Of a DNA stretch of 64,000 bases, positions 1-64,000 are shown one piece after another (the first letter of the stretch is position 1; each line of letters begins with the position of its first letter). A program made the position numbers and the translations under genes. Under the pieces are notes generated by a model, which saw nothing but the letters and a program-made list of their open reading frames with translations, was not told where the DNA came from and searched no databases. Source of the DNA: Luteolibacter luteus (lineage in GTDB: Bacteria; Verrucomicrobiota; Verrucomicrobiia; Verrucomicrobiales; Akkermansiaceae); the NCBI RefSeq assembly GCF_012913485.1, contig NZ_CP051774.1:3038001-3102000 (forward strand), read 5' to 3'.

Positions 1-349
1 CACCCTTGCCCTTGGAACAGCCGGTCGCCTTGCCGAAGAGCTCGGCCATCAGGCTGTTCATGTCCATGCCGGACATGATCGCGTGGCCGTGGCAGCGGTA
101 GGCGGTGATGTTGTGGTCGTTCTCTCCGCAGAGCGAGAGGGTGCCGGCCGCTACCGATTCCTGGCCGATGTAGAGATGGAGGAAGCCGCCGATCTTGCCA
201 GCGTTGTAGTATTTCAGCGCTTCCTGCTCGAAGCGGCGAATACGGACCATCTTGCGGAACAGCTCGATCTTCTGCTCGGCGGTGAGTGCCTTGTTGACCG
301 GAGAACCGGCAAAGTCGAGGCGCGGAGTGTCGGCGGTAGCGATGGACAT
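1..349 (-). CDS. pdhA: pyruvate dehydrogenase E1 component subunit alpha (N-terminal part, cut by window edge)
   Basis: Translating the minus strand from the ATG at 349 gives about 116 residues with no stop before the window edge. The product is the thiamine-diphosphate-binding alpha chain of pyruvate dehydrogenase E1, which decarboxylates pyruvate and passes the acetyl group to lipoyl E2. Visible family signatures are RKMVRIRRFEQEAL near residue 30, GGFLHLYIGQE near 54, ITAYRCHGHAIMSGMD near 82 and MAELFGKATGCSKGKG at the cut end. The start gives the short leader MSIATADTPRLDF, normal for this subunit. An E3-type gene lies at the opposite end of the window, so this complex is not encoded as one block here. 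The catalytic C-terminal half lies outside the window. Confidence 0.9.
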   Translation of the reverse strand, partial: MSIATADTPRLDFAGSPVNKALTAEQKIELFRKMVRIRRFEQEALKYYNAGKIGGFLHLYIGQESVAAGTLSLCGENDHNITAYRCHGHAIMSGMDMNSLMAELFGKATGCSKGKG

Positions 350-393
350 GGACGGGGCGGAGATAGGGTCAGATATGGGTGGCGAGCAAGAAC

Positions 394-978
394 TTATCGG
401 GTATGCGCAAGTGACGGTGCGGACTTCTCCGCCGGACTCCAGGAGCGGCGTGCAAGCAGGAACAGAGCCGTGAAGAGGAGATTCGCGGCTGCGAGATTCC
501 GCAGGAAGATCCAAGTCGGAAGGACGTCGGTCGGCCGGCCGCTCCAGAGTGCCTGCCAGAGACCTTCACCGGACTTCGCGTAAGTCGGATCGGCAAGCCA
601 GACGGCGGTGTTCGTGACGAGGTGGAAGAAGAGTGCGGCGACGAGTCCGCCCACGAGCATCACGGCGGGGGAGGCGACTTTCCGGAGCGGCAGGGCCATG
701 GCACCGGTGGCAAGCAAGGTGAGGAAGGCGACCGAGGTGCCGCCGCCGGGAGTGAAGGGGTTGTAGCCCTGTAGCAGGCTGGCGATCGGATTACTGATCA
801 GCCAAGCGACGACGGGGAGGGCCCATGCCTTGGTGCCGCGCAGGAAAACGATGCTGCACAGGAAGAGCGCGGCGAGCGGCTGGAAGTTCGGAAGCTCCAT
901 CGGGAACATGGCACCGAGGGCGCGGAAGGCGACTAGCAGAACCAGCAGCACGAGGGCGGGAATCCAAGGGCGTTGCAT
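394..978 (-). CDS. DUF6580-type integral membrane protein
   Basis: A 194-residue, strongly hydrophobic protein with about five membrane segments. The section after the first helix, PNFQPLAALFLCSIVFLRG, matches the pattern of the DUF6580 'putative transport protein' group (a conserved P-N-F-x-P-L-A-A-L stretch), which resembles the substrate-binding S component of ECF vitamin transporters. A second conserved-looking region is NPFTPGGGTSVAFLTLL. The C-terminus is basic and probably cytoplasmic. It lies 44 bp upstream of pdhA on the same strand, so cotranscription is possible. No energising ATPase is nearby and the substrate cannot be read from the sequence. Confidence 0.75.
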   Translation of the reverse strand: MQRPWIPALVLLVLLVAFRALGAMFPMELPNFQPLAALFLCSIVFLRGTKAWALPVVAWLISNPIASLLQGYNPFTPGGGTSVAFLTLLATGAMALPLRKVASPAVMLVGGLVAALFFHLVTNTAVWLADPTYAKSGEGLWQALWSGRPTDVLPTWIFLRNLAAANLLFTALFLLARRSWSPAEKSAPSLAHTR

Positions 979-1090
979 GCCTTTCGATGCCTCAGGATGA
1001 CCCCCCGTGCGAGCCGAAAATGCGCGTCACTGCAAGGATGGCGGGGCCTTGTCCTTGCAAGGACCGGAGTCTTCATAGTCTGCTAGGACC

Positions 1091-1480
1091 ATGGACTGGG
1101 ACGCGCTGATCGAGGCTGCATGGCAGGCCCGGGAGAAGGCCTATGCGCCCTACTCGAAGTTTGCGGTGGGAGCGGCGTTGGTGGCAGGTGGGAAGGTGAT
1201 CACCGGTTGCAACGTCGAGAATCTGTCCTTCGGACTGACCATGTGCGCGGAACGCGTGGCCGTGGGGACCGCCGTGGCAGACGGCTTAAAGGAGATCGTG
1301 GCGGTGGCGGTGGTGGCGGATACGGAGCTTCCCGTCTCACCCTGCGGGGCCTGTCGGCAGGTGCTGGCGGAGTTCGGGGATCCTCTGGTCTGCCTCGCGA
1401 ACCGGACGGAGCGACAAGTATTCCGCCTGTCTGAACTCTTGCCCAGAGCCTCCACCGGCATCTTGGATCGCCGCTTTTGA
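1091..1480 (+). CDS. cdd: cytidine deaminase
   Basis: A 129-residue protein of the small homotetrameric class that hydrolyses cytidine and deoxycytidine to the uridine forms for pyrimidine salvage. The zinc site is complete: CAE near residue 53 supplies the first cysteine and the catalytic glutamate, and PCGACRQ near residue 84 supplies the other two cysteines. The substrate-binding NVEN motif is near residue 42, and APYSKFAVGAALV near residue 19 is typical of the N-terminus. Length is normal. It is transcribed away from the DUF6580 gene, and the repeated hairpin at 1497-1536 starts 16 bp after its stop and may act as its terminator. Confidence 0.95.
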   Translation: MDWDALIEAAWQAREKAYAPYSKFAVGAALVAGGKVITGCNVENLSFGLTMCAERVAVGTAVADGLKEIVAVAVVADTELPVSPCGACRQVLAEFGDPLVCLANRTERQVFRLSELLPRASTGILDRRF

Positions 1481-1496
1481 AGGCTTCTGCGATCCC

Positions 1497-1536
1497 GCCT
1501 GTTCCGCCTGTTATATCAGGATAAATAACAGGCGGG
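1497..1536 (+). repeat. REP-like palindromic element, copy 1
   Basis: GCCTGTTCC at 1497 is followed by an 11-bp stem (CCGCCTGTTAT at 1504-1514, complement at 1525-1535) around a 10-nt loop. The same arrangement, with the extra GCCTGTTC arm on one side, occurs in opposite orientation at 34624-34661. It follows cdd and could terminate its transcript, though there is no T-run. Two copies with a conserved stem but different loops suggest a dispersed palindromic family. Confidence 0.6.
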
Positions 1537-1741
1537 GAGGCACGCATCGGCATCGAGGTTCAAGATGGAACCGGGGTCGAAATGAGGATGAGGAGGCGGG
1601 GTTGGAAGCTCGAGTGCATCGCTTCCATGGAGCTTCTCATGGGACGAGGGATGCTTCTACTGGCAGAGGAGCAAGAAAGTGTCTCCTTGGATGGGCTTGG
1701 GAGCCTCCGGGCGCGTCTCGGGAGCTTCCCGGGATTGGAAA

Positions 1742-1755
1742 GTTCCACGTGGAAC
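1742..1755. promoter_or_regulatory. parS-like ParB-binding site 1 (intergenic)
   Basis: A perfect 14-bp palindrome, GTTCCACGTGGAAC. This is the parS core known from Pseudomonas and closely related to the Bacillus form TGTTTCACGTGAAACA. It lies 71 bp before the mnmG start and is the only one of the four copies outside coding sequence. ParB loading here would organise and segregate the origin region. Confidence 0.85.
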
Positions 1756-1825
1756 ACCTGCGTCCTTCTCCTCTACCCGATCTTGTTCTTCCCCGGCAAT
1801 AGGCTAGGGTCCGCGCCCCTAGCTC

Positions 1826-3706
1826 ATGTTCCGCTATCCCAAGCGCTACGACGTCCTCGTCATCGGAGCCGGCCATGCCGGTGTGGAAGCTGCCCTTGCT
1901 GCCGCCCGTCTGGGCGCGCAGGTGGCGGTGCTGACCCAGAACCTGGACACCGTCGGCCAGATGTCTTGCAACCCGGCGATCGGTGGCTTGGCAAAGGGCC
2001 ACATGGTGCGGGAGATCGATGCCTTGGGCGGGGCGATGGGCTTGAATACTGATGCCACCGGCATCCAGTTCCGCATGCTGAATGCGTCTAAGGGTCCCTC
2101 GGTCCGGGCCCCTCGCGCCCAGTGCGATAAGAAGGCTTACCAATTCCGGATGAAGTGGGTACTGGAATCCACTTCGGGTATCGACCTCCACCAAGGGAAC
2201 GTGGCCGAGATCCTCGTCGAAAATGACCAAGTCACCGGGATCAGCACCTCCTTGGGCATGGTCATTGAGTCTTCAGCCATTGTCCTCTCCGCAGGCACCT
2301 TTATGCGGGGTCTGATGCACGTCGGTCTGAAGAACGAGAAGGGCGGCCGTATGGGGGATGCGACCTCCACTGTCTCCGATTCGCTCCGGAAGCTCGGGTT
2401 CCACGTGGAACGTTTCAAGACGGGGACTCCCTGCCGTCTCAACGGGCGATCCCTCGATTTGTCCGTCTGTGAGCGTCAGGACGGGGACACCCCTGCGCCG
2501 CTCTTCTCCTACCTTGCGGATACGCTGGAGCGGGGCAAGGACGACCTTTTTACCCTGAATCCTTGGGGTGATTCCGCGTTCCACGTGGAACAAATGCCCT
2601 GTTGGGTGACCTATACCAATCCGGCTACCCATGAGATCATCCGGGGGAATCTCGACAAGTCTCCCATGTATTGCGGGGTGATCGAGGGCGTGGGGCCCCG
2701 CTACTGCCCCTCGATCGAGGACAAGGTAGTCCGTTTCGCGGAGAAGGAGCGTCATCAGGTGTTCCTCGAGCCCGAAGGACGGCACACCCACGAGTATTAC
2801 GTGAATGGCGTCTCCACCTCCTTGCCCTATGAGGTGCAGCTCGATTTTCTGCGGACCATCCCGGGCTTGGAGAAGTGTGAGATCCTGCGTCCGGGCTACG
2901 CGGTGGAGTATGACTACTGTCCGCCGACCCAGCTTCACCCGACCCTAGAGACCAAGCAGGTCTCCGGCCTCTATTTTGCCGGGCAGATCAATGGAACCTC
3001 GGGATACGAGGAGGCGGCGGGGCAGGGGCTGCTAGCCGGCGCAAATGCTGCGCTGAAGGTGGCCGGGAAGCCGGACTTCATCCTGCGTCGGGATCAAGCC
3101 TATCTCGGGGTGATGATCGATGATCTGGTCACCAAGGGCTGTATTGAGCCCTACCGGATGTTCACGTCGCGGGCGGAGTTCCGCCTGCTCCTCCGTCAGG
3201 ACAACTGCGACCTCCGCCTCACGCCCCTTGCAGCGGAGGCCGGACTGGCCGGTGGAGAGCGGGCGCGCCGGGTCACGGAGAAGCAGACCCAGCTCGACAA
3301 AGCCATCCGCTGGTCCCGTCAGACCGTCCACGAGGGCGTAAAGATCGACCACTGGTTCCGCCGGGTAGAGAATACCCATGATCTCCTGCCCGAAGAGCTC
3401 CGCGAAAAGTTCCACGTGGAACTTTGGCCGCTGATCGAGACCGAGTTGAAGTATGAAGGCCATCTCCAGCGTCAGCAGGTGCAGGTGGAGCGGATGGCGC
3501 GGCATGAGAGCAAGCGCATCCCTGCGGACCTCGATTACAGCCAGATCCGTGGTCTGAAGAAGGAGGCTCAGGTGAACTTCGGGAGGGTTCGTCCCGCGAC
3601 CTTGGGTCAAGCGGGACGGATCTCTGGGATCACTCCTGCGGACGTTGCCGTGCTCGCGGTGTGGATGGAGCGCGGGGAGCGGAGCAAGGCGGTGGCGGAG
3701 GAATGA
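1826..3706 (+). CDS. mnmG: tRNA uridine-5-carboxymethylaminomethyl(34) synthesis enzyme MnmG
   Basis: A 626-residue FAD enzyme which, with MnmE, modifies wobble uridine-34 in tRNAs reading split codon boxes. The N-terminus has the dinucleotide-binding [10 protein letters not shown] motif (residue 13 on), followed by [44 protein letters not shown], the C-terminal FAD-site segment [20 protein letters not shown], and [14 protein letters not shown], all family hallmarks. Length is normal. mnmG is typically near the replication origin. Three perfect parS palindromes lie inside the gene, each translated as Phe-His-Val-Glu at about residues 192, 252 and 529. Neither rsmG nor parAB follows, unlike the common gidA-gidB-parA-parB order. 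The stop overlaps the ATG of a decayed reading frame at 3703. Confidence 0.97.
2398..2411. promoter_or_regulatory. parS-like site 2, inside mnmG
   Basis: Perfect GTTCCACGTGGAAC palindrome within coding sequence, read as Phe-His-Val-Glu at about residues 192-195, directly before the conserved RFKTGTP motif of MnmG. Confidence 0.87.
2578..2591. promoter_or_regulatory. parS-like site 3, inside mnmG
   Basis: Perfect GTTCCACGTGGAAC palindrome, read as Phe-His-Val-Glu at about residues 252-255, just before [10 protein letters not shown]. It lies 180 bp from site 2, in the same codon phase. Confidence 0.87.
3409..3422. promoter_or_regulatory. parS-like site 4, inside mnmG
   Basis: Perfect GTTCCACGTGGAAC palindrome, read as Phe-His-Val-Glu at about residues 529-532, before the conserved ELKYEGHL segment. 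Same codon phase as sites 2 and 3. Confidence 0.87.
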
Positions 3707-4447
3707 GGATGAATCACGGAATTCACGGAAGGAAGACCGTGTAGCGGTCGCGGTGGGTATTCTGGTTGGGATTACTTGGTTTGGTATTCTTGCTGTTCGT
3801 TTGGCTGGCTGTGCCCCGGACCGTCGGAAACACTAAATGGAGAGGTTCCAATAAGATCCCTCGTTCTGGCGCACGGTCCTGGTTGCGTCTTTTTCAGCTA
3901 TCTTCGCTTGGAAAGGACCCCTCCCGGATGGAAGCAGGAGACCAGACTTTATCTTGGAACCTTGGAACCTGAGGAGCCTATTACGGTCTTTCACCGAGCG
4001 ACCGAACTTAGGAGAGAGAAGCGAGGCTTCACCCTATTCATCGCATATTGGTTCCTGATCCTCCTCTATCTGCCGTTTTGGCTTGGGGGCGGTAGTATGG
4101 AGCCACGGAGCGGGCAAAAGGGGCGAGATCGGGAAGGCGTGATGAGTAGCCTAGGTGGAAGCCCAAGCCTTGGTGCCGCTCCAAGATCTTCTGGGATGGC
4201 CTCTGGGATTTGTATCCTTGATCGCTCTCTAGATCGATCGACACCCTCGCACTGGAGCGCGAGCTCAACTGCCAATGGCAGGTGGGAGCGGGTGTCCGAG
4301 GTCTGGGATTCCATACGGATCCGCATGATGGATGGAGAGACCGAAGGGCTGCATGCTTCCGGTCAATGGAAGCCTTGGAGAGGGAGCTCTTGCCTCCATC
4401 TCACCGGAGATGATAGGGGAGAGGGAAGCCGCTTTCGCCCGATATGA
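3703..4447 (+). pseudogene. probable decayed gene for a small two-helix membrane protein
   Basis: No intact gene fills this stretch, but its remains look coding. An ATG at 3703 overlaps the mnmG stop as ATGA and is in frame with a membrane segment (GLLGLVFLLFVWLAV from 3766), yet a TAG at 3742-3744 interrupts it. Downstream the plausible reading moves to another frame, open from 3776 to 4447, containing a hydrophilic part (ERTPPGWKQETRLYLG) and a second hydrophobic stretch, FLILLYLPFWLGGG. This layout (N-terminal helix, soluble middle, LLYL..W.GG helix) resembles the intact protein at 4792-5268. The frame ends at 4447, overlapping the next gene as ATGA. Alternatives are a real 223-residue protein started by TTG at 3776, or non-coding DNA. 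Confidence 0.35.
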
Positions 4448-4785
4448 GACCTGCGCTCGCCACCCTTTACCTCCTCCTTGTCTTGGCCCCCTCCGCCGTC
4501 CACAGCGAAGACCGCTCTAAGGTGCATTCACCGCGGATGAATGAAGAGAAGCCTTGGGAAGACGATCCCTCGGATCGTTATTTCGAAGGTTGGTTGCGGT
4601 ACAAAGAAGCCGAGAGGCTAAAGGAAACGAAGCCCGAGGAGGCTAGGGAAGGGTACAGCACTGCACTCGAGCTCTTCAAAGAGATTCAGGCGAGATGGCC
4701 GGAGTGGAAGAAAGACATGGTGAAGAACCGGATCGCCACCACCGAAGAGACCTTGAAGTTGCTTGAGAAAGGAAAAGGAGAGTAA
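4444..4785 (+). CDS. small secreted protein of unknown function
   Basis: A 113-residue protein with a clear signal peptide (RPALATLYLLLVLAPSAVHS) and probable cleavage after AVHS, so the mature part is periplasmic or outside the cell. The mature chain is charged and probably helical: GWLRYKEAERLKETKPEEAR, then EGYSTALELFKEIQARWPEW, reminiscent of a single TPR-like hairpin, and ends in a Lys/Glu-rich tail. The start overlaps the upstream degraded frame as ATGA, and the next gene begins 7 bp after the stop, so the two small genes are probably cotranscribed. I do not recognise a named family. Confidence 0.65.
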   Translation: MRPALATLYLLLVLAPSAVHSEDRSKVHSPRMNEEKPWEDDPSDRYFEGWLRYKEAERLKETKPEEAREGYSTALELFKEIQARWPEWKKDMVKNRIATTEETLKLLEKGKGE

Positions 4786-4791
4786 TCCTCC

Positions 4792-5268
4792 ATGGTCCTT
4801 CGTTCGACAGCGACGGCTTGCCGGGGAGAGAGCAGGCGATGGTGGCGCTCCCCGTGGTTCTGGTTCGGCTGGCCGGGTCTCATCGGCTTGCTCTGGGGCT
4901 GGCTCGCCTTCACCAATGACGACTACGAGGTGTCTTGGGTGACGGGGAAGGGTAGAAGCTTCCAGGCGGGAGGAGGTGACGGGGAGTTCTACGTCCTGCA
5001 GAGAAAGCTACTCGGGGATGAGAGGGAAGGAACCGACGAAGGCTTGAATTGGCGTTGGTTGCCGGATCGTTGGGAGGGGGAAGGATGTGTTTTCATGCGG
5101 AAGCCCTATGCGCTCTTCTTCGGCGAAGAGCAGGCGGGTCACACGAGGGAATTTGCCATTGCCGCCTGGGCGGCGGTTCTGCTGTATCTGATGGCTTGGG
5201 GTGGGCTGGTGGTATGGCGCAGTCGTCGGGAAGCATCGAAGTCGCTGAAGGAGGGAAAAGGGGAGTGA
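4792..5268 (+). CDS. small two-helix membrane protein of unknown function
   Basis: A 158-residue protein. A basic N-terminus precedes a Trp-rich membrane helix (WFWFGWPGLIGLLWGWLAF, about residues 20-40). A soluble middle of about 85 residues follows, then a second helix (AAVLLYLMAWGGLVVW, about 132-148) and a Lys/Arg-rich tail. The middle is probably extracytoplasmic, because both ends carry positive charge and would stay inside. It starts 7 bp after the preceding secreted-protein gene. Its architecture matches the decayed frame at 3703-4447, suggesting a local duplication with one copy lost. No family name can be given. Confidence 0.65.
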   Translation: MVLRSTATACRGESRRWWRSPWFWFGWPGLIGLLWGWLAFTNDDYEVSWVTGKGRSFQAGGGDGEFYVLQRKLLGDEREGTDEGLNWRWLPDRWEGEGCVFMRKPYALFFGEEQAGHTREFAIAAWAAVLLYLMAWGGLVVWRSRREASKSLKEGKGE

Positions 5269-5328
5269 GACGCGCTGCTACATTTTCGGCGGACCCGCCG
5301 CGGGTCGCGGTGCCCTGCCGGCTACCAC

Positions 5329-5724
5329 TCAAGCGCCGACAAGGCGGAGCCAAGTACGAAGGTTATAGTAATTCGTCACCCGCGTGATCTTGCCATCCGC
5401 GATTTCGAAGAAGGCTCCGACGCGCAGGTAGTATTCCTGGCCGGTGGCTTCGGGCAGGCCCTCGTCGGTGGAGACGTACTTGCCGCGGATGTAGAACTCG
5501 GCGGCGGCGCGTTCTCCGCCTTCGTGGCCGAAGATGACCAATTCCTCGACGCTTTCCTCGTAGCAGAGGTCCATGCGCTGCAAGAAGGCCCGGAAGGTAT
5601 CGCGACCGGTCTCGGCGTGGCCTTCGTTGATCTCATGGACCACGTTCTCGGCGAGCATGGCGAGCATGGCTTCGCGGTCACCGGAGTTGAAGGCGGCGTA
5701 GTAGCTTTCGATGAGGGATTTCAT
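5329..5724 (-). CDS. NTF2-like / SnoaL-like fold protein (ketosteroid isomerase-related)
   Basis: A 131-residue single-domain protein with the cone-shaped alpha+beta fold pattern of the SnoaL-like superfamily. It opens with SLIESYYAAFNSGDREAMLAM, the usual helix pair, then LAENVVHEINEG, where a His/Glu pair lines the cavity in many members, and ends with the strand FFEIADGKITRVTNYYNL. Close relatives are annotated as 'nuclear transport factor 2 family' or 'ketosteroid isomerase-related' proteins; substrates vary and cannot be inferred. It lies 49 bp downstream of thiL on the same strand and may be the last gene of that transcript. Confidence 0.8.
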   Translation of the reverse strand: MKSLIESYYAAFNSGDREAMLAMLAENVVHEINEGHAETGRDTFRAFLQRMDLCYEESVEELVIFGHEGGERAAAEFYIRGKYVSTDEGLPEATGQEYYLRVGAFFEIADGKITRVTNYYNLRTWLRLVGA

Positions 5725-5773
5725 GGGATGATGGAATGTTGCGTCCGGCGCATGCGCGTGAATGAAACCGGAA

Positions 5774-6670
5774 TCAGGTGGCAGGCTTGAAGTGATCCCA
5801 GCCGCCTTGGAGTTTCATGCCCTTGCCGGGCTCCGTGAGGCGGCCGACCACCGTAAGGGGCAGCTTGGGGAAGCTTTGCTTCCATGCGTCCGCAGCGGCC
5901 TCCCAGCGCTTTCCGGGAATCGTCAGGAGCAATTCGTAGTCCTCGCCATCGCCGAGCGCTTGCTCGCGGGTGCAGCCCTTGTTGAGAGGGAGATCACCGC
6001 TGCACTCGAAGCCGCAGCGGCTGGCGGCCGCGAGGCGGGGCAGGTCCTTCGCAAGACCATCGGAGAGATCCATCATTGCCGTCGGTCGCAGATGCTCCAC
6101 CAGCCAGGCTGCCTCTTCGAGACGCGGGGTGAAGGTGAGATGTTTGCCCCGGATCGAGCCGCCGAGACGTCCGGTCACGACCACGAGATCGCCCGGCTTC
6201 CCACCGGAGCGCAGCACCAGCTTCTTTCGCTCCACGCTGCCTTCTCCCGCCACGGAGATCACCGCCCCTGCTTGCGGCAGGCTGGACGTTTCGCCGCCAG
6301 CCAGCAGGCCGCCATGCTTCGCCAGACACTTGCGGATCCCGCGATAAAGCCGGTCCATCCAGACGACTTCCCGATCCGGATCCACGGCCACGGTCACCAG
6401 CAGATGCTCTGGCTTGCCGCCCATCGCGGCGAAGTCGCTGAGCACGCGTGCCACGGCTTTCCAGCCCACTTTCTCCGCGTCTTCATCCGGCAGGAAATGA
6501 ATGCCCTCAATGATGGCATCGGTCTTCAGCAGGCGCAGCGGACCGCGTCCGGGATCCACCACCGCGCAGTCATCGCCGGGTCCCACGCTGAGCGAGCCGC
6601 CGCCGGGAAAGTCTTTCAAGATGCGCGCGATGAGCGCGTCCTCACCAAGATCGCACAGACGCTTTTTCAT
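5774..6670 (-). CDS. thiL: thiamine-monophosphate kinase
   Basis: A 298-residue enzyme that phosphorylates thiamine monophosphate to the diphosphate cofactor, the last step of thiamine synthesis. Family motifs appear in order: LGEDALIARI at the N-terminus; GPGDDCAVVDPG with the metal-binding aspartates (about residue 30); KTDAIIEGIHF (about 49); ARVLSDFAAMGG (about 74); GGETSS (about 126); MMDLSDGLAKDLPRL (about 199); and GEDYELLLT near 243. Length is slightly short but complete. It starts one base after the stop of the upstream CPBP protease gene, indicating translational coupling. Its product is the cofactor used by pyruvate dehydrogenase E1. Confidence 0.95.
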   Translation of the reverse strand: MKKRLCDLGEDALIARILKDFPGGGSLSVGPGDDCAVVDPGRGPLRLLKTDAIIEGIHFLPDEDAEKVGWKAVARVLSDFAAMGGKPEHLLVTVAVDPDREVVWMDRLYRGIRKCLAKHGGLLAGGETSSLPQAGAVISVAGEGSVERKKLVLRSGGKPGDLVVVTGRLGGSIRGKHLTFTPRLEEAAWLVEHLRPTAMMDLSDGLAKDLPRLAAASRCGFECSGDLPLNKGCTREQALGDGEDYELLLTIPGKRWEAAADAWKQSFPKLPLTVVGRLTEPGKGMKLQGGWDHFKPAT

Positions 6671-6671
6671 T

Positions 6672-7772
6672 TCATGAGCCGGGTGGCGGGGCGTCGATGA
6701 TGCCGTATTTCACCAAGAGCTGCAGGGTCACGGTGGCGAGATTGAAGAGGAAGTGAACGGAGATGGTCGCCCAGATCGAGCCCGTGAGCTCATAGATCAG
6801 GCAGAGCAGCATCGCCAAGATGAAGAGCGGCAGGAGTGCCATCGCGTTGGCATGTGCAGCCGCGAAGACGAGGGAGGAAAAGATCATGGCGCCATAGGCC
6901 CCGCAGAAGCGTTTGGCAGCGGGATAAAGGTAGCCGCGAAAGACCACTTCCTCGGTGAGTGGCGCGATGATCACCGCCGCGACGCCCATCAGGATGATGA
7001 TCGCGGGATCCTTTGCCTCCTGGAGCAGCTTGACCGCTTCCTGCTGCATCGACTCGATGCCGAGAGTCTGCTCCAGCCAGACATTGAAGCCGCTGAGATG
7101 CATGGCCAGCAGCACTCCCCAGACGAAAAAGACGGTTACCGGCGCGATGGCAATCGCGAGCCACCACTGCTTCCAACGCAGGCCCAGCCACTCCGATTGC
7201 TTGATGCGGCGCACCACGAAGGCACAGGTCATTCCCATCAGCAGGAGCTGGAAGAACATCGAGGCGATCAGCACCTCGGGCTTGAACTTCTGTTCCAAGG
7301 GAACCTCTTGGCCACCACCACCGCCGGTGGTGAGCCCGCAGTAGATCAGGAAGACCATGCCGATGAACAGCAGGTCGAAGAGCCGGTAGTGTGCGATTGG
7401 GACGCGGAAGTACTTCTGCAAGCCCTTCGCCGTGGGATCGGGGACGAAGGGTGCGGGCTCAGGCGCAGCGGGGGCTGTCGCAGGGGACCAGGCGTAGGGG
7501 CTGAAGGGCTCTGACGTGGCTTGCGGGAGGGGAGGGGGAAGACTTGCCCCTTGGGCCGGGGCCGGGAAAGCCGCTGCGGCTTCGGGTTCCAGCAAGGGAC
7601 TGGGGGAAGAGAAGCGCAGCGTCCCGGTCGCGTAGCGAACGGAGAAAAGGACCGCGAACAGGACTCCGGCGAGAATGAAGGTCCCGAGAATCACCCGGCT
7701 TTCAAGATCCGGCCCAGCGGATGCGGCGGATGCGATTTCGGAAACCGCGGTAACAAGGGCAGCTGCAAACAT
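6672..7772 (-). CDS. CPBP-family intramembrane metalloprotease
   Basis: A 366-residue polytopic membrane protein of the CPBP (Abi, type II CAAX prenyl endopeptidase-like) family. The N-terminal helix is followed by a Pro/Ala-rich cytoplasmic linker (about residues 55-120) and about seven further helices. The glutamate motif EEVVFRGYLYP (about residue 272) and the histidine motif FAAAHANAMALL (about 305) supply metal ligands; a third segment, ISVHFLFNLATV, lies near 345 and gives the last histidine. Bacterial members process or bind membrane proteins, and some give bacteriocin self-immunity. It ends one base before thiL and is head-to-head with a second CPBP gene at 7962. Confidence 0.85.
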   Translation of the reverse strand: MFAAALVTAVSEIASAASAGPDLESRVILGTFILAGVLFAVLFSVRYATGTLRFSSPSPLLEPEAAAAFPAPAQGASLPPPLPQATSEPFSPYAWSPATAPAAPEPAPFVPDPTAKGLQKYFRVPIAHYRLFDLLFIGMVFLIYCGLTTGGGGGQEVPLEQKFKPEVLIASMFFQLLLMGMTCAFVVRRIKQSEWLGLRWKQWWLAIAIAPVTVFFVWGVLLAMHLSGFNVWLEQTLGIESMQQEAVKLLQEAKDPAIIILMGVAAVIIAPLTEEVVFRGYLYPAAKRFCGAYGAMIFSSLVFAAAHANAMALLPLFILAMLLCLIYELTGSIWATISVHFLFNLATVTLQLLVKYGIIDAPPPGS

Positions 7773-7961
7773 GAGGCGACAGGCGGACTTTGGGAGCGGG
7801 CCGGGCAGGGGGCCAGCGGGAAATGGGTCGGGATCTTTTTAATTAAGTGACGCTGAATATCGAGCAAGCTTGCGATTTTCTAAAAAATCTGGATCATCCT
7901 GCCCATCGAATCGCGAGCGGCCAAGGCAGGAAACCCCTATCGCCAGATCCTGCGACGGCAC

Positions 7962-9287
7962 GTGCCGGAGCCGGTGCTGGCCCTGCTGATCTTCGTGATG
8001 GGGGTTTGGCTGTGGGACAATCATTTCGGAGCGGAGCAAGGCTACGAGGACGGGGCCTGCCGGATGGCGCTGGTGAAGATCGACCGCGATCTGCGCTTGG
8101 CGGAGGGCATGAAGAAGCTGCCTCCCATGGTGCGCTCCGCACTGCTGATCGACAGCGTTCCGAAGACGGTGGAAACGTCGATCCGGTCCTTGGCGGAGCT
8201 CGGGAAGGAAGGTGCCCTCGATCAGGAAGGAGCCTACGCGCTCGCGATTCTCGACGCGCTTCACAAAGGCCAGAATCCGACCCGCGGAGCCTTCAGCGAT
8301 CTCGGTTTGCCCGGGCCGCCGGATCCCCGCGTCATCATCGAGCGTGTCTCGGAAGGACGCGATGCGTGGTGGGACCGTGAATACCTGATGTCCTTCGGTG
8401 AATTTGGCAGCAGCGAGATCGTGCTGAAAGCCAGCCCTGCGGAAGAAGACGGCAGGAACCACGAGCTTGCCCTGCGCGTGGTCGTCACCCGTGGGGCGGT
8501 GTGGCTCTTCGCGATCATCGGCGTCTTTTTCATCCCCCGTACCTTCCGCTCCTACGGCCAGGCCCTGCGCTCGCGTCAAAGGGGGTATGTTGGCCAGTGG
8601 CCGCTCACCGTGGGCCTGGGTGTCTTCTTCCTCGCTTACCTCGCCTCGGTGGGATTCGAGAATCTGATCAGCCAGATCCTCCGGGGACTGCCGATCGAAG
8701 GAGCCGAACCCATTTACCTGGAGCCACCCGTGCTCGCGATTTTGGATTCCGCAGCTCGTTTCCTGCCGGCCTTGGTGGCGCTCGGTTTTCTTTTCCGGCG
8801 CGGCCGGCATGCGACGGATCGCCTCGGGCTTACGAGTCGTCCGGATCTCTTTCTGGTGCTCGGGACCTTCTCGCTGCTGACCATTGCCGACCAAATCCTC
8901 AAGTACGGGTTGGCGGATGCGATGCCGCCCGATCCCACCGGGGGTCTTTCGGAAGCAGAGGCCGGTGGATGGGGACTCGTCCTCGCGGTGCTTTCGGCCT
9001 GCATTGCCGCACCTATTGCGGAGGAAATTCTGTATCGCGGGGTTTTGTTCCGCTCCTTGGCGAATTGGATGCGCGTGCCCGCCGCCACCTTGATCTCGGC
9101 GGCGGTCTTCTCGGTCGTGCATTACCAGTACGGAGCTTACGGCCTGATTTCCGTGGGCATCCTCGGTGCCACCTGTTCCCTGTGTTACGCCGCGTCAGGA
9201 CGGCTTGCCACGGCGATCCTGCTGCACGTGCTGTACAATTTCGTGATCAAGGTGCCGGAGTGGATCGTCTATCATGCGCCGTTATGA
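7962..9287 (+). CDS. CPBP-family intramembrane metalloprotease (second, divergent copy)
   Basis: A 441-residue protein (GTG start at 7962) with an N-terminal membrane anchor (VLALLIFVMGVWLWDN). A helical extracytoplasmic region of about 150 residues comes next, then a multi-helix C-terminal half with the CPBP motifs EEILYRGVLFRSL (about residue 350), FSVVHYQYGAYGL (about 385) and LLHVLYNFVIKV (about 423). The frame stays open upstream to 7884 and the peptide there (NPYRQILRRH) looks coding, but it contains no ATG, GTG or TTG; translation may start earlier at a rare codon, or the N-terminus may be frameshifted. The kinase gene begins 63 bp after its stop. Confidence 0.8.
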   Translation: MPEPVLALLIFVMGVWLWDNHFGAEQGYEDGACRMALVKIDRDLRLAEGMKKLPPMVRSALLIDSVPKTVETSIRSLAELGKEGALDQEGAYALAILDALHKGQNPTRGAFSDLGLPGPPDPRVIIERVSEGRDAWWDREYLMSFGEFGSSEIVLKASPAEEDGRNHELALRVVVTRGAVWLFAIIGVFFIPRTFRSYGQALRSRQRGYVGQWPLTVGLGVFFLAYLASVGFENLISQILRGLPIEGAEPIYLEPPVLAILDSAARFLPALVALGFLFRRGRHATDRLGLTSRPDLFLVLGTFSLLTIADQILKYGLADAMPPDPTGGLSEAEAGGWGLVLAVLSACIAAPIAEEILYRGVLFRSLANWMRVPAATLISAAVFSVVHYQYGAYGLISVGILGATCSLCYAASGRLATAILLHVLYNFVIKVPEWIVYHAPL

Positions 9288-9350
9288 ATTGCATGCAGGG
9301 CTTCAACCCGCCAAATCCATTGGCGACCGCTTTTTCCAAGTAGATTTCCG

Positions 9351-10526
9351 ATGAGTTCTTCGTTCGAAGCCCCGACGCTGGAAGCCCTCGCCGAGCTTTT
9401 GCCCGCGTATGAGTTCGACTCCTTCATTGCACAGGGAGGCATGGGCGCGGTGTACCTGGCCCGTCAGAAAGCGCTCGATCGCGATGTGGCGATCAAGATC
9501 CTGCCGCGCGAACTCGGGGACGATCCGGAATTCCGCAAGTCATTCGAAACCGAGGCCAAGGCGATGGCCCGCCTCAATCACCCGAACCTCATCGGGGTGT
9601 ACGACTCCGGCGACTTGGATGGCATGCTCTACATCGTGATGGAGTATGTGAACGGGAAGTCCCTCTATCACTCCGCCTACAACCTTGCCGTCGATCCGCC
9701 CCAGGCGGCGGCGATCGTGAAGGGCATCTGCGATGGCCTCGCCCACGCGCACGAGAACGGCGTGATCCATCGCGATATCAAGCCGGCGAACATTCTGCTC
9801 ACCCACAAGGCGGAACCCAAGATCGGCGACTTCGGCCTCGCGCGTCGTGCCGATGCGGATCATCCGGGCCTGATCATGGGCACGCCGGGCTACACCGCAC
9901 CCGAGATCTACGATGATCCGGAGCATGCCAGCCAGAAAACGGATATCTATGCGGTGGGTGTGATTCTTTACGAACTCCTCACCGGCCATCGTCCGGAAGA
10001 TGACGAGGAGTTGCCCGCGCCCTCCACGGTGGTGGGCTGCGACAAGAAGCTCGATAAGATCTGGGCCAGGGCGACTGCCCGCAATCCGCGGGAGCGCTAC
10101 GATAGCGCCGAGCAAATGGCGATCGATCTCCAAGGCTGGGCGATCCCTGATCCGCCGACCCAGGCGCTACGGACCATGCAGCGGCCGCCGCGGGTGGCCG
10201 GGGCGCGTCCGGGAGCCGCCGTGCCCCAGCGTCGCGCGGCCCACGTGCCGGTCGTGCACAAGAAGAAGAAGAGCGATACCGATTGGGGTCTGCTCGTTCA
10301 TATCCTTGTCGTGGCCGTGGTAGTTGGCGCGCTCTTCTACGGCTGGAAAGCCTACCAGAAGGCAAAGGCCGCGAAGGAAAAGCCAGCTCCGGAGAAGGTC
10401 GAGAAAGTCGAGCCGAAGGGTGCGACACCGGCTCCTCCGGCACCAGCGTCCGAGAAAAAGCCGGAAGCTCCGGCTCCGCTGCCGCCGCCCTTGCCGCCTT
10501 CGATCAATCCGCCGCCGACACGCTGA
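9351..10526 (+). CDS. Hanks-type Ser/Thr protein kinase with C-terminal membrane anchor
   Basis: A 391-residue kinase. The catalytic domain (about residues 20-275) has the glycine loop FIAQGGMGAVY, the ATP-binding lysine in DVAIKILPRE, the catalytic loop HRDIKPANILL (about 139), the metal-binding DFGLA (about 160) and GTPGYTAPE in the activation segment; all key residues are present. After a basic stretch comes one membrane helix (LLVHILVVAVVVGALFYGW, about 313-332) and an outer tail rich in Pro, Lys and Glu ending in PPPLPPSINPPPTR. There is no PASTA or lectin sensor. The catalytic domain is highly similar to that of the kinase at 13114-16224, an evident paralogue. Confidence 0.92.
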   Translation: MSSSFEAPTLEALAELLPAYEFDSFIAQGGMGAVYLARQKALDRDVAIKILPRELGDDPEFRKSFETEAKAMARLNHPNLIGVYDSGDLDGMLYIVMEYVNGKSLYHSAYNLAVDPPQAAAIVKGICDGLAHAHENGVIHRDIKPANILLTHKAEPKIGDFGLARRADADHPGLIMGTPGYTAPEIYDDPEHASQKTDIYAVGVILYELLTGHRPEDDEELPAPSTVVGCDKKLDKIWARATARNPRERYDSAEQMAIDLQGWAIPDPPTQALRTMQRPPRVAGARPGAAVPQRRAAHVPVVHKKKKSDTDWGLLVHILVVAVVVGALFYGWKAYQKAKAAKEKPAPEKVEKVEPKGATPAPPAPASEKKPEAPAPLPPPLPPSINPPPTR

Positions 10527-10639
10527 AACAGGTGGGCGCAGGGCCGAGCTGGCCCTGCTTGGAAAGCCTGCACCGGACGCGTGTCTTTCGGGCGATCGGG
10601 ATTCAGCCTCTTCAGGAAGGCCGCGGAAAAGGCGGAATG

Positions 10640-11815
10640 TCAGTTGGCTGCCTTCTTCATCCGGGCTTCCAAGGCTTTCTGCCCCGAGCTTCTGACCTTC
10701 GGATCGCTGAATTGGCCGATCCATTGGCTAGCCGACTCGTACTCGCCGGAGTCCATGGCCATTCTGAAATAGCCGGAGGCCACGGCATCTCTCTTGGCAG
10801 GAGTCAGGGATGAAGAGTTGTGGTTATACCACGCTGCGGCCGCATCTGCATCAGCGATCAGCCATGCCTTTACCGCGTTACTTGCGTCCAGGATGCCCTG
10901 CTTTCCCTCACCTTTCAGTGCCGTGGACATGGCAGCTTCGGGGTTCTTCCGTACCAACTCCCCGAGGAGCTGGCTGCGGTAGATCTGGAGCTGATTCTTG
11001 GGGTCGCCTAGATCCTTGATCTGGTTCATGGCCTCCAATTTGTCGGCCGGCTCCATGAGATTTCCGTTCTTCATGATCTCCACCATGATGTCGGGGGTGA
11101 GGAGCTTGTTCTGGTAGGCAGACACGACGGTCTCCATCCTCTTTTTCTGGGCACTCAAGTCCGAGGTTCCCGCGTCGTAGAGATAAACCTGAAGGAGAGG
11201 GGATAGGGACCGGGCCATCCCGTTCTTCCACATCCCTTGTTCTTCCAAGGTTTTCGAGAATGCCCGGAACTCGGGGGAAGAAAGATAGCCCACGAGTTCT
11301 TCGGGGGCATGGCGCTTGCAGAGGCCGTCGAGTCCGGTGTTGATCTCCGCTGCGTTGTTCAAGTCCTTGAACTTCGCGAAAAGCTCTTGGTCAGAGAGAG
11401 GGGCGGCTTTGAAGAATGCTTCTAGCTGCCAGCTCCGGGCCTGTCCCAATCCTTGGTCGATCAATTTCCACGCTTCCTCGGGGTGCCCCGCTGCGCACAA
11501 CTCGGCGATGATCTCGCTGGAAACCCGGGCCCGTTCCCTAATATCGATGATCAGTTTGGCATCTGCCAGCCGTTTGGCGGCTTCTTCCGGAGTCAGCGGT
11601 GGTTTCCGGAGATTCGGCCGCGGGCGCTTGGTGTCAGACCTCCCCGCCATTCCCTCGGTGGAGCCTCCCGTCGGCGCTCCCCCGGAGATTTGACTGGCGG
11701 TGCTGCCATGATCTCCCGTGGATGCCGGGGATTTCGTTCCAACATAAATCGCCCAGCCAGCGATGGTTGCAACAAGGACGAGGATCGAGCCCCGTTTGAT
11801 GAATTTCGCAGTCAT
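10640..11815 (-). CDS. membrane-anchored helical-repeat protein of unknown function
   Basis: A 391-residue protein with an N-terminal anchor or uncleaved signal (ILVLVATIAGWAIYVG), then a Ser/Gly/Pro-rich linker to about residue 75. The remainder is mostly helical, with Ala-rich repeats such as GHPEEAWKLIDQGLGQARS and DADAAAAWYNHNSSSL. This pattern, with paired AAAW-like motifs, is common in exported Verrucomicrobiota proteins of unknown role. The gene faces the upstream kinase gene (113-bp gap) and lies downstream of a Tat-exported protein gene on the same strand, with a hairpin between the two. I cannot assign a function. Confidence 0.7.
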   Translation of the reverse strand: MTAKFIKRGSILVLVATIAGWAIYVGTKSPASTGDHGSTASQISGGAPTGGSTEGMAGRSDTKRPRPNLRKPPLTPEEAAKRLADAKLIIDIRERARVSSEIIAELCAAGHPEEAWKLIDQGLGQARSWQLEAFFKAAPLSDQELFAKFKDLNNAAEINTGLDGLCKRHAPEELVGYLSSPEFRAFSKTLEEQGMWKNGMARSLSPLLQVYLYDAGTSDLSAQKKRMETVVSAYQNKLLTPDIMVEIMKNGNLMEPADKLEAMNQIKDLGDPKNQLQIYRSQLLGELVRKNPEAAMSTALKGEGKQGILDASNAVKAWLIADADAAAAWYNHNSSSLTPAKRDAVASGYFRMAMDSGEYESASQWIGQFSDPKVRSSGQKALEARMKKAAN

Positions 11816-11843
11816 GGCAGGAAATGGCGGATGCTAATAAGAA

Positions 11844-11879
11844 GCCACCCGCGAAACCAAGTGAGGTTTCACGGGTGGC
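11844..11879 (-). terminator. stem-loop, probable terminator of the Tat-exported protein gene
   Basis: A 15-bp, nearly perfect inverted repeat (GCCACCC...GGGTGGC with GAAACC/GGTTTC inside) around a 6-nt loop. On the minus strand it is followed by CTTCTTATT, a weak T-rich tail. It lies 35 bp after the stop of the gene at 11914-12378. Confidence 0.6.
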
Positions 11880-11913
11880 ATGTCAATTCTGTAGCCTTGG
11901 TAAGAGCCTGCCT

Positions 11914-12378
11914 TTAGAACGACCAGAAGCCGCCAGTGGGGCAATTGGGGTTCAGGCAGCGATACCAGTGTCGACCCTGAGAGTCCATGGAAGTGGTTTC
12001 CTCGGAGTTCTCATGGGTGCAAAGTGGATCCTTCGGCGGTTCCGGGGGTTCCGGGGGTTCGGGCGGCTCCGGTGGGTTCGGCGGGGTGGTCGAAGGAGGC
12101 ACAGTCGACGGTGGATCGTCGTCGCCGAAGATACTGTCCCACAAGTCGCTAATCGCATCGCCGATTTCATCGAGGATTTCGCTGGTAGGGACGTACGGGC
12201 TTTGTCCATGGACGCGCTGGGTTCCAATGCCGGCAGCGACCAAGGCTGCAACGGTCGCTCCGCCGCTGCGCCTGAGGAAGGAGCGGCGGGAAAGCGAAGA
12301 CATGGGTTCCAAATCGCCAGTCGAGCTCGGAGAGCTGCCCTTTGGGTCAAAGGGCGGTGGCACCAAAAACGGATTCAT
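11914..12378 (-). CDS. small Tat-exported protein with proline spacer and Cys-rich tail
   Basis: A 154-residue protein from the ATG at 12378 (an alternative start at 12303 begins MSSLSRRSFLRRSGG). The twin-arginine signal SRRSFLRR plus the hydrophobic stretch ATVAALVAAGIG predicts folded export. An acidic segment (ILDEIGDAISDLWDSIFGDD) follows, then a Pro/Glu repeat spacer (PEPPEPPEPPEPP) and a short C-terminus with three cysteines in CTHENSEE...WYRCLNPNCPTGG that could form a small metal knuckle. The open frame extends upstream of 12378, but that part does not look like protein. No family is recognised. Confidence 0.6.
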   Translation of the reverse strand: MNPFLVPPPFDPKGSSPSSTGDLEPMSSLSRRSFLRRSGGATVAALVAAGIGTQRVHGQSPYVPTSEILDEIGDAISDLWDSIFGDDDPPSTVPPSTTPPNPPEPPEPPEPPEPPKDPLCTHENSEETTSMDSQGRHWYRCLNPNCPTGGFWSF

Positions 12379-13113
12379 GTTTCTATAGGAGGTTTCTTTT
12401 CGTGGGTTAGGAGATAACCAGTCAAACGCAGTTAGATGAGGCATGCGGAGACGGACAAGTAAAAACTCCAGACAAGTGCTCGGGTATGATTTCTGGCCTC
12501 TATCCTTTGGCTCCGGAAGTAAAGGCGGTTGGACGCCCCCTCGCTGCCTCTCAGCCGGTGAAATCAACGACCGTCTTCTGCACGCACGGGGAAGCCGGAA
12601 CTTATCTGCGGCAGGACTGATAACAGGAGATTTTCCAAAGTGGGGCTGCCCAGAAGCGCTGGGTGCCGGGATGACCTGTTCGAAAAGGCCGGGGCCCGGG
12701 ATCGCGAAGGCTTTCGCGCGCAAGTTATCCGTCGCGGAGATCCACGGACGCCGGGCTATCCAAGGGGTAATAGGGCAGCCATTGGGGCAAACCAACCCGG
12801 AGGATGAAAATCCCGGGCAAGCTTGTGAAACAAGCGGGCCTCGCGGGCGTATCTGCAGGTGGCAAATTTGACCCGCATCATGGTGAACATTCCCGCAGCT
12901 TTTTCGTCTGAGGGTACTGCGGTTCCTTCTCCGGCACGGAAAATGCACGCTTCTGCTTAATCTCTCCCAAGAAATCTTCGGACCCCGTGTCATCTGTGTG
13001 AAGATTTGATGAATGTGCGACTGAACTATTGCGTCGTGTCGTTATGAAATGAGGCCCGCGTTCCACTAGCCAATAGTGAGCGGGTTTGATACCTCGAAAC
13101 GCCCTTCCCTTCC
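12379..13113. other. 735-bp intergenic region with hairpins, no recognised gene
   Basis: Open frames on both strands read as non-protein. The 12600-12850 part contains local stem-loops, for example CCCAG/CTGGG at 12649-12663 and GCTTGT/ACAAGC with a GAA loop at 12821-12835, so a structured RNA or leader is conceivable. I compared it by eye with RNase P RNA, tmRNA, 6S RNA and cobalamin, TPP and c-di-GMP riboswitches and found no match. The promoter of the kinase gene at 13114 should lie at its right end. Confidence 0.4.
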
Positions 13114-16100
13114 ATGAGCGCCGACTCCTTCCAAGCTCCTTCTCTCGAACATCTTGCCGAGCTCCTGCCGGCCTATGATTTCGAGGCATTTATCGCCCAA
13201 GGCGGCATGGGTGCCGTGTACAAGGCGCGCCAGCGCAGCTTGGACCGGGATGTTGCGATCAAGATCTTGCCGCGCGAACTTGGTGCAGACCCCGAGTTCC
13301 GCCAGTCTTTCGAGACCGAGGCAAAGGCGATGGCCCGTCTCAACTACCCCAATCTTATCGGCGTCTATGACTTCGGGGATGTAGAGGGTATGCCCTATAT
13401 CGTCATGGAATACGTGAACGGGAAGTCCCTGTTCCATTCCGCCTACAATACGGCGATCGAGCCGGTACAGGCGGTTACCATCGTGAAGGCGATTTCCGAC
13501 GGTCTCGCGCACGCCCACGAAAACGGGGTGATCCACCGCGATATCAAGCCGGCGAATATTCTTCTCACCCCGAAGGCGGAGCCGAAGATCGGTGATTTCG
13601 GCTTGGCACGCCCGGCGGGCTCGGGTGGCTCCGGGATTCTCATGGGTACTCCGGGCTACGCGGCTCCGGAGATCATGCGCCACCCCGACCACGCGGATCG
13701 CCGTTCGGACCTCTTCGCACTCGGCGTCATCCTCTACGAACTTCTGATCGGGCGTTGCCCGCCCTACGAATATCAGCCGCCCGCTTCCACCGTGTCCGGA
13801 TGCGATCCGGCATTGGACCGCATTTGCGAAAAAGCCATGCATCCGGTGGCGGATCTCCGCTACCAGAGCGCAGAGGCCTTTTCCGCGGCGCTGGACGAGT
13901 GGCTGCGAAAGGCGACCGGTGCTGCGGCCGCGGCTGCCACGCCTGCGCCTGCCGGACGCCGTGTCCGGCGTGTGGGTGCCATGATGGGTGGCGGTTCTTC
14001 ATCGTATGAGCCCGCGGACAGTGGTTCCGGCGGCATGGTCAAGGGGCTGCTCCTGACGGCAGCTGCCGTCGTGATCGCCGCGGTGGGATGGAACAAGTAT
14101 CAGGGCATGGAGACCCAGAAGGCCCAGCTGCAGGCCCAAGCCAATCAAGCCGCGCAGAACGCGCAGGCTTCGAAGCCTGTTGCCGATAAGCCGCAGGATT
14201 CCGCCTTGCCGGTGAAGCCGAAGGCCGAGCGCGAGAAGCCTGCGGAGTCTCCGCTGAAATCCCTCGAACGCCTGAAGTCGAATCTTGCCGCGGGCAAGCG
14301 TGGTGAAATGCCTTCCGGCAGCATCGCGATGAATGGCACCGACATTCTCGTTGTCCCCACGCCTATGTCATGGGCGGCGGCCACTGCCTTTGCCGAAGCA
14401 CATGGCGGGCATCTCTTCGTGGTTACCGGGGACAAGGATCTCGACAAGCTCGCAGCGCTCGTGCCTGCCGGGGAATCGGGTGCCGATCCGGGTCTCTGGC
14501 TCGGCGTCGGCCGCGTGGGCAAGGACGGCTGGTCATCGATGAATGGCAGCGAATGGACTGCCACCTCGAAGCCCGTCGGCGCTGGCTCCTTTGCCGTCCT
14601 TGATGGCGAAGGCGTGGTGAAAGCCCGCGAAGCGGTGGACCGCTATCCCTTCATTATCCAGTGGGAGAAGGACGGATCGAATCCGGCGAGCGTGGCCGCG
14701 ATGCTGCGCCGCACGGGTGAGAGCATCGCCGAGGGCAAGCCCGCCTTCCCGCCGGGGACGCTTTCCTATGAAGGACACCTGATCTATCTTGCCCCGATCG
14801 AAGCCAGCGCGAAGCAGGCGGAGGAATTTGCGGAGCAGGCCCACGGTCATCTCGTGATCCTCGATAACGAGGAGAAGAATGCCTGGCTTGATGACAAGCT
14901 GTCTTCCTTCAACTCGAAGGGCGCCTTTTGGATCGGGGCGAAGAAGGAAAACGACCAGTGGAAGTGGAACAAGGAGGTGCCGTGGGAGTTCACCCAGTGG
15001 GCGGATGAAACCCAGGTGGATGGCCTTGGCACCTACGTGAAGTTTTCTCCCGGCTCTGGCTGGATGACCGCCTATCGCGACGACTTTGCTCCGGGCTTCA
15101 TCGTGGAGTGGACGGCTTCCGGAGCCAGTTCCAGTGGAGGTGATGCCGGTGCCCCGGAGGTGCCGCTGACCTTGCCTCCCGCGATCGTGGAACTTGAGGA
15201 GAAGGCGAAGAGCCTGCTCGCGAACCATGATAAGAAGCGCCAGGCCGATCTCGCGAAGAATGCGAAGGACTTTGCGTGGCAGATCGACACGTGGTTCGGC
15301 GACCTCAGCAAAAACGAGCAATCCACTTGGAAAGAGCACGTCGGAAAGCTGAAGGAGCGTGCCCAGAGCGGCCGTGTGCCGGAGAAGGTCACGGGCATCC
15401 GTCTCTCCGAGCGCATGGCGAAGATCGTCGAGTATTGCTCGCAAAAGCAGGCGACCATCGATGCTGCCTTCAAGGCGGAGGCAAAGAAGATCCGCGATGC
15501 CTACGTTACCCGGGTGAATGACGCGATGAGCAAGGCCGCCAACGAGGAGGAGAAGCGCTCGCTGGAATCCCGTATCAAGCTTTCGGCCGATCTCGACCAG
15601 TGGCTGAAGGGCGTCGGAAATGCCGAGAGCGGCGTGGTTTCACGCGACACGCTGGCAATCACCGATCCGGTCGTGGGCCGCTGGAAGTGGATCCACGATG
15701 AGGTCATCGATGTCCGTGCCGATGGCACCGTAACCAATGAGATAAACAGCATGAAGGGCACTTGGTCCCTTGATAAGGGCAAGTATGTCTTCACTTGGGA
15801 CGGTGGAAACTGGGTCGACACCCTGATGCTTTCTCCGGATGGGGAGGCGCTTACGGGCAAGAACCAGAACGGCGATACGATCTCGGGTGATCGCATGGCC
15901 GCAAAGAAACCGGCCGGAAGCAGTAATCCCTTTGGAACGCCGACCATGGAATCGGCCAATGTCGACCCGATCGTTGGTCCTTGGAAATGGGGTGGTGGTC
16001 CGCGTGCGACCTATACCTTCAACGAGGACGGCACAGTCCGCGTCGGTAGCGGCCGGGGAACTTGGAAGTGCGTCTCGAAGGCTGGAAGCAAGCGGGAGTA

Positions 16101-16224
16101 TCGCGTGACCTGGGGTTCCCAAGGAATCGTGGATACCGTGGTGATCCAAGATAAGAAGCCGGACTACTTCGAAGGCACGAATAGCAACGGCCTGAAGATC
16201 TGGGCGGACCGCATTGCTCAGTAA
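13114..16224 (+). CDS. Ser/Thr protein kinase with extracytoplasmic C-type-lectin-like modules
   Basis: A 1036-residue single-pass receptor-like kinase. The cytoplasmic catalytic domain (about residues 22-270) is complete: FIAQGGMGAVY, AIKILPREL, HRDIKPANILL (about 140) and DFGLARPAG (about 160). A membrane helix (LLLTAAAVVIAAVGW) lies near 313-327. The outer part has two C-type-lectin-like units: MSWAAATAFAEAHGGHLFVV to about 525, and ASAKQAEEFAEQAHGHLVIL to about 670, with WIGAKKENDQWKW and FIVEW strands. A long charged helical region (about 685-840) and two tandem beta-rich repeats follow (VVGRWKW... about 852-930 and IVGPWKW... about 953-1035). The layout suggests sensing of an external ligand with phosphorylation inside. 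The gene overlaps the convergent globin gene by 7 bp. Confidence 0.92.
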   Translation: MSADSFQAPSLEHLAELLPAYDFEAFIAQGGMGAVYKARQRSLDRDVAIKILPRELGADPEFRQSFETEAKAMARLNYPNLIGVYDFGDVEGMPYIVMEYVNGKSLFHSAYNTAIEPVQAVTIVKAISDGLAHAHENGVIHRDIKPANILLTPKAEPKIGDFGLARPAGSGGSGILMGTPGYAAPEIMRHPDHADRRSDLFALGVILYELLIGRCPPYEYQPPASTVSGCDPALDRICEKAMHPVADLRYQSAEAFSAALDEWLRKATGAAAAAATPAPAGRRVRRVGAMMGGGSSSYEPADSGSGGMVKGLLLTAAAVVIAAVGWNKYQGMETQKAQLQAQANQAAQNAQASKPVADKPQDSALPVKPKAEREKPAESPLKSLERLKSNLAAGKRGEMPSGSIAMNGTDILVVPTPMSWAAATAFAEAHGGHLFVVTGDKDLDKLAALVPAGESGADPGLWLGVGRVGKDGWSSMNGSEWTATSKPVGAGSFAVLDGEGVVKAREAVDRYPFIIQWEKDGSNPASVAAMLRRTGESIAEGKPAFPPGTLSYEGHLIYLAPIEASAKQAEEFAEQAHGHLVILDNEEKNAWLDDKLSSFNSKGAFWIGAKKENDQWKWNKEVPWEFTQWADETQVDGLGTYVKFSPGSGWMTAYRDDFAPGFIVEWTASGASSSGGDAGAPEVPLTLPPAIVELEEKAKSLLANHDKKRQADLAKNAKDFAWQIDTWFGDLSKNEQSTWKEHVGKLKERAQSGRVPEKVTGIRLSERMAKIVEYCSQKQATIDAAFKAEAKKIRDAYVTRVNDAMSKAANEEEKRSLESRIKLSADLDQWLKGVGNAESGVVSRDTLAITDPVVGRWKWIHDEVIDVRADGTVTNEINSMKGTWSLDKGKYVFTWDGGNWVDTLMLSPDGEALTGKNQNGDTISGDRMAAKKPAGSSNPFGTPTMESANVDPIVGPWKWGGGPRATYTFNEDGTVRVGSGRGTWKCVSKAGSKREYRVTWGSQGIVDTVVIQDKKPDYFEGTNSNGLKIWADRIAQ

Positions 16225-16589
16225 GGACGATTCTTGAGGAAGTCCGCGACTTGCTCGAAGAATGGCGACAACACGGCACGCGCCTCCGGGCTCGTGCCGC
16301 ATTCGTCCATGGAGGCTTCCATCAGCTCCACCCAGCGCTTGGCGTGCATGGTACCGATTGCGAAGGGATGGCGCATGCGCAGCCGCGGGTGGCCGCGGTC
16401 CTCGATGTAGTCCGTGTGGCCGAGGAAGCGGAACTGGAAGAATTCCCGTAGCCGCTTCTCGGCACCTTCCCAGTCATCGGGCGGGTACAGCGGGCCGATC
16501 AGGTCATCGGTTTTCATCCGCCGGTAAAAGGCGGCCACCATTGCGGCCAGACCTTCCGCGCCCACTTCGCGGGCCACGATTTCTTCCAT
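16218..16589 (-). CDS. truncated hemoglobin (2/2 globin)
   Basis: A 123-residue globin that binds heme and oxygen or nitric oxide. From the ATG at 16589 (MEEIVAREVGAEGLAAMVAAF) it has the usual short length and the family pattern: Phe/Tyr/Arg in AAFYRRMKTDDLIGPLYP, the E-helix region FFQFRFLGHTDYIEDRGHPRLRM's tail, and the proximal-histidine region RHPFAIGTMHAKRWVELM, where one His near 80-90 is the heme ligand. Starting further upstream would add a non-globin leader and run into the divergent gene at 16778, so the internal ATG is preferred. It could serve NO detoxification or oxygen handling; the sequence does not decide. Confidence 0.85.
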   Translation of the reverse strand: MEEIVAREVGAEGLAAMVAAFYRRMKTDDLIGPLYPPDDWEGAEKRLREFFQFRFLGHTDYIEDRGHPRLRMRHPFAIGTMHAKRWVELMEASMDECGTSPEARAVLSPFFEQVADFLKNRPY

Positions 16590-16777
16590 CGATTCCACGC
16601 CCGGGTGATCGCACCGGACGGGCCCTTTGCCAAAGGAAATTGGCGAGACGATGCGGGCATACCCGGGACCGCAAGCCACCGGGCTCGCCTGAGTGGTCGG
16701 GCACCCAGGTGGAACGAGTTGAGAAAGTTCCTGTTCCTTAAAAGCTTCACCCGGCGAGCACCCGTATCCTAGCCTCC

Positions 16778-18637
16778 ATGATGCACTTCCGGGCTCTCCT
16801 CGCACTTTCCCTCATCACCGCTCTTCACGGCGACCCGGTCACCCTGAACACTCCGCGCGAGTTTCCCTCCATCGATTCTCGGGAAGAGTGGCAGTCCCGC
16901 GCCAAGGACATCCGCGAGCAGATCCTCGTGAGCTGCGGCCTCTGGCCCTTGCCGGACAAGGTGGCGCTGGGCGCCAAAATCTTTGGCAAGATCGAGCGCG
17001 ATGGCTATTCGGTGGAGAAGGTCTACTTCAAGACCTACCCCGGCTTCTACCTCGCCGGAAACCTGTATCGCCCGCTTGGCAAGGGCTCCGGCCCGTTCCC
17101 CGCGATCCTCAATCCCCACGGTCACTGGGACAATGGCCGCCTTGCGGACGAAGAAGCGGGCAGCATTCCCGCGCGCTGCATCAGCTTCGCCCGCCAAGGC
17201 ATGATCGCCTTTTCTTACGACATGGTGGGCTACAATGACACCCGCTTCGCCGGGGACCCCGACGTCCACCGGAAGTACGGCACTTCTCGTACCGACGAGC
17301 TCTGGGGCATCAATGCGATGGGCCTGCAACTGTGGAATAGCATCCGCGCCCTCGATTTCCTTGAGAGCCTTCCCGATGTCGATCGGAAGAAGCTGGCCTG
17401 CACCGGCGAATCCGGTGGCGGGACGCAGACTTTCGTCTTGGGCGCGGTTGACGATCGCCTCGCCGCCCAGGTGCCCGTGGTGATGGTGAGCCACAGCATG
17501 CAGGGCGGCTGCAATTGCGAGAACGCACCCGGTCTGCGTGTCGACTACTCGAACATGGAAATCGCCGCTGCCGCCGCACCACGGCCGCAGCTCATCGTCG
17601 GAGCCACCGGGGATTGGACGAAGACCACGATGGAGAAGGAAGGTCCCGCGATCGCAAGCATCTACAAGCTCCTGAACGCGGAGGATCGCTTCAAGTACGT
17701 TCGCTTCGACTTCGGCCACAACTACAACAAGACCAGTCGCGAAGCCGTTTACGATTGGCTCGGCCACCGTTTGTTAGAAAATCCCGATCTCTCCTCGCTC
17801 AAAGAGCAGCCCTATCAAAAAGAAGCTGACGTGGATCTCCGCGTCTTCCCTGATGGCAAGCTGCCGGATGATGCGCTGACGATGGAAGAATTCATTGCCG
17901 CGAGGAAGGCAGAGCGTAGCGCGACATGGCAGAAGCTCCTCCCGCAAGACAAAGAAAGCTTGGTGCGATTCAAGGAATTCATGGCGCCAGCATGGCAGCA
18001 TATTGTGCAGACCGACTGGCGTCCGGGAACGGGCTTTGCGAGCACCATCAGCGCTTCCGTGAAACCGGGAAATGAGAAGCCCAAGGAAGCACTCGTCGTC
18101 GAGCTTGGCGGCGAGGCCGGCTCTCCCGCGAAGAACCATGAAGCCCTTACATTCCTTCGCCTTCCTTGGACGGAGGAGCCTGACCGCGATGAGACCTCCG
18201 GCTTCTACACGAGTTATAACAGGACGGCTCTGCAGCAAGCGAGTGACCGGTTGATTTCCGCAGTGATAAACGCCCGGCGCACCCGCTTGGCAGGGCGTGT
18301 GATCCTGCTTGGTAGCGGATCTACTGCCATCTCCTCCCTCATGGCCGCACCTGTCGCCGATGCCGTCGCGATCGACTGCAATGGCCTCGATCCCTCGGCT
18401 GACGAGACGCTTCTCAAGCCCGGCCTCTTTGCGCCCGGTCTCCGTAACATCGGGACCTACCAAGGCGCCGCCATGTTTGCCGCCCCGAACCGGCTCCTCC
18501 TTTACAACACCCAAGGCAAGTTCCCCACCGCCGACATTGAGGCTGCCTATCGTGCTGCCGGTGCCAGCGATAAGCTCGAGATAATCCCCGGCCCGAAGAC
18601 CCGCGAAGAAATTTTGGCGTGGGCGGCGAGGCCTTAG
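16778..18637 (+). CDS. exported alpha/beta hydrolase (acetyl-xylan-esterase-like)
   Basis: A 619-residue protein with a short signal peptide (FRALLALSLITALHG). The central domain (about residues 95-330) is an alpha/beta hydrolase. PAILNPHGHWDNGR is the oxyanion-side strand, CTGESGGGTQTFVL (about 208) is the nucleophile elbow with Ser in GESGG, and RFDFGHNYNKTSREAVYDWL near 310 carries the probable catalytic His. This arrangement occurs in exported esterases related to acetyl-xylan and glucuronoyl esterases, which are common in polysaccharide degraders. The C-terminal 250 residues look like a second, degenerate hydrolase-like module. The substrate is unknown. It is divergent from the globin gene. 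Confidence 0.75.
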   Translation: MMHFRALLALSLITALHGDPVTLNTPREFPSIDSREEWQSRAKDIREQILVSCGLWPLPDKVALGAKIFGKIERDGYSVEKVYFKTYPGFYLAGNLYRPLGKGSGPFPAILNPHGHWDNGRLADEEAGSIPARCISFARQGMIAFSYDMVGYNDTRFAGDPDVHRKYGTSRTDELWGINAMGLQLWNSIRALDFLESLPDVDRKKLACTGESGGGTQTFVLGAVDDRLAAQVPVVMVSHSMQGGCNCENAPGLRVDYSNMEIAAAAAPRPQLIVGATGDWTKTTMEKEGPAIASIYKLLNAEDRFKYVRFDFGHNYNKTSREAVYDWLGHRLLENPDLSSLKEQPYQKEADVDLRVFPDGKLPDDALTMEEFIAARKAERSATWQKLLPQDKESLVRFKEFMAPAWQHIVQTDWRPGTGFASTISASVKPGNEKPKEALVVELGGEAGSPAKNHEALTFLRLPWTEEPDRDETSGFYTSYNRTALQQASDRLISAVINARRTRLAGRVILLGSGSTAISSLMAAPVADAVAIDCNGLDPSADETLLKPGLFAPGLRNIGTYQGAAMFAAPNRLLLYNTQGKFPTADIEAAYRAAGASDKLEIIPGPKTREEILAWAARP

Positions 18638-18895
18638 GATTCGGGTTCACACGATCCCCATGCGGTGGGCGCGCTTCTTCAGGGCTGTTTTCCACGGGGA
18701 AACTGGAAGCGGACAATCGACCCATTCAACCGGCCACCTCATTTTCCACGCGAAAAACGGAATCGTGGATGGGTGAGAATGGAATCCGCATAGTGCTGAC
18801 TCACAGCGAATTGTGCGCAGGAAATTTCCTACGGAGTTCACGCATCCTCCGCAAACTCCGCTGGCGGAATCGGCCTTCCTGCCTACTCTCCCGCC

Positions 18896-21800
18896 GTGCC
18901 CGCGAAAAAGTCGTCGCCCCCTTCGCTTCCGCCCGTCCCTGGCTCCCAAGTCATCCGCATCCGCGGAGCCCGCCAGCATAACCTGAAGGGGCTGGATCTC
19001 GATATTCCGCTCGGCCAACTCACCGTCGTCACCGGTCCCTCCGGTTCCGGGAAATCGTCGCTCGCCTTCCACACCCTCTACGCCGAAGGCCAGCGCCGCT
19101 ACGTCGAGACCTTCTCGCCCTACGTCCGCCAGTTCTTCGACCGCATGGACAAGCCGGTCGTCGATCACATCGATGGCATCCCGCCCGCCATCGCGATCGA
19201 GCAGAAGAACAATATCCGCACCACCCGCTCCACGGTCGGCACGCTCACGGAGATCAATGATTACCTGAAGCTCCTCTATGGACGCTCCGCCCGTGGCTAT
19301 GATCCGGATACGGGTGAGGAAATCCGCCCGGATTCCGCGGACTCCACCGCCGCTTGGGCATTCGCCAATCTAACAGGCTATCAGGTGATGGTGACCTTTC
19401 CCGTCGCCATTCCCGCGGACACGAAAAGTGCGGAGCTATTCCCCTTCCTCAATCAGCAGGGTTATCTTCGCGTCCTCATCGGCGATGAGATCTACCGCAC
19501 CGATGAGCCTGCTGGTGAGAAGATCAGCGACCTGAAGAAAGAGGTCTCTGTCATTCAGGACCGCCTTCCTGTCACCGAGGAAAACCGCCCGCGCCTTCTC
19601 GAGGCGCTCGAGCATGCCTTCACTCTGGGTAAGGGCCATGTCGCGCTCGTCTTCACTGCGAAGTCGAAGGCCAAGGGCGCGAAGTTCGAAGCTCGTCTTT
19701 TCTCGTCCACTTGGACGAACCCCGCCACCGGCAACTCTCTTCGTCCGCCGTCGCCCGCGCTCTTCTCCTTCAACAATCCGCTCGGGGCTTGCCCCAAGTG
19801 CCGCGGTTTCGGCCGGGTCATCGGACTCGATCTCGACAAATCCATTCCTGATCCCTCGCTGAGCATCAAGCAAGGCGTCATCAAGCCCTTCCAAGGCGAG
19901 CGCGGCGAGGAGTGCCAGCGCGACCTGTTGCGCTGTGCCAAAGAGCGCGGCCTCAGCGTCAACACCCCGTGGGAAGACCTCGAAGAAGAAGAGCGCGAGT
20001 GGGTCTACTATGGAGACCATAGTACTAAGGGAACTACCGGCGGGTCCACCGTCGATATGGAAGCGCTGGAAGAGCGCTGGCGCAATGGCGAATGGTATGG
20101 GGTGAAGGGCTTCTTCGATTGGATGGAGACGAAGGCCTACAAGATGCACGTCCGCATCTTCCTCAGCCGCTATCGTTCCTACACCACCTGCTCCACCTGC
20201 CGTGGCAAGCGCCTGCAGCCGGAAGCCCTCTGTTACAAGATCGATGGCAAGACCCTTCCCGACCTTTGGCTTTTGCCGATCTCAGACCTCCGCGAGTGGT
20301 TCAATGTCCACGAAGCCTCGGTCACCGATCCGGATCCCTCGCTGAAGCTGATCCTCACCGAGATCACCTCCCGCCTCCGCTATCTGAATGAAGTCGGCCT
20401 CGGCTATCTCACGCTCGACCGGCCCGCCCGCACGCTCAGTGGCGGTGAGATCGAGCGCGTGAACCTCACCACTTGCCTCGGTGCTTCCCTCACCAACACG
20501 CTCTTCGTTCTCGATGAGCCGACCGTCGGACTTCACGCCCGCGACATCCATCGCCTTGTCGGCGTTATGGAAGGCCTGCGAGATAAGGGAAATACCCTCG
20601 TCGTTGTGGAACATGAAGAAGCCGTGATGCGCGCGGCGGACCAGCTCCTCGACATCGGTCCCGCTGCCGGGCAGCACGGTGGCCAACTCATCTTCCAGGG
20701 CCCTGTCTCCCATGGCAGGGCGCTCCGCTCCGCCGCGCCGAAGGGTAAGGCTGCGAAGACTCAGCAGGCCGGCACCTTGCCCTGGCTTTCCGGGGAACGC
20801 TTCATCCCCGTCCCGGAAAAGCGTCGCAAGCCTGGCAGCAAGAAGATCGAGATCCGCGGTGCCAGCCGCCACAATCTCAAGAAGCTCGATCTCGATCTGC
20901 CGCTTGGCCTCTTCGTCTGCCTCACCGGCGTTTCCGGTTCCGGGAAATCCACGCTCTCGCACGATGTCATTTACGCGAACATCGCGCGCAAGCTGCGCAA
21001 GGAGGACTCCGAGCTCGATCCCGCCCCGATCAAAGATCTACGGGGAACGCAGTACTTGGGAGACGTCTTGCTCGTCGACCAGTCGCCTCTAGCCCGGACC
21101 CCGCGCTCCACGCCCGCCGTGCTCGTCGGGGCTTTCGATCCCATCCGCCAGCTTTTCGCCCAGACCGATGATGCCAAGTCCCGCGGACTGAATACCGGCT
21201 TCTTCTCGTTCAACTCCGGGGAGGGACGCTGCGACCGTTGTGCCGGTGCCGGCAGCGAGAAGGTGGAGATGCAGTTCCTCTCGGACCTCCACGTGACCTG
21301 CCCGGATTGCTCCGGTCGCCGCTACAAGCCGTCCACGCTCGATTTGCACTACCTCGGCAAGTCCGTCGCCGATATCCTCGATCTCAGCATCGATGAAGCG
21401 ATCGCCTTTTACGGCGAAACGGAAGGCCTGAGCACTCCGCATACGAAGCGGCATGAGCAAGTCTGCAAGCTCTTGCGCCCGCTCTCCGAAGTCGGCCTCG
21501 GCTACCTGAAGCTCGGTCAGCCGCTGAACACGCTTTCCGGCGGCGAGTCCCAGCGCCTCAAGCTTTGCCAACTCATGGCCGATGCCGTGGGGAAGGAAGA
21601 CGAGCCCGCGAAGAAAAAGGGCGGCAAGCTGCTCATCCTCGACGAGCCAACCACCGGCCTCCACTTCTCTGACATCGAGCGTCTGCTCGGCGTCTTCCAG
21701 CGTCTCGTCGATGCCGGTCACAGCCTGCTCGTCATCGAGCACAACCTGGACGTGATCAAGTGCGCCGATTGGATCCTCGACCTCGGCCCGGAAGCCGGCG

Positions 21801-24682
21801 CCAAGGGCGGCAAGCTCGTCGCGGAAGGCAGCCCGGAGCACATCGCGAGCCTCGACACCGAGACCTCCCGTTTCCTCAAGCCCTTCCTGAAGAAGGAAAC
21901 GGAACTCGTGGTCTCGTCCCGTCTCAAGGAAGAGCCCGTCCCGCGTCCGGTCAATCGTTCCACCAATACCATCCAACTCCGTGGCGCCCGTGAGCACAAC
22001 CTGAAGAACATCTCGATCGATATCCCGCGGGATCGCTTCGTGGTGGTCTCCGGCCTCAGCGGTTCGGGCAAGTCCACGCTCGCCTTTGATATCCTCTTCG
22101 CGGAAGGCCAGCGCCGTTTCCTCGATTCGATGTCGGCTTATGCCCGCCAGTTTGCGGAGCAGCTTGAGAAGCCAGAACTCGATTCCCTGGCGGGCCTGCC
22201 GCCGACGGTCGCGATCGAGCAGCGCGTTTCCCAAGGAGGCATGAAGTCCACCGTGGCGACCGTCACCGAGCTGTGGAACTTCATCCGCCTGCTCTACGCG
22301 AAGCTCGGGACGCGCTACTGTCCGGATTGTGGCGTTCCCGTTGAGAAGCAGTCGCTCGCCGCGATTGAACAAAGCATCCGCGATCTTCTGAAAAAGGGGC
22401 CCGTTTCGATCCTCGCGCCGGTAATCCGGGGTCGCAAGGGCTACCATACCGAAGTCGCCGAGTGGGCGCTCAAGCAGGGATTTACGAGACTCCTCGTAGA
22501 CAAGCAGTTCCGCGATGCCGAGGGTTTCACCCGTCTCGAGCGCTTCAAGGAGCACGACATCGATGTGGTTGTCGCTGAGGTAGGGTCGGACGCCTCCAGC
22601 CGATCGGGAACCAAGGGCAAGGCTGCTCTTTCCGCTAGCGGGAAGACGGGTCTCCTCGATCCTGCGGTGATTTCCCGCGCCCTCGATATCGGCAAGGGCA
22701 CGCTCAAGCTCTTCACGCCGGACAAGAAGTTCCTCCTTCTTTCCAGCGAGGCCAGTTGCCCGAGCTGCCACCAGTCCTTCGAAGAGCTCGACCCGCGCCT
22801 CTTCTCCTTCAACTCGCCGCACGGCTGGTGCCCGGAGTGCCGCGGTCATGGCATGGTGCCGAAGCATCGTCACCACCTCGATACCTCCCGCTATGAATCC
22901 GTGTTGGAGGCGGAGATGGATGCCGATCGCAAGATCGAGCGCATGGAAGACGAGGAACTCGTCGAGTGCCCCGAGTGTCATGGTGCCCGCCTGAATCCCG
23001 AGGCCCGAGCGGTGCGTTTCCAAGGCACGCCGCTCGCGAACCTGGCGCGCCTGCCGGTGGACAATGCTTCCGGGCATTTCGAAAAGCTCACGATCAAGGG
23101 CGACCGGGAATCCTTGATCGCCCGCGATATCCTTCCGGAGATCCGCCAGCGCCTCTCCTTCCTCCAGGAAGTTGGCCTCGGGTATCTTCAGCTGGATCGC
23201 TCGGCACGCACGCTCAGCGGCGGCGAAAGCCAGCGCATCCGTCTCGCTGCACAGCTCGGCTCGAATCTCCGCGGTGTCCTCTACGTCCTCGACGAACCGA
23301 CCATCGGGCTTCACCCGCGCGACAATGCCGCCCTGTTAGAAACGCTGGTGGCGCTCCGCGATCGCGGCAATAGCCTCATCGTCGTCGAGCACGACGAAGA
23401 CACCATTGCCCGTGCAGATCACCTCATCGACCTCGGTCCCGGTGCCGGCCGCCTCGGTGGCCAGATCGTTTACCAAGGAGCGCCTCCGCGAGTGCCCGCT
23501 CCCGGCACGGCGAAGGCTGCGAAGAAGCGCAAGGCAAAGGCCGCCGATGTCGGTCCTTCGACTGTCGATATCCACGCTTCGCCGACCTATCGAGCGCTCT
23601 CAAATCCGATCATCCATCCGAGCCGCGGGGAGCGCCGCGCGGTGAAGAAGGACCACGGCTTCCTCACCGTCACCGGCTGCCGCGCGAACAATCTGAAGGA
23701 AATCGATGTCCAGATTCCGCTGGGCCGGCTTACCGTTCTAACAGGTATCTCGGGCTCCGGGAAATCGACGCTCATGCATTCCTGCCTCGCCATTGCGGCG
23801 GCAGGCCAGCGGAAGGGCAGGAAAGACAAGAATGCTCCCTTCGCGAAGGCGCTGAACTTCGACAAGATCCAGTCCACCTACGAAGTCGACCAATCGCCGA
23901 TCGGCAAGACCTCGCGTTCTTGCCCCGCCACCTACGTGAAAGTCTTCGACGATATCCGGAAGCTCTTCGCCCAGCTTCCTGATTCCCGCGTTCGCGGCTA
24001 CGAAGCCTCCCGTTTCTCCTTCAATACCGGCGATGGCCGTTGCCCTGTCTGCGAGGGCAATGGCCGCGTGAAGCTGGAGATGGATTTCCTGCCCAGCACC
24101 TGGGTGCCCTGCGAGGCCTGCAACGAGATGCGCTACAATCCGGCGACGCTCGAAGTCCGCTTCCGGGAAAAGAACATTGGTGAAGTGCTGCGCATGACCA
24201 TCGAGCAGGCCGCCGAGTTCTTCGAATCCCAGCCGCGGATCGCCGCCCCGTTGAAGCTCCTCGCGGATACGGGTCTCGGTTACCTCCAGCTCGGGCAGCC
24301 TTCGCCCACACTCAGCGGCGGTGAAGCCCAGCGCATCAAGCTCGTCACCGAACTCACCAAGGGCCGCGTCTCAGCGAAGAACCTCAAGACGCTGAACCGG
24401 ACCAATCTCTACCTCATCGAAGAGCCGACCGTCGGTCTCCACTTGGAAGACGTGAAGCGGCTCATCGACGTGTTGCACCGCCTCGTTGATGAGGGACACA
24501 CCGTCGTCGTGATCGAACACCACATGGCCGTCGCTGCCGAAGCGGATTGGATTCTCGACCTCGGCCCCGAAGCCGGTGACCAAGGCGGAACGATCATCGC
24601 CCAAGGTCCGCCGGAGACGGTCGCCAAGTCGAAGAAGTCGCGAACCGCACCCTTCCTCGCGACGGTGCTGGGGGTCGGCTAG
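18896..24682 (+). CDS. uvrA: double-length (tandem-fused) excinuclease ABC subunit UvrA
   Basis: A 1928-residue protein, twice the usual UvrA length. UvrA is the damage-sensing ATPase of nucleotide excision repair and normally acts as a dimer with UvrB. Four Walker A motifs are present: GPSGSGKSS (about residue 47), GVSGSGKST (678), GLSGSGKST (1052) and GISGSGKST (1616). Each has a matching signature ([44 protein letters not shown]). The second copy begins near residue 1022 with [14 protein letters not shown]. Both copies keep the long zinc module (CDRCAGAG...CPDCSGRRY and CPVCEGNG...CEACNEMRY). The first copy has GYDPDTGEE where the second has RYCPDCGVP. The start is GTG. Chlamydia encodes a similar fused UvrA, so this fits PVC ancestry. 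Confidence 0.95.
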
Positions 24683-24875
24683 TCAAAGAAGGGGCGGGGC
24701 CAGCGCTGCCGGAAGGTGTTGTTTGTGAGCCGATAGGGGAAAGCCGTGGGGATCTCCCCCACGGGCGATCCGGCATCGCACCACGCGGAAATCGGGGAAA
24801 CTCAGGATTCCGCGGAGGGGGTTGACGTGATATGTCGTAGATAGACGAGTTACAGGACTCTTTCCCCTCCGCCTC

Positions 24876-25448
24876 ATGAAGCTGACGATTCCCCACCCCC
24901 GTACTCTCGCGATTCTCACACTGCTGGCAGCCTCCAGCGCACATGGCGCGGTCGCCGCCCTCCTTTCCGGAGGCAATGGCGACTTCATGACCGTGACCTT
25001 GCCCGAGACGATCACCTTCACGATTCAGGAGGGCGTCCTGATCGAGAATGAAAACTTCTTCGTGGTACTGCAGGGCGCGGGAAATTACTTCAATCTCGAT
25101 AAGAACATCGTCGGCACCCTGACCTATTCCTTCAATGGAGGCCCGAATCAGAACCTGGTAGGCCTGGCGAACGGTGTGAACTACAACGACCTCGTGGCGA
25201 CCGACATGTATCTCTATGGCGCGGGGCAACCGGGTTTCATCCAGACAGGGGATGTGATCGTCATATCCCCGGGAGCCTCAACCACCACGACGGGGGTGAA
25301 CGGTCCGCTAACCGTTAATACCTCCTTTGAAGCCTTCCTCGTGGACAGCAACGGTCGGAGGATAAGCGCGAATGCCGTCCCCGAGCCGAGTGGAGCGGCC
25401 CTAGCAGGCTTGGGAGCTTCGGCCCTTTTCCTGCGCCGGAGGAAGTGA
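24876..25448 (+). CDS. PEP-CTERM sorting domain protein
   Basis: A 190-residue exported protein. It has an N-terminal signal (ILTLLAASSAHGAVAAL) and ends with the full PEP-CTERM signal: AVPEPSGAALAGLGASALFLRRRK (motif VPEP, a short helix, then a basic tail). Such proteins are processed by an exosortase and placed on the cell surface or in extracellular matrix. The mature region (about 130 residues) has alternating beta-strand-like segments with many Asn and Gly (FNGGPNQNLVGLANGVNYND). No exosortase gene is in this window. The biological role is unknown. Confidence 0.88.
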   Translation: MKLTIPHPRTLAILTLLAASSAHGAVAALLSGGNGDFMTVTLPETITFTIQEGVLIENENFFVVLQGAGNYFNLDKNIVGTLTYSFNGGPNQNLVGLANGVNYNDLVATDMYLYGAGQPGFIQTGDVIVISPGASTTTTGVNGPLTVNTSFEAFLVDSNGRRISANAVPEPSGAALAGLGASALFLRRRK

Positions 25449-25490
25449 GGCTCTGGTGATCGTTTCCGATCGGTCCTGCTCGGCTGGTTC

Positions 25491-25527
25491 AAAAGAAAAG
25501 CCGCGCGAGCTTTCACTCGCGCGGCTT
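25491..25527 (-). terminator. Rho-independent terminator of the WXXGXW-repeat gene
   Basis: A perfect 12-bp GC-rich stem (AAGCCGCGCGAG at 25498-25509, complement at 25516-25527) with a 6-nt loop. On the minus strand it is followed by a T-rich run (TTTTCTTTT read into 25491). It lies just beyond the stop of the gene at 25555-27987. Confidence 0.85.
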
Positions 25528-25554
25528 GGATAGTCTTGGATCGCTTTTGGCGGA

Positions 25555-27987
25555 TCAGTTGGTCGACTTCTCGCGGTCGCCCTTCTTCTTGCCGTCACGC
25601 TGTTGCGGTGCCTGCCGCTTGGCCTGTTGCTGCCGGGCCACCTGTTGCTGCGGCCGGGCCTGCTGTTGAGGGCGCTGGGCGGCTTGTTGCTTCCGCGGTT
25701 GAGCCGCTTGTTGGCGGGCTACTTGTTGTTGCGGACGCTGGGCCTGCTGTTTGCGAGGCTGGGCAGCTTGCTGGCGGGCTTGGGCTTTCGGCTGAGCCGG
25801 GCGTTGCGCCGCGATCTGCGGGCTGCGCTGGGCTTGGCGGGAAGCCTGCTCCTTCTCCTTGGGCTCTTGCTTCTTCTGCTGCTGCTTGCGCGGGGCTTGC
25901 TGCTGCTTCGGTTGAGTCTGCTGGCGCTGTTGCGGTGCGGCCTGCTCCTTGCGTTGCGGCTGGGCTTCACGCTTCGGCTGCGGTTGAGCCTCGCGCTTCG
26001 GAGCCGGTTGCTCCTTACGTTGTTGCGGCTGCACCTCGCGCTTCGGCTGTGGCTCCGCTTCACGCTTTGGTGCCGGTTGCACTTCACGCTTCGGGGTCGG
26101 GTTGGCCTTCTCGCCATCGCCACCCTTGTTGCCACCGCCAGCGGCACGGCGGATCTTCTCCTTCTGGGTCAGTTTTCCGTCATTGGTGGCGTTGTCGTCA
26201 GCAGTGTCTTTCTTGCCAGGACCGGTGGTATCGGGGCCGATGGCACCGTCGCCACCCTTGTTGCCACCGCCACCTGCAGCACGGCGGATCTTCTCCTTCT
26301 GGGTCAGCTTGCCATCATTGGTGGCGTTGTCGTCAGCAGTGTCCTTTTTACCGGGACCGGTGGTATCGGGGCCGGTGGCACCATCGCCACCCTTGTTGGC
26401 ACCGCCACCCGCGGCACGACGCAGCTTTTCCTTCTGGGTCAGCTTGCCGTCATCGGTCGCACCGCCTTGGCCACCGCCATCAGCTTGGTCGGCACCGCCT
26501 TGGTTGCCTTTACCACCACCCATGGCACGGCGGATCTTCTCCTTCTGGGTCAGCTTGCCATCATCGCCTGGAGCGGCTCCATCGCCGGCAGGAGCGCCAT
26601 CTGCTGCGGCTCCTGCGCGGCCTTTGCGACCTTCAGGGCGTTGCGGCGGACGTTCGTTCTCGGCCAGCTGGGCGGTCTGACGGCCCATGACCGGCGAGCG
26701 GCGCAGCTTCTCCTTGATCGTCTTCTTGCCTTCGCCATCGCCGGCAGCGGCAATCGGCCTGGCTTCGATTTCCTTACGCTGGCGGGTGAAGTCGCGCATT
26801 TCCTGGCGCTGGGCCACGATCTGCTGGCGCCGCTCCTGGTTCAGGGCCTTGAAGCGCTGTCCGCGTTCGGGGCTCTGCACGTAAGTATTGAAGTTGTTTG
26901 CGAACAGACGGCTACGGCCGCGATCGTCGTCGAAGCGCTCGTTCTGCAGCGCGCGCATGGCGGCCCAGGTATGCGGCGGACGGAAGCGATCGTTGTCGCG
27001 GAAGAAGTTGTAGTTGTCTTCATAGCGGCGCTCCCACGCGTGGTCGTGGCGGTGATTCCAGCGCTGGTAGGACCAGATCGGGTCATACCCGCGATGGGCA
27101 CGCTGCCATGCGAAGGGGGCGTAGAAGCCGATCTCGCGATAGCGGGGGGCGTAGTAGTCGCCGAAATAGTAGTGCCGGTGACGGGGGCGGATGAAGAGGT
27201 GGTCCGCGAACACGTTGAGGCTCACCACAATACTAGGCGTGTAGTAGTAGCCCGGGGTTTCCCACACATGGCGGCGATAGTAGACCGGGGCAAAGAGCAC
27301 GCCGCGGTTCACCACCGCGTAGTCCCAGTAGCCGTCCACATACACATAGCCGCGGGGCGACCAGCTGTAGCGGGAAGGCACCCAGGTCCAGTTCGGGCGG
27401 AGCGGAGTGTAGTAGCCGGGGCTCCAGACGTAGCGGGTTTCCTGATAGCGCCAGTTGCCCGGGATCCAGGTGTAGTCGTCACCCGGAGGATCGACATTCG
27501 GGCCGGTGTCCACCGTACGCGGCGGAGCGGTCGCGATGTACGTCGTTTCCTCTTCTTCAGGGTCCTGCCAGTAACCGGATACCCACTGGTAGCGGCCACC
27601 ATCGAGCTCGTCCCAGTAGCCGGGCACCCACTCGCGGCCGGGCGGGATATTCCGCCAGACACCGCTCACCCAGAGGAAGTCGGACTGGTCATCGTCCCAA
27701 GCCCAGTAGCCTGAGATCCAAGTCACGTTATCACCTTCCGGCTGTTGTTCGGGCGGCATCTCCTCAATCAGGGCCGGTGGCGCGGAGGCCACGATCATGC
27801 CCGCCTCGGGCTCGTAGCTGACAGTCTCCGCGAAAGCCTCGTGGACCGGACCGCGAGTCAGGACCTCGACGTCCTCGTTCGACTCGACTTCGGTGGAAAG
27901 TGCCAGGGCTGCCGAGGGAAGCAGCATCCCACCCGCCGCCGTGAAGGCGAAGATGGTTCCCAGCATGGGAAAATATCGTGGTTTCAT
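25555..27987 (-). CDS. exported WXXGXW-repeat protein with KEK repeats and Gln/Lys-rich tail
   Basis: An 810-residue protein in four parts. (1) Signal peptide (FAFTAAGGMLLPSAALA). (2) About residues 70-330: Trp/Tyr/Gly/Pro-rich beta repeats of the WXXGXW type, such as WISGYWAWDD, WVPGYWDELDG, WVSGYWQDP, WIPGNWRYQ and WSPGYYTPL, then an aromatic/His-rich stretch (RPRHRHYYFGDYY). (3) About 430-620: repeats of DGKLTQKEKIRRA joined by Gly/Asp linkers. (4) A tail of about 180 residues almost wholly Gln, Lys, Pro, Ala and Arg (PQPKREAQPQ, KQQQAPRKQQQ). WXXGXW proteins are envelope-associated. The highly basic tail may contact negatively charged polymers; that is inference. A strong terminator follows. 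Confidence 0.8.
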   Translation of the reverse strand: MKPRYFPMLGTIFAFTAAGGMLLPSAALALSTEVESNEDVEVLTRGPVHEAFAETVSYEPEAGMIVASAPPALIEEMPPEQQPEGDNVTWISGYWAWDDDQSDFLWVSGVWRNIPPGREWVPGYWDELDGGRYQWVSGYWQDPEEEETTYIATAPPRTVDTGPNVDPPGDDYTWIPGNWRYQETRYVWSPGYYTPLRPNWTWVPSRYSWSPRGYVYVDGYWDYAVVNRGVLFAPVYYRRHVWETPGYYYTPSIVVSLNVFADHLFIRPRHRHYYFGDYYAPRYREIGFYAPFAWQRAHRGYDPIWSYQRWNHRHDHAWERRYEDNYNFFRDNDRFRPPHTWAAMRALQNERFDDDRGRSRLFANNFNTYVQSPERGQRFKALNQERRQQIVAQRQEMRDFTRQRKEIEARPIAAAGDGEGKKTIKEKLRRSPVMGRQTAQLAENERPPQRPEGRKGRAGAAADGAPAGDGAAPGDDGKLTQKEKIRRAMGGGKGNQGGADQADGGGQGGATDDGKLTQKEKLRRAAGGGANKGGDGATGPDTTGPGKKDTADDNATNDGKLTQKEKIRRAAGGGGNKGGDGAIGPDTTGPGKKDTADDNATNDGKLTQKEKIRRAAGGGNKGGDGEKANPTPKREVQPAPKREAEPQPKREVQPQQRKEQPAPKREAQPQPKREAQPQRKEQAAPQQRQQTQPKQQQAPRKQQQKKQEPKEKEQASRQAQRSPQIAAQRPAQPKAQARQQAAQPRKQQAQRPQQQVARQQAAQPRKQQAAQRPQQQARPQQQVARQQQAKRQAPQQRDGKKKGDREKSTN
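26119..26560 (-). repeat. tandem coding repeats (DGKLTQKEK units)
   Basis: Four related units within the WXXGXW gene. The spacing of the conserved GGATCTTCTC box (on +) is 135, 135 and 111 bp, starting at 26151, 26286, 26421 and 26532. The two 135-bp steps are nearly identical at the nucleotide level, including their Gly/Asp-rich linkers, which implies recent duplication. A more diverged fifth unit (KKTIKEKLRRS) lies near 26700. Confidence 0.85.
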
Positions 27988-28222
27988 TGTGGTTCCTCCT
28001 TCTTCTTGATAAGGGATACCCGAGAGACGGCTTCGCCCGGGGATTCATTCAATCGCATTTCTCCGGCCAGCGTTCACCATCTTCCGGGGTCCTTTTGGTT
28101 CAGGGACTTGGGGGGTCATCCTTAAGGTTAGGAAAAGCGGACGGAATCGGAACCCTGCAAGTTCCGGGTGCGGAATGCAACCTTCACAACCGCCTTCATT
28201 TGCGACATTTTGCGCAGGTCTA

Positions 28223-28570
28223 ATGAAGGTCGAAAAAGTCAAATATGTCCTCTGGGCCGCCGATTGGCAGCGCTGTCTCCGCTTTTATCGCGAGCTCTTT
28301 GGCGGCGTGGTCAGCTTCGAGTCCGAAGTCTGGAGCGAAATCGTCATCGCCGGCGCGACGATCGGTGTTCATGGCGGCGGGGAGGGGAAGCGCACCTGGA
28401 CCGGCCTTTCCTTCCAGCTCGACGATCTGCGGGAAGGGATCCGCCGCCTGGCGGAGTGTGGTGGTGCCCTGACCAGCGAGCCCAATGATACCCCGGAGGA
28501 CCCGCTGCACCTCGCCATGTGCATCGATCCCGAGGGGAACGAGTTCATGATGACCCAGCGCAGGCACTAA
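28223..28570 (+). CDS. VOC-superfamily protein (glyoxalase / bleomycin-resistance-like)
   Basis: A 115-residue single-domain protein with paired beta-alpha-beta-beta-beta modules. It starts MKVEKVKYVLWAADWQRCLR FYRELFGG (split here by the helix start), with the usual FYRELFG turn, and ends GNEFMMTQ, where metalloenzymes often place a Glu ligand (N-E-F). The middle has SFQLDDLREGIRRLAE. VOC proteins include metal-dependent isomerases, dioxygenases and drug-binding proteins; the substrate is not predictable. A start at 28175 would add a non-homologous leader, so the ATG at 28223 is preferred. It is convergent with the cardiolipin synthase gene 13 bp away. Confidence 0.8.
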   Translation: MKVEKVKYVLWAADWQRCLRFYRELFGGVVSFESEVWSEIVIAGATIGVHGGGEGKRTWTGLSFQLDDLREGIRRLAECGGALTSEPNDTPEDPLHLAMCIDPEGNEFMMTQRRH

Positions 28571-28583
28571 TCGATCCCATCGC

Positions 28584-30092
28584 TCATTGAAGCGGTGCCA
28601 GCAGACGGGAAACACGCGAGGCCAAGCGGAAGTGGAAAGGCTTTTGATCCAGTTCCTCCTGGGTCATCAGCCGGCTCCGCTTGAAGTCTTCCTCCAGCAT
28701 CGTCGCTACCTTTCCTGCGAAATCGCGGTTCTTGATCGCCATCGTGATCTCGAAGTTCAGGCGGAAGGAACGGTTGTCGAAATTGGCGGAACCCACACTG
28801 GAGAAATCATCGTCCATCAGCACCACCTTCTGGTGCATGAAGCCTTGGTTGTAGCGGTAGATCTTGATGTCCGTTCCCTGTACGTCCTTCAGGTAGGAAT
28901 AGGCTGAAAAGTACACCAGCTTGTTGTCCGGTTGCTCCGGGATCAGCAGCCGCACATCCACTCCCCTCAAGGCCGCCAGTTGTAGCGCGGAAATGATCTG
29001 CTCGTCCGGGACGAAATAGGGACTCGCGATCCAGATCCGCCGTTCCGCGCTATTGATCGCGGAGAGGAAGAAGAGCGCACAGCTTTCCATCTTGTCCGCC
29101 GGTCCGGTCGGCAGGCAGAGGGCACTCACATCCGCGCCGGATTCGGAGGCGCTCGGCGTCCATGACAGCTCGTTCAGCACGGTCCCCGTTGCCCAATACC
29201 AATCCTCTCCGAAAGGCACCTGCAGCATCGCCGCCCCCGGGCCGCGGATGCGGAGATGGGTATCCCGCCAAGCCCCCAGCGTCGCATGCTGGCTCACGTA
29301 TTCATTTCCCACGTTGAAGCCGCCCGTGAAGCCAGTCTTCCCATCCACCACCACGATTTTGCGGTGGTTCCGGAAGTTGAGCTGGAATTTCCTCCCATCG
29401 CGCCTGCTGGTGCTGAAGGCATGGATCTGCACGCCTGCGTCCCGCAGCTCACGGACGTACCCGCTTCCCAGCGAGAGGCTGCCGATTTCATCGTAGAGGA
29501 AATAGACCTTCACGCCAGTCGTCGTCTTCGCGATCAGCTTGTCCTTCAGCTTCCTCCCGAGTTCGTCATCCTTCACGATGTAGAACTGCACCAGCACGTA
29601 CGACTGCGCCGCATCGATCGCCTCGAAGATCGAGTTGAAGGTCGCCTCGCCATCGATCAGCAGCTCGGCCTCGTTGCCGCGGGTGAAGGAAAGCCCCGCC
29701 AGCTTCTCCAGCATCTTGCCCATCGGCTTCTCGATCTCGGAGCGCAGCTCACGTTCTGTCAGCGCGTTTCTCAGCTTGTCCGAGACATACTGGAAGTCCG
29801 CCGCGCTTGAGCGCCGGGCCACCACGTATCCCTGGAGTTCGCTGTGGCCGAAGACCCAATACGCAGGCACCGCGCCATAGGGGAAAAGATTCAGTGAGAG
29901 AGCCCAGGCGATCGCTCCTTGGGAGGTCCGCGTTTCCATGATCGCCTCGATTGAGGTCAAGGCACCCGCCGTATGGGCCAAAACGACGAAGGCCGAGAGA
30001 TAGCGCTTTTTCCGTTTCGCGAAGTAGCCCTTCACGCGACCGAACCGTGAAAGCGGGGAAGACTCCGGAGCGAGGGATAGTTCTGCGGTCAT
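28584..30092 (-). CDS. cls: cardiolipin synthase (phospholipase D superfamily)
   Basis: A 502-residue membrane enzyme that joins two phosphatidylglycerols into cardiolipin plus glycerol. An N-terminal membrane region (FVVLAHTAGALTSIEAIM and AIAWALSLNLFPYGAVPAYW) precedes two PLD catalytic motifs: HRKIVVVDGKTGFTGGFN (about residue 235) and HQKVVLMDDDFSSVGSANFD (about 415), each with His-x-Lys-x4-Asp. The ATG at 30092 is preferred; a start at 30140 would add 16 residues. The short first helix region relative to E. coli ClsA is normal among homologues. It lies 81 bp beyond the methyltransferase gene on the same strand. Confidence 0.92.
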   Translation of the reverse strand: MTAELSLAPESSPLSRFGRVKGYFAKRKKRYLSAFVVLAHTAGALTSIEAIMETRTSQGAIAWALSLNLFPYGAVPAYWVFGHSELQGYVVARRSSAADFQYVSDKLRNALTERELRSEIEKPMGKMLEKLAGLSFTRGNEAELLIDGEATFNSIFEAIDAAQSYVLVQFYIVKDDELGRKLKDKLIAKTTTGVKVYFLYDEIGSLSLGSGYVRELRDAGVQIHAFSTSRRDGRKFQLNFRNHRKIVVVDGKTGFTGGFNVGNEYVSQHATLGAWRDTHLRIRGPGAAMLQVPFGEDWYWATGTVLNELSWTPSASESGADVSALCLPTGPADKMESCALFFLSAINSAERRIWIASPYFVPDEQIISALQLAALRGVDVRLLIPEQPDNKLVYFSAYSYLKDVQGTDIKIYRYNQGFMHQKVVLMDDDFSSVGSANFDNRSFRLNFEITMAIKNRDFAGKVATMLEEDFKRSRLMTQEELDQKPFHFRLASRVSRLLAPLQ

Positions 30093-30173
30093 GGCGGAGA
30101 ATGAGATCCTATCCATCCGCCCGATTTCCCCGGAAGACAAGCCGGCGATGATGGGAAGCTGATCTCAGGGCCG

Positions 30174-30956
30174 CTAGACGACCTTTCTCGCCAGCAGGCT
30201 CACCCGCTGCCAAGTCCAGCTCACCTTCTCGCCTGTTTCGATCTGCATCGCCTCGCGCACATGCGGGCTCGCCGTGGCAATCAGCTTCCTCACCTGCGTC
30301 CGGTTCTCTTCAGAAGTCGCCGCGGCGCTGAAATACCACTCCAGATCCGGCTGCAACATCGGCTGCAGTTCCGCCTGGATCACCGTAAAGCCTGCCTCCT
30401 CTGCCAGCCTCACCCACGTCGCCCGGTCTAACAGACGACCGTGGGACGGATCGCGCAGCTTCTCCACCTGATGCAGCCACTCCGCCGTCTCGGGATCGTC
30501 ATCGTGCAGGCTTCCATCGATCACCATGAAATAGCCACCTGGCTCCAGCACCCGGTAGCTCTCCTGGATAAACCCCGCCACGTCGCTGAAATGATGCGGT
30601 GCCACGCGGCAACTCACGATGCGGAAGGAAGCATCGGGGAAAGGAATGCTCTCGGCAGGGAAAAGCACGGACTCCACCGCGAAGCCCTCCGCCTCGATCA
30701 TCTTCCGAGCGTTCTCCAGCATCGCAGGGGCCAGGTCGCCGATGCACGGCACATAGCCCGCTTGCGCTAGCGCCAGAGCGGTGTGCCCGCCGCCGGTTGC
30801 GATATCCAGCGCGCGACCGTGCTTCTCGTCATCGGGGATGAGTTCCAGCAGCGCCGCCACGTCTCGCGTGTCCGCCAGGATGTGCTGCTTGCCATAGTTT
30901 CCCGCCTGCCGGTCGAATTGCGCGGCGGATCGCTGTTGTTGGGAATCCAAGGCCAT
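30174..30956 (-). CDS. class I SAM-dependent methyltransferase
   Basis: A 260-residue soluble enzyme of the UbiE/Coq5-like Methyltransf_11 type. Motif I is ALDIATGGGHTALALAQAG (about residue 48, SAM binding). IGDLAPAMLENARK follows as motif II. The motif after strand 4 is IPFPDASFRIVSCRVAPHHFSDV, a typical D-x-F pair with HHF, and then RVLEPGGYFMVIDG. The substrate is not readable. It is divergent (118 bp) from the halogenase-like pair at 31075 and could share a regulatory region with it; that is positional inference. It precedes cls on the same strand. Confidence 0.88.
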   Translation of the reverse strand: MALDSQQQRSAAQFDRQAGNYGKQHILADTRDVAALLELIPDDEKHGRALDIATGGGHTALALAQAGYVPCIGDLAPAMLENARKMIEAEGFAVESVLFPAESIPFPDASFRIVSCRVAPHHFSDVAGFIQESYRVLEPGGYFMVIDGSLHDDDPETAEWLHQVEKLRDPSHGRLLDRATWVRLAEEAGFTVIQAELQPMLQPDLEWYFSAAATSEENRTQVRKLIATASPHVREAMQIETGEKVSWTWQRVSLLARKVV

Positions 30957-31074
30957 GATCGTGCGGGAAAATCCGCAGCCAACATGGAACGCCTGTTTGG
31001 ATCGCGCAAGGGCCGCAATTCGTCACCTTCCCGCTTGAACGCTGCGCTTTGTTTCGCTGGCATGGCTCGAAACC

Positions 31075-32604
31075 ATGGTCTCTCTCCCCGATCCGGACCC
31101 ATCGTCATCGGCCTCGCCTGAAATCCGCAGCGTCCTTGTGCTCGGTGGCGGCAGTGCCGGTCTTCTCGCCGCGCTCACCTTGAAGCGCATGCATCCATCT
31201 CTCGCGGTCACCGTCGTCCACAGCTCGGAGATCGGCACGATCGGAGTGGGGGAGGGGACCACCGCGGTCTTTCCCGCGCATCTCTTCGAGACCCTCGGGA
31301 TCTCGAAGGAGGAATTCTACACCGAGGCACAGCCCACATGGAAGCAGGGCATCCGCTTCCTCTGGGGCCCGCGGGATGAATTCTTCTACGACTTCGAATT
31401 CCAGTATGACCAGCAGTTCCAAGGTCTTCCGAAGCCCACCGGCTACTATGCCCGCATGGAGTGCACGGATCTTTCCCAAGCCTGCGCGCTCATGCAGCGG
31501 AACAAGGCCTTCACCACCGGCCCCTTGGGCAAGCCGGTGATCAAGGGCCAGTACGCCTTCCACATCGAGAATCACCGCCTCGTCACTTGCCTCGAAACCA
31601 TTGCACGCCGGAATGGCGTCGAGTTCGCCGATGACACGCTCGACCGCACCATGGCGGCCGATGGTCAGGTCACTGCACTGCATTTCAAAAGCGGCGAGAT
31701 CCGCACGGCGGACCTCTACATTGATGCCTCAGGCTTCCGCGCCGAGCTCATCGGGAAGGCGCTGGAAGAACCCTTCAACAGCTTCTCCGGCAGCCTGTTC
31801 TGCGATCGCGCCGTGATCGGAGGTTGGGAGCGCACGGATGAGCCCATCGCACCCTACACCACGGCCGAGACCATGGATCATGGCTGGTGCTGGCAGATCG
31901 AGCACGAGACCTTTATCAATCGCGGCTATGTCTACAGCAGCCAGTTCGTCTCGGATGCAGATGCCGAAGCGGAGTTGCTTGCGAAGAATCCGAAGATCTC
32001 CACCACGCCGCGCATCGTGAAATTCCGCAGCGGCCGCTACGAACGGAACTGGGTCGGGAATGTCGTCGCGGTGGGAAATGCTTCCGGCTTCGTCGAACCC
32101 TTGGAAGCCACCGCGCTCGCCCAGATCATCTACGAGTCCCGCTGGCTCGCGGAATCGCTGCGCCGTACCGCGGGTAAGCCGGATGACGCCATGCGCGCCT
32201 CCTACAATCGCATCGTCGGCATCGCCTGGGATGAGATCCGCGATTTCCTGGCCTTCCACTACAAGTTCAATACCCGCCTCGAAACTCCCTTCTGGAAGCA
32301 CTGCCGGGAGAACACCAGCCTGGGCAACTACGAAGACCTCTACCGCCTCTACCGCGAACTGGGGCCGAACCCCGCCCTCCTTGCCCAGGCCCTTCCCGCA
32401 CGCCCGAATATCTACGGGGTGGAAGGCTTCCTCGCCATGCTGGTCGGCATGCAGGTCCACTACGACCGCCTGCACCTCGCCAGCGGTGGAGAGATGGACA
32501 CCTTCAACAGGCACCGGCAGGGCATCGCCGCAAAGGCGAAGAACGGCCTCAGCGTCCGTGAGGCTCTTGATGCGATCCGCCGTCCCTCCTGGCAATGGAC
32601 CTGA
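31075..32604 (+). CDS. flavin-dependent tryptophan-halogenase-family protein
   Basis: A 509-residue FADH2-dependent halogenase-type protein (PrnA/RebH family), which normally chlorinates or brominates an aromatic substrate using hypohalous acid held by an active-site lysine. It has the flavin fold LGGGSAGLLAALTL (about residue 22) and IGVGEGTTAVFP. The catalytic Lys is at residue 90 in PTWKQGIRF (PrnA Lys79), and the Glu at 344 in GFVEPLEATAL (PrnA Glu346). The WxWxIP motif is altered: WCWQIE at 271-276, with Glu for Pro. Length is normal. The substrate is unknown and need not be tryptophan. The stop overlaps the next gene's start by 10 bp, so the two are coupled. Confidence 0.88.
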   Translation: MVSLPDPDPSSSASPEIRSVLVLGGGSAGLLAALTLKRMHPSLAVTVVHSSEIGTIGVGEGTTAVFPAHLFETLGISKEEFYTEAQPTWKQGIRFLWGPRDEFFYDFEFQYDQQFQGLPKPTGYYARMECTDLSQACALMQRNKAFTTGPLGKPVIKGQYAFHIENHRLVTCLETIARRNGVEFADDTLDRTMAADGQVTALHFKSGEIRTADLYIDASGFRAELIGKALEEPFNSFSGSLFCDRAVIGGWERTDEPIAPYTTAETMDHGWCWQIEHETFINRGYVYSSQFVSDADAEAELLAKNPKISTTPRIVKFRSGRYERNWVGNVVAVGNASGFVEPLEATALAQIIYESRWLAESLRRTAGKPDDAMRASYNRIVGIAWDEIRDFLAFHYKFNTRLETPFWKHCRENTSLGNYEDLYRLYRELGPNPALLAQALPARPNIYGVEGFLAMLVGMQVHYDRLHLASGGEMDTFNRHRQGIAAKAKNGLSVREALDAIRRPSWQWT

Positions 32605-34127
32605 ACCCTTTTCCGCGCATGTACCCATCTCCCATCCATCACATGCTCGTCGCCGGATCCGGCACCGATGCTTTCATTGCTGCCGCGACGCTGAAGCGCG
32701 CCTACCCGGGCATCAATGTCACCCTGCTCCGCGATCCCGGCTCAGCTCCGGAGGATCCCGCCGGTGAAAGTACGGCGCCTGCCGTACTCCAGTACCTCTG
32801 CAACAACGTGGGCCTCCACGGCTCCGACATCCACCTGCATGCGCGGCCGATCTGGAATCTCGGCTTCCGCTGCCAGTGGGGCGCGCGGGGGACTTTCTTC
32901 CGTTCCTTCGATGCGCCTTTCGCCACCGGCATGCGGGGCTTCCGCACGGAGCCCGGCTACCTCGCGGCGGACGTGGGCTTGGACAATTGCTCGTTGGCGA
33001 TGTCCTTGATGGCTGCCGGGAAGCTCTTTCCGAAGGACGGCAATCATGGCTTCAAGCCGATCGAGCACGTCACCGGGCTCAATCTCCGCCCGGAGCCTCT
33101 GAATGGGCTCCTGCTCCGTGCCTGCCAGACGCTTGGCGTGAGCATCCGCAGTGGCAAGGTGGTCGGACTTAGCCGGAATCCGGATACCCTGGTGCTTGAA
33201 GATGGAAGCACCCTCGCCGCGGATCTTTACATCGATGCCACCGGTAGTGAAGCCACCCTCGCCACCTTGGACGGAAATACCGCGTGGCTTTCCTACGAGG
33301 ACGCTTGCCTTTGCACCCGCGCCGCCACCGTCGCGCGCCGTCGCGGCAGCGAGCCGATTCGCCCCTACGTCACGCTGGAGGCGCTCGATTCCGGCTGGCG
33401 CTGGCGGGTCGATCACGATGACACCGTGGGGATCGGCCACGCATGGCACCCGGATTTCATCAGTGAGGACCAGGCCTGCACGGACCTCATGGCAAAGGTC
33501 AGCGATAGCTCCCTGACTCCCCGCCTTCACCACTGGAAGGTCGGCCGTCGTCAGCAGTCCTGGCTCGGCTCCGTCGTGGCCATTGGGGATGCCAGCGGCT
33601 TTGTCGAGCCCATGAGCTCCCTGCGCTTCAGTCATCTGGTTCTGCAGTTGAATTGGCTCGTTCGCGTGCTCGCCGCGACCGACGGCATGCCCGGAGATGA
33701 AACCCGCCGCACCTACAGCCGTGTCGTTTCGGAAGCTTGGGACGAAAGCCGTGACTTCCACGCCATCCACTACCGCTTCCATGCTGCCGGAAAATCCCCC
33801 TTCTGGGATATGGCCCGCGCTACCGCAAAGGCCCGAAAGCATGCCGAACTCGTCGACCTCTACGGCAGCATCGGCCCCTCTTCGACCCTGGAGAGCTGCC
33901 TGCCTTCCTGGCCGGGCTTCGTCGGCATTGATTCGTGGATCGCAGCCCTCATCGGCATGGGTGTTCCCTTCCGTCATCACCCGGAAATCCCGGAGCCGGA
34001 AAGGAAGGCTTGGCAGTCACTCTGCGAGCAGCGTCGCGCTCTCGCGAAACAAGCGGTGCATGCCGAACTCTGCATCGGTGCCGCCCGCCGCGCTGTCCGC
34101 CCGGAGCCGCGGGTAAGCCTTCCCTGA
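32595..34127 (+). CDS. halogenase-family paralogue lacking catalytic residues (probable pseudoenzyme)
   Basis: A 510-residue protein alignable end to end with the upstream halogenase. The fold is kept: a Rossmann-like start (LVAGSGTDAFIAAATLKRAY), AGESTAPAVLQYL, GWRWRVDHD in place of WxWxIP, and GDASGFVEPMSSLRF. However, the catalytic Lys is replaced by Asn at about residue 88 (RPIWNLGFRCQW), the Glu by Ser at about 341 (EPMSS), and the flavin GxGxxG loop is altered (GSGTDA). It may bind flavin or partner the active enzyme, but is unlikely to halogenate by the known mechanism. It overlaps the upstream gene by 10 bp. The frame is intact, which argues for a selected function. Confidence 0.82.
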   Translation: MDLNPFPRMYPSPIHHMLVAGSGTDAFIAAATLKRAYPGINVTLLRDPGSAPEDPAGESTAPAVLQYLCNNVGLHGSDIHLHARPIWNLGFRCQWGARGTFFRSFDAPFATGMRGFRTEPGYLAADVGLDNCSLAMSLMAAGKLFPKDGNHGFKPIEHVTGLNLRPEPLNGLLLRACQTLGVSIRSGKVVGLSRNPDTLVLEDGSTLAADLYIDATGSEATLATLDGNTAWLSYEDACLCTRAATVARRRGSEPIRPYVTLEALDSGWRWRVDHDDTVGIGHAWHPDFISEDQACTDLMAKVSDSSLTPRLHHWKVGRRQQSWLGSVVAIGDASGFVEPMSSLRFSHLVLQLNWLVRVLAATDGMPGDETRRTYSRVVSEAWDESRDFHAIHYRFHAAGKSPFWDMARATAKARKHAELVDLYGSIGPSSTLESCLPSWPGFVGIDSWIAALIGMGVPFRHHPEIPEPERKAWQSLCEQRRALAKQAVHAELCIGAARRAVRPEPRVSLP

Positions 34128-34137
34128 ACCGCCACCC

Positions 34138-34485
34138 GTGTTCGAGCCGCAAGCAAGATCGCCCGGCCCGGTCGAAAGCTTCCTGATCCTCGTCAGCTTG
34201 CTGACGCCGGGGGTTGCGATGCTTTGCTATGTGGCTGCGGCGGGAAGGTGGTTTCAGATCTGGATCCGCGCGAACGTGGAACTTTATCTCGGATCGAGCC
34301 TCGTCTTCGCAGCTTTGGTCGCACTGGGTTGCAGCTTCTTTGCCGCAGGGATCCTGGCAGCGCGGATCGATCCCCTGATGAGGCCGCGGCAGCTCGTCCG
34401 CTGGGCGATTCTGTTCTTCGTTCTTCAGATAGCCCTGACCCCCGGGGTAGCGATGATCGGCTCCATGGTCTTTCTCGGGCGTTGA
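34138..34485 (+). CDS. small polytopic membrane protein of unknown function
   Basis: A 115-residue, strongly hydrophobic protein, GTG start, 10 bp after the halogenase-like pair and probably in the same transcript. Three membrane segments can be seen: VESFLILVSLLTPGVAMLCY (about 12-31), LYLGSSLVFAALVALGCSFF (about 49-68) and WAILFFVLQIALTPGVAMIG (about 88-107). Short charged loops separate them, including AARIDPLMRPRQLVR. The phrase LTPGVAM occurs twice, at the end of helices 1 and 3, suggesting internal duplication. No family is recognised. Confidence 0.6.
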   Translation: MFEPQARSPGPVESFLILVSLLTPGVAMLCYVAAAGRWFQIWIRANVELYLGSSLVFAALVALGCSFFAAGILAARIDPLMRPRQLVRWAILFFVLQIALTPGVAMIGSMVFLGR

Positions 34486-34830
34486 GCGGCTGATCCATCG
34501 GGAAAAGAGGCTAGGACCACGGAAAGTGGTTCCGAAAGATCGGCCTTTCTGTCAGACTCGCATCGTGTCGCTCATCCCTTTATCACTTTTTCATCCCGGC
34601 CATGGGAGACAGGGAGACGCGGGCGCCTGTTAATTTTCCTCTTTTAACAGGCGGAACAGGCACCCGGACCCCTTTTTCGAAACCCGGAAAAGCGGCACGA
34701 TAAATCACGATTCATCCTCCGGGTACCCGCCAGATCCCGCCTCTTCCGCCACGAAAAAGGCAGACGGAAGACACCTCTGGCCCCGCTTCCGGAGTTGAAT
34801 TCCGCCGCCGAACCCGATTTTGTCTCCCTT
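34486..34830. other. 345-bp intergenic region before the C39-like peptidase gene
   Basis: No convincing gene. It contains REP-like copy 2 at 34624-34661. The peptidase promoter should lie between about 34670 and 34800, but I cannot place it precisely. Confidence 0.55.
34624..34661 (-). repeat. REP-like palindromic element, copy 2
   Basis: A 10-bp stem (CGCCTGTTAA at 34624-34633, complement at 34644-34653) around a 10-nt loop, followed by GAACAGGC at 34654-34661. On the minus strand it begins GCCTGTTCCGCCTGTTA, as copy 1 at 1497-1536 does on the plus strand. It is free-standing in an intergenic region. Confidence 0.6.
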
Positions 34831-36264
34831 ATGAAGCCCCTCTTCCTCTGTCTTCCCCTCGTGCTCTGCGCACAGCTCCACGCCGCCATCGGCCAGTGGC
34901 AGGTGCTTCAGGACGGCGAGGGCGGATCCATCAAGGTCCGTTTCGAGGGTCTCCAAAAGGACAAGTATCTCCTTCGCCGCGAGACCGACGGCAAGCTTTT
35001 CGAGACCTCCCCGGGCATGCTCCCCGCCGAGGCCCGCACCGCCATCGATGCCGAGGCGAAGCTCCTTTCCGAAGAGCTTCCGAAACTCAGCGCCATGGCC
35101 GGTCACAAGATGTTCTCCGGCACTCCTTTCGAGGTCCGCCCGGCTCAGGAAATCGCGGATGCCCTTGACCTCAGACCGGAGTCGAAGACGAAGCACAGCG
35201 CCAGCTGGCGCTCTTACACCGGCGAGAAATACAAGCTTTTCGGCGCCCGCCCTTACTCGGTGGCACTCTACGCCGGTGAGGATGGCAATGCCTCGATCCT
35301 CTCCGCGGTCTACTCGAACAAGGGTGACTTCAAGAGCGGCGTCGGCTCCGGTGAAGATCATTTCAAGGGCAAGAGCGAGGCCGATGAAGCATCGCTCGCC
35401 AAGGCCATGGAAGCCGATGAGAAGGCCGTGCTCGCCGCGATTTCCAGCGTGCTCGGCGAACCGAAGACGCAGCGCTTCGGTGATTCCCGGAATACCCGCC
35501 GCGTGGTGCGCCGCTGGGACTGGAATGGCCATTCGCTCATCCTTTCCAGCGAAGAGCTGGAATACGTTTCCCTTTCCATCGTCCCGCTCGAACTCGCCGA
35601 TGGCGGTGGCAAGACCGCCAAGGTGAAGGATGGCGACATCCGCAAACGCCTGAAGGAAGATGTGGTCCGTGAGAAGAATGGCGACGTCTACCTCGGCCAG
35701 ATCCCGATGGTTGATCAGGGCCCGAAAGGCTACTGCGTCCCCGCCACCTTCGAGCGCGCCATGCGTGCCGCCGGCATCGAAGCCGACATGTATCTGCTCG
35801 CCATGGTCGGCAAGAGCGGCATGGGTGGTGGCACCTCGGTCGAATACCTCCTCGAAGAAGTCCGCTCGCAGGTCCGCAACAAGGGCCGCCGTACCAAGGA
35901 CGAGCGCGTGAAGGAATTGAAGGTGCGGGATGTGAAGCGCTACATCGATGAAGGCGTGCCGGTCATGTGGACCATGCGTTCCCTCGGCCCCTACAACGAC
36001 ACCGCGAACAAGAACACCAACAAGCGCCGCAGCGTCACCGACTGGACCGCATGGGCCAAGGAAGTGGCCGAGCAAGCCGCCACCGTGATCAAAAAGGAAG
36101 GCGAGCAGGACAACTACCACATCTGCATGATCGTCGGCTACAACGAGGCCACGAATGAACTCGCGGTCTCCGACTCCTGGGGTGCCAGCTACGAACGCCG
36201 TTGGGTCCCCGCACCCGTCGCGAATTGGGCCAGCTCCGGCGGCCTCTTTATGATCCTGCCCTGA
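34831..36264 (+). CDS. exported C39-like cysteine peptidase with SHD1-like N-terminal module
   Basis: A 477-residue exported protein from the ATG at 34831 (signal KPLFLCLPLVLCAQLHA). After the signal, WQVLQDGEGGSIKVRFEGL...LLRRETDGKLFE resembles the SHD1-type beta module frequent in PVC-group exported proteins. The C-terminal region (about 290-475) is papain-fold, C39-like: Cys in GPKGYCVPATFERAM, a long loop GGGTSVEYLLEEV, His in DNYHICMIVGYNEATN, and Asp in AVSDSWG. The triad is complete. Substrate and destination are unknown. A strong terminator follows the stop. Starting at 34795 would place the signal too far inside. Confidence 0.75.
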   Translation: MKPLFLCLPLVLCAQLHAAIGQWQVLQDGEGGSIKVRFEGLQKDKYLLRRETDGKLFETSPGMLPAEARTAIDAEAKLLSEELPKLSAMAGHKMFSGTPFEVRPAQEIADALDLRPESKTKHSASWRSYTGEKYKLFGARPYSVALYAGEDGNASILSAVYSNKGDFKSGVGSGEDHFKGKSEADEASLAKAMEADEKAVLAAISSVLGEPKTQRFGDSRNTRRVVRRWDWNGHSLILSSEELEYVSLSIVPLELADGGGKTAKVKDGDIRKRLKEDVVREKNGDVYLGQIPMVDQGPKGYCVPATFERAMRAAGIEADMYLLAMVGKSGMGGGTSVEYLLEEVRSQVRNKGRRTKDERVKELKVRDVKRYIDEGVPVMWTMRSLGPYNDTANKNTNKRRSVTDWTAWAKEVAEQAATVIKKEGEQDNYHICMIVGYNEATNELAVSDSWGASYERRWVPAPVANWASSGGLFMILP

Positions 36265-36290
36265 GCGGCGGATTTCATTTCGATTGTTGC

Positions 36291-36322
36291 GAACCCCGGG
36301 AGCGATTCCGGGGTTCTTTTTT
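36291..36322 (+). terminator. Rho-independent terminator of the C39-like peptidase gene
   Basis: A 9-bp stem GAACCCCGG at 36291-36299 pairing with 36308-36316, 8-nt loop, followed by six T at 36317-36322. It lies 27 bp after the stop. Confidence 0.92.
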
Positions 36323-36324
36323 GC

Positions 36325-37152
36325 TCATTGGTCGAAGGGGTTCGCGAAGGGATCACCTTCGGAATGGCCTTTCGGAACGGGCAGCGTCCGTGCTTCCTCG
36401 CCCAACTGCGCAAAAGGGGGGAGCAGGTGTTTCAGGCGACCCGTGGGACCGGTCTGATAGTCCGTCTCGGATTGAATCCACGCCATGTTTCCGTTGTACC
36501 GGAAGTAGTAGGTCTCGTCTTTCGAGGGCCCTCCAGTAAATCGGGCGACCTCCACCTCGATTTTTCCAGCGGGTCCGTCGTCTGTCCCCAATGCGGGAGG
36601 CAGGTGGAAGAAGCGCTCCAGATCTCCGGCGAGGATGAGCGACTCTGCTTGTTCCGGGCCGAAGGCATCCCTGAGATCGTTTAACAGCTTGCCCTTCGAG
36701 ATGCCTCCATCTCCCGGAATCTCGACCACCCATTTCCCCGGAGCAGCTTTGGAGACTCTGGCATTTTGCTTCTCCCAAGCGAGACGGGCGGAGTCGGCCT
36801 CCCGGAGCAGATGGGCCAGTTTCTCTTTCGAGGTCGTGTCCAAGCCGACCCATGTGGCGAGCTGATCGAGGTGCGCCCTGTAAGTCTCTCCCGTGAAATC
36901 CCCGGATCTCAGGGTGGGCGACAGCTCCATGGCGATCAGCTCCTTCAGTCGTCCTTCGGAGACGAGGATCTGTCCGTCCTCCATATGTGGCAGGCCATCC
37001 GGAGGTGGCATCGCTTCGGAAAGCTCATTGCCGTTCCCGGTGGGCGCCGAGTGCTGCCACGTCGCCATGGCCGAGGATGCGATGGAACTCCCTGCGAACC
37101 ACCAGCCGCCGAGGACGCCGCCGGCGAAGAGGATGAGATGGCGGCCTTTCAT
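36325..37152 (-). CDS. membrane-anchored hypothetical protein
   Basis: A 275-residue protein. The start at 37152 is chosen because its ATG overlaps the upstream stop as ATGA; an upstream start would run into that gene. It has an N-terminal anchor (HLILFAGGVLGGWWFAGSSI) and then a soluble extracytoplasmic part rich in Glu and Leu helices (LVSEGRLKELIAMELS, KEKLAHLLREADSARLAWEK). A beta-like C-terminal third follows (WVVEIPGDGGISKGK, YYFRYNGNMAWIQSE). It shares with the next gene upstream a similar anchor-plus-helical layout. No family is recognised; a partner role with its neighbour is inferred only from the coupling. Confidence 0.65.
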   Translation of the reverse strand: MKGRHLILFAGGVLGGWWFAGSSIASSAMATWQHSAPTGNGNELSEAMPPPDGLPHMEDGQILVSEGRLKELIAMELSPTLRSGDFTGETYRAHLDQLATWVGLDTTSKEKLAHLLREADSARLAWEKQNARVSKAAPGKWVVEIPGDGGISKGKLLNDLRDAFGPEQAESLILAGDLERFFHLPPALGTDDGPAGKIEVEVARFTGGPSKDETYYFRYNGNMAWIQSETDYQTGPTGRLKHLLPPFAQLGEEARTLPVPKGHSEGDPFANPFDQ

Positions 37153-38012
37153 CGTGTTGATGCGCCGGGTCTCGCTTCCTCGATCAACTGTTGCCAATCG
37201 ATCCCTTGGACGGCCTCTCCTTGCTCAAGCTGGAGGAATCCATTGATCTGCGCTGCCGGGTCAGCGAGGTCAACGACCGGGAATTCGCCGATTCCTGCAA
37301 GGCCTTTCACCATCAGAAATCTTCCATCTTCTGCCCGAACTACAGAAAGCTCGCGGGTCTCGTTGCTCCATGACGGGATCGATGTCATCAGCATGAATCT
37401 CTCCTTGTCCCGCAGGCCGATCAAACCCTCCAATTGTTTTCCAAGACCCGCGCTGAGCTCCTGCTGCCGTAGCTTTCCCGCGGAATAGTCGATGCGCACC
37501 TTGCCCTTGCCGGGGTAGGTGACTTGAGCAGTCTCCCGTTGAAGCTTCTCGACCTCCCCGCTGTACAAGAAAAGCGCCTCGCGGACTTGCTTGCTGAGCT
37601 CCTTCTCCCACCCGAAGAAGGCGGCATGCCGCTCAAGCGAGGGGCCGCGCTCGCCTTCTTGGAAAAGGCGGCCGACGATCGGGATGTCGTCGAAGACAGG
37701 CACGGACCCCATCTTGCAATTCTGGAGCGATAGTTGCCATTCCCGCGGTGCCCGTACCAAGTCCGACCATTGCTGAGGGCTGAAAGTCAGCCATCCGGTG
37801 GGCAGTTCCCGATCTTTGCTCTTGGTTGGAGCGAGGGCGCTTGCGGACCTTGTGCCGACCAAGCTGCCTTGCTCCTGTGAGTGCTCCGAGGAGAGGGCGC
37901 TACCGGTGTCCGCTTTTCCTCCAAGCCAACGGATCCCAATGCCCGTCAGAACGCCCGCGATCAAGATCGCTGCAGTCTTGGCGGAGTGCCGGTTCTCTCG
38001 GGTGGAGGCCAC
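37149..38012 (-). CDS. membrane-anchored hypothetical protein, coupled to the downstream gene
   Basis: A 287-residue protein with a single N-terminal anchor (TAAILIAGVLTGIGIRWLGG), a Ser/Gly linker, and an extracytoplasmic domain with PTGWLTFSPQQWSDLVRAP, a long helix region (ELSKQVREALFLYSGEVEKL), and a strand-rich part (GKVRIDYSAGKLRQQ, RELSVVRAEDGRFLMV). Its last codons overlap the start of the gene at 36325-37152 as ATGA, the arrangement of two-gene units with matched expression. No function can be proposed from the sequence alone. Confidence 0.65.
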   Translation of the reverse strand: MASTRENRHSAKTAAILIAGVLTGIGIRWLGGKADTGSALSSEHSQEQGSLVGTRSASALAPTKSKDRELPTGWLTFSPQQWSDLVRAPREWQLSLQNCKMGSVPVFDDIPIVGRLFQEGERGPSLERHAAFFGWEKELSKQVREALFLYSGEVEKLQRETAQVTYPGKGKVRIDYSAGKLRQQELSAGLGKQLEGLIGLRDKERFMLMTSIPSWSNETRELSVVRAEDGRFLMVKGLAGIGEFPVVDLADPAAQINGFLQLEQGEAVQGIDWQQLIEEARPGASTR

Positions 38013-38178
38013 GAATCAAGCGATGTTGTTCGCTAGGGAGAGAGGGCGCAAGCGGCCAGTTCGGGAAGCTTTTTCAGAGGCCCTCTTGTTTGTCCCGAGG
38101 TTCAAGTCTTCCCGTCTTCGATCTTGTCGCATTTTCACGCATGGACAGCCTCGCGGCCTGCATCAGACTCAAACCGTC

Positions 38179-39087
38179 TTGAGTCCGGAACCCGTCGTCG
38201 CCCCGCTGCGCAAGCCCCTCGATGCTTATAGCAGCATTTCGATGGTGGTGTTGTGTCTGCTCTGGGGATTGCAGCAGGTGGCCATCAAGGCCTGTGCGAT
38301 TCAGATGAGTCCGACCGTGCAGGTCAGCCTGCGCTCGCTCCTCGCGGCCTTTCTCGTGACCGGGATGATGCTACTCCGCCGCGAAAGCCTCTCCCTGCGC
38401 GATGGCACCTTCCGCCCCGGCGTGCTCGTGGGCCTGCTCTTCGGGGCCGAGTTCCTCGCCGTCTCGGTCGGCCTGAACTACACGACCGCGGGGCACATGA
38501 CCGTGTTCCTTTACACGGCTCCCATCTTCACGGTTCTCGGCTTCCACTGGCTCGTCCGGGAAGAGCGGATGAACCGCGCGCAATGGCTCGGTGTCGCCAT
38601 CTCCTTCGCCGGGATCGTGATGGCCTTCTCCGGCAGCCTCTTCGTACCCGGTGGTAGGAATCTCCTGATTGGCGATGCCTTCGGCACCTTGGGCGGCATC
38701 CTCTGGGCGGCGACCACCTTGGTCATCCGCGGCAGCCGCCTCTCCGAAGCGCCTGCGACGAAGACCCTCCTCTACCAACTCATCGGCGCCGCCGTGCTCG
38801 GCTTGCCTTTCGCATGGTTCACCGGCCGCATGGATCACATCACTTGGGGCCCGATGCTATGGGGAAACCTCGTCTTCCAGACCTTGGTCGTTGCCTTCGC
38901 CAGCTACCTCTTCTGGTTCTTTCTCCTCACCAAGTACCTCGCTTCGAGGCTCTCCGTCTTCTCGTTCCTCACGCCCTTGTTCGGCGTCACCTTCGGAGTA
39001 CTTCTCTTGAACGAACCCCTCGACTGGCGCTTTGTCCTCGGCGCGGTTCTAGTTCTCGCCGGCATCATGGTCGTGAACCGGAAGTAG
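38179..39087 (+). CDS. EamA/DMT-family transporter
   Basis: A 302-residue, ten-helix transporter of the drug/metabolite superfamily, usually exporting amino acids or other metabolites. The two EamA halves are visible: the first has LLWGLQQVAIKACAIQMSPTVQ, the LRSLLAAF turn and GLNYTTAGHMTVFLYTAPIFT; the second begins at GDAFGTLGGILWAATTLVIRG and ends LLLNEPLDWRFVLGAVLVLAGIMVV. The TTG at 38179 (LSPEPVVAP) is preferred; the frame stays open upstream to 37798 but that part overlaps the opposite-strand gene and has no membrane pattern. The substrate is unknown. It is divergent from the 37149 gene. Confidence 0.85.
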   Translation: MSPEPVVAPLRKPLDAYSSISMVVLCLLWGLQQVAIKACAIQMSPTVQVSLRSLLAAFLVTGMMLLRRESLSLRDGTFRPGVLVGLLFGAEFLAVSVGLNYTTAGHMTVFLYTAPIFTVLGFHWLVREERMNRAQWLGVAISFAGIVMAFSGSLFVPGGRNLLIGDAFGTLGGILWAATTLVIRGSRLSEAPATKTLLYQLIGAAVLGLPFAWFTGRMDHITWGPMLWGNLVFQTLVVAFASYLFWFFLLTKYLASRLSVFSFLTPLFGVTFGVLLLNEPLDWRFVLGAVLVLAGIMVVNRK

Positions 39088-39134
39088 AAGCTAACCCAAG
39101 GAACCACCTCAGGGGTTCGCCTTCGCCATCTCTT

Positions 39135-39173
39135 CCCCAAGGGAGACGCTTCTCCATCGCGCCGTCCTTGGGG
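39135..39173. terminator. possible weak terminator between convergent genes
   Basis: CCCCAAGG at 39135-39142 pairs with CCTTGGGG at 39166-39173 across a long 23-nt loop between the convergent ends of the EamA and Gfo/Idh/MocA genes. There is no T-run on either strand. Confidence 0.3.
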
Positions 39174-39202
39174 GTTTGAGAGGGGACCGAGTGAGAAATG
39201 CC

Positions 39203-40471
39203 TTACACCTCGATCTTCCAAGGCCCGCGCATCGGCTGATGGATCAGCTTGTTCGCTTCCTCGTCGTCGAACTTAAGGGTCTTCGGGTCGAACTTCAGGC
39301 TCTTGTTCAGGCGATGGGCCGTGACGCCCATGTTGACCATCGTGCAGGACCAGAAGCCGTTCTGTTCATTCAGCGCGAACTTCTTCCGGGTCCGGACGCT
39401 TTCGTGGAAGTCGGTGATCTGCGGCTCCGGATCAGGCAGCCCAGCAAGCTTCTTCTCCAGATCGGGGATGTTCGATTCGAAGCCCTTCGTGATCCAGCCT
39501 TTCGGACCTTCGATGTACTTGGCGTCCTTGTCCGCGTTCGCACCGTCGAGGATCACCTTGCAGCCATCGGCATAGGTGAACTCGATGCGGCGCCAGGTGC
39601 CGATCGCATCGGCATCCTGCGGATCGGCATCGATCTCCACGGAGATCGGCGCGGTGTCGTCCTTGTTCAGGATGTACTGCGCGGGATCCAGGTAATGCTG
39701 GCCCATGTCGCCAAGGCCACCGCCATCGTAGTCCCAGTAGCCGCGGAACTTCGCGTGGGTGCGGTTCTCGTTGTAGGGCTTCTTCGGCGCGGGCCCGAGC
39801 CAGAAGTCGTAGTCGAAACCTTGCGGCACCGGTTGCTCGGGGAGGCCCTTCTGGCCCACCCAGATGCCCAGCTTCCAGTCGAAGCCGGTCACACCGGAAA
39901 CCGTGATCTTCAGCGGCCAGCCGAGCACATCGTGCATGGCCGCTTTCTTGATCTGCTTCACCGGCACACCCATGCCGTAGAAGGCATCCTTGAAGCGGAA
40001 CCAGGTATTGAGGCGGAAGACCCGCTCATACTTCTCCACCGCCTTCACCATCGCGATGCCTTCGCCGATCGTCCGGCTCATCGGCTTCTCACACCAGATG
40101 TCCTTGCCCGACTTCGCGGCCTCGATCGCCATGAGCGCGTGCCAATGGGGAGGTGTGGCGACGTGGATGACATCGATGTCCTTGCGCTGCAGGACCTCGC
40201 GGAAGTCGTGATAGCCCTTGATGCCCTTTTCCTCGCCGCCGGTGTCCTTCATCCGCTGGTCGAGATGGGATTGGTCCACATCACACAGCGCCAACAGCCT
40301 GCCCGGCATGTCGAGGTGCGATGCGGAGATCCCGCCGCAACCGATGATCGCCCGCGTGATCTCCTCCGAAGGAGGAGTCTGTCCGGCGAGGCCGAGCACA
40401 CGGCTCGGCACGATCTGGATGGTCGCGAGGGCGGCGAGGGACTTGAGGGTTTGGCGGCGGGTCAGGTTCAT
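39203..40471 (-). CDS. Gfo/Idh/MocA-family oxidoreductase, exported (Tat-like signal)
   Basis: A 422-residue NAD(P)-dependent sugar or inositol dehydrogenase-type protein. The start at 40471 gives the leader NLTRRQTLKSLAALATIQIV, a Tat-type signal, and overlaps the upstream permease stop as ATGA. The nucleotide-binding region (ITRAIIGCGGISASHL) is followed by ALCDVDQSHL, the EKP motif of the family (WCEKPMSRTIGEG, with the catalytic-site Lys) and GGGLGDMGQHYLD, where the His is typical. It is probably part of carbohydrate processing in the periplasm; the substrate is unknown. A sister exported member lies at 41929. Confidence 0.85.
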   Translation of the reverse strand: MNLTRRQTLKSLAALATIQIVPSRVLGLAGQTPPSEEITRAIIGCGGISASHLDMPGRLLALCDVDQSHLDQRMKDTGGEEKGIKGYHDFREVLQRKDIDVIHVATPPHWHALMAIEAAKSGKDIWCEKPMSRTIGEGIAMVKAVEKYERVFRLNTWFRFKDAFYGMGVPVKQIKKAAMHDVLGWPLKITVSGVTGFDWKLGIWVGQKGLPEQPVPQGFDYDFWLGPAPKKPYNENRTHAKFRGYWDYDGGGLGDMGQHYLDPAQYILNKDDTAPISVEIDADPQDADAIGTWRRIEFTYADGCKVILDGANADKDAKYIEGPKGWITKGFESNIPDLEKKLAGLPDPEPQITDFHESVRTRKKFALNEQNGFWSCTMVNMGVTAHRLNKSLKFDPKTLKFDDEEANKLIHQPMRGPWKIEV

Positions 40472-41754
40472 TGGATGGTTTCGGGAGTGGATCCTGCTTC
40501 CTCGATTACTTCGTCCACGGTCGGTTTCATACGATCGCGGAACATCACGAAGAAGAAGATGAGGATGCCTCCTGCAAGCGAGGCAGGCACCCACCAGAAG
40601 GACGGCCACACGGCGAGGGCGGAGCCGCCCGTGACCGTGCCCACCTTCTGCGTGAAGAAATACTCGTTCAGCTTCGCGCCGACATACATGCCCACGCCCT
40701 GCGTCAGCAGGACGAGGAAGCCCTGAGCCTGGCCGCGGATCGCGTTCGGTGCCTTCTTGTCGGTGTAGATCTGGCCGGTGACGAAGAAGAAGTCATAGCA
40801 GATGCCGTGGAGCAGGATGCCCGTGAAGATCATCCACTTCACCCCTTCCGGAGCGCCGAGGGCGAAGAGCGCGTATCGCAGCACCCAGCACGCCATGCCG
40901 ATCGCCAGCATCCACTTCACGCCGAGGCGGGAGAAGAGCAGCGGGATGATCAGCATGAAGAAGATTTCCGAGATTTGGCCCCAGAACATCGTCCCCGCAG
41001 CGGATCCGAAGCCGGCATCCGTGATGAAGGTCGCGGCATACGCGTAGTAGGCCTGCAGCGGGATGCAGATCAGCATCGAGGCCAGCGCGAAGATCAGGAA
41101 ATTGAAGTCCTTCAGCATGCCCAGCGACTCAAGGCCGAGCGTTTGGGAGAGCGACATCTTCTGGCCCTTGCCGATCGGCGGGGTGTTCGGCAGCAGGAAG
41201 GAATAGATGCCCAGCGCAAAGCTGGCTCCGGCGGCAATCTGCAGCGGCAGCGCGGTGGCATCCGCCTTCAGGAGGGTGCCGACCAGAAAGCCTGCGGCGA
41301 TCCAGCCGATCGTGCCGAAGACGCGAATGACCGGAAATTGCTTCTCCGAGTCCTGGATGTTCCGCATCGCCAGTGTGTTCGTCAGGCCCAGCGTGGGCAT
41401 GTAGCAGAGCATGTAGCCCAGCAGCATCCAGAAGAAGAGGCCCTTGTGCCCGGCCAGCTCCTGCTGGATCGACCACGGAACCATCAGCATCAGAGCCCCG
41501 CCGATGAGATGCAGGGCACCCAGCACGACTTGCGTCGGGAAAAAGCGGTCCGCGATGAAGCCGAGAAAGACCGGCGCGATGATCGCCGCGATCGGGCCCA
41601 CGGAATAGGCCGTGCCGATCCCTTCCTGGAAATTCACCCCTTGGCGCAAATAGACCCCGATGGTCACGAACCACGCTCCCCAGACGAAAAACTGCAGGAA
41701 CATCATGACTGACAGGCGCGTGGTGACGCCGGAACTCGACGATTTTTGCATCAT
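40468..41754 (-). CDS. MFS permease, nucleoside:H+ symporter-like
   Basis: A 428-residue, twelve-helix transporter. The start at 41754 (MMQKSSSSGVTTRLSVMMFL) begins directly before helix 1 (FLQFFVWGAWFVTIGVYL). The region QFPVIRVFGTIGWIAAGFLVG and the long helices after KAPNAIRGQAQGFLVLLTQG are typical of the nucleoside:H+ symporter branch, of which many PVC and Bacteroidota members sit beside Gfo/Idh/MocA genes and probably import sugars or nucleosides. It overlaps the oxidoreductase gene by 4 bp (ATGA), so the two form one unit. It is divergent from the second oxidoreductase at 41929. Confidence 0.85.
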   Translation of the reverse strand: MMQKSSSSGVTTRLSVMMFLQFFVWGAWFVTIGVYLRQGVNFQEGIGTAYSVGPIAAIIAPVFLGFIADRFFPTQVVLGALHLIGGALMLMVPWSIQQELAGHKGLFFWMLLGYMLCYMPTLGLTNTLAMRNIQDSEKQFPVIRVFGTIGWIAAGFLVGTLLKADATALPLQIAAGASFALGIYSFLLPNTPPIGKGQKMSLSQTLGLESLGMLKDFNFLIFALASMLICIPLQAYYAYAATFITDAGFGSAAGTMFWGQISEIFFMLIIPLLFSRLGVKWMLAIGMACWVLRYALFALGAPEGVKWMIFTGILLHGICYDFFFVTGQIYTDKKAPNAIRGQAQGFLVLLTQGVGMYVGAKLNEYFFTQKVGTVTGGSALAVWPSFWWVPASLAGGILIFFFVMFRDRMKPTVDEVIEEAGSTPETIQ

Positions 41755-41928
41755 GGCTGGAGACTCGACGAAGCGGTTAGGGGGCGGCAAGCTAGAAGAA
41801 CCTTGAATTCGGCTTGAATCGTCCGAATCTCTCACAAAAAACGAGCTTAACTGAAATTTTCCACGGGGTCTTGAAAGTCGGCTCGAGTGGAAAGCCGTAT
41901 CCGCGTCCCATCCGACCAAGCACCTGAT

Positions 41929-43224
41929 ATGAATTCACCATCCCTTTCCCGTCGCCAGATCCTTGCCGGTGGTGCCGCAGCCGCGGCCGTCGCCGGATTC
42001 CCGAATCTCCTGCTCGGCCAAGGCGTGAACAACGCGAAGCTGAAGATCGGCCTGATCGGCTGCGGTGGCCGTGGCACCGGTGCCGCCCAGCAGGCGCTCT
42101 CCGCCGATGAAAACGTGGTGCTCTGGGCACTGGGCGACGCTTTCCCGGAAGCGATCACGGGCAGTCTCCAAGGCCTGCAGAGCTTTGGCGCGAAGGTGGA
42201 TGTGCCCGCCGAGCGCCAATTCTCCGGCCTCGATGCCTACCAGAAGGTAATTGAAAGCGGTGTGGACGTGGTGCTTCTCGCGGCGCCTCCAGGATTCCGC
42301 CCCCAGCACCTCCGCGCTGCCATCGAGGCAGGCAAGCACGTCTTCGCCGAGAAGCCGATGGCCATCGACGTGACCGGCGTGAAGTCCGTCATGGAATCCG
42401 CCAAGCTGGCGAAGCAGAAGGGCGTGGCGATCCAGCACGGCTACTGCTGGCGTTTTGCTCCCGGCGTGCGTGAACTTTACGCGAAGGTCACCTCTGGCGA
42501 ACTGGGCAAGGTTTACTCCGTTTACGGCACCTACATGGGCAGCCCGCCGAAGCCGCTGCAGCCTGGGATGAAGAAGCCGGACGACATGTCCGATGTGGAG
42601 TGGCAGCTCCGCTGGTGGACGAATTTCGAATGGGTGAGCGGCGGCCCGCTTCTCGAACAGGCCATCCACACCGTGGACAAGATCGCCTGGGCCATGGGAG
42701 ACGTCGCGCCGATCGCTGCCGTGGCAAATGGTGGCCGCGCCTACCGCACCGATGCGGGCAACGTGTACGATCATTACAACATCGCCTACGAATATCCGGG
42801 CGGTGTGATCTGCCACCTCGGCGAGCGCCAGTACCTTGGCTGCCACACCGAGGTGATCGACCGCATCTACTGTGAGAAGGGCACTGCGGTGGCTCCGGCT
42901 TCCCCGATGGTCCTCGGACCGGATGGCAAAAAGCGCCAGTGGATGTATCGCGCCCCGGAAGGCAGCGAACAGAACATGTATCAGGTCTGCCACAACGAGT
43001 TCTTCGCCGCGCTCCGCAAGGGCGAGATCATCAACACCGGCGAGTACATGGCAAATAGCACCATGCTCGGCCTCCTTGGCCGCGAGGCTGCCCATACCGG
43101 CCAGCGCGTCACTTGGGATGAGATGTGGGCTTCGGCCCAGGATCAGGCTCCCGATGATCTGAAGATGGATTCCAGCTTTGCGATCGCGCCGCTGCCGGTG
43201 CCCGGTGTCCACAAGCTCGCCTGA
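41929..43224 (+). CDS. Gfo/Idh/MocA-family oxidoreductase, Tat-exported
   Basis: A 431-residue protein whose start at 41929 gives the Tat signal SLSRRQILAGGAAAAAVAGF. Nucleotide-binding motif: LKIGLIGCGGRGTGAA (about residue 38). The family motif KHVFAEKPMAIDVTGV is near 135, and GGPLLEQAIHTVDKIAWAMG near 245 supplies the conserved His. The C-terminal ends with an acidic loop. Exported members act on polysaccharide-derived sugars, some as retaining NAD-dependent glycosidases (GH109-like), which is a possible alternative. It is divergent from the permease gene (174 bp) and followed by the FGE-like gene on the same strand. Confidence 0.85.
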   Translation: MNSPSLSRRQILAGGAAAAAVAGFPNLLLGQGVNNAKLKIGLIGCGGRGTGAAQQALSADENVVLWALGDAFPEAITGSLQGLQSFGAKVDVPAERQFSGLDAYQKVIESGVDVVLLAAPPGFRPQHLRAAIEAGKHVFAEKPMAIDVTGVKSVMESAKLAKQKGVAIQHGYCWRFAPGVRELYAKVTSGELGKVYSVYGTYMGSPPKPLQPGMKKPDDMSDVEWQLRWWTNFEWVSGGPLLEQAIHTVDKIAWAMGDVAPIAAVANGGRAYRTDAGNVYDHYNIAYEYPGGVICHLGERQYLGCHTEVIDRIYCEKGTAVAPASPMVLGPDGKKRQWMYRAPEGSEQNMYQVCHNEFFAALRKGEIINTGEYMANSTMLGLLGREAAHTGQRVTWDEMWASAQDQAPDDLKMDSSFAIAPLPVPGVHKLA

Positions 43225-43246
43225 TCTGAAATCAAACTTGTTTCCC

Positions 43247-43283
43247 TGAGGCGCGTGCTGGACCCCGTCCGGTCCGCGCCTCA
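43247..43283 (+). other. hairpin in the leader of the FGE-like gene
   Basis: TGAGGCGCG at 43247-43255 pairs with CGCGCCTCA at 43275-43283, and GGACC/GGTCC adds an inner stem. No T-run follows, and the start codon of the next gene is 18 bp downstream, so it may shield the ribosome site or stabilise mRNA; a terminator role is less likely. Confidence 0.35.
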
Positions 43284-43300
43284 CCCTTTCACCTCCACCG

Positions 43301-44434
43301 ATGAACCGCCTTTCGCTTCTCTCTTTCGCCCTGCTGCTGGCGCCCGCGCTGGCCAAGGATGAAGCCGCTCCGCAGGAACTGCCGAACCCGCAGTCCTTTC
43401 CCGTCACCGAGAAAATCTTCGAGGTGGTGAAGAAGAAGGCGGATGCGCCAGCTTCGGCGGACGGGATGAAACCGTACACCGAGACGGTGCCTTCCGCGAA
43501 GAATGCCACCTTCGACATGGTGCCACTGCCTGCCGGTGAATTCACCATCGGCTCGCCCGCGAGCGAAGCGGGGCGCAAGGACAACGAAGGCCCGCAGGTG
43601 AAGGTCGCACTGGATGCGTTCTGGATCGGCAAGTGCGAGATGACTTGGGACGTCTATCGCGGCTTCATGGAAAACGGGAAGTCGCGCAACAAGGACGGCA
43701 CCCTCGACCGTGACTCGAACAACAAGACTTCCGAAGCTCCCGAGATCAAGGACGGCGAGACCCTGGTGGATGTGGTCAGCCAGCCGACTCCCGCTTACGT
43801 GCCGATGCACTTCGAGATGGGTGAAGGCTACGGCGCGGGGTGGCCTGCCATCGCGATGACTCATCATGCCGCGAGCAAGTTCTGCGAGTGGCTCACAGCC
43901 CAGACCGGCCATTATTACCGCCTGCCCACCGAGGCAGAGTGGGAGTATGCCTGCCGTGCGGGAACCAGCACCGCCTACTCCTTTGGCGATGACGCCTCGA
44001 AGCTCGGCGACTACGCATGGAATCAGGAGAACGCGGAATACACCTATCACAAGGTCGGCCAGAAGAAGCCGAATCCTTGGGGGCTCTTCGACATGCACGG
44101 GAACGTTTCCGAGTGGTGCCTCGATGCCTACTTGCCGGATGCGTATGCCAAGTGGCAGCCGGGGGTAAAGAATCCCTGGAACCCTGCGGTGAACCGTTAT
44201 CCGCACGTCACCCGCGGCGGTCACTACTATGAGGGCGGTCCGGAGACCCTGCGTTCCGCGGTGCGTGTCCCGTCCGATCCTTCATGGAAGGCGATTGATC
44301 CACAGAATCCGAAGTCGATCTGGTACCTTACCAGCAATCAATACATCGGCTTCCGTGTGGTGCGCCCCATGTCCGTGCCGGACGTGAAGGTGATGCACAA
44401 GATGTGGAACACCGGCCCTGGCCCGAGCGAGTAG
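43301..44434 (+). CDS. formylglycine-generating-enzyme-like (SUMF1) exported protein
   Basis: A 377-residue protein with signal peptide [16 protein letters not shown]. The SUMF1/FGE-sulfatase domain spans about residues 68-365: [60 protein letters not shown] (about 207), [18 protein letters not shown] (about 263) and [15 protein letters not shown]. True FGEs oxidise a sulfatase cysteine to formylglycine; many bacterial members instead act in other oxidative or binding roles. No sulfatase gene is in the window, so its partner is unknown. It follows an exported oxidoreductase gene (76 bp). Confidence 0.85.
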
Positions 44435-44489
44435 CGCTTTCGCGCTGTCAGATGCTTGCAAGCCCCCAGGTACTGCCCAAAGTAATCCC

Positions 44490-45398
44490 ATGAGGATCGG
44501 GCGCGTCTTGGCGGCTTTGCTGGCATCGGGGATCTCGTTGTCGTCGGCGGAAGAAGCGCCCTATGTTCGCGAGAAGCCCAAGGGCCACCTCAAGTGCCCG
44601 GAACTCCGGGAAGCCAGCGGGCTTGCCACCTCGCCGACTTCGAACGACTTTCTCTGGCTCATCAACGACAGCGGTTGTCCGGCGGAGATTCATCTCGCGG
44701 AGAACGACGGCGGAGATCGGGGCAAGATTTCCCTCTCTCACGCGAAGAACCACGACTGGGAGGACCTCGACTCCTTCATTCTGGACGGAAAGCCTTATCT
44801 TTTGATCGCCGATACCGGCGACAACGCCAGCAAGCGGTCCGAGTGCATGCTCTACATTGTTCCGGAGCCGACCCTGCCGGAGAAAGGGGAGGATCTCTCC
44901 GGCCAAGCGAAGCCGGCGTGGAAGATCCGCTTTCACTATGAGGACGGTCCGCGCGATTGCGAGGCGGTGGGCGTGGACGCCCAAGCAGGGAAAATCCTCC
45001 TGCTGAGCAAGCGCACCTCACCCCCGATGCTTTACGAGCTGCCGCTCAAGCCCGCCTCCGACGAGCTCCAGACGGCGAAGAAGATCGGGGAAATCCCGAA
45101 GACTCTTCCGGCCGGATTCCCACCGATTCCCTTCGGCACCCAGCCTACTGGCATGGATATCGCCGCGGATGGCTCGGCGGCGGCCGTCGTGACCTATTAC
45201 GGCCTCTTCCTCTTCCCCCGGGCTTCCGGGGAGACATGGGCGAAGGCTTTTTCCCGTCCGCCGGAGCTCTTGGGCGCTCATCGCATGGGCCAGGTGGAAT
45301 CCGTGGCCTTTTCCCGGGATAGCAAGGTCATCCGCTTGGTCGCGGAGGGCGGGAAATCGCCCGTGGCGCGCTACGTGAAGGCAGAGAAGGGGAACTAA
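44490..45398 (+). CDS. exported beta-propeller-like protein
   Basis: A 302-residue protein with a signal peptide (VLAALLASGISLSSA). The mature part is strand-rich, with motifs seen in secreted propeller proteins: ASGLATSPTSNDFLWLINDSG, HDWEDLDSFILDGKPYLLIA, IADTGDNASKRSECMLYIV, and DCEAVGVDAQAGKILLLSKR. The acidic pairs (DWEDLD, DTGDN) could bind calcium. No catalytic residues are evident. It lies between the FGE-like gene (55 bp upstream) and the LolC/E-type permease gene (48 bp downstream), all on one strand. I give it no name. Confidence 0.65.
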   Translation: MRIGRVLAALLASGISLSSAEEAPYVREKPKGHLKCPELREASGLATSPTSNDFLWLINDSGCPAEIHLAENDGGDRGKISLSHAKNHDWEDLDSFILDGKPYLLIADTGDNASKRSECMLYIVPEPTLPEKGEDLSGQAKPAWKIRFHYEDGPRDCEAVGVDAQAGKILLLSKRTSPPMLYELPLKPASDELQTAKKIGEIPKTLPAGFPPIPFGTQPTGMDIAADGSAAAVVTYYGLFLFPRASGETWAKAFSRPPELLGAHRMGQVESVAFSRDSKVIRLVAEGGKSPVARYVKAEKGN

Positions 45399-45446
45399 GC
45401 CCCTGCCTGACCTTGCCGCACGGCGGGAACGCGGCTAGGCAAGCGC

Positions 45447-47063
45447 ATGGCCCGTCGTTCCTTCAGCCTGATGCTTGCCTGGCGCTACCTCAATCCGCGC
45501 CGCGCAATGCTTTCCGCCGTCACGCTCATATCCGTGACCGGCGTGCTGCTGGGCGTGCTGGTGCTGGTGGTGGTCATGGCCGTCTATGCCGGCCTCGAGC
45601 GCACCGTGAAGGACCGCCTGCTCGGTTTCACGCCGCACGTGAAGCTGGAGTATGTTCCCTTCGGCGGCTTCCGTGAGCCGATTTCCGATTGGCGCGAAAC
45701 GGCGGACAAGATCAAGCAGGTGCCCGGAGTCCATTCCGCGACCGCCTTCGTGCAGGAGTACGTCCTGATGATCGATGAGGCTACGCGCAAGCGCCCGGTC
45801 TTCTTCCGCGGCGTGGATACCCAGGACCCCTCGCAGGTGACGGGACTCGAAAAGCTCCTGGACGAAGATTATCCCGGCAGCAGCGCCGACATGGGCCTCG
45901 ATAACCGCATCGTGATCTCTTCGATCATCGCGAAGCAGTTCGGACTGCACCCGGGCGACAAGGTGAAGTTCCTCTCCGCGCAAAACTTGAACGAGATGGA
46001 GCGCATCGACCGGATCCGGAAGAGGCCGGCCTTGCACGAAGAATTCGCGGCTCAGTTGGGAACCGCCAAGGAGGGCTTGAAAACGGCGCTCACCCCGCAT
46101 GAAGGGAAACTGCTGCTGAAGAACGATGACTATAACAAGTTCTTCTTCCCGCTCACCGACGTCTACAACATCGACGATATCCGCGATCCCGAGCGCGAGA
46201 TCCTTGGACAATTCCTAGCTCTCTTCGAATCGGGCAATACGACGAACGATGGGGTTTTGCTCGATTCCGATGTGCCGCAGAAGGCGACGGAAGCCTTGGA
46301 CGAATTGGACAAGGTCAACGTGAAGGAACTGAATGCGGAGATCCTCGATGGCTTCATGGAGATCGTGCTTCCCAAGGAAGCAACCGTCATCGGCGTCTAT
46401 GGTGCTTCACAGATGGCACTGACTCCGGATGTCTTCATGCCTCTGCCGCTTGCCCAGGAGCTCGCCGGACTGCAAGGAGCGGTGCAGGGAATCGCGGTGC
46501 GCTTGGATGATCCCTATCAGGCTCACATCACCGGGCAGAAGTTTGCCTCCATGATGCCGCCGGGCTGGCATGCAGTGACTTGGATGGAGGAGTTCGGCGA
46601 ATTCTCGAATCTCATCAACCAGCAGCGCGTGATGATGTACTTCGCGCTCTCCTTCATCATTCTCGTATCCGCCTTCTCCATGATGGCGGTGATGTTCACG
46701 GTCACGATCCAGAAGCGTCGCGAGATCGGCGTGATGAAGGCGCTGGGCGCGGCACCGGGCCAGATCGTCCGGGTATTCGTGAACCAAGGCATGATTCTCG
46801 GCTTCGTCGGCTCGGTTCTGGGCGTGGTATCGGGGCTCGTCGTGATCCGCTTCCGCGGCACCTTGCAGGATGTCCTGCGGGGTTTCGGCTTCGATCCCTT
46901 CCCGAAATCCTTCCACGGATTCCAGGTCCTGCCGGCTCATGTGAATCCGATGGAAGTGACCGTCATCGCGATCGCGGCGTTCATCCTCTGCTCGCTTGCT
47001 GCCTTCGTGCCGGCCTTCTTCGCGGCGCGTAGTGATGCGGCGAAATCGTTGCGGAACCTCTAA
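45447..47063 (+). CDS. LolC/LolE-type FtsX-family ABC permease
   Basis: A 538-residue membrane subunit. N-terminal: LAWRYLNPRRAMLSAVTLIS, then the first helix (VTGVLLGVLVLVVVMAVYAG). A long extracytoplasmic domain follows, then three C-terminal helices (FIILVSAFSMMAVMFTVTIQ, VGSVLGVVSGLVVI and IAIAAFILCSLAAFVPAFFA) typical of FtsX-like permeases; the motif RREIGVMKALGAAPGQI is the cytoplasmic coupling loop. LolCDE extracts lipoproteins to the outer membrane. It is longer than E. coli LolC (about 400 residues) owing to extra sequence in the outer loop. No LolD ATPase gene lies nearby. Confidence 0.82.
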   Translation: MARRSFSLMLAWRYLNPRRAMLSAVTLISVTGVLLGVLVLVVVMAVYAGLERTVKDRLLGFTPHVKLEYVPFGGFREPISDWRETADKIKQVPGVHSATAFVQEYVLMIDEATRKRPVFFRGVDTQDPSQVTGLEKLLDEDYPGSSADMGLDNRIVISSIIAKQFGLHPGDKVKFLSAQNLNEMERIDRIRKRPALHEEFAAQLGTAKEGLKTALTPHEGKLLLKNDDYNKFFFPLTDVYNIDDIRDPEREILGQFLALFESGNTTNDGVLLDSDVPQKATEALDELDKVNVKELNAEILDGFMEIVLPKEATVIGVYGASQMALTPDVFMPLPLAQELAGLQGAVQGIAVRLDDPYQAHITGQKFASMMPPGWHAVTWMEEFGEFSNLINQQRVMMYFALSFIILVSAFSMMAVMFTVTIQKRREIGVMKALGAAPGQIVRVFVNQGMILGFVGSVLGVVSGLVVIRFRGTLQDVLRGFGFDPFPKSFHGFQVLPAHVNPMEVTVIAIAAFILCSLAAFVPAFFAARSDAAKSLRNL

Positions 47064-47137
47064 CCGCGCGCGGGTAGGAACGGACAGGGCTTTTGTAGTC
47101 GCGGGATAACATCGCATTTGGTTTCAATGCGAATGTC

Positions 47138-47779
47138 GTGAAGGAAATTTGGAACCTCGCCATCAGCGCCCCGATGCTGCCGTTGACCATTCTGTTGGTC
47201 CCGGTCGCGATCTACTGGGTGCTGAGTATCATTGGCGCGGTGGATCACGACCTTCTCGGCGTCGACATGGATGGTGCCGATGGCGATCACGGGCATGACC
47301 ATCCGGTTGCGGATGGCATTCATGGCGTCCTGCGCATCCTGAACGCGAAAGGGATTCCCTTGATGGTCGTGCTTTCGGTTCTGGTGATCTATCTCTGGGG
47401 ATGCTCGATGCTCGGGAATCTCTGGTTCAATCCCACCCTCAGCGGTGGTCCCGGCAGTATCGTCTGCATCGCCGCGCTTGTGGTCGCGTTGATCCTTACC
47501 CGTTTCACCGTCGCGCCTTTGAAGCCGCTCTTCCGCTTGATCCAGGATGATCCTGAACCCGCGCAGCCCGTGGTGGGGCGCAGTGGAATTGTTCGCACTG
47601 CTGTCGTCACCGAGCGCGAAGGCCAGGTGGAAGTGCCGAATCCCGGAGCACCGCTTCTTTTGAATGCCCGCATTGCCGAAGGCTCGACAGCGATTCCACG
47701 TGGGACCGAAGTCCTTGTCATCCGCTACGACGCCGATACCGGCATCCATTTTGTCCGCCCTCTGAACGAACCCTCCTAG
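47138..47779 (+). CDS. YqiJ-like membrane protein with C-terminal OB-fold domain
   Basis: A 213-residue protein (GTG start) with three membrane helices: PMLPLTILLVPVAIYWVLSI, GIPLMVVLSVLVIYLWGCSM and SIVCIAALVVALILTRF. A His/Asp-rich loop (DGADGDHGHDHP) sits between helices 1 and 2 and could bind metal. The C-terminal domain (VGRSGIVRTAVVTEREGQVE...GTEVLVIRYD) is OB-fold-like, as in NfeD/YqiJ proteins. It starts 75 bp after the permease gene and ends 14 bp before the flotillin gene. In E. coli yqiJ precedes yqiK (a flotillin), and the same order is seen here. Confidence 0.82.
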   Translation: MKEIWNLAISAPMLPLTILLVPVAIYWVLSIIGAVDHDLLGVDMDGADGDHGHDHPVADGIHGVLRILNAKGIPLMVVLSVLVIYLWGCSMLGNLWFNPTLSGGPGSIVCIAALVVALILTRFTVAPLKPLFRLIQDDPEPAQPVVGRSGIVRTAVVTEREGQVEVPNPGAPLLLNARIAEGSTAIPRGTEVLVIRYDADTGIHFVRPLNEPS

Positions 47780-47793
47780 AACCCACCCTTGAT

Positions 47794-49872
47794 ATGAACC
47801 TCCTGTCCTCCATCCCTCTTGCCCAGACCTCGTCGGCTGCTGTCATTGCATCCCTCGTAGTCGGCGCTGTCATTGTTCTGGTGGTTACCAGCATGGTCTT
47901 GTTTTCGATGTTCTATCGAAAGGCCCAGCGCGGCCAGGCCCTGATCCGCACCGGCGCGCGCGGTACCAGGGTGTCGTTCAATGGTTTCACCGTGATCCCC
48001 GTGCTGGAACGCTTGGAGACGATGGACATTTCCTTGAAGCGGGTGGAGATCGACCGGACCGCGAAGAACGGCTTGATCTGTAAGGATAACATGCGCGCGG
48101 ACATCAAGGTGGCCTTCTTCGTGCGGGTGAACCAGACCGATGAAGACGTGCTGCGTGTCGCGCAATCCGTCGGCTGTGATCGCGCCTCGAACACCGAGGA
48201 AATCCGTTCGCTCTTCGATGCGAAGTTCTCCGAAGCGCTCAAGACCGTCGGCAAGCGCTTCGATTTCACCGAGCTTTACGAGGAGCGCGAGACCTTCCGC
48301 GACGAGATCATCAAGATCATTGGCACCAACCTGAACGGCTTCGTGCTGGACGATGCTGCGATCGACTATCTGGAGCAGACGCCGATCGAGGCGCTTGATC
48401 CGGATAACATTCTCGACGCCGAAGGCATCAAGAAGATCACCGAGCTGACCGCTGCGCAGGCGAAGCTCGCGAACCACATCCAGCGCGACAAGGAGAAGGT
48501 CATCAAGCAACAGGACGTGGAAGCCCGCGAGGCCATCCTCGAACTGGAGCGCCAGCTTTCCGAAACGGAGGCCAAGCAGAAGCGCGAGGTCGAGAGCGTC
48601 CGTGCCCGCGAGGAAGCGGAAACCCAAAAGGTCCGCGAAGAGGAACGCCAGAAGTCCGAGCGCGCCCGCATTGCCGCGCAGGAAGAGATCGATGTCGCGA
48701 CCCAGAACAAGGATCGCCAGGTCCTCGTGGCCCAGCGCAACAAGGAGCGCACCGACGTGGTCGAAGTGGAACGCGTGAAGCGCGACCAGGAACTCGAGTC
48801 GATCGAGCGCGAGCGCATCACCACGCTTAAAGCCATTGAGAAGGAGAAGGCCGTGGAAGTGGAGAAGAAGGCGATCCAGGATGTCATCAAGGAACGCGTC
48901 GCGGTCGAGAAGCTGGTTGTGGCCGAGCAAGAGCGCATCAAGGACACCGAGGCCTTTGCCGGCGCAGACCGCCAGAAGCAGGTCAAGGTGACGCTTGCCG
49001 AAGCGCAGGCTCAGGAAGAAATGATCCGCAAGATCAAGGAAGCTGAAGCCACGCAGGAAGCTGCCAAGCTCCGTGCCGACCAGGATCTCTACGAGCGCAT
49101 CAAGTCTGCTGAGGCTTCGAAGAAGTCGGCCGAACTCAAGGCCGAAGAGGTCGTCATTTCCGCGGAAGCCGAACAGGCCGCCAGCGAGAAGCAGGCGCTT
49201 GCCAAGAAGCTGCTCGCGGAAGCTACCGCGAAGGAAGCCGCCGCCTCCGGCCTCGGCGAGGTCGAGGTCATGCTTGCGAAGGCAGACGCCACGCAGAAGC
49301 AAGGCACTGCGGATGCCGAAGTGAACCGCCTCAAGTTCGAAGCGGAAGCCGAAGGCATCAACAAGAAGGCCGAGGCCATGAAGCTGCTCGAGTCCGCCGG
49401 CCAGTCGCACGAAGAATTCAAGCTCCGCCTAGAGAAGGAGAAGGCGGTGGACCTCGCGGGTATCAATATCCAGAAGGATATCGCCGAGGCCCAGGCCAAG
49501 GTGATGGGCGAAGCCATGAAAGCCGCGAAGATCGAGATCATCGGCGGCGAAGGGAAGTTCTTCGACCAGATCGCGGGCGCCATTTCCCGCGGCAAATCGG
49601 TGGACCGCATGGTCGAGAACAGCGCCGTGCTCGCCGACGTGAAGGACACCTTCTTCAACGGCGATCCGGAATACTTCAAGGCACAGCTCCGTGAATGGGC
49701 CGGCCAGTTCGGAGTCACCGCGGAAGATGTGAAGAACCTCAGCGTCGGAGCGATCCTCGGAAAGCTCCTCGTCGACGCCACCGGTGACGACCGCCGCAAG
49801 CTCCTGTCCTTCCTCGGCACCGCCGACCGCTTCGGCCTGGCGGACGAGAAGGCAGCGAAGGTGCTGCGTTGA
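47794..49872 (+). CDS. flotillin-family protein (YqiK-like)
   Basis: A 692-residue membrane-associated scaffolding protein. An N-terminal helix (AAVIASLVVGAVIVLVVTSM) is followed by the SPFH/band-7 domain (about residues 35-200: RVSFNGFTVIPVLERLETMD, then DNMRADIKVAFFVRVNQTDE). A very long charged Ala/Glu/Lys coiled coil covers about 215-560, with regular AEAQAQEEMIRKI-type repeats. The C-terminal domain ends AKVLR. Flotillins oligomerise and mark membrane microdomains. It is directly downstream of the YqiJ-like gene (14 bp). The next intended partner gene is probably the ATPase at 50560, now separated by the GxxExxY cassette. Confidence 0.92.
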   Translation: MNLLSSIPLAQTSSAAVIASLVVGAVIVLVVTSMVLFSMFYRKAQRGQALIRTGARGTRVSFNGFTVIPVLERLETMDISLKRVEIDRTAKNGLICKDNMRADIKVAFFVRVNQTDEDVLRVAQSVGCDRASNTEEIRSLFDAKFSEALKTVGKRFDFTELYEERETFRDEIIKIIGTNLNGFVLDDAAIDYLEQTPIEALDPDNILDAEGIKKITELTAAQAKLANHIQRDKEKVIKQQDVEAREAILELERQLSETEAKQKREVESVRAREEAETQKVREEERQKSERARIAAQEEIDVATQNKDRQVLVAQRNKERTDVVEVERVKRDQELESIERERITTLKAIEKEKAVEVEKKAIQDVIKERVAVEKLVVAEQERIKDTEAFAGADRQKQVKVTLAEAQAQEEMIRKIKEAEATQEAAKLRADQDLYERIKSAEASKKSAELKAEEVVISAEAEQAASEKQALAKKLLAEATAKEAAASGLGEVEVMLAKADATQKQGTADAEVNRLKFEAEAEGINKKAEAMKLLESAGQSHEEFKLRLEKEKAVDLAGINIQKDIAEAQAKVMGEAMKAAKIEIIGGEGKFFDQIAGAISRGKSVDRMVENSAVLADVKDTFFNGDPEYFKAQLREWAGQFGVTAEDVKNLSVGAILGKLLVDATGDDRRKLLSFLGTADRFGLADEKAAKVLR

Positions 49873-49948
49873 TCAGGGTCAGTGTCCGGCCTGCCTCGTG
49901 GCGATGCGATGGGGTAGCGCCGGACTCCTCCCGACCGAACCAGAGGAG

Positions 49949-49971
49949 TTTAACCGCGAAAGGACGCGAAA
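49949..49971 (+). repeat. left inverted repeat of the GxxExxY cassette
   Basis: A 23-bp sequence beginning TTTAACCGCGAAAGG that matches the reverse complement of 50533-50555 with a single mismatch (position 16, A for G). It is followed by another CGCGAAA unit at 49974-49980 or so, giving an extra decamer on this side. Confidence 0.85.
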
Positions 49972-50095
49972 GAGCGCGAAACTTGGAAAAACAATAAGAT
50001 CGACCAACGGCGAGTGTGAGGGTTGAGCCACTTGTGAATCCCGCGATCACTATCGAACCTTTCTCAATTCGCCGCAATCTTTCGTCCTCGAGGCC

Positions 50096-50515
50096 ATGAG
50101 TGATCCAATCTATAAGCAAGAAAGCTATGAGGTAATGGGCGCATGCTTCGAGGTCTACAAAGAGATGGGTGCTGGATTTGTCGAACCGATCTACCACGAA
50201 TGCCTCGACCGGGAAATGACCTCGCGGAACATTCCCTTTGTGCATCACGCCGGACTGGCCTTGACATACAAAGGCCAGCCTTTGCGGCTCAGCTATGAAG
50301 CGGATTTCGTAATACATTCGAAGATCGTCCTTGAGGTGAAAGCCGTGAAACGTCTCGACGATTCCCATCGCGTCCAACTTCTCAACTACCTTAAGGCAAC
50401 CGGCTTTCAGTTGGGACTTCTGGTCAATTACGGCCGCGTGGGCGGTTTGGAATGGGAGCGCATTGTCCTATCGGACTGGCTCACGCAACAACGTCGAGTT
50501 CCTGATCTCCTCTAA
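50096..50515 (+). CDS. GxxExxY protein (PD-(D/E)XK nuclease-like)
   Basis: A 139-residue protein of the GxxExxY family, named for the motif here as GFVEPIYHECL (about residue 23). The core (YEADFVIHSKIVLEVKAVKR, about 70) has the Asp and Glu-x-Lys of PD-(D/E)XK nucleases (D73, EVK). A second feature is the helix pair SYEVMGACFEVYKEMGAG at the N-terminus. The family is widespread in PVC and Bacteroidota genomes, often in many scattered copies; activity is unproven. The gene is bounded by 23-bp inverted repeats at 49949 and 50533, with no recognisable transposase, so it looks like a non-autonomous or self-contained cassette. Confidence 0.88.
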   Translation: MSDPIYKQESYEVMGACFEVYKEMGAGFVEPIYHECLDREMTSRNIPFVHHAGLALTYKGQPLRLSYEADFVIHSKIVLEVKAVKRLDDSHRVQLLNYLKATGFQLGLLVNYGRVGGLEWERIVLSDWLTQQRRVPDLL

Positions 50516-50532
50516 TTTTCCTGCCTTTCAAA

Positions 50533-50555
50533 TTTCGCGCCCTTTCGCGGTTAAA
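50533..50555 (-). repeat. right inverted repeat of the GxxExxY cassette
   Basis: Reverse complement of 49949-49971 with one mismatch, ending CGCGGTTAAA. Only four bases (50556-50559) separate it from the ATG of the ATPase gene, so the ribosome-binding region of that gene lies inside the repeat. Confidence 0.85.
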
Positions 50556-50559
50556 TCTT

Positions 50560-53500
50560 ATGCCTGAAGAACCTCCCAAGCCCGATCAGCTCGAAGGCGG
50601 CGCGTATGAAGTGATCCGCGCCCGGCTCGACAAGCACGCCGCGACCTTGCGAACGGGGCTTGATGTGCTGAACGCCGAGCGCCTTCAGGTCTTCGGCGGC
50701 GTCGAGACGACCTTGCTCGGGACCGAACGTGTCCCGACCGAGCACAACTGTATCGCCCGTGATCTGGTGGCGATTGGCAAGCAGCGCTTCCTATTCGGCT
50801 ACAATATCCAGTTCGGCCTCAAGCAGACGACCGATATCAAGGACGTCTTTGCCGCCTACGATTTCAATCCGGAGACCCGCTCCTTCACCCAGCTCGGGGT
50901 GGAAGAGGTGCTCGGTGATGCGAAGTTCGCGGAAGACTTCGCCTACCTCTTCAAGTATTACCGGGAGGCCGTCTTCCTGAAGTTCATGGTCATCGGACCG
51001 GCGCTTTATTTGGTGATGCGCGCCGGGAAGACGGTTGATGACATCAAGGCTTTCAAGTGGCGCTTCGCCAGCGGCGGAGGGCTTGAGTATCTCGGCAATC
51101 GTTTCGATCACGAGTGCGTCTATCCGCCCCAGCAAGAGTTTGAATGGAAGCGTGCTCACCGCGGCATGCATCGCTCCGGGGAGCACCCGCACATCTCGAT
51201 CGAGGATCGCGTTTTCGTGGAAACCGTTGGCGGTGACCTTACCGTCAAGGTCGAGGACAATACCGCGAGCGGCCAAGGCATCTATTCGGAGCCGGTTGCC
51301 GAGAGTGATCAGACCCTCGATGACGCCGAGATCTTCTACGCGATCGTCGGTTCGCTGATCTTGCTCAAGATTCTGCCTTATCGCGAGTCCATGCACCGTC
51401 ACCTCGTCTTCAATGAGAAGACGAAGTCGGTTCACCGCATCGATACGATCGGAGACTCCTGCGTGCTGCTGCCGGATGATCACGGCATCATCTTCGCGAA
51501 TGGCTACCTGCTCCAGAGCGGGGAGGTGAAGACCTTCGAGCACGGCCTGCTCGACATGCGCTTCGAGCGGAAGGTCGCCAGTGCGAATGGAGAGGACATT
51601 CTCTATTCCTTCTACAACCGTGCGGCAGGGGACTACGTCCTGCTCTCGTACAACCGGATCAAGCAATCGGTCGAAACTCCCATCGTCTGCTCCGGCTACT
51701 CTCTTTTCGGAAATGGCCAGCTCGTGCTTTTCCGCGCCGACGGCCAGCCGCAGAAGCACCACGCGCTCCAAATATGGCAGACGCCGTACTTGGATGATGA
51801 AACCAGTGCCGCCGCCGCAGCCGACAAGGAGTCCTTCCTCTACAAGATCGGGAATCCCGAGCTGGTCCGGGGCATGGCAGAAGCCCGCGAATTGCTGACC
51901 CTTCTCCAGAAGGACGACTCCTTCGCCGGCCTTTATCTCGATATCGTCAAGCGTTCGGGCGATTTGCTTGATGCCTACTTCTGGCTCGATCGCAGCGAGT
52001 GCCAGTCGCTCGCCGCTCCGGTCCGTGAGATCAAGAAAGCGGGCGAGGCCGCGATTGGAGAATTCGACAAGGTTCAGAAGCTCCGCGCGGTCGCCACTGA
52101 GCGCACCGCGGTGGTCCGCACCGCAATGGAGAAGCTTGTCCGTGAGGCACGGAATTCCCCGCCGGATGCACTCCAGGGCTTCGTTCACCAGCTTGCAGGC
52201 CTGCGGAAGCTGCGGGGCGAGATCATTGCTCTGCGCGATGTCCGATATACGGACGCCGAAACGATTGCGGCCTTCGAGAAGGAGGTGGTCGAGACCACCG
52301 ATGTCGTTTCAACGAAGACTGTCGAATTCCTCCTCGGGGAGGAATCGCTGAAGTCCTACGCCGCCGCGATCGATACGCAGGAAGCCGCGCTCACGAAGAT
52401 ATCAAAGGTCACCGAGGCGGATGACGTCGCCACTGCGCTCGATCAGGCCGCCGGTGAACTGGAAATGCTCATCGAGATCGTCGGTGGCTTGAAGATTGCG
52501 GATGCCACGCAGACCACTGCCATCATCGAAAGGATTTCCGCGCTTTATGCCCGGCTGAATGGCACCCGTGGTTCGTTGCGGAACAAGCGCAGGGAACTCG
52601 CGCGCGGGGAAGGGGAGGCGCAGTTCGCCGCCCAGATAAAGCTTCTTTCGCAGGCGCTGGCGAACTACCTCGATCTCTGCGATACCCCGGAGAAGTGCGA
52701 TGAATCACTCACCCGCCTGATGGTTCAGGTGGAGGAGTTGGAAGGGCGCTTCGCAGAGCTCGACGAGTATGTCGAGCAGCTCACAACACGTCGCGAGGAG
52801 ATCTACGACGCTTTTGAAGGACGCCGCACCCAGCTCGTCGAGGCGCGTGGCAAGCGCGCTGGAGCACTTTTCAAATCGGCAGAGCGTATCCTGGCCGGCA
52901 TCCGCAATCGCGTCACCGCCCTGAAGGAAGTTGAGGAGATCCACTCCTATTTCGCGACCGATCCGATGATCGAGAAGGTCCGAGACCTGATCGGCCAGCT
53001 GCAAACCTTGGGTGATTCGGTCAAGGCGGATGATCTCCAGACGCGGCTCAAGACCCTGCGTGAGGATGGGGTGCGCCAGCTCAAGGACAAGAAGGACCTC
53101 TATGTGGATGGCCAGAATGTCATCCGCTTCGGGAAGAATGCCTTCAACGTGAACACGCAGCCGCTGGAAATGACCATCGTCCCGCATGAGGACGCCATGG
53201 CCTTCCACCTGACGGGCACGAAGTTCTTCGAATCGATCACCGATGCCGATTTCCTAGCGGCCCGTGAGGCTTGGGATCTGGAAGTGCCGAGCGAAAGCCC
53301 GCGTGTCGCCCGCGCCGAGTATCTGGCGTGGCGCTTCCTCATGGAGGGGAAGGCGGGGGGTGACCTGCTTGGTGCCGTGCAGGCCTTCATGCAGCCTCGT
53401 TATGCCGAAGGCTACACCAAGGGCATTCACGACGAGGATGCCACGAAGATCCTTGCACTGCTTTTACCGATCCATGCCGAAGCCGGTCTGCTGCGCTTTG

Positions 53501-55641
53501 CCCCGCGCGAGCGAGCGGCCGCGCTACTCTTCTGGGAATCTTGGGAAGATCCTGCGAAGGCGCGCCTAGCCGGACAGTTCGCATCCTACGGGAAGCGTCG
53601 TAGCTTGTTCTCCGGGGGGGATGAGACCCAGCGCTGGAAAGCGAGGCTTGCCGGGGGCTTCACGAATTGGCGCGGCGACTACGGACTCTTCCCGGACGTG
53701 AATTCGGTGAAGGTAGCGTTGTACCTTGAAGAGGAACTTGCCGCTGCTGGTGCCTTCGTTGTTTCTGCCGCCGCCGCGGAACTTTCGAAGGCCTTCCATC
53801 AAGGTCTGGTGGCAAAGCGCGCGGATTCGATTTTCAAGGACTCGCTCGGAGACCATGACTGTCCCGTCTCCCTGAAATACGAAATCGCTCGCGATTGGCT
53901 CGCAGGCTTCGCGGCCTCCCACCCGGAGAGCCTGCACGGTTCGCCCGCGGATCTGGCGGATGCGGTGATCGATGAGGCCGCGGTGCATCTCGCCCGTGGT
54001 GGTTACGAACAGCGTGCCGTGAAAGCGGTGCCTTTGTCCTTCTTGGTCGAGGGTCTGCGTTCCAGCCATCCGCGGATTGCGAATGGCAGCCTGGAAGTTC
54101 ATTACAGCGAGTTCCTCGATCGTCTGGAGCGTCATGAGCGCACGGACGCCGCGGCATTCCGCGGCCTTGCCGAGCGCAAGACCAAGCTCACCAGCGAGAA
54201 GCGCGGACAGATGCGCTTGGATGAGTTCAAGCCGAAGGTCATGAGCGCCTTCGTGCGAAATCGCCTCATCGATGAAGTCTATCTTCCGCTGATCGGGAAC
54301 AACCTCGCCAAGCAACTTGGCACCGCAGGGGCCAATACCCGCACCGACCGCATGGGCCTGCTGCTCCTGATTTCCCCGCCCGGCTACGGCAAGACGACGA
54401 TCATGGAGTACGTGGCGAACCGCCTCGGCCTCACCTTCGTGAAGATCAACGGCCCGGCGCTCGGCCACCGCGTGCTTTCGCTGGATCCCGCCGAAGCCCC
54501 GAACGCCTCCGCCCGCATGGAAGTGGAACGCGCGAACCTGGCGTTGGAGATGGGCGACAACGTGATGCTCTACCTCGATGACATCCAGCACACGGATCCC
54601 GAGTTCCTGCAAAAGTTCATCAGCCTTTGCGATGCACAACGGAAGATCGAGGGCGTGTGGAAGGGCCAGGCAAAGACCTACGATCTCCGGGGTCGGAAGG
54701 TTGCGGTCGTCATGGCGGGCAACCCTTACACCGAGAGCGGCGGCAAGTTCCAGATCCCGGACATGCTCGCGAACCGCGCGGACACCTATAACCTCGGCGA
54801 CATTCTTGGCGGTCACGAAGCGGCCTTCAAGGCGAGCTACATCGAGAACGCGCTCACCTCGAATGCCGCGCTTTCCCGCCTCGCCAGCCGTTCGCAGAAG
54901 GACGTGCTCATGCTCATCCGCGTCGCCGAAACCGGCAGTCGCGATGGTGCCGACTTCGAGGGCAATTACACGCCCGCTGAAGTTGAGGAGATGCTCGCGG
55001 TAACCAAGCATCTGCTTGCCGTGCGGGACACGATCCTGCGGGTGAATCTCCAGTACATTGCCAGCGCCGCGCAGGAAGATGCCTACCGGTCCGAACCACC
55101 CTTCAAGCTCCAGGGTTCCTATCGCAACATGAATCGCATCGCCGAAAAGGTGCTGCCCCTCATGACACCGGAGGAGGTGCGCCAGATCATCATCGATCAC
55201 TACCGGAGTGAATCGCAGAACCTCACCACGGCCGCGGAGGCGAACCTCCTCAAGTTCTACGAAATGGAGGGCCTGCTCGATGACACGCAGGCCGTGCGCT
55301 GGGAGCAGATCAAGAAGGAGTTCAATAAGCGCAAGCTGATGGGTGCCGGAGGCGACAGCGATCCCGTTGGCCGCGTTGTGGCCCAGCTCACCCAGTTCAA
55401 CGATGGCCTGGAAGCGATCAAGGAAGGCATCTCGCTAGCCGGTCGCAGCTACGCCCAGCCGCAATCGCTTGCGGAGCAAACCTTCGCCCGGCTTCAACAG
55501 ATCATCGAGGGTCTCCGCGCGGTCCCGGTACAGGTGGACATCAAGGTTGTGCCGGTGCAGGACGACAAAGGCAGCATCGAGCGGGTGGATGGGCCGGACA
55601 GCCCACCTCTGGCCTTCCAACCCGACGTCAGGCAGGGTTAG
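50560..55641 (+). CDS. very large coiled-coil AAA-type ATPase ('DNA repair ATPase'-like)
   Basis: A 1693-residue soluble protein. The N-terminal 450 residues are strand-rich and propeller-like (GVETTLLGTERVPTEHN, FANGYLLQSGEVKTFE). The middle, about 450-860, is coiled coil (AAIDTQEAALTKISKV, LEGRFAELDEYVEQLTTRRE). The C-terminal part contains an AAA-type ATPase: Walker A PPGYGKTT at residues 1273-1280, Walker B VMLYLDDIQH at 1335-1344, and AGNPYTESGGKFQIP near 1387. Database entries of this type carry the uncertain name 'DNA repair ATPase'; the function is unproven. Its neighbour downstream is an amidohydrolase (10 bp), upstream the flotillin. A membrane-microdomain-linked remodelling role is inference from that linkage. 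Confidence 0.82.
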   Translation: MPEEPPKPDQLEGGAYEVIRARLDKHAATLRTGLDVLNAERLQVFGGVETTLLGTERVPTEHNCIARDLVAIGKQRFLFGYNIQFGLKQTTDIKDVFAAYDFNPETRSFTQLGVEEVLGDAKFAEDFAYLFKYYREAVFLKFMVIGPALYLVMRAGKTVDDIKAFKWRFASGGGLEYLGNRFDHECVYPPQQEFEWKRAHRGMHRSGEHPHISIEDRVFVETVGGDLTVKVEDNTASGQGIYSEPVAESDQTLDDAEIFYAIVGSLILLKILPYRESMHRHLVFNEKTKSVHRIDTIGDSCVLLPDDHGIIFANGYLLQSGEVKTFEHGLLDMRFERKVASANGEDILYSFYNRAAGDYVLLSYNRIKQSVETPIVCSGYSLFGNGQLVLFRADGQPQKHHALQIWQTPYLDDETSAAAAADKESFLYKIGNPELVRGMAEARELLTLLQKDDSFAGLYLDIVKRSGDLLDAYFWLDRSECQSLAAPVREIKKAGEAAIGEFDKVQKLRAVATERTAVVRTAMEKLVREARNSPPDALQGFVHQLAGLRKLRGEIIALRDVRYTDAETIAAFEKEVVETTDVVSTKTVEFLLGEESLKSYAAAIDTQEAALTKISKVTEADDVATALDQAAGELEMLIEIVGGLKIADATQTTAIIERISALYARLNGTRGSLRNKRRELARGEGEAQFAAQIKLLSQALANYLDLCDTPEKCDESLTRLMVQVEELEGRFAELDEYVEQLTTRREEIYDAFEGRRTQLVEARGKRAGALFKSAERILAGIRNRVTALKEVEEIHSYFATDPMIEKVRDLIGQLQTLGDSVKADDLQTRLKTLREDGVRQLKDKKDLYVDGQNVIRFGKNAFNVNTQPLEMTIVPHEDAMAFHLTGTKFFESITDADFLAAREAWDLEVPSESPRVARAEYLAWRFLMEGKAGGDLLGAVQAFMQPRYAEGYTKGIHDEDATKILALLLPIHAEAGLLRFAPRERAAALLFWESWEDPAKARLAGQFASYGKRRSLFSGGDETQRWKARLAGGFTNWRGDYGLFPDVNSVKVALYLEEELAAAGAFVVSAAAAELSKAFHQGLVAKRADSIFKDSLGDHDCPVSLKYEIARDWLAGFAASHPESLHGSPADLADAVIDEAAVHLARGGYEQRAVKAVPLSFLVEGLRSSHPRIANGSLEVHYSEFLDRLERHERTDAAAFRGLAERKTKLTSEKRGQMRLDEFKPKVMSAFVRNRLIDEVYLPLIGNNLAKQLGTAGANTRTDRMGLLLLISPPGYGKTTIMEYVANRLGLTFVKINGPALGHRVLSLDPAEAPNASARMEVERANLALEMGDNVMLYLDDIQHTDPEFLQKFISLCDAQRKIEGVWKGQAKTYDLRGRKVAVVMAGNPYTESGGKFQIPDMLANRADTYNLGDILGGHEAAFKASYIENALTSNAALSRLASRSQKDVLMLIRVAETGSRDGADFEGNYTPAEVEEMLAVTKHLLAVRDTILRVNLQYIASAAQEDAYRSEPPFKLQGSYRNMNRIAEKVLPLMTPEEVRQIIIDHYRSESQNLTTAAEANLLKFYEMEGLLDDTQAVRWEQIKKEFNKRKLMGAGGDSDPVGRVVAQLTQFNDGLEAIKEGISLAGRSYAQPQSLAEQTFARLQQIIEGLRAVPVQVDIKVVPVQDDKGSIERVDGPDSPPLAFQPDVRQG

Positions 55642-55651
55642 TCTCCCGGGC

Positions 55652-56629
55652 ATGCGCATCGATTGCCACGTCCATATTGTTGGCACGGGAACGGGTGGTA
55701 CCGGTTGCTGGTATCGTCCCAAGGGTCTCACCCGCGTCGGTGAGCCCTTCCTCGTGCGGGCGGTCGGCTTGACCACGCGCGACCTGCATGGCACGGACTT
55801 CGATCGCCTTTACGTCGATCAGCTGTTAGGGATGGTGAGGGGATCTTCCCTCATCGACCGAGCGATGCTCCTTGCCCACGAGCTTCCGCATAAGGAAGAC
55901 GGCACACCCGTTCCCGAGCTCTCCTCGCTTTACGTGCCGAATGACTACGTGTTGAAGCTGGCACAAGATCATCCCGAGTTCCTTGCAGGAGTTTCCATCC
56001 ATCCGGCGCGAAAGGATGCGATGGAAGAATTGGAGAAGTGCCTGGCAGGCGGAGCTGCAGCCCTCAAGTGCCTGCCGAATGTGCAAGGCATCGACTGGAA
56101 TCTTCCGCGCTACACCGCTTTCCTCGAGCGCATGGCGGAGGCGAAGCTGCCGCTGCTCGCGCACACCGGCAGCGAGCGCACCATGCCCGTGATGGATCAT
56201 GCGCTGGCTTCACCGAAGGTGCTCACGCGTGCCTTGGAGATCGGTGTTACCTGCATCGCCGCGCATGCCGGTACCGGCATGATCCTGCTCGACCCGGATT
56301 ACTTCGATGTGTTCGCCGCGATGCTCGCGAAGTATCCGAATCTTTACGGGGACAACAGTGCGCTCGCGGGACTCAGCTTCCGTCTGCGCCCCTCTGCTCT
56401 CCGTGGCCTCGTCTCCGCTGAGATGGAGGGCCGCATCCTTCATGGCAGCGATCTCCCCGTGCCTTCCAGCGGCCTCCTTGCTTGGGCCTTCGGCATGCTT
56501 CCCTGGAAGGACTTTCGTGCCGCGAGCGCCATTCCAAATCCCCTCGAACGCGACGCCCGCCTCAAGCAGATGCTCGGCTTCGGGGAAGAGAGCTTCCTCC
56601 GCGCCGCCGGAGTGCTGCGTGTCGCCTGA
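55652..56629 (+). CDS. amidohydrolase-superfamily metal-dependent hydrolase
   Basis: A 325-residue TIM-barrel-type hydrolase from the ATG at 55652. The first metal pair is in RIDCHVHIVG (His-x-His after the strand, residue 5 on). SIHPARKDAMEELEK with GGAAALKCLPNVQGID, LLAHTGSERTMP and CIAAHAGTGMI provide the later His ligands, and HGSDLPVP the final Asp, as in the Amidohydro_2 (ACMSD/decarboxylase-like) group. The substrate is unknown. It lies 10 bp after the ATPase gene, so cotranslation is likely. Start sites further upstream would overlap the ATPase coding end and lack homology. Confidence 0.85.
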   Translation: MRIDCHVHIVGTGTGGTGCWYRPKGLTRVGEPFLVRAVGLTTRDLHGTDFDRLYVDQLLGMVRGSSLIDRAMLLAHELPHKEDGTPVPELSSLYVPNDYVLKLAQDHPEFLAGVSIHPARKDAMEELEKCLAGGAAALKCLPNVQGIDWNLPRYTAFLERMAEAKLPLLAHTGSERTMPVMDHALASPKVLTRALEIGVTCIAAHAGTGMILLDPDYFDVFAAMLAKYPNLYGDNSALAGLSFRLRPSALRGLVSAEMEGRILHGSDLPVPSSGLLAWAFGMLPWKDFRAASAIPNPLERDARLKQMLGFGEESFLRAAGVLRVA

Positions 56630-56761
56630 GGACGGCGGGCGATCAGTCGGGTATGACTTTCTGATCTCCCGCGCTATCTCGCGTGGTTGCCCAATTCCGC
56701 GATCACGTGATGTTGCATGGGGCTCGACGTGTTAACTTCGCGTCACCCCCAACCCCCCAAG

Positions 56762-57211
56762 ATGAAAGCCGCTACCCCCATGCGGTCTTCGAAAAGGAAA
56801 GGCTTCTCACTGCTGGAACTCACCGTGGTGATTGCTGTCCTCCTCTCGTTGACTACCATTCTTATCCTCGGAGCCCGCGCCTGGAAGAACGGTGCTGACC
56901 GCACCGCCTGCCTGATGAACATCCGCAATGTGCAGCTTGCCGTGCGCTCCTACCAAAATCTCTACGGCTACACTGCCGGCGGGATGCCCTACGCCGAGGG
57001 TGGGTCCCAGGACATCGGCACCCACCTCTTTGCCAAGGGCTACATCGATCTCCAGACCTACGGCGAGATCCATGGCACTTCGCCATGCGCCGGTGGCGGT
57101 CTCTACGAATGTGCCCAACCTGATGTCTTCCCCATGGAAGGCAGGCTCTACATCAGTTGCTCGCTGGAGTCTCAGGACAATCACTCCCTTCCTCCCGCTG
57201 CCGATTGGTAA
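56762..57211 (+). CDS. type II secretion / type IV pilus pseudopilin-like protein
   Basis: A 149-residue protein with a class III signal: KRKGFSLLELTVVIAVLLSL, where Gly precedes the processed Phe and Glu stands at mature position 5. The hydrophobic helix is followed by a globular domain with C-terminal Cys residues (TACLMNI, SPCAGGGLYECAQPD, ISCSLESQD). In PVC bacteria many such isolated prepilin-like genes (H-X9-DG relatives) exist; no secretion-system genes are adjacent. The start at 56762 (MKAATPMRSSKRKG) gives the usual short basic leader. It is convergent with rmuC (9-bp gap). Confidence 0.8.
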   Translation: MKAATPMRSSKRKGFSLLELTVVIAVLLSLTTILILGARAWKNGADRTACLMNIRNVQLAVRSYQNLYGYTAGGMPYAEGGSQDIGTHLFAKGYIDLQTYGEIHGTSPCAGGGLYECAQPDVFPMEGRLYISCSLESQDNHSLPPAADW

Positions 57212-57220
57212 GAAAGCGAA

Positions 57221-58726
57221 TCAAAGATCCAGAGCGGACCGGAGGTCGGACGCCACGGAAGTGGCTTTCTCCTTCGGATCACTGACCAGGGCGAAGTCCT
57301 CGTCGGGATCCAGCACATCCGTAGCCGGGGCCGGGGCCGGGGACGGGGACGTTGCGGACGCTGGCAGGCGTGGCGCTTTTTCGACCGGCTCCAAGTCGGG
57401 CAATTCGGCATTCTCCGCCGCGATCTGTAGATCCTCGAACTTGCGCGCCGTGATGAGCACCCGCGTCTCATAGGAGGCGATCGCCGCATTGTAGTGGCCC
57501 ACCGAGCTTTCGAGCGATTTGCCCAGCTTTACGAAGTGGCCGGCCAGCGTGGAAAGGCGCTCGTGCATCGTCCGGCCCAGCACCGCCACCTCGCGGGTGC
57601 TCTCCGCCATCGCTTCCTGACGCCAGCCATAGAAGACAGCCCGCAGCAGCGCGATCAGCGTCGTGGGGGTGGCCAGGATGATGCGCTGTTCCACGCCGTG
57701 CTCGATCAAGCCGGGATCCACCTGCAACGCGGAGGAAAAGAAGGACTCGCTCGGCAGGAAGAGGACCGTGAATTCGGGAATGTGCTCGAATTGGGAGGCG
57801 TAGTTTTTCGAAGACAGCTGGTTTACGTGCGTCCGGACCTGCCGGGCATGCCGCTGCATGGCCTCCAGCTTCAGACGGTCGTCCGTGGCTTCCAGTGCAT
57901 CCAGATAGCCGTCCATCGGCGTCTTGGCGTCCACCACGATCGTCTTGCCTCCCGGGAGATGCACCACCATGTCCGGGCGGAGGCGCTTCCCTTCGTCGGT
58001 GGTCGTGCTCATCTGCGTGTCGAAATCGCAGTGCTCCTGCATGCCCGCCAGTTCCACCACGCGTCGGAGCTGGATTTCTCCCCACTGGCCGCGACCGGTC
58101 GGCTGGCGCAGCGCCTTGACCAGCTGGGCGGTTTCCCGCTGCAGGCCCAGCTGTCCTTCAGAGAGCGCCTTCACCTGCGTTTTCAGCTCCACGTAGGCAC
58201 CTTCCCGAGCCTTTTCGATGTCACCGATCCGTGCCTCGAACTTGCCGAGCGATTCCGCCATCGGCTTGACCAGGCTTTCGATTGCCAGTTTGCGCTGCTC
58301 CAGATCGCCCTTGGCCTCCTCGGTCTGGGACTTCAGTGACGTTTTCGCAAGCTGGAGGAATTGTTCGGAGGAAAAGCGCAGCGCGTCCGCGGAAAGAGCC
58401 TTGAAGGTATCGGACAAGCGGCTCTCCGCCCGTTCCAGGAGCGTCTGCCTTTCGGCGGCTGATCTCACCTCGTCTTCCAGGCGGGTTTTGACCTCCGCAA
58501 GCTGGGTGCGGAAAGCCTGGCAATTCCGCTCCAGCTCACTGGATTCGGAGATGGCGGCCGCATGCCGTGCCTCCAGCTCGGTCATCCGGCGGGCATCGGA
58601 TTTGATCTGCTCCTCCAGCCGCACCCGGCGGCCCGAAAGGGCCAGCACGGTGATGAGCCAGCCGAAAAAGATTCCGGCGAGGGAGCAGAGGACCCAGGGG
58701 AGGGCTGCTTGGAGTTCGGGAGGCAT
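57221..58726 (-). CDS. rmuC: DNA recombination protein RmuC
   Basis: A 501-residue protein with an N-terminal membrane helix ([20 protein letters not shown]), a coiled-coil region (about 35-190), and the RmuC nuclease-like domain: [19 protein letters not shown] (about 222), [20 protein letters not shown] (about 258) and [18 protein letters not shown] (about 330), with [20 protein letters not shown]. The Asp and Lys in [12 protein letters not shown] match the PD-(D/E)XK-like site. In E. coli RmuC limits recombination at inverted repeats. Its tail is Pro/Ala-rich with alternating SPSPAPAPA. It is divergent from sod (116 bp) and convergent with the pseudopilin gene. Confidence 0.92.
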
Positions 58727-58842
58727 GTTCGGATTGTTCCTTGCGGATGATCGCATGCGGGGCATCGTTAGGGCCGTCGCGCGTTTCCCGACCGGAGTAC
58801 CGGCCGGAGGGCGCGAACGCAAATCAAACCGACCCCACGACC

Positions 58843-59469
58843 ATGGCTCACACTCTTCCCGACCTCGGCTACGCCTTCGACGCGCTGGAACCGCACATCG
58901 ACGCGCGCACCATGGAAATCCACCATGACAAGCACCACGCCGCCTACGTCACCAACCTCAACAACGCGATCGCTGGCAAGGGCGCCATCGAGTCCAAGAG
59001 CGCCGAAGAGCTGATCACGGATCTCGGTGCGGTTCCGGATGACATCCGGACCCCCGTCCGCAACAACGCCGGCGGCCACGTGAACCACACCTTCTTCTGG
59101 AAGACCATCGCCCCGGGCGGTGCCAAGGCTCCCTCCGGCGAACTCGCCGCCGCCATCGACAAGTCCTTCGGCTCCTTCGACGCCTTCAAGGAAGCCTTCG
59201 CCAAGGCTGCCACCACCCGCTTCGGCTCTGGCTGGGCATGGCTTTCCAAGACTGCCGATGGCCTTGCCATCAGCTCCACGGCGAATCAGGACAACCCGAT
59301 CATGGGCCCTGACTTCGGCGGCACCAAGGGCGCGACCCCGCTGCTCGGCCTTGATGTCTGGGAGCACGCCTACTACCTGAATTATCAGAATCGCCGCCCG
59401 GACTACATCACCGCCTTCTGGAACGTGGTGAACTGGGATGTGGTAGCTGCCAATTACGCCGCCGCCTGA
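58843..59469 (+). CDS. sod: superoxide dismutase (Fe/Mn type)
   Basis: A 208-residue enzyme that dismutates superoxide to peroxide and oxygen. Metal ligands: His in [13 protein letters not shown] (about residue 27), His in NHTFFWKTI (about 81), and Asp and His in [11 protein letters not shown] (about 170). The Gly/Ala-rich start [16 protein letters not shown] is standard. Length is normal for Fe/Mn-SOD; metal choice is not readable. The ATG at 58843 is preceded by an A/C-rich leader. The stop overlaps an 18-bp palindrome (59461-59478), and a separate terminator follows at 59501. Confidence 0.95.
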
Positions 59470-59500
59470 TCAGGCGGCGCCTTCTTGGATCAATCCAATC

Positions 59501-59532
59501 AAACGGCCGGGGGAATTCCTCCGGCCGTTTTT
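59501..59532 (+). terminator. Rho-independent terminator of sod
   Basis: ACGGCCGG at 59503-59510 pairs with CCGGCCGT at 59521-59528; loop of 10 nt; T-run to 59532. On the minus strand it could also end the GYF-domain gene at 59544. Confidence 0.9.
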
Positions 59533-59543
59533 CGTTTCGTCCC

Positions 59544-60524
59544 TTACGCGGTATAGCCGTCGTTCAAAACCGCCCGGCCGTGGATCAGCCAGCGGTAGGC
59601 TACGAGATTGGCCAGAAAGACCAGCGGGCCGGCGAAGCAAACCCCGACGACCAGCGCGAGAAGGCCTGCGAGCACGATAAGGAAGCAAACAAGCCCCAGC
59701 AGGAAAAGATTGCCCACATTGCCCTGGGTGATCCGCGCGCTATATTTCAGGGAGTCGATGATCCCGAGGTCCTTGTCCACGATACCGTTCTCGAATTGGC
59801 CGAGGCGGAGCGCCAGATAAATCCCCGGCACGATCAGGAGAACCAGTCCGACAAGGACGATAAGGTAGTAGAGCAGGGAGGCCACCACCGCGGTAAGCAA
59901 CTTGTTGCCCTGCCCTAGCAGCATGCCCACGGAGAAAGGCCGGCCGGATACGATGTTCAGCCCGATTCGGGTCAGGCCGAGACTGAAGAAGATATCCAGG
60001 ACTTGTCCGACCAGATTGAGCACCCCTTCCACCGCCTTGCCGACATCTTGGGAATCGGCGGCGTGAGCAGTGGCTTCTACCAGCACTCCGGAGAAAACCG
60101 AAAAGCCCATCGAGATGGCGAAGCAGATCGCGCAAGCACCCAGGAGAGGCCAGAAATGCCGCTTGGTCAGGTCGAAGGCGCGCCTGATGCAATCGCCGAT
60201 CACCAGGGGTTCGCTGCCTGGAACAATTTCCTCTCCGGAAGCGAGTTCCCGGGGCGGTTCCCACGAAAGAGGGGACGGAGCCTGATAGGGATTCGAAGGT
60301 CCTTGGCCCGGGACCGGAGGAGCAGGGGGGCTGGGAGCGGTCCTTGGAACAGGCGGCGGCGGTGCCAGCTCCGCGACTTCGCCGGCTGGCGTCCAGTTCG
60401 GCATTCCTTCACACCACACCAGATCGGTCGGCTTCACGGTTCCGGTGCCGATCAAGCGGACGAGTTCCTCTTGGGAAACGGGGCCATTCTGTTGCCCGCT
60501 GGTGGCGTAGAACCATGGTTTCAT
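59544..60524 (-). CDS. GYF-domain membrane protein
   Basis: A 326-residue protein. The N-terminal 55 residues form a GYF_2 domain (WFYATSGQQNGPVSQEELVR, then PTDLVWCEGMPNWTPAGEV), which binds proline-rich peptides. A Pro-rich linker follows (about 55-100), possibly a self-ligand. The rest has five or six membrane helices (WPLLGACAICFAISMGFSVF, LLYYLIVLVGLVLLIVPGIY, LFLLGLVCFLIVLAGLLALV), like DUF975-type proteins. The gene lies beyond the sod terminator and is convergent with sod. Its function is unknown; this domain pair is common in PVC and Bacteroidota genomes. Confidence 0.85.
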   Translation of the reverse strand: MKPWFYATSGQQNGPVSQEELVRLIGTGTVKPTDLVWCEGMPNWTPAGEVAELAPPPPVPRTAPSPPAPPVPGQGPSNPYQAPSPLSWEPPRELASGEEIVPGSEPLVIGDCIRRAFDLTKRHFWPLLGACAICFAISMGFSVFSGVLVEATAHAADSQDVGKAVEGVLNLVGQVLDIFFSLGLTRIGLNIVSGRPFSVGMLLGQGNKLLTAVVASLLYYLIVLVGLVLLIVPGIYLALRLGQFENGIVDKDLGIIDSLKYSARITQGNVGNLFLLGLVCFLIVLAGLLALVVGVCFAGPLVFLANLVAYRWLIHGRAVLNDGYTA

Positions 60525-60589
60525 CTCGCGGATTGTTAGCAGCTGCGCACTCGGCGAGGCAAGAGCGCCCTGCCCTCGCCCCAGGCCGC

Positions 60590-62809
60590 TTACCGTATCT
60601 GGACGCTGTCCTCAGCGGTATCTTCGCGGGAGACGGAATCGCGCGTCCATTCCTTCCGCGGAGTGACCTGGTTGCCCTCGATCTTCACGTTCGCGCAGTG
60701 GCGCAAGGTGAAGGGCGGCTTGTTCCATGGCTTGTAGCTGTCGTTGTAGGTAACCTTGTTCCCCCGGAAGGTGATGCCATCTGTCGAGATCGCGTAGAGC
60801 AGCGGCACGTCAAAGGTTTCGAAGACATTGCCCTCGATACGGACATTCCGGTGATAGTAGCCCCGCTGGTCTGCCAAGTCCGGGACTTCCGGATAAAAGG
60901 AAAGGATTGCCTCGGTGAATTGATAGCGGGAAGTCAGGTTGTTCCGGAAGACATTCTTGCGGATCAGCACATCCTGGCAGGCACCGCTTTCATACCAGCC
61001 GTTGGCATCGCCCGCGAGCAGCAGCGCGGATCCGGAAGACTTGTCGAAGATGTTCTCCTCCACCTTCACCGGCTTGGGCGTGGTGAAGAGGGTGCCGCGC
61101 GCGCGATTGTTGCGCACCGTGTTGCCACGGAAAGTGACGGACGGAAACCAGTCGGCATTCTCCAGGGCATCGCCCTTGCCCAGTCCCGCAGGGATGTCCG
61201 CGGTGAATTCGATTTCGACTTCATCGGTATTCAGCCTGTGCACCGCGGCTACCTTGCCAAGCGGACAGGGCTCCAGATGCCTCGCGCGAATCCCCCGCAG
61301 CGTCTCACCAGGTAGCGCGACTTCGAAGCCCACTGCCTGCCCGTGCACATAGCGCGCACGCAGCTTGCGCGGCCCCTGCAATTCCTCGATCCGCAGGCAA
61401 GTCGCATGGACATTGATCGCGTCGTCCATCATCCCTTCATAGAGCCCGTCTTCCGCGATGATCTCGCCGCGGCAGTTGGAGAAGTGGGTCGCATCCGCAT
61501 TCGTCGTGAAATAGCGATCCGTTTCCGTGGCAAGATGGATCCCGCCACCGCGGAGCTGGATGTTCTCGGACCGCTGTGCCAGCAGGCCCATCCCTGCCGC
61601 TTGGTGAATGACCACCTGATCCAGCACCGTGTCCTTTGCCCGATAGAGGAACACGCCGGGATGCGGCCTCGAGCTATGGCGCATCGTAATCCGGTCCCCG
61701 GCCTTGATTCCGCTCCCGGAAAGATCCTTCTCGATCCGGTAGCTCCCCTCGCCGAGCACGGTCAGCTTTCCCTTGTATCCGAAATCGCCGGTGCCCGCCA
61801 CGATCTCGCGGGTCTTGCCATCGAAGACGATCCCGTTCCCCCAATCCGCCGACTCCCAGCCCTCGCCCTTATGGACGAACCAGCCCCCGCGGATTTCATG
61901 CGGATAAAGCTTCGGATCCACGCTCAGCTCGTAAGCCCCAGGCTCTACGCGCGTGATGATGCCTTGGGAGTGATGTGGTCTTGAGAAATCGATCGAGATT
62001 CCCCGCACCGTTACCTTCTCCGAGTCTTGAACCAGCAGTGGCAACATCAGGCCGTGGAAGACGAAGCGGGAACCTTGCCCGTCAAAGGTCACGGATCTGA
62101 GGTCTGCCAGTGGGATCCCGATGGGATGCCAGGTGGGCTGGTCGTGGTTCGAGATGTGGAAGTGTCGCTTGAGCGCCCCGTCATGGTGGAAATGATAGAC
62201 TCCCTTCTCCAGCTTCAGGGTGGAGCCCGGAGCCTCGCGCAGGGCTTCCAGTGCCTTGTGCAGGGCAGCTGTCTGATCTTCTTCGACGTTGGGACGGATG
62301 CCGAATTCCGCACCGCCCATGGTCCGTGCCTCTTTGGGTGAAGGCTGCTCCCCCTTGATCCACTTCAGGTCCACCCAGTCGGCGTGATCGTATTCCTGCT
62401 GTCCCATGTCATCGGCCTGGAGGTAGAGCTTCCGATGAAAGGCGCTCGGCACCGCCACCTCGAAGCTGGCAGGTGCATCGCCAGCCTTCATCACCGGGGA
62501 TTCCCACAGCACCGCGGTCCCGGAGAGGATCCGGAACTTCACCGAGCCTTTTCCTGCGCCCACTTCATCGTCCACGCCCGCCAGGCCTTTCAAGCGCACC
62601 GCGCCTTCCGGCACCGTTAGGGGCAGCTCAGACACGGCGTGGGATCCCCATCCCTGTTCGTAGCTCTTTCCCGCAAGCGTGAGCGGCTTCCCATCGATCG
62701 AGCGGTTCACTTGGACGGCCCCGTAGCTTTGATTGCTCATCGCGAGGTCCTCCGCACTGAAGCCAAACAAGGGAAGCGGCAGGAGGAGAAGAAGAGCTAG
62801 CGGGCGCAT
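60590..62809 (-). CDS. exported NPCBM plus parallel beta-helix glycosidase, GH110-like (alpha-1,3-galactosidase)
   Basis: A 739-residue secreted enzyme. Signal peptide: RPLALLLLLPLPLFGFSA. An NPCBM carbohydrate-binding domain (about 22-152) includes KSYEQGWGSHAVSELPLTVP. The right-handed beta-helix domain that follows contains signature segments of family GH110: GISIDFSRPHHSQGIIT (about 260), GLLAQRSENIQLRGGGI (about 415) and DATHFSNCRGEII plus LYEGMMDDAINVHATC (about 450-475). GH110 enzymes cut terminal alpha-1,3-galactose, including B-antigen glycans, and occur in Bacteroides and Akkermansia. The acidic residues in DATHF and MMDDA are the probable catalytic ones. The assignment rests on recognised motifs, not a search. 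Confidence 0.8.
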   Translation of the reverse strand: MRPLALLLLLPLPLFGFSAEDLAMSNQSYGAVQVNRSIDGKPLTLAGKSYEQGWGSHAVSELPLTVPEGAVRLKGLAGVDDEVGAGKGSVKFRILSGTAVLWESPVMKAGDAPASFEVAVPSAFHRKLYLQADDMGQQEYDHADWVDLKWIKGEQPSPKEARTMGGAEFGIRPNVEEDQTAALHKALEALREAPGSTLKLEKGVYHFHHDGALKRHFHISNHDQPTWHPIGIPLADLRSVTFDGQGSRFVFHGLMLPLLVQDSEKVTVRGISIDFSRPHHSQGIITRVEPGAYELSVDPKLYPHEIRGGWFVHKGEGWESADWGNGIVFDGKTREIVAGTGDFGYKGKLTVLGEGSYRIEKDLSGSGIKAGDRITMRHSSRPHPGVFLYRAKDTVLDQVVIHQAAGMGLLAQRSENIQLRGGGIHLATETDRYFTTNADATHFSNCRGEIIAEDGLYEGMMDDAINVHATCLRIEELQGPRKLRARYVHGQAVGFEVALPGETLRGIRARHLEPCPLGKVAAVHRLNTDEVEIEFTADIPAGLGKGDALENADWFPSVTFRGNTVRNNRARGTLFTTPKPVKVEENIFDKSSGSALLLAGDANGWYESGACQDVLIRKNVFRNNLTSRYQFTEAILSFYPEVPDLADQRGYYHRNVRIEGNVFETFDVPLLYAISTDGITFRGNKVTYNDSYKPWNKPPFTLRHCANVKIEGNQVTPRKEWTRDSVSREDTAEDSVQIR

Positions 62810-62902
62810 CCGGCTATCCCATCACTTGTCGCCGCGGCTGACAAACTGGATGAAGGGCCAAAATATGCGACCGGCCCGGATCAGCCGGCCCGCTGCTGCC
62901 CG

Positions 62903-62942
62903 AAAAAAGAAAGCCGCCCGCGGTGAACCGGGGCGGCTTTCA
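62903..62942 (-). terminator. Rho-independent terminator of lpd
   Basis: On the minus strand a GC-rich stem (AAAGCCGCC pairing with GGCGGCTTT) is followed by CTTTTTT, corresponding to the A-run at 62903-62908. It lies 22 bp past the lpd stop. Confidence 0.9.
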
Positions 62943-62964
62943 GGAAACAGGGATGCAGCGGGCT

Positions 62965-64000
62965 TCAGAAGTGGATCGCGTGGCCGTCGGCTGCGAGGGT
63001 CGCTTCGTGAATGACCTCGCTCATCGTCGGGTGAGCGTGGATCGTCGCGTGGATTTCTTCGGAGGTAAGCTCCTGATCCAGCGCCAGACCCATCTCGGCG
63101 ATGAGTTCAGTGGCGTTCTCGCCGATGATGTGGGCACCCAGCAGCTCGCCGTGCTTCTTGCCGAAGAGTAGCTTCGCGAAGCCATCCGGCTCGCCGGAGG
63201 CGATCGCCTTGCCGATCGCCACGAAGGGGATCTTGCCGACCTTATACTCGATGCCTTCTTCCTTCAGCGCACGCTCGGTCTTGCCCACGGAGGCGATCTG
63301 CGGGTGGCAGTAGGTGCAGCCAGGGAAGTTCGTCACCTTCCGCGGCGTATGGCCGTCCACGTAGAGTCCTTCGACGCATTGGATGGCTTCGAAGGATGCG
63401 GTGTGGGCCAGAAGCGGCGGGCCGCTCACGTCACCGATCGCGTAGACGCCCGGGATCGAGGTCTCGTAGCGGTCTCCGGTCTTCACGAAGCCACGGTCGG
63501 TGAGCTCCGGCTGTTGGCCGCCCGGCAGCACCGGCTGGACGCCGATGGCCACGAGCACCACGTCCGCCGTCAGGACGCCGTTTTCCTTTGCTCCTTCCAC
63601 GGTGACTTCCACCTGGTTGCCCTTGACCTCGGTCTTGGTGATCTTGTGATTCGCCAGGCAGCGGATACCCTGCTTGGTGAAAGACTTTTCCAGCGCGTCA
63701 CCGATTTCGTCGTCCTCCACCGGAACCAGGCGCGGCAGCATCTCGACGACGGTCACCTTGGTGCCGAAGGCGTTGTAAATGTAGGCGAATTCGACGCCGA
63801 TCGCGCCGGCACCGATGATGATCATGCTCTTCGGCTGCTTTTCGAGAACCATCGCCTCTTTCGAGCCGATGACCGTCGTGCCATTGAAGGGCAGCGGAGG
63901 CAGCGGGCGGGACTTCGCACCCGTGGCGATGATGATGTGCTTCGCTTCCGCGGTCTGCTTGGAGCCGTCGGCGGCGGTCACTTCCACCTTCCCGGGAGCG
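62965..64000 (-). CDS. lpdA: dihydrolipoyl dehydrogenase (C-terminal part, cut by window edge)
   Basis: The reading frame runs off the right edge, so the N-terminal FAD-binding part with the redox Cys pair is missing; about 345 residues remain. This is the E3 enzyme, an FAD-disulphide reductase that reoxidises lipoate of pyruvate or 2-oxoglutarate dehydrogenase. Visible: the second FAD-linked segment IIATGAKSRPLPPLPF, the NAD fold IIIGAGAIGVEFAYIYNAFG, the SIPGVYAIGDVSGPPLLAH segment, CTYCHPQIASVGKTE and the catalytic HAHPTMSEVIHEA at the C-terminus. Pdh E1 alpha lies at the far left end of the window. Confidence 0.95.
   Translation of the reverse strand, partial: APGKVEVTAADGSKQTAEAKHIIIATGAKSRPLPPLPFNGTTVIGSKEAMVLEKQPKSMIIIGAGAIGVEFAYIYNAFGTKVTVVEMLPRLVPVEDDEIGDALEKSFTKQGIRCLANHKITKTEVKGNQVEVTVEGAKENGVLTADVVLVAIGVQPVLPGGQQPELTDRGFVKTGDRYETSIPGVYAIGDVSGPPLLAHTASFEAIQCVEGLYVDGHTPRKVTNFPGCTYCHPQIASVGKTERALKEEGIEYKVGKIPFVAIGKAIASGEPDGFAKLLFGKKHGELLGAHIIGENATELIAEMGLALDQELTSEEIHATIHAHPTMSEVIHEATLAADGHAIHF

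Follow-up and report, generated by a model that had tools for sequence, protein, structure and literature searches.

A single GxxExxY gene that is tightly bracketed by inverted repeats in Luteolibacter luteus raises the question of whether gene and repeats form one unit and, if so, how such a unit is kept or moved. The gene lies in a stretch of 64,000 nucleotides (hereafter the window; G000:C1:3038001-3102000), which belongs to a genome of 6.4 Mb contained in one contig (G000). A sequence-only reading of the window had described the locus as a cassette with 23-nt inverted ends and had suggested that a defined end sequence would explain the spread of GxxExxY genes.

The two inverted 23-nt repeats, with one mismatch, are present at 49949-49971 and 50533-50555 as described; both are real, but the true arms are longer, extending to about 49985 on the left and starting from 50520 on the right. 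The left arm (49949-49985, forward strand; full letters TTTAACCGCGAAAGGACGCGAAAGAGCGCGAAACTTG) consists of TTTAACC, three copies of the word CGCGAAA (49955-49961, 49965-49971 and 49975-49981) and CTTG. The right arm (50520-50555, reverse strand) is inverted and consists of TTTAACC, two copies of CGCGAAA and an inner tail, TTTGAAAGGCAGG, which begins at 50520 and recurs in dispersed elements. On the forward strand the right-arm words read TTTCGCG, at 50533-50539 and 50543-50549, and the full letters of this arm on the other strand, from 50555 to 50520, are TTTAACCGCGAAAGGGCGCGAAATTTGAAAGGCAGG. In both arms CGCGAAA therefore recurs every 10 bp. Between the arms lies the GxxExxY gene (50096-50515, forward strand; 139 aa), which matched TIGR04256 with an E value of 2.5e-36 and PF13366 with an E value of 3.1e-36. 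It is the sole gene there, with no second plausible gene and no known transposase, as the sequence-only reading had held. The cassette occupies the whole gap between two neighbours transcribed in the same direction. The upstream neighbour, which marks the cassette site, encodes a 692-aa protein that is SPFH/flotillin-like by eye (47794-49872, forward strand) and has orthologues in 15 of the 18 genus genomes; the downstream one encodes a protein of 1693 aa that by eye is an AAA-type ATPase (50560-55641, forward strand), and its start codon is located 4 bp beyond the right arm. What may be a decayed inverted arm (TTCGCCGCAATCTTTCGTCC) follows the left arm at 50060-50085, and in two other genomes, G099 and G097 (L056 and L057), a left arm and then an inverted arm make up a complete short pair before the GxxExxY gene.

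The window protein is a clear member of its family, scoring 124.5 bits against TIGR04256 (cut-off 35) and 124.7 bits against PF13366 (cut-off 22). This is the only profile family that it matched, and it does not belong to the HUH/Y1 (RAYT) nucleases. In an alignment of relatives, residues G25, G27, E30, Y33, D70, E80, K82, Q94 and Y98 are invariant or nearly so, and the last five of them follow the order D..ExK..QxxxY expected of RecB-like nucleases. A structure model built from 91 natural relatives (pLDDT 94.3) showed a compact alpha/beta PD-(D/E)XK fold, the top fold match of which was Cas4 SSO0001 (Foldseek E 5e-5, Z 9.3), followed by LHK-exonuclease and lambda exonuclease. Judging from this model, we are confident that the window protein has a RecB/Cas4-like PD-(D/E)XK fold, and we regard it as a predicted nuclease. 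Sequence searches of the PDB and of PHROGs with the GxxExxY protein gave no significant match, and the window protein was without a match among the PADLOC anti-phage defence models; some relatives matched these models weakly, Cas4 most often (12 of 91). Many GxxExxY proteins, as seen in the alignment and at 50496-50515 of the window, have a short C-terminal tail (PPDLL, PPTL or EPLDLH, for instance), which could be a docking peptide.

The reading that we favour, and consider rather probable, is that the cassette is a minimal unit in which a RecB/Cas4-like nuclease would recognise its own coded arms, act there, and so move or maintain the cassette together with its short derivatives. The nuclease would bind the arms as a phased oligomer or dimer and would nick or cut at them; cutting may let the cassette displace rivals or enter gene junctions, and may also spawn short gene-less arm pairs. 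Taken as a whole, such a system would resemble the REPtron but use an unrelated enzyme. Against this mechanism stand the facts that no movement event was seen and no target duplication was found among the compared loci, and we know of no precedent for a 139-aa PD-(D/E)XK protein as the only mobility enzyme, which also counts against it.

Comparison with relatives, one of the checks suggested by the sequence-only reading, gave a mixed outcome. The same SPFH/AAA junction is occupied in 10 of 14 genus genomes, by cassettes of three classes, and the other four have neither cassette nor arms. Class A, with CGCGAAA or ACGAAA arms, was found in G000, G097, G099 and G101; class B, with CACGGAA arms, in G006, G019, G039 and G100; and class C, with ACGAATC arms, in G071 and G098. 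On the SPFH-gene tree, the sister pairs G000 and G006, and G099 and G100 (100/99 support), each carry A in one member and B in the other, and the cassette class requires 9 changes on this tree, no fewer than shuffled labels do. Vertical inheritance with change of the arms in place is insufficient, since the class at the SPFH site shows no relation to the host phylogeny. Within a cassette at this junction, the two arms match each other with a median score of 46, against 15 and 14 for the same arm across species, and the within-cassette match exceeded the cross-species match in 153 of 171 species pairs. The genes flanking exchanged cassettes are 78-100% identical per 100 bp. Between G100 and G101, for example, identity per 100 bp is 92-100% towards the ATPase gene and 87-99% towards the SPFH gene, and the GxxExxY gene and both arms differ.

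Other junctions gave similar results. The hisS/aspS junction harbours two cassette classes, eight empty genomes and one pseudogene that has retained its arms; at this last locus (L270 in G048) the arms next to the pseudogenised GxxExxY are still recognisable. The gene-less sites at SPFH/AAA and at hisS/aspS lack an arm pair as well. The carA/purA junction carries a whole cassette in G100, a remnant that is internally deleted but keeps both arms in G000, and a lone right arm in G006, while the remaining genomes are empty or occupied by other DNA; in G030, G097 and G101 (L283, L284 and L293) the occupant is a two-gene pair that resembles an antitoxin (DUF433-like) and a PIN-like toxin. We concluded that the gene and its two arms are present, absent or exchanged as a unit at operon junctions. 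The idea that the end sequence explains the spread of the gene is supported to the extent that gene and inverted ends are gained, lost and exchanged together, but no single end is found family-wide. No target-site duplication was visible at the window, at L002 or at ureB/ureC, where the empty relatives compared are too diverged. One clade of GxxExxY genes that spans genera has 20 of its 24 members at the SPFH site, so long residence accounts for part of the pattern. As judged from these sequence comparisons, cassettes both stay for long at one junction and are exchanged between lineages.

These observations could also be explained by homologous recombination, which would exchange alleles at a fixed operon locus without any transposition, the arms serving in autoregulation of the nuclease or of its mRNA, as operators or as processing sites. 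Several results fit this explanation. The cassettes are collinear in tight pairs of same-direction genes (125 of the 176 for which neighbours could be called, the gaps having medians of 8 and 16 bp), the genes at the SPFH site belong mostly to one clade that is kept at the site across genera, and the start of the ATPase gene is 98-100% identical over 300 bp between G100 and G101, as after local recombination, against 87-99% in SPFH. We nevertheless consider it unlikely, because it leaves unexplained the scattered gene-less inverted arm pairs, the spacing pattern shared by the two inverted arms, and the occurrence of related cassettes at unrelated sites.

The gene-less pairs are numerous in some genomes. 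The motif CGCGAAA-N(1-4)-CGCGAA was counted 24 times in G000, 66 times in G030, 71 times in G097 and 70 times in G071, against 1-3 for the reversed control, and CGCAGAT pairs were counted 33 times in G030 and 72 times in G103, against 0 for the controls. Many of these dispersed pairs are inverted, about 110 bp long and gene-less. When nine dispersed elements were aligned with the window arm, the words were invariant and the spacers variable. At ureB/ureC, the pair in G000 uses the word of that genome and the pair in G101 the variant particular to G101, AACAACGAAAGGGACGAAA; G056, G048 and G006 have no arm pair there. At the same junction in G030 and G097 (L418 and L419), a different inverted element, GGGAGCGCGGAATTTATTCCGC ... 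GCGGAATGAATTCCGCGCTCCCAGTG, takes the place of the word-coded pairs. Solo arms were observed too: three adjacent intergenic ones with the words CGCGGAG, CGCGAAA and CACGGAA are located at about 1440-1600 of L007 (near 6261450 of G000:C1), and CACGGAATTCACGGAA, a word pair of class-B type, stands alone at 3715-3730 of the window, distant from all GxxExxY genes.

Dispersed words and resident genes do not always correspond, which counts against the favoured reading. G030, G071 and G039 have many CGCGAAA pairs and no gene of the CGCGAAA class, and G103 has many CGCAGAT pairs and no CGCAGAT-class gene. Rank tests of gene class against dispersed-repeat count gave one-sided p values of 0.04 and 0.07, and gene class was set aside as a predictor of this count, the correlation being weak and having exceptions. 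Loss of the gene after spread of the repeats would account for the pairs without a cognate gene. In 400-kb samples of G101, G071 and G000, the density of word-specific repeats was too low for comparison.

Pairs without a cognate gene, together with the inverted ends and the short gene-less forms, would also be expected if the arms were transposon or MITE ends moved in trans by an unrelated transposase, with the nuclease as mere cargo. This explanation seems to us quite improbable: the word class tracks the GxxExxY clade, arms accompany about 87% of the GxxExxY genes across phyla, no target duplication was seen and the window cassette contains no transposase.

A typical arm usually consists of three 7-bp words at a pitch of 9-10 bp. 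The word and the spacing are common to both arms of a cassette and differ between cassettes. We compared 100 cassettes with C[AG]CN[AG]AG words, and found that the two arms have the same letter 2 of the word in 99% of cases and the same letter 5 in 97%, against 50% and 51% between cassettes; the corresponding values are 77% against 41% for letter 4 and 88% against 17% for the spacer-length pattern. The letters of the spacers are nearly free, agreeing in 44% within a cassette and in 38% between cassettes, and the arms therefore resemble protein recognition sites rather than copied repeats. Because every subfamily and cassette has its own word, the exact 23-mer of the window is missing at nearly all other GxxExxY loci. 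The search for it beside other GxxExxY genes, which the sequence-only reading had recommended, thus went against that reading, and the 23-mer is ruled out as a universal end.

The agreement between arms could in principle be due to their forming a stem around the gene, in RNA or in single-strand DNA, with pairing alone under selection. The arms are complementary over the words, their spacer lengths are equal, and the orientation of the cassette follows transcription, all of which would suit a stem. However, copied arms or whole-length pairing would constrain the spacers, so phased-word recognition fits better, and the nearly random spacer letters disfavour selection on an RNA stem only. Pairing, moreover, requires no triple word, no link to a protein clade and no dispersed copies, and we consider this explanation very improbable.

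The link between arm class and protein also speaks for the favoured reading. Arm class changes 25 times on the protein tree, against a mean of 67 for shuffled classes, and the similarity of arms rises with the identity of the proteins (Mantel r 0.34, against at most 0.07 in permutations). In these trees and alignments, the word class follows the clade of the GxxExxY protein; since related cassettes share ancestry, this correlation alone is no proof of recognition. Single protein columns were considered as setting the word and several lay above the median, but they are confounded by clade structure and the word classes are crude, so they were not retained.

To see how general the inverted arms are, we used a sample of 240 distinct GxxExxY genes from a family, phylum and GTDB genome scan, the GTDB part covering Planctomycetota, Acidobacteriota, Bacteroidota, Chloroflexota, several proteobacterial classes, a cyanobacterium, a spirochaete and the archaeal Methanothrix. 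Arms were called from a local inverted match with a score of at least 27 between the two 300-bp flanks, and in the displaced control both flank windows were moved outward by 400 bp. An inverted arm pair was found at 185 of the 213 testable genes (about 87%) and at 1 of the 213 displaced controls, which refutes chance, or a common low-complexity intergenic repeat near the gene, an explanation of practically negligible probability, even though some words are simple-repeat-like (GGATGGAT at L002). Repeated 4-mers inside the arms are spaced 8-10 bp apart with a maximum at 9, the outer edge of the arm is mostly AACC or CACC, and arms at both flanks in the opposite orientation were found at five genes only. 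We concluded that matched inverted arms are the normal build of the GxxExxY family in bacteria of many phyla and in one archaeon. G000 itself has a second GxxExxY gene, at the junction of a hisS-like gene and aspS, whose arms (GGACCGGGATAGATAGGATGGATGGGATGAAT and the inverted counterpart) are quite unlike those of the window. Few cassettes are present on plasmids (8 records of 72,556) or in viruses (5 loci), a scarcity that counts against the favoured reading. On four IMG/VR viral contigs (L256, L257, L258 and L259), GxxExxY genes have AT-rich inverted arms with their own repeated word of about 10 bp (e.g. TTACTTAAAATTT); therefore, the cassette build may extend to DNA viruses. In E. coli, one query gave no match by DNA similarity, a weak test at such a distance.

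Among known systems, the cassette most invites comparison with the REPtron, in which a RAYT/TnpA-REP gene lies between inverted cognate REPs and short copies are dispersed (PMC8266576). The two are alike in that one nuclease gene lies between inverted repeats cognate to it, that different enzymes go with different repeat families, that short inverted pairs lacking the gene, which resemble REPINs, are scattered over the genome, and that the gene is more resident in behaviour than an IS. The REPtron enzyme is of the HUH/Y1 type, whereas that of the cassette is a predicted PD-(D/E)XK (RecB/Cas4-like) protein; the REPtron has a GTAG-tagged palindrome, whereas the cassette has arrays of phased direct words, with no GTAG adjoining the window arms; and the cassette is exchanged whole at fixed operon junctions. 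It fails as a REPtron on enzyme class and repeat type, and was therefore not filed as one; by analogy, it is likely to work like one. With Cas4, RecB and lambda exonuclease the window protein shares a common fold and the motif order D..ExK..QxxxY, but it is shorter (139 aa) and has the added GxxExxY motif, and no placement of its gene in an operon for CRISPR or recombination emerged here. Inverted ends are likewise found in MITEs and small IS elements, whether or not a gene lies inside; in contrast, the cassette has no DDE transposase, no target duplication was seen, and its ends vary between cassettes in a coded manner.

The gene with its word-coded ends resembles a mobile or self-recognising cassette of a kind not yet described. 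In the open literature, to which the search was confined (subscription papers lay outside it), GxxExxY was mentioned in two papers, no description of its arms or function was found, and a literature search by repeat sequence returned nothing relevant. We suggest tentatively, as a distinct possibility, that GxxExxY cassettes are a widespread prokaryotic mobile or self-maintaining element, in which a lone RecB/Cas4-type nuclease would read the arms, drive replacement and make a REPIN-like population of pairs, with a readable protein-to-DNA code. Should the nuclease act alone, the cassette would to our knowledge be among the smallest mobile units (about 0.6 kb). The arms would account for the periodic intergenic repeats seen beside GxxExxY genes in many phyla (ACCACAGAG..ACACAGAG and ACCGCGAAA..CGCGAAA), and arm word and spacing, set against protein sequence, offer a natural data set for a protein-DNA recognition code. 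For GxxExxY, a common family, the matched coded arms supply a putative substrate and a testable mechanism.
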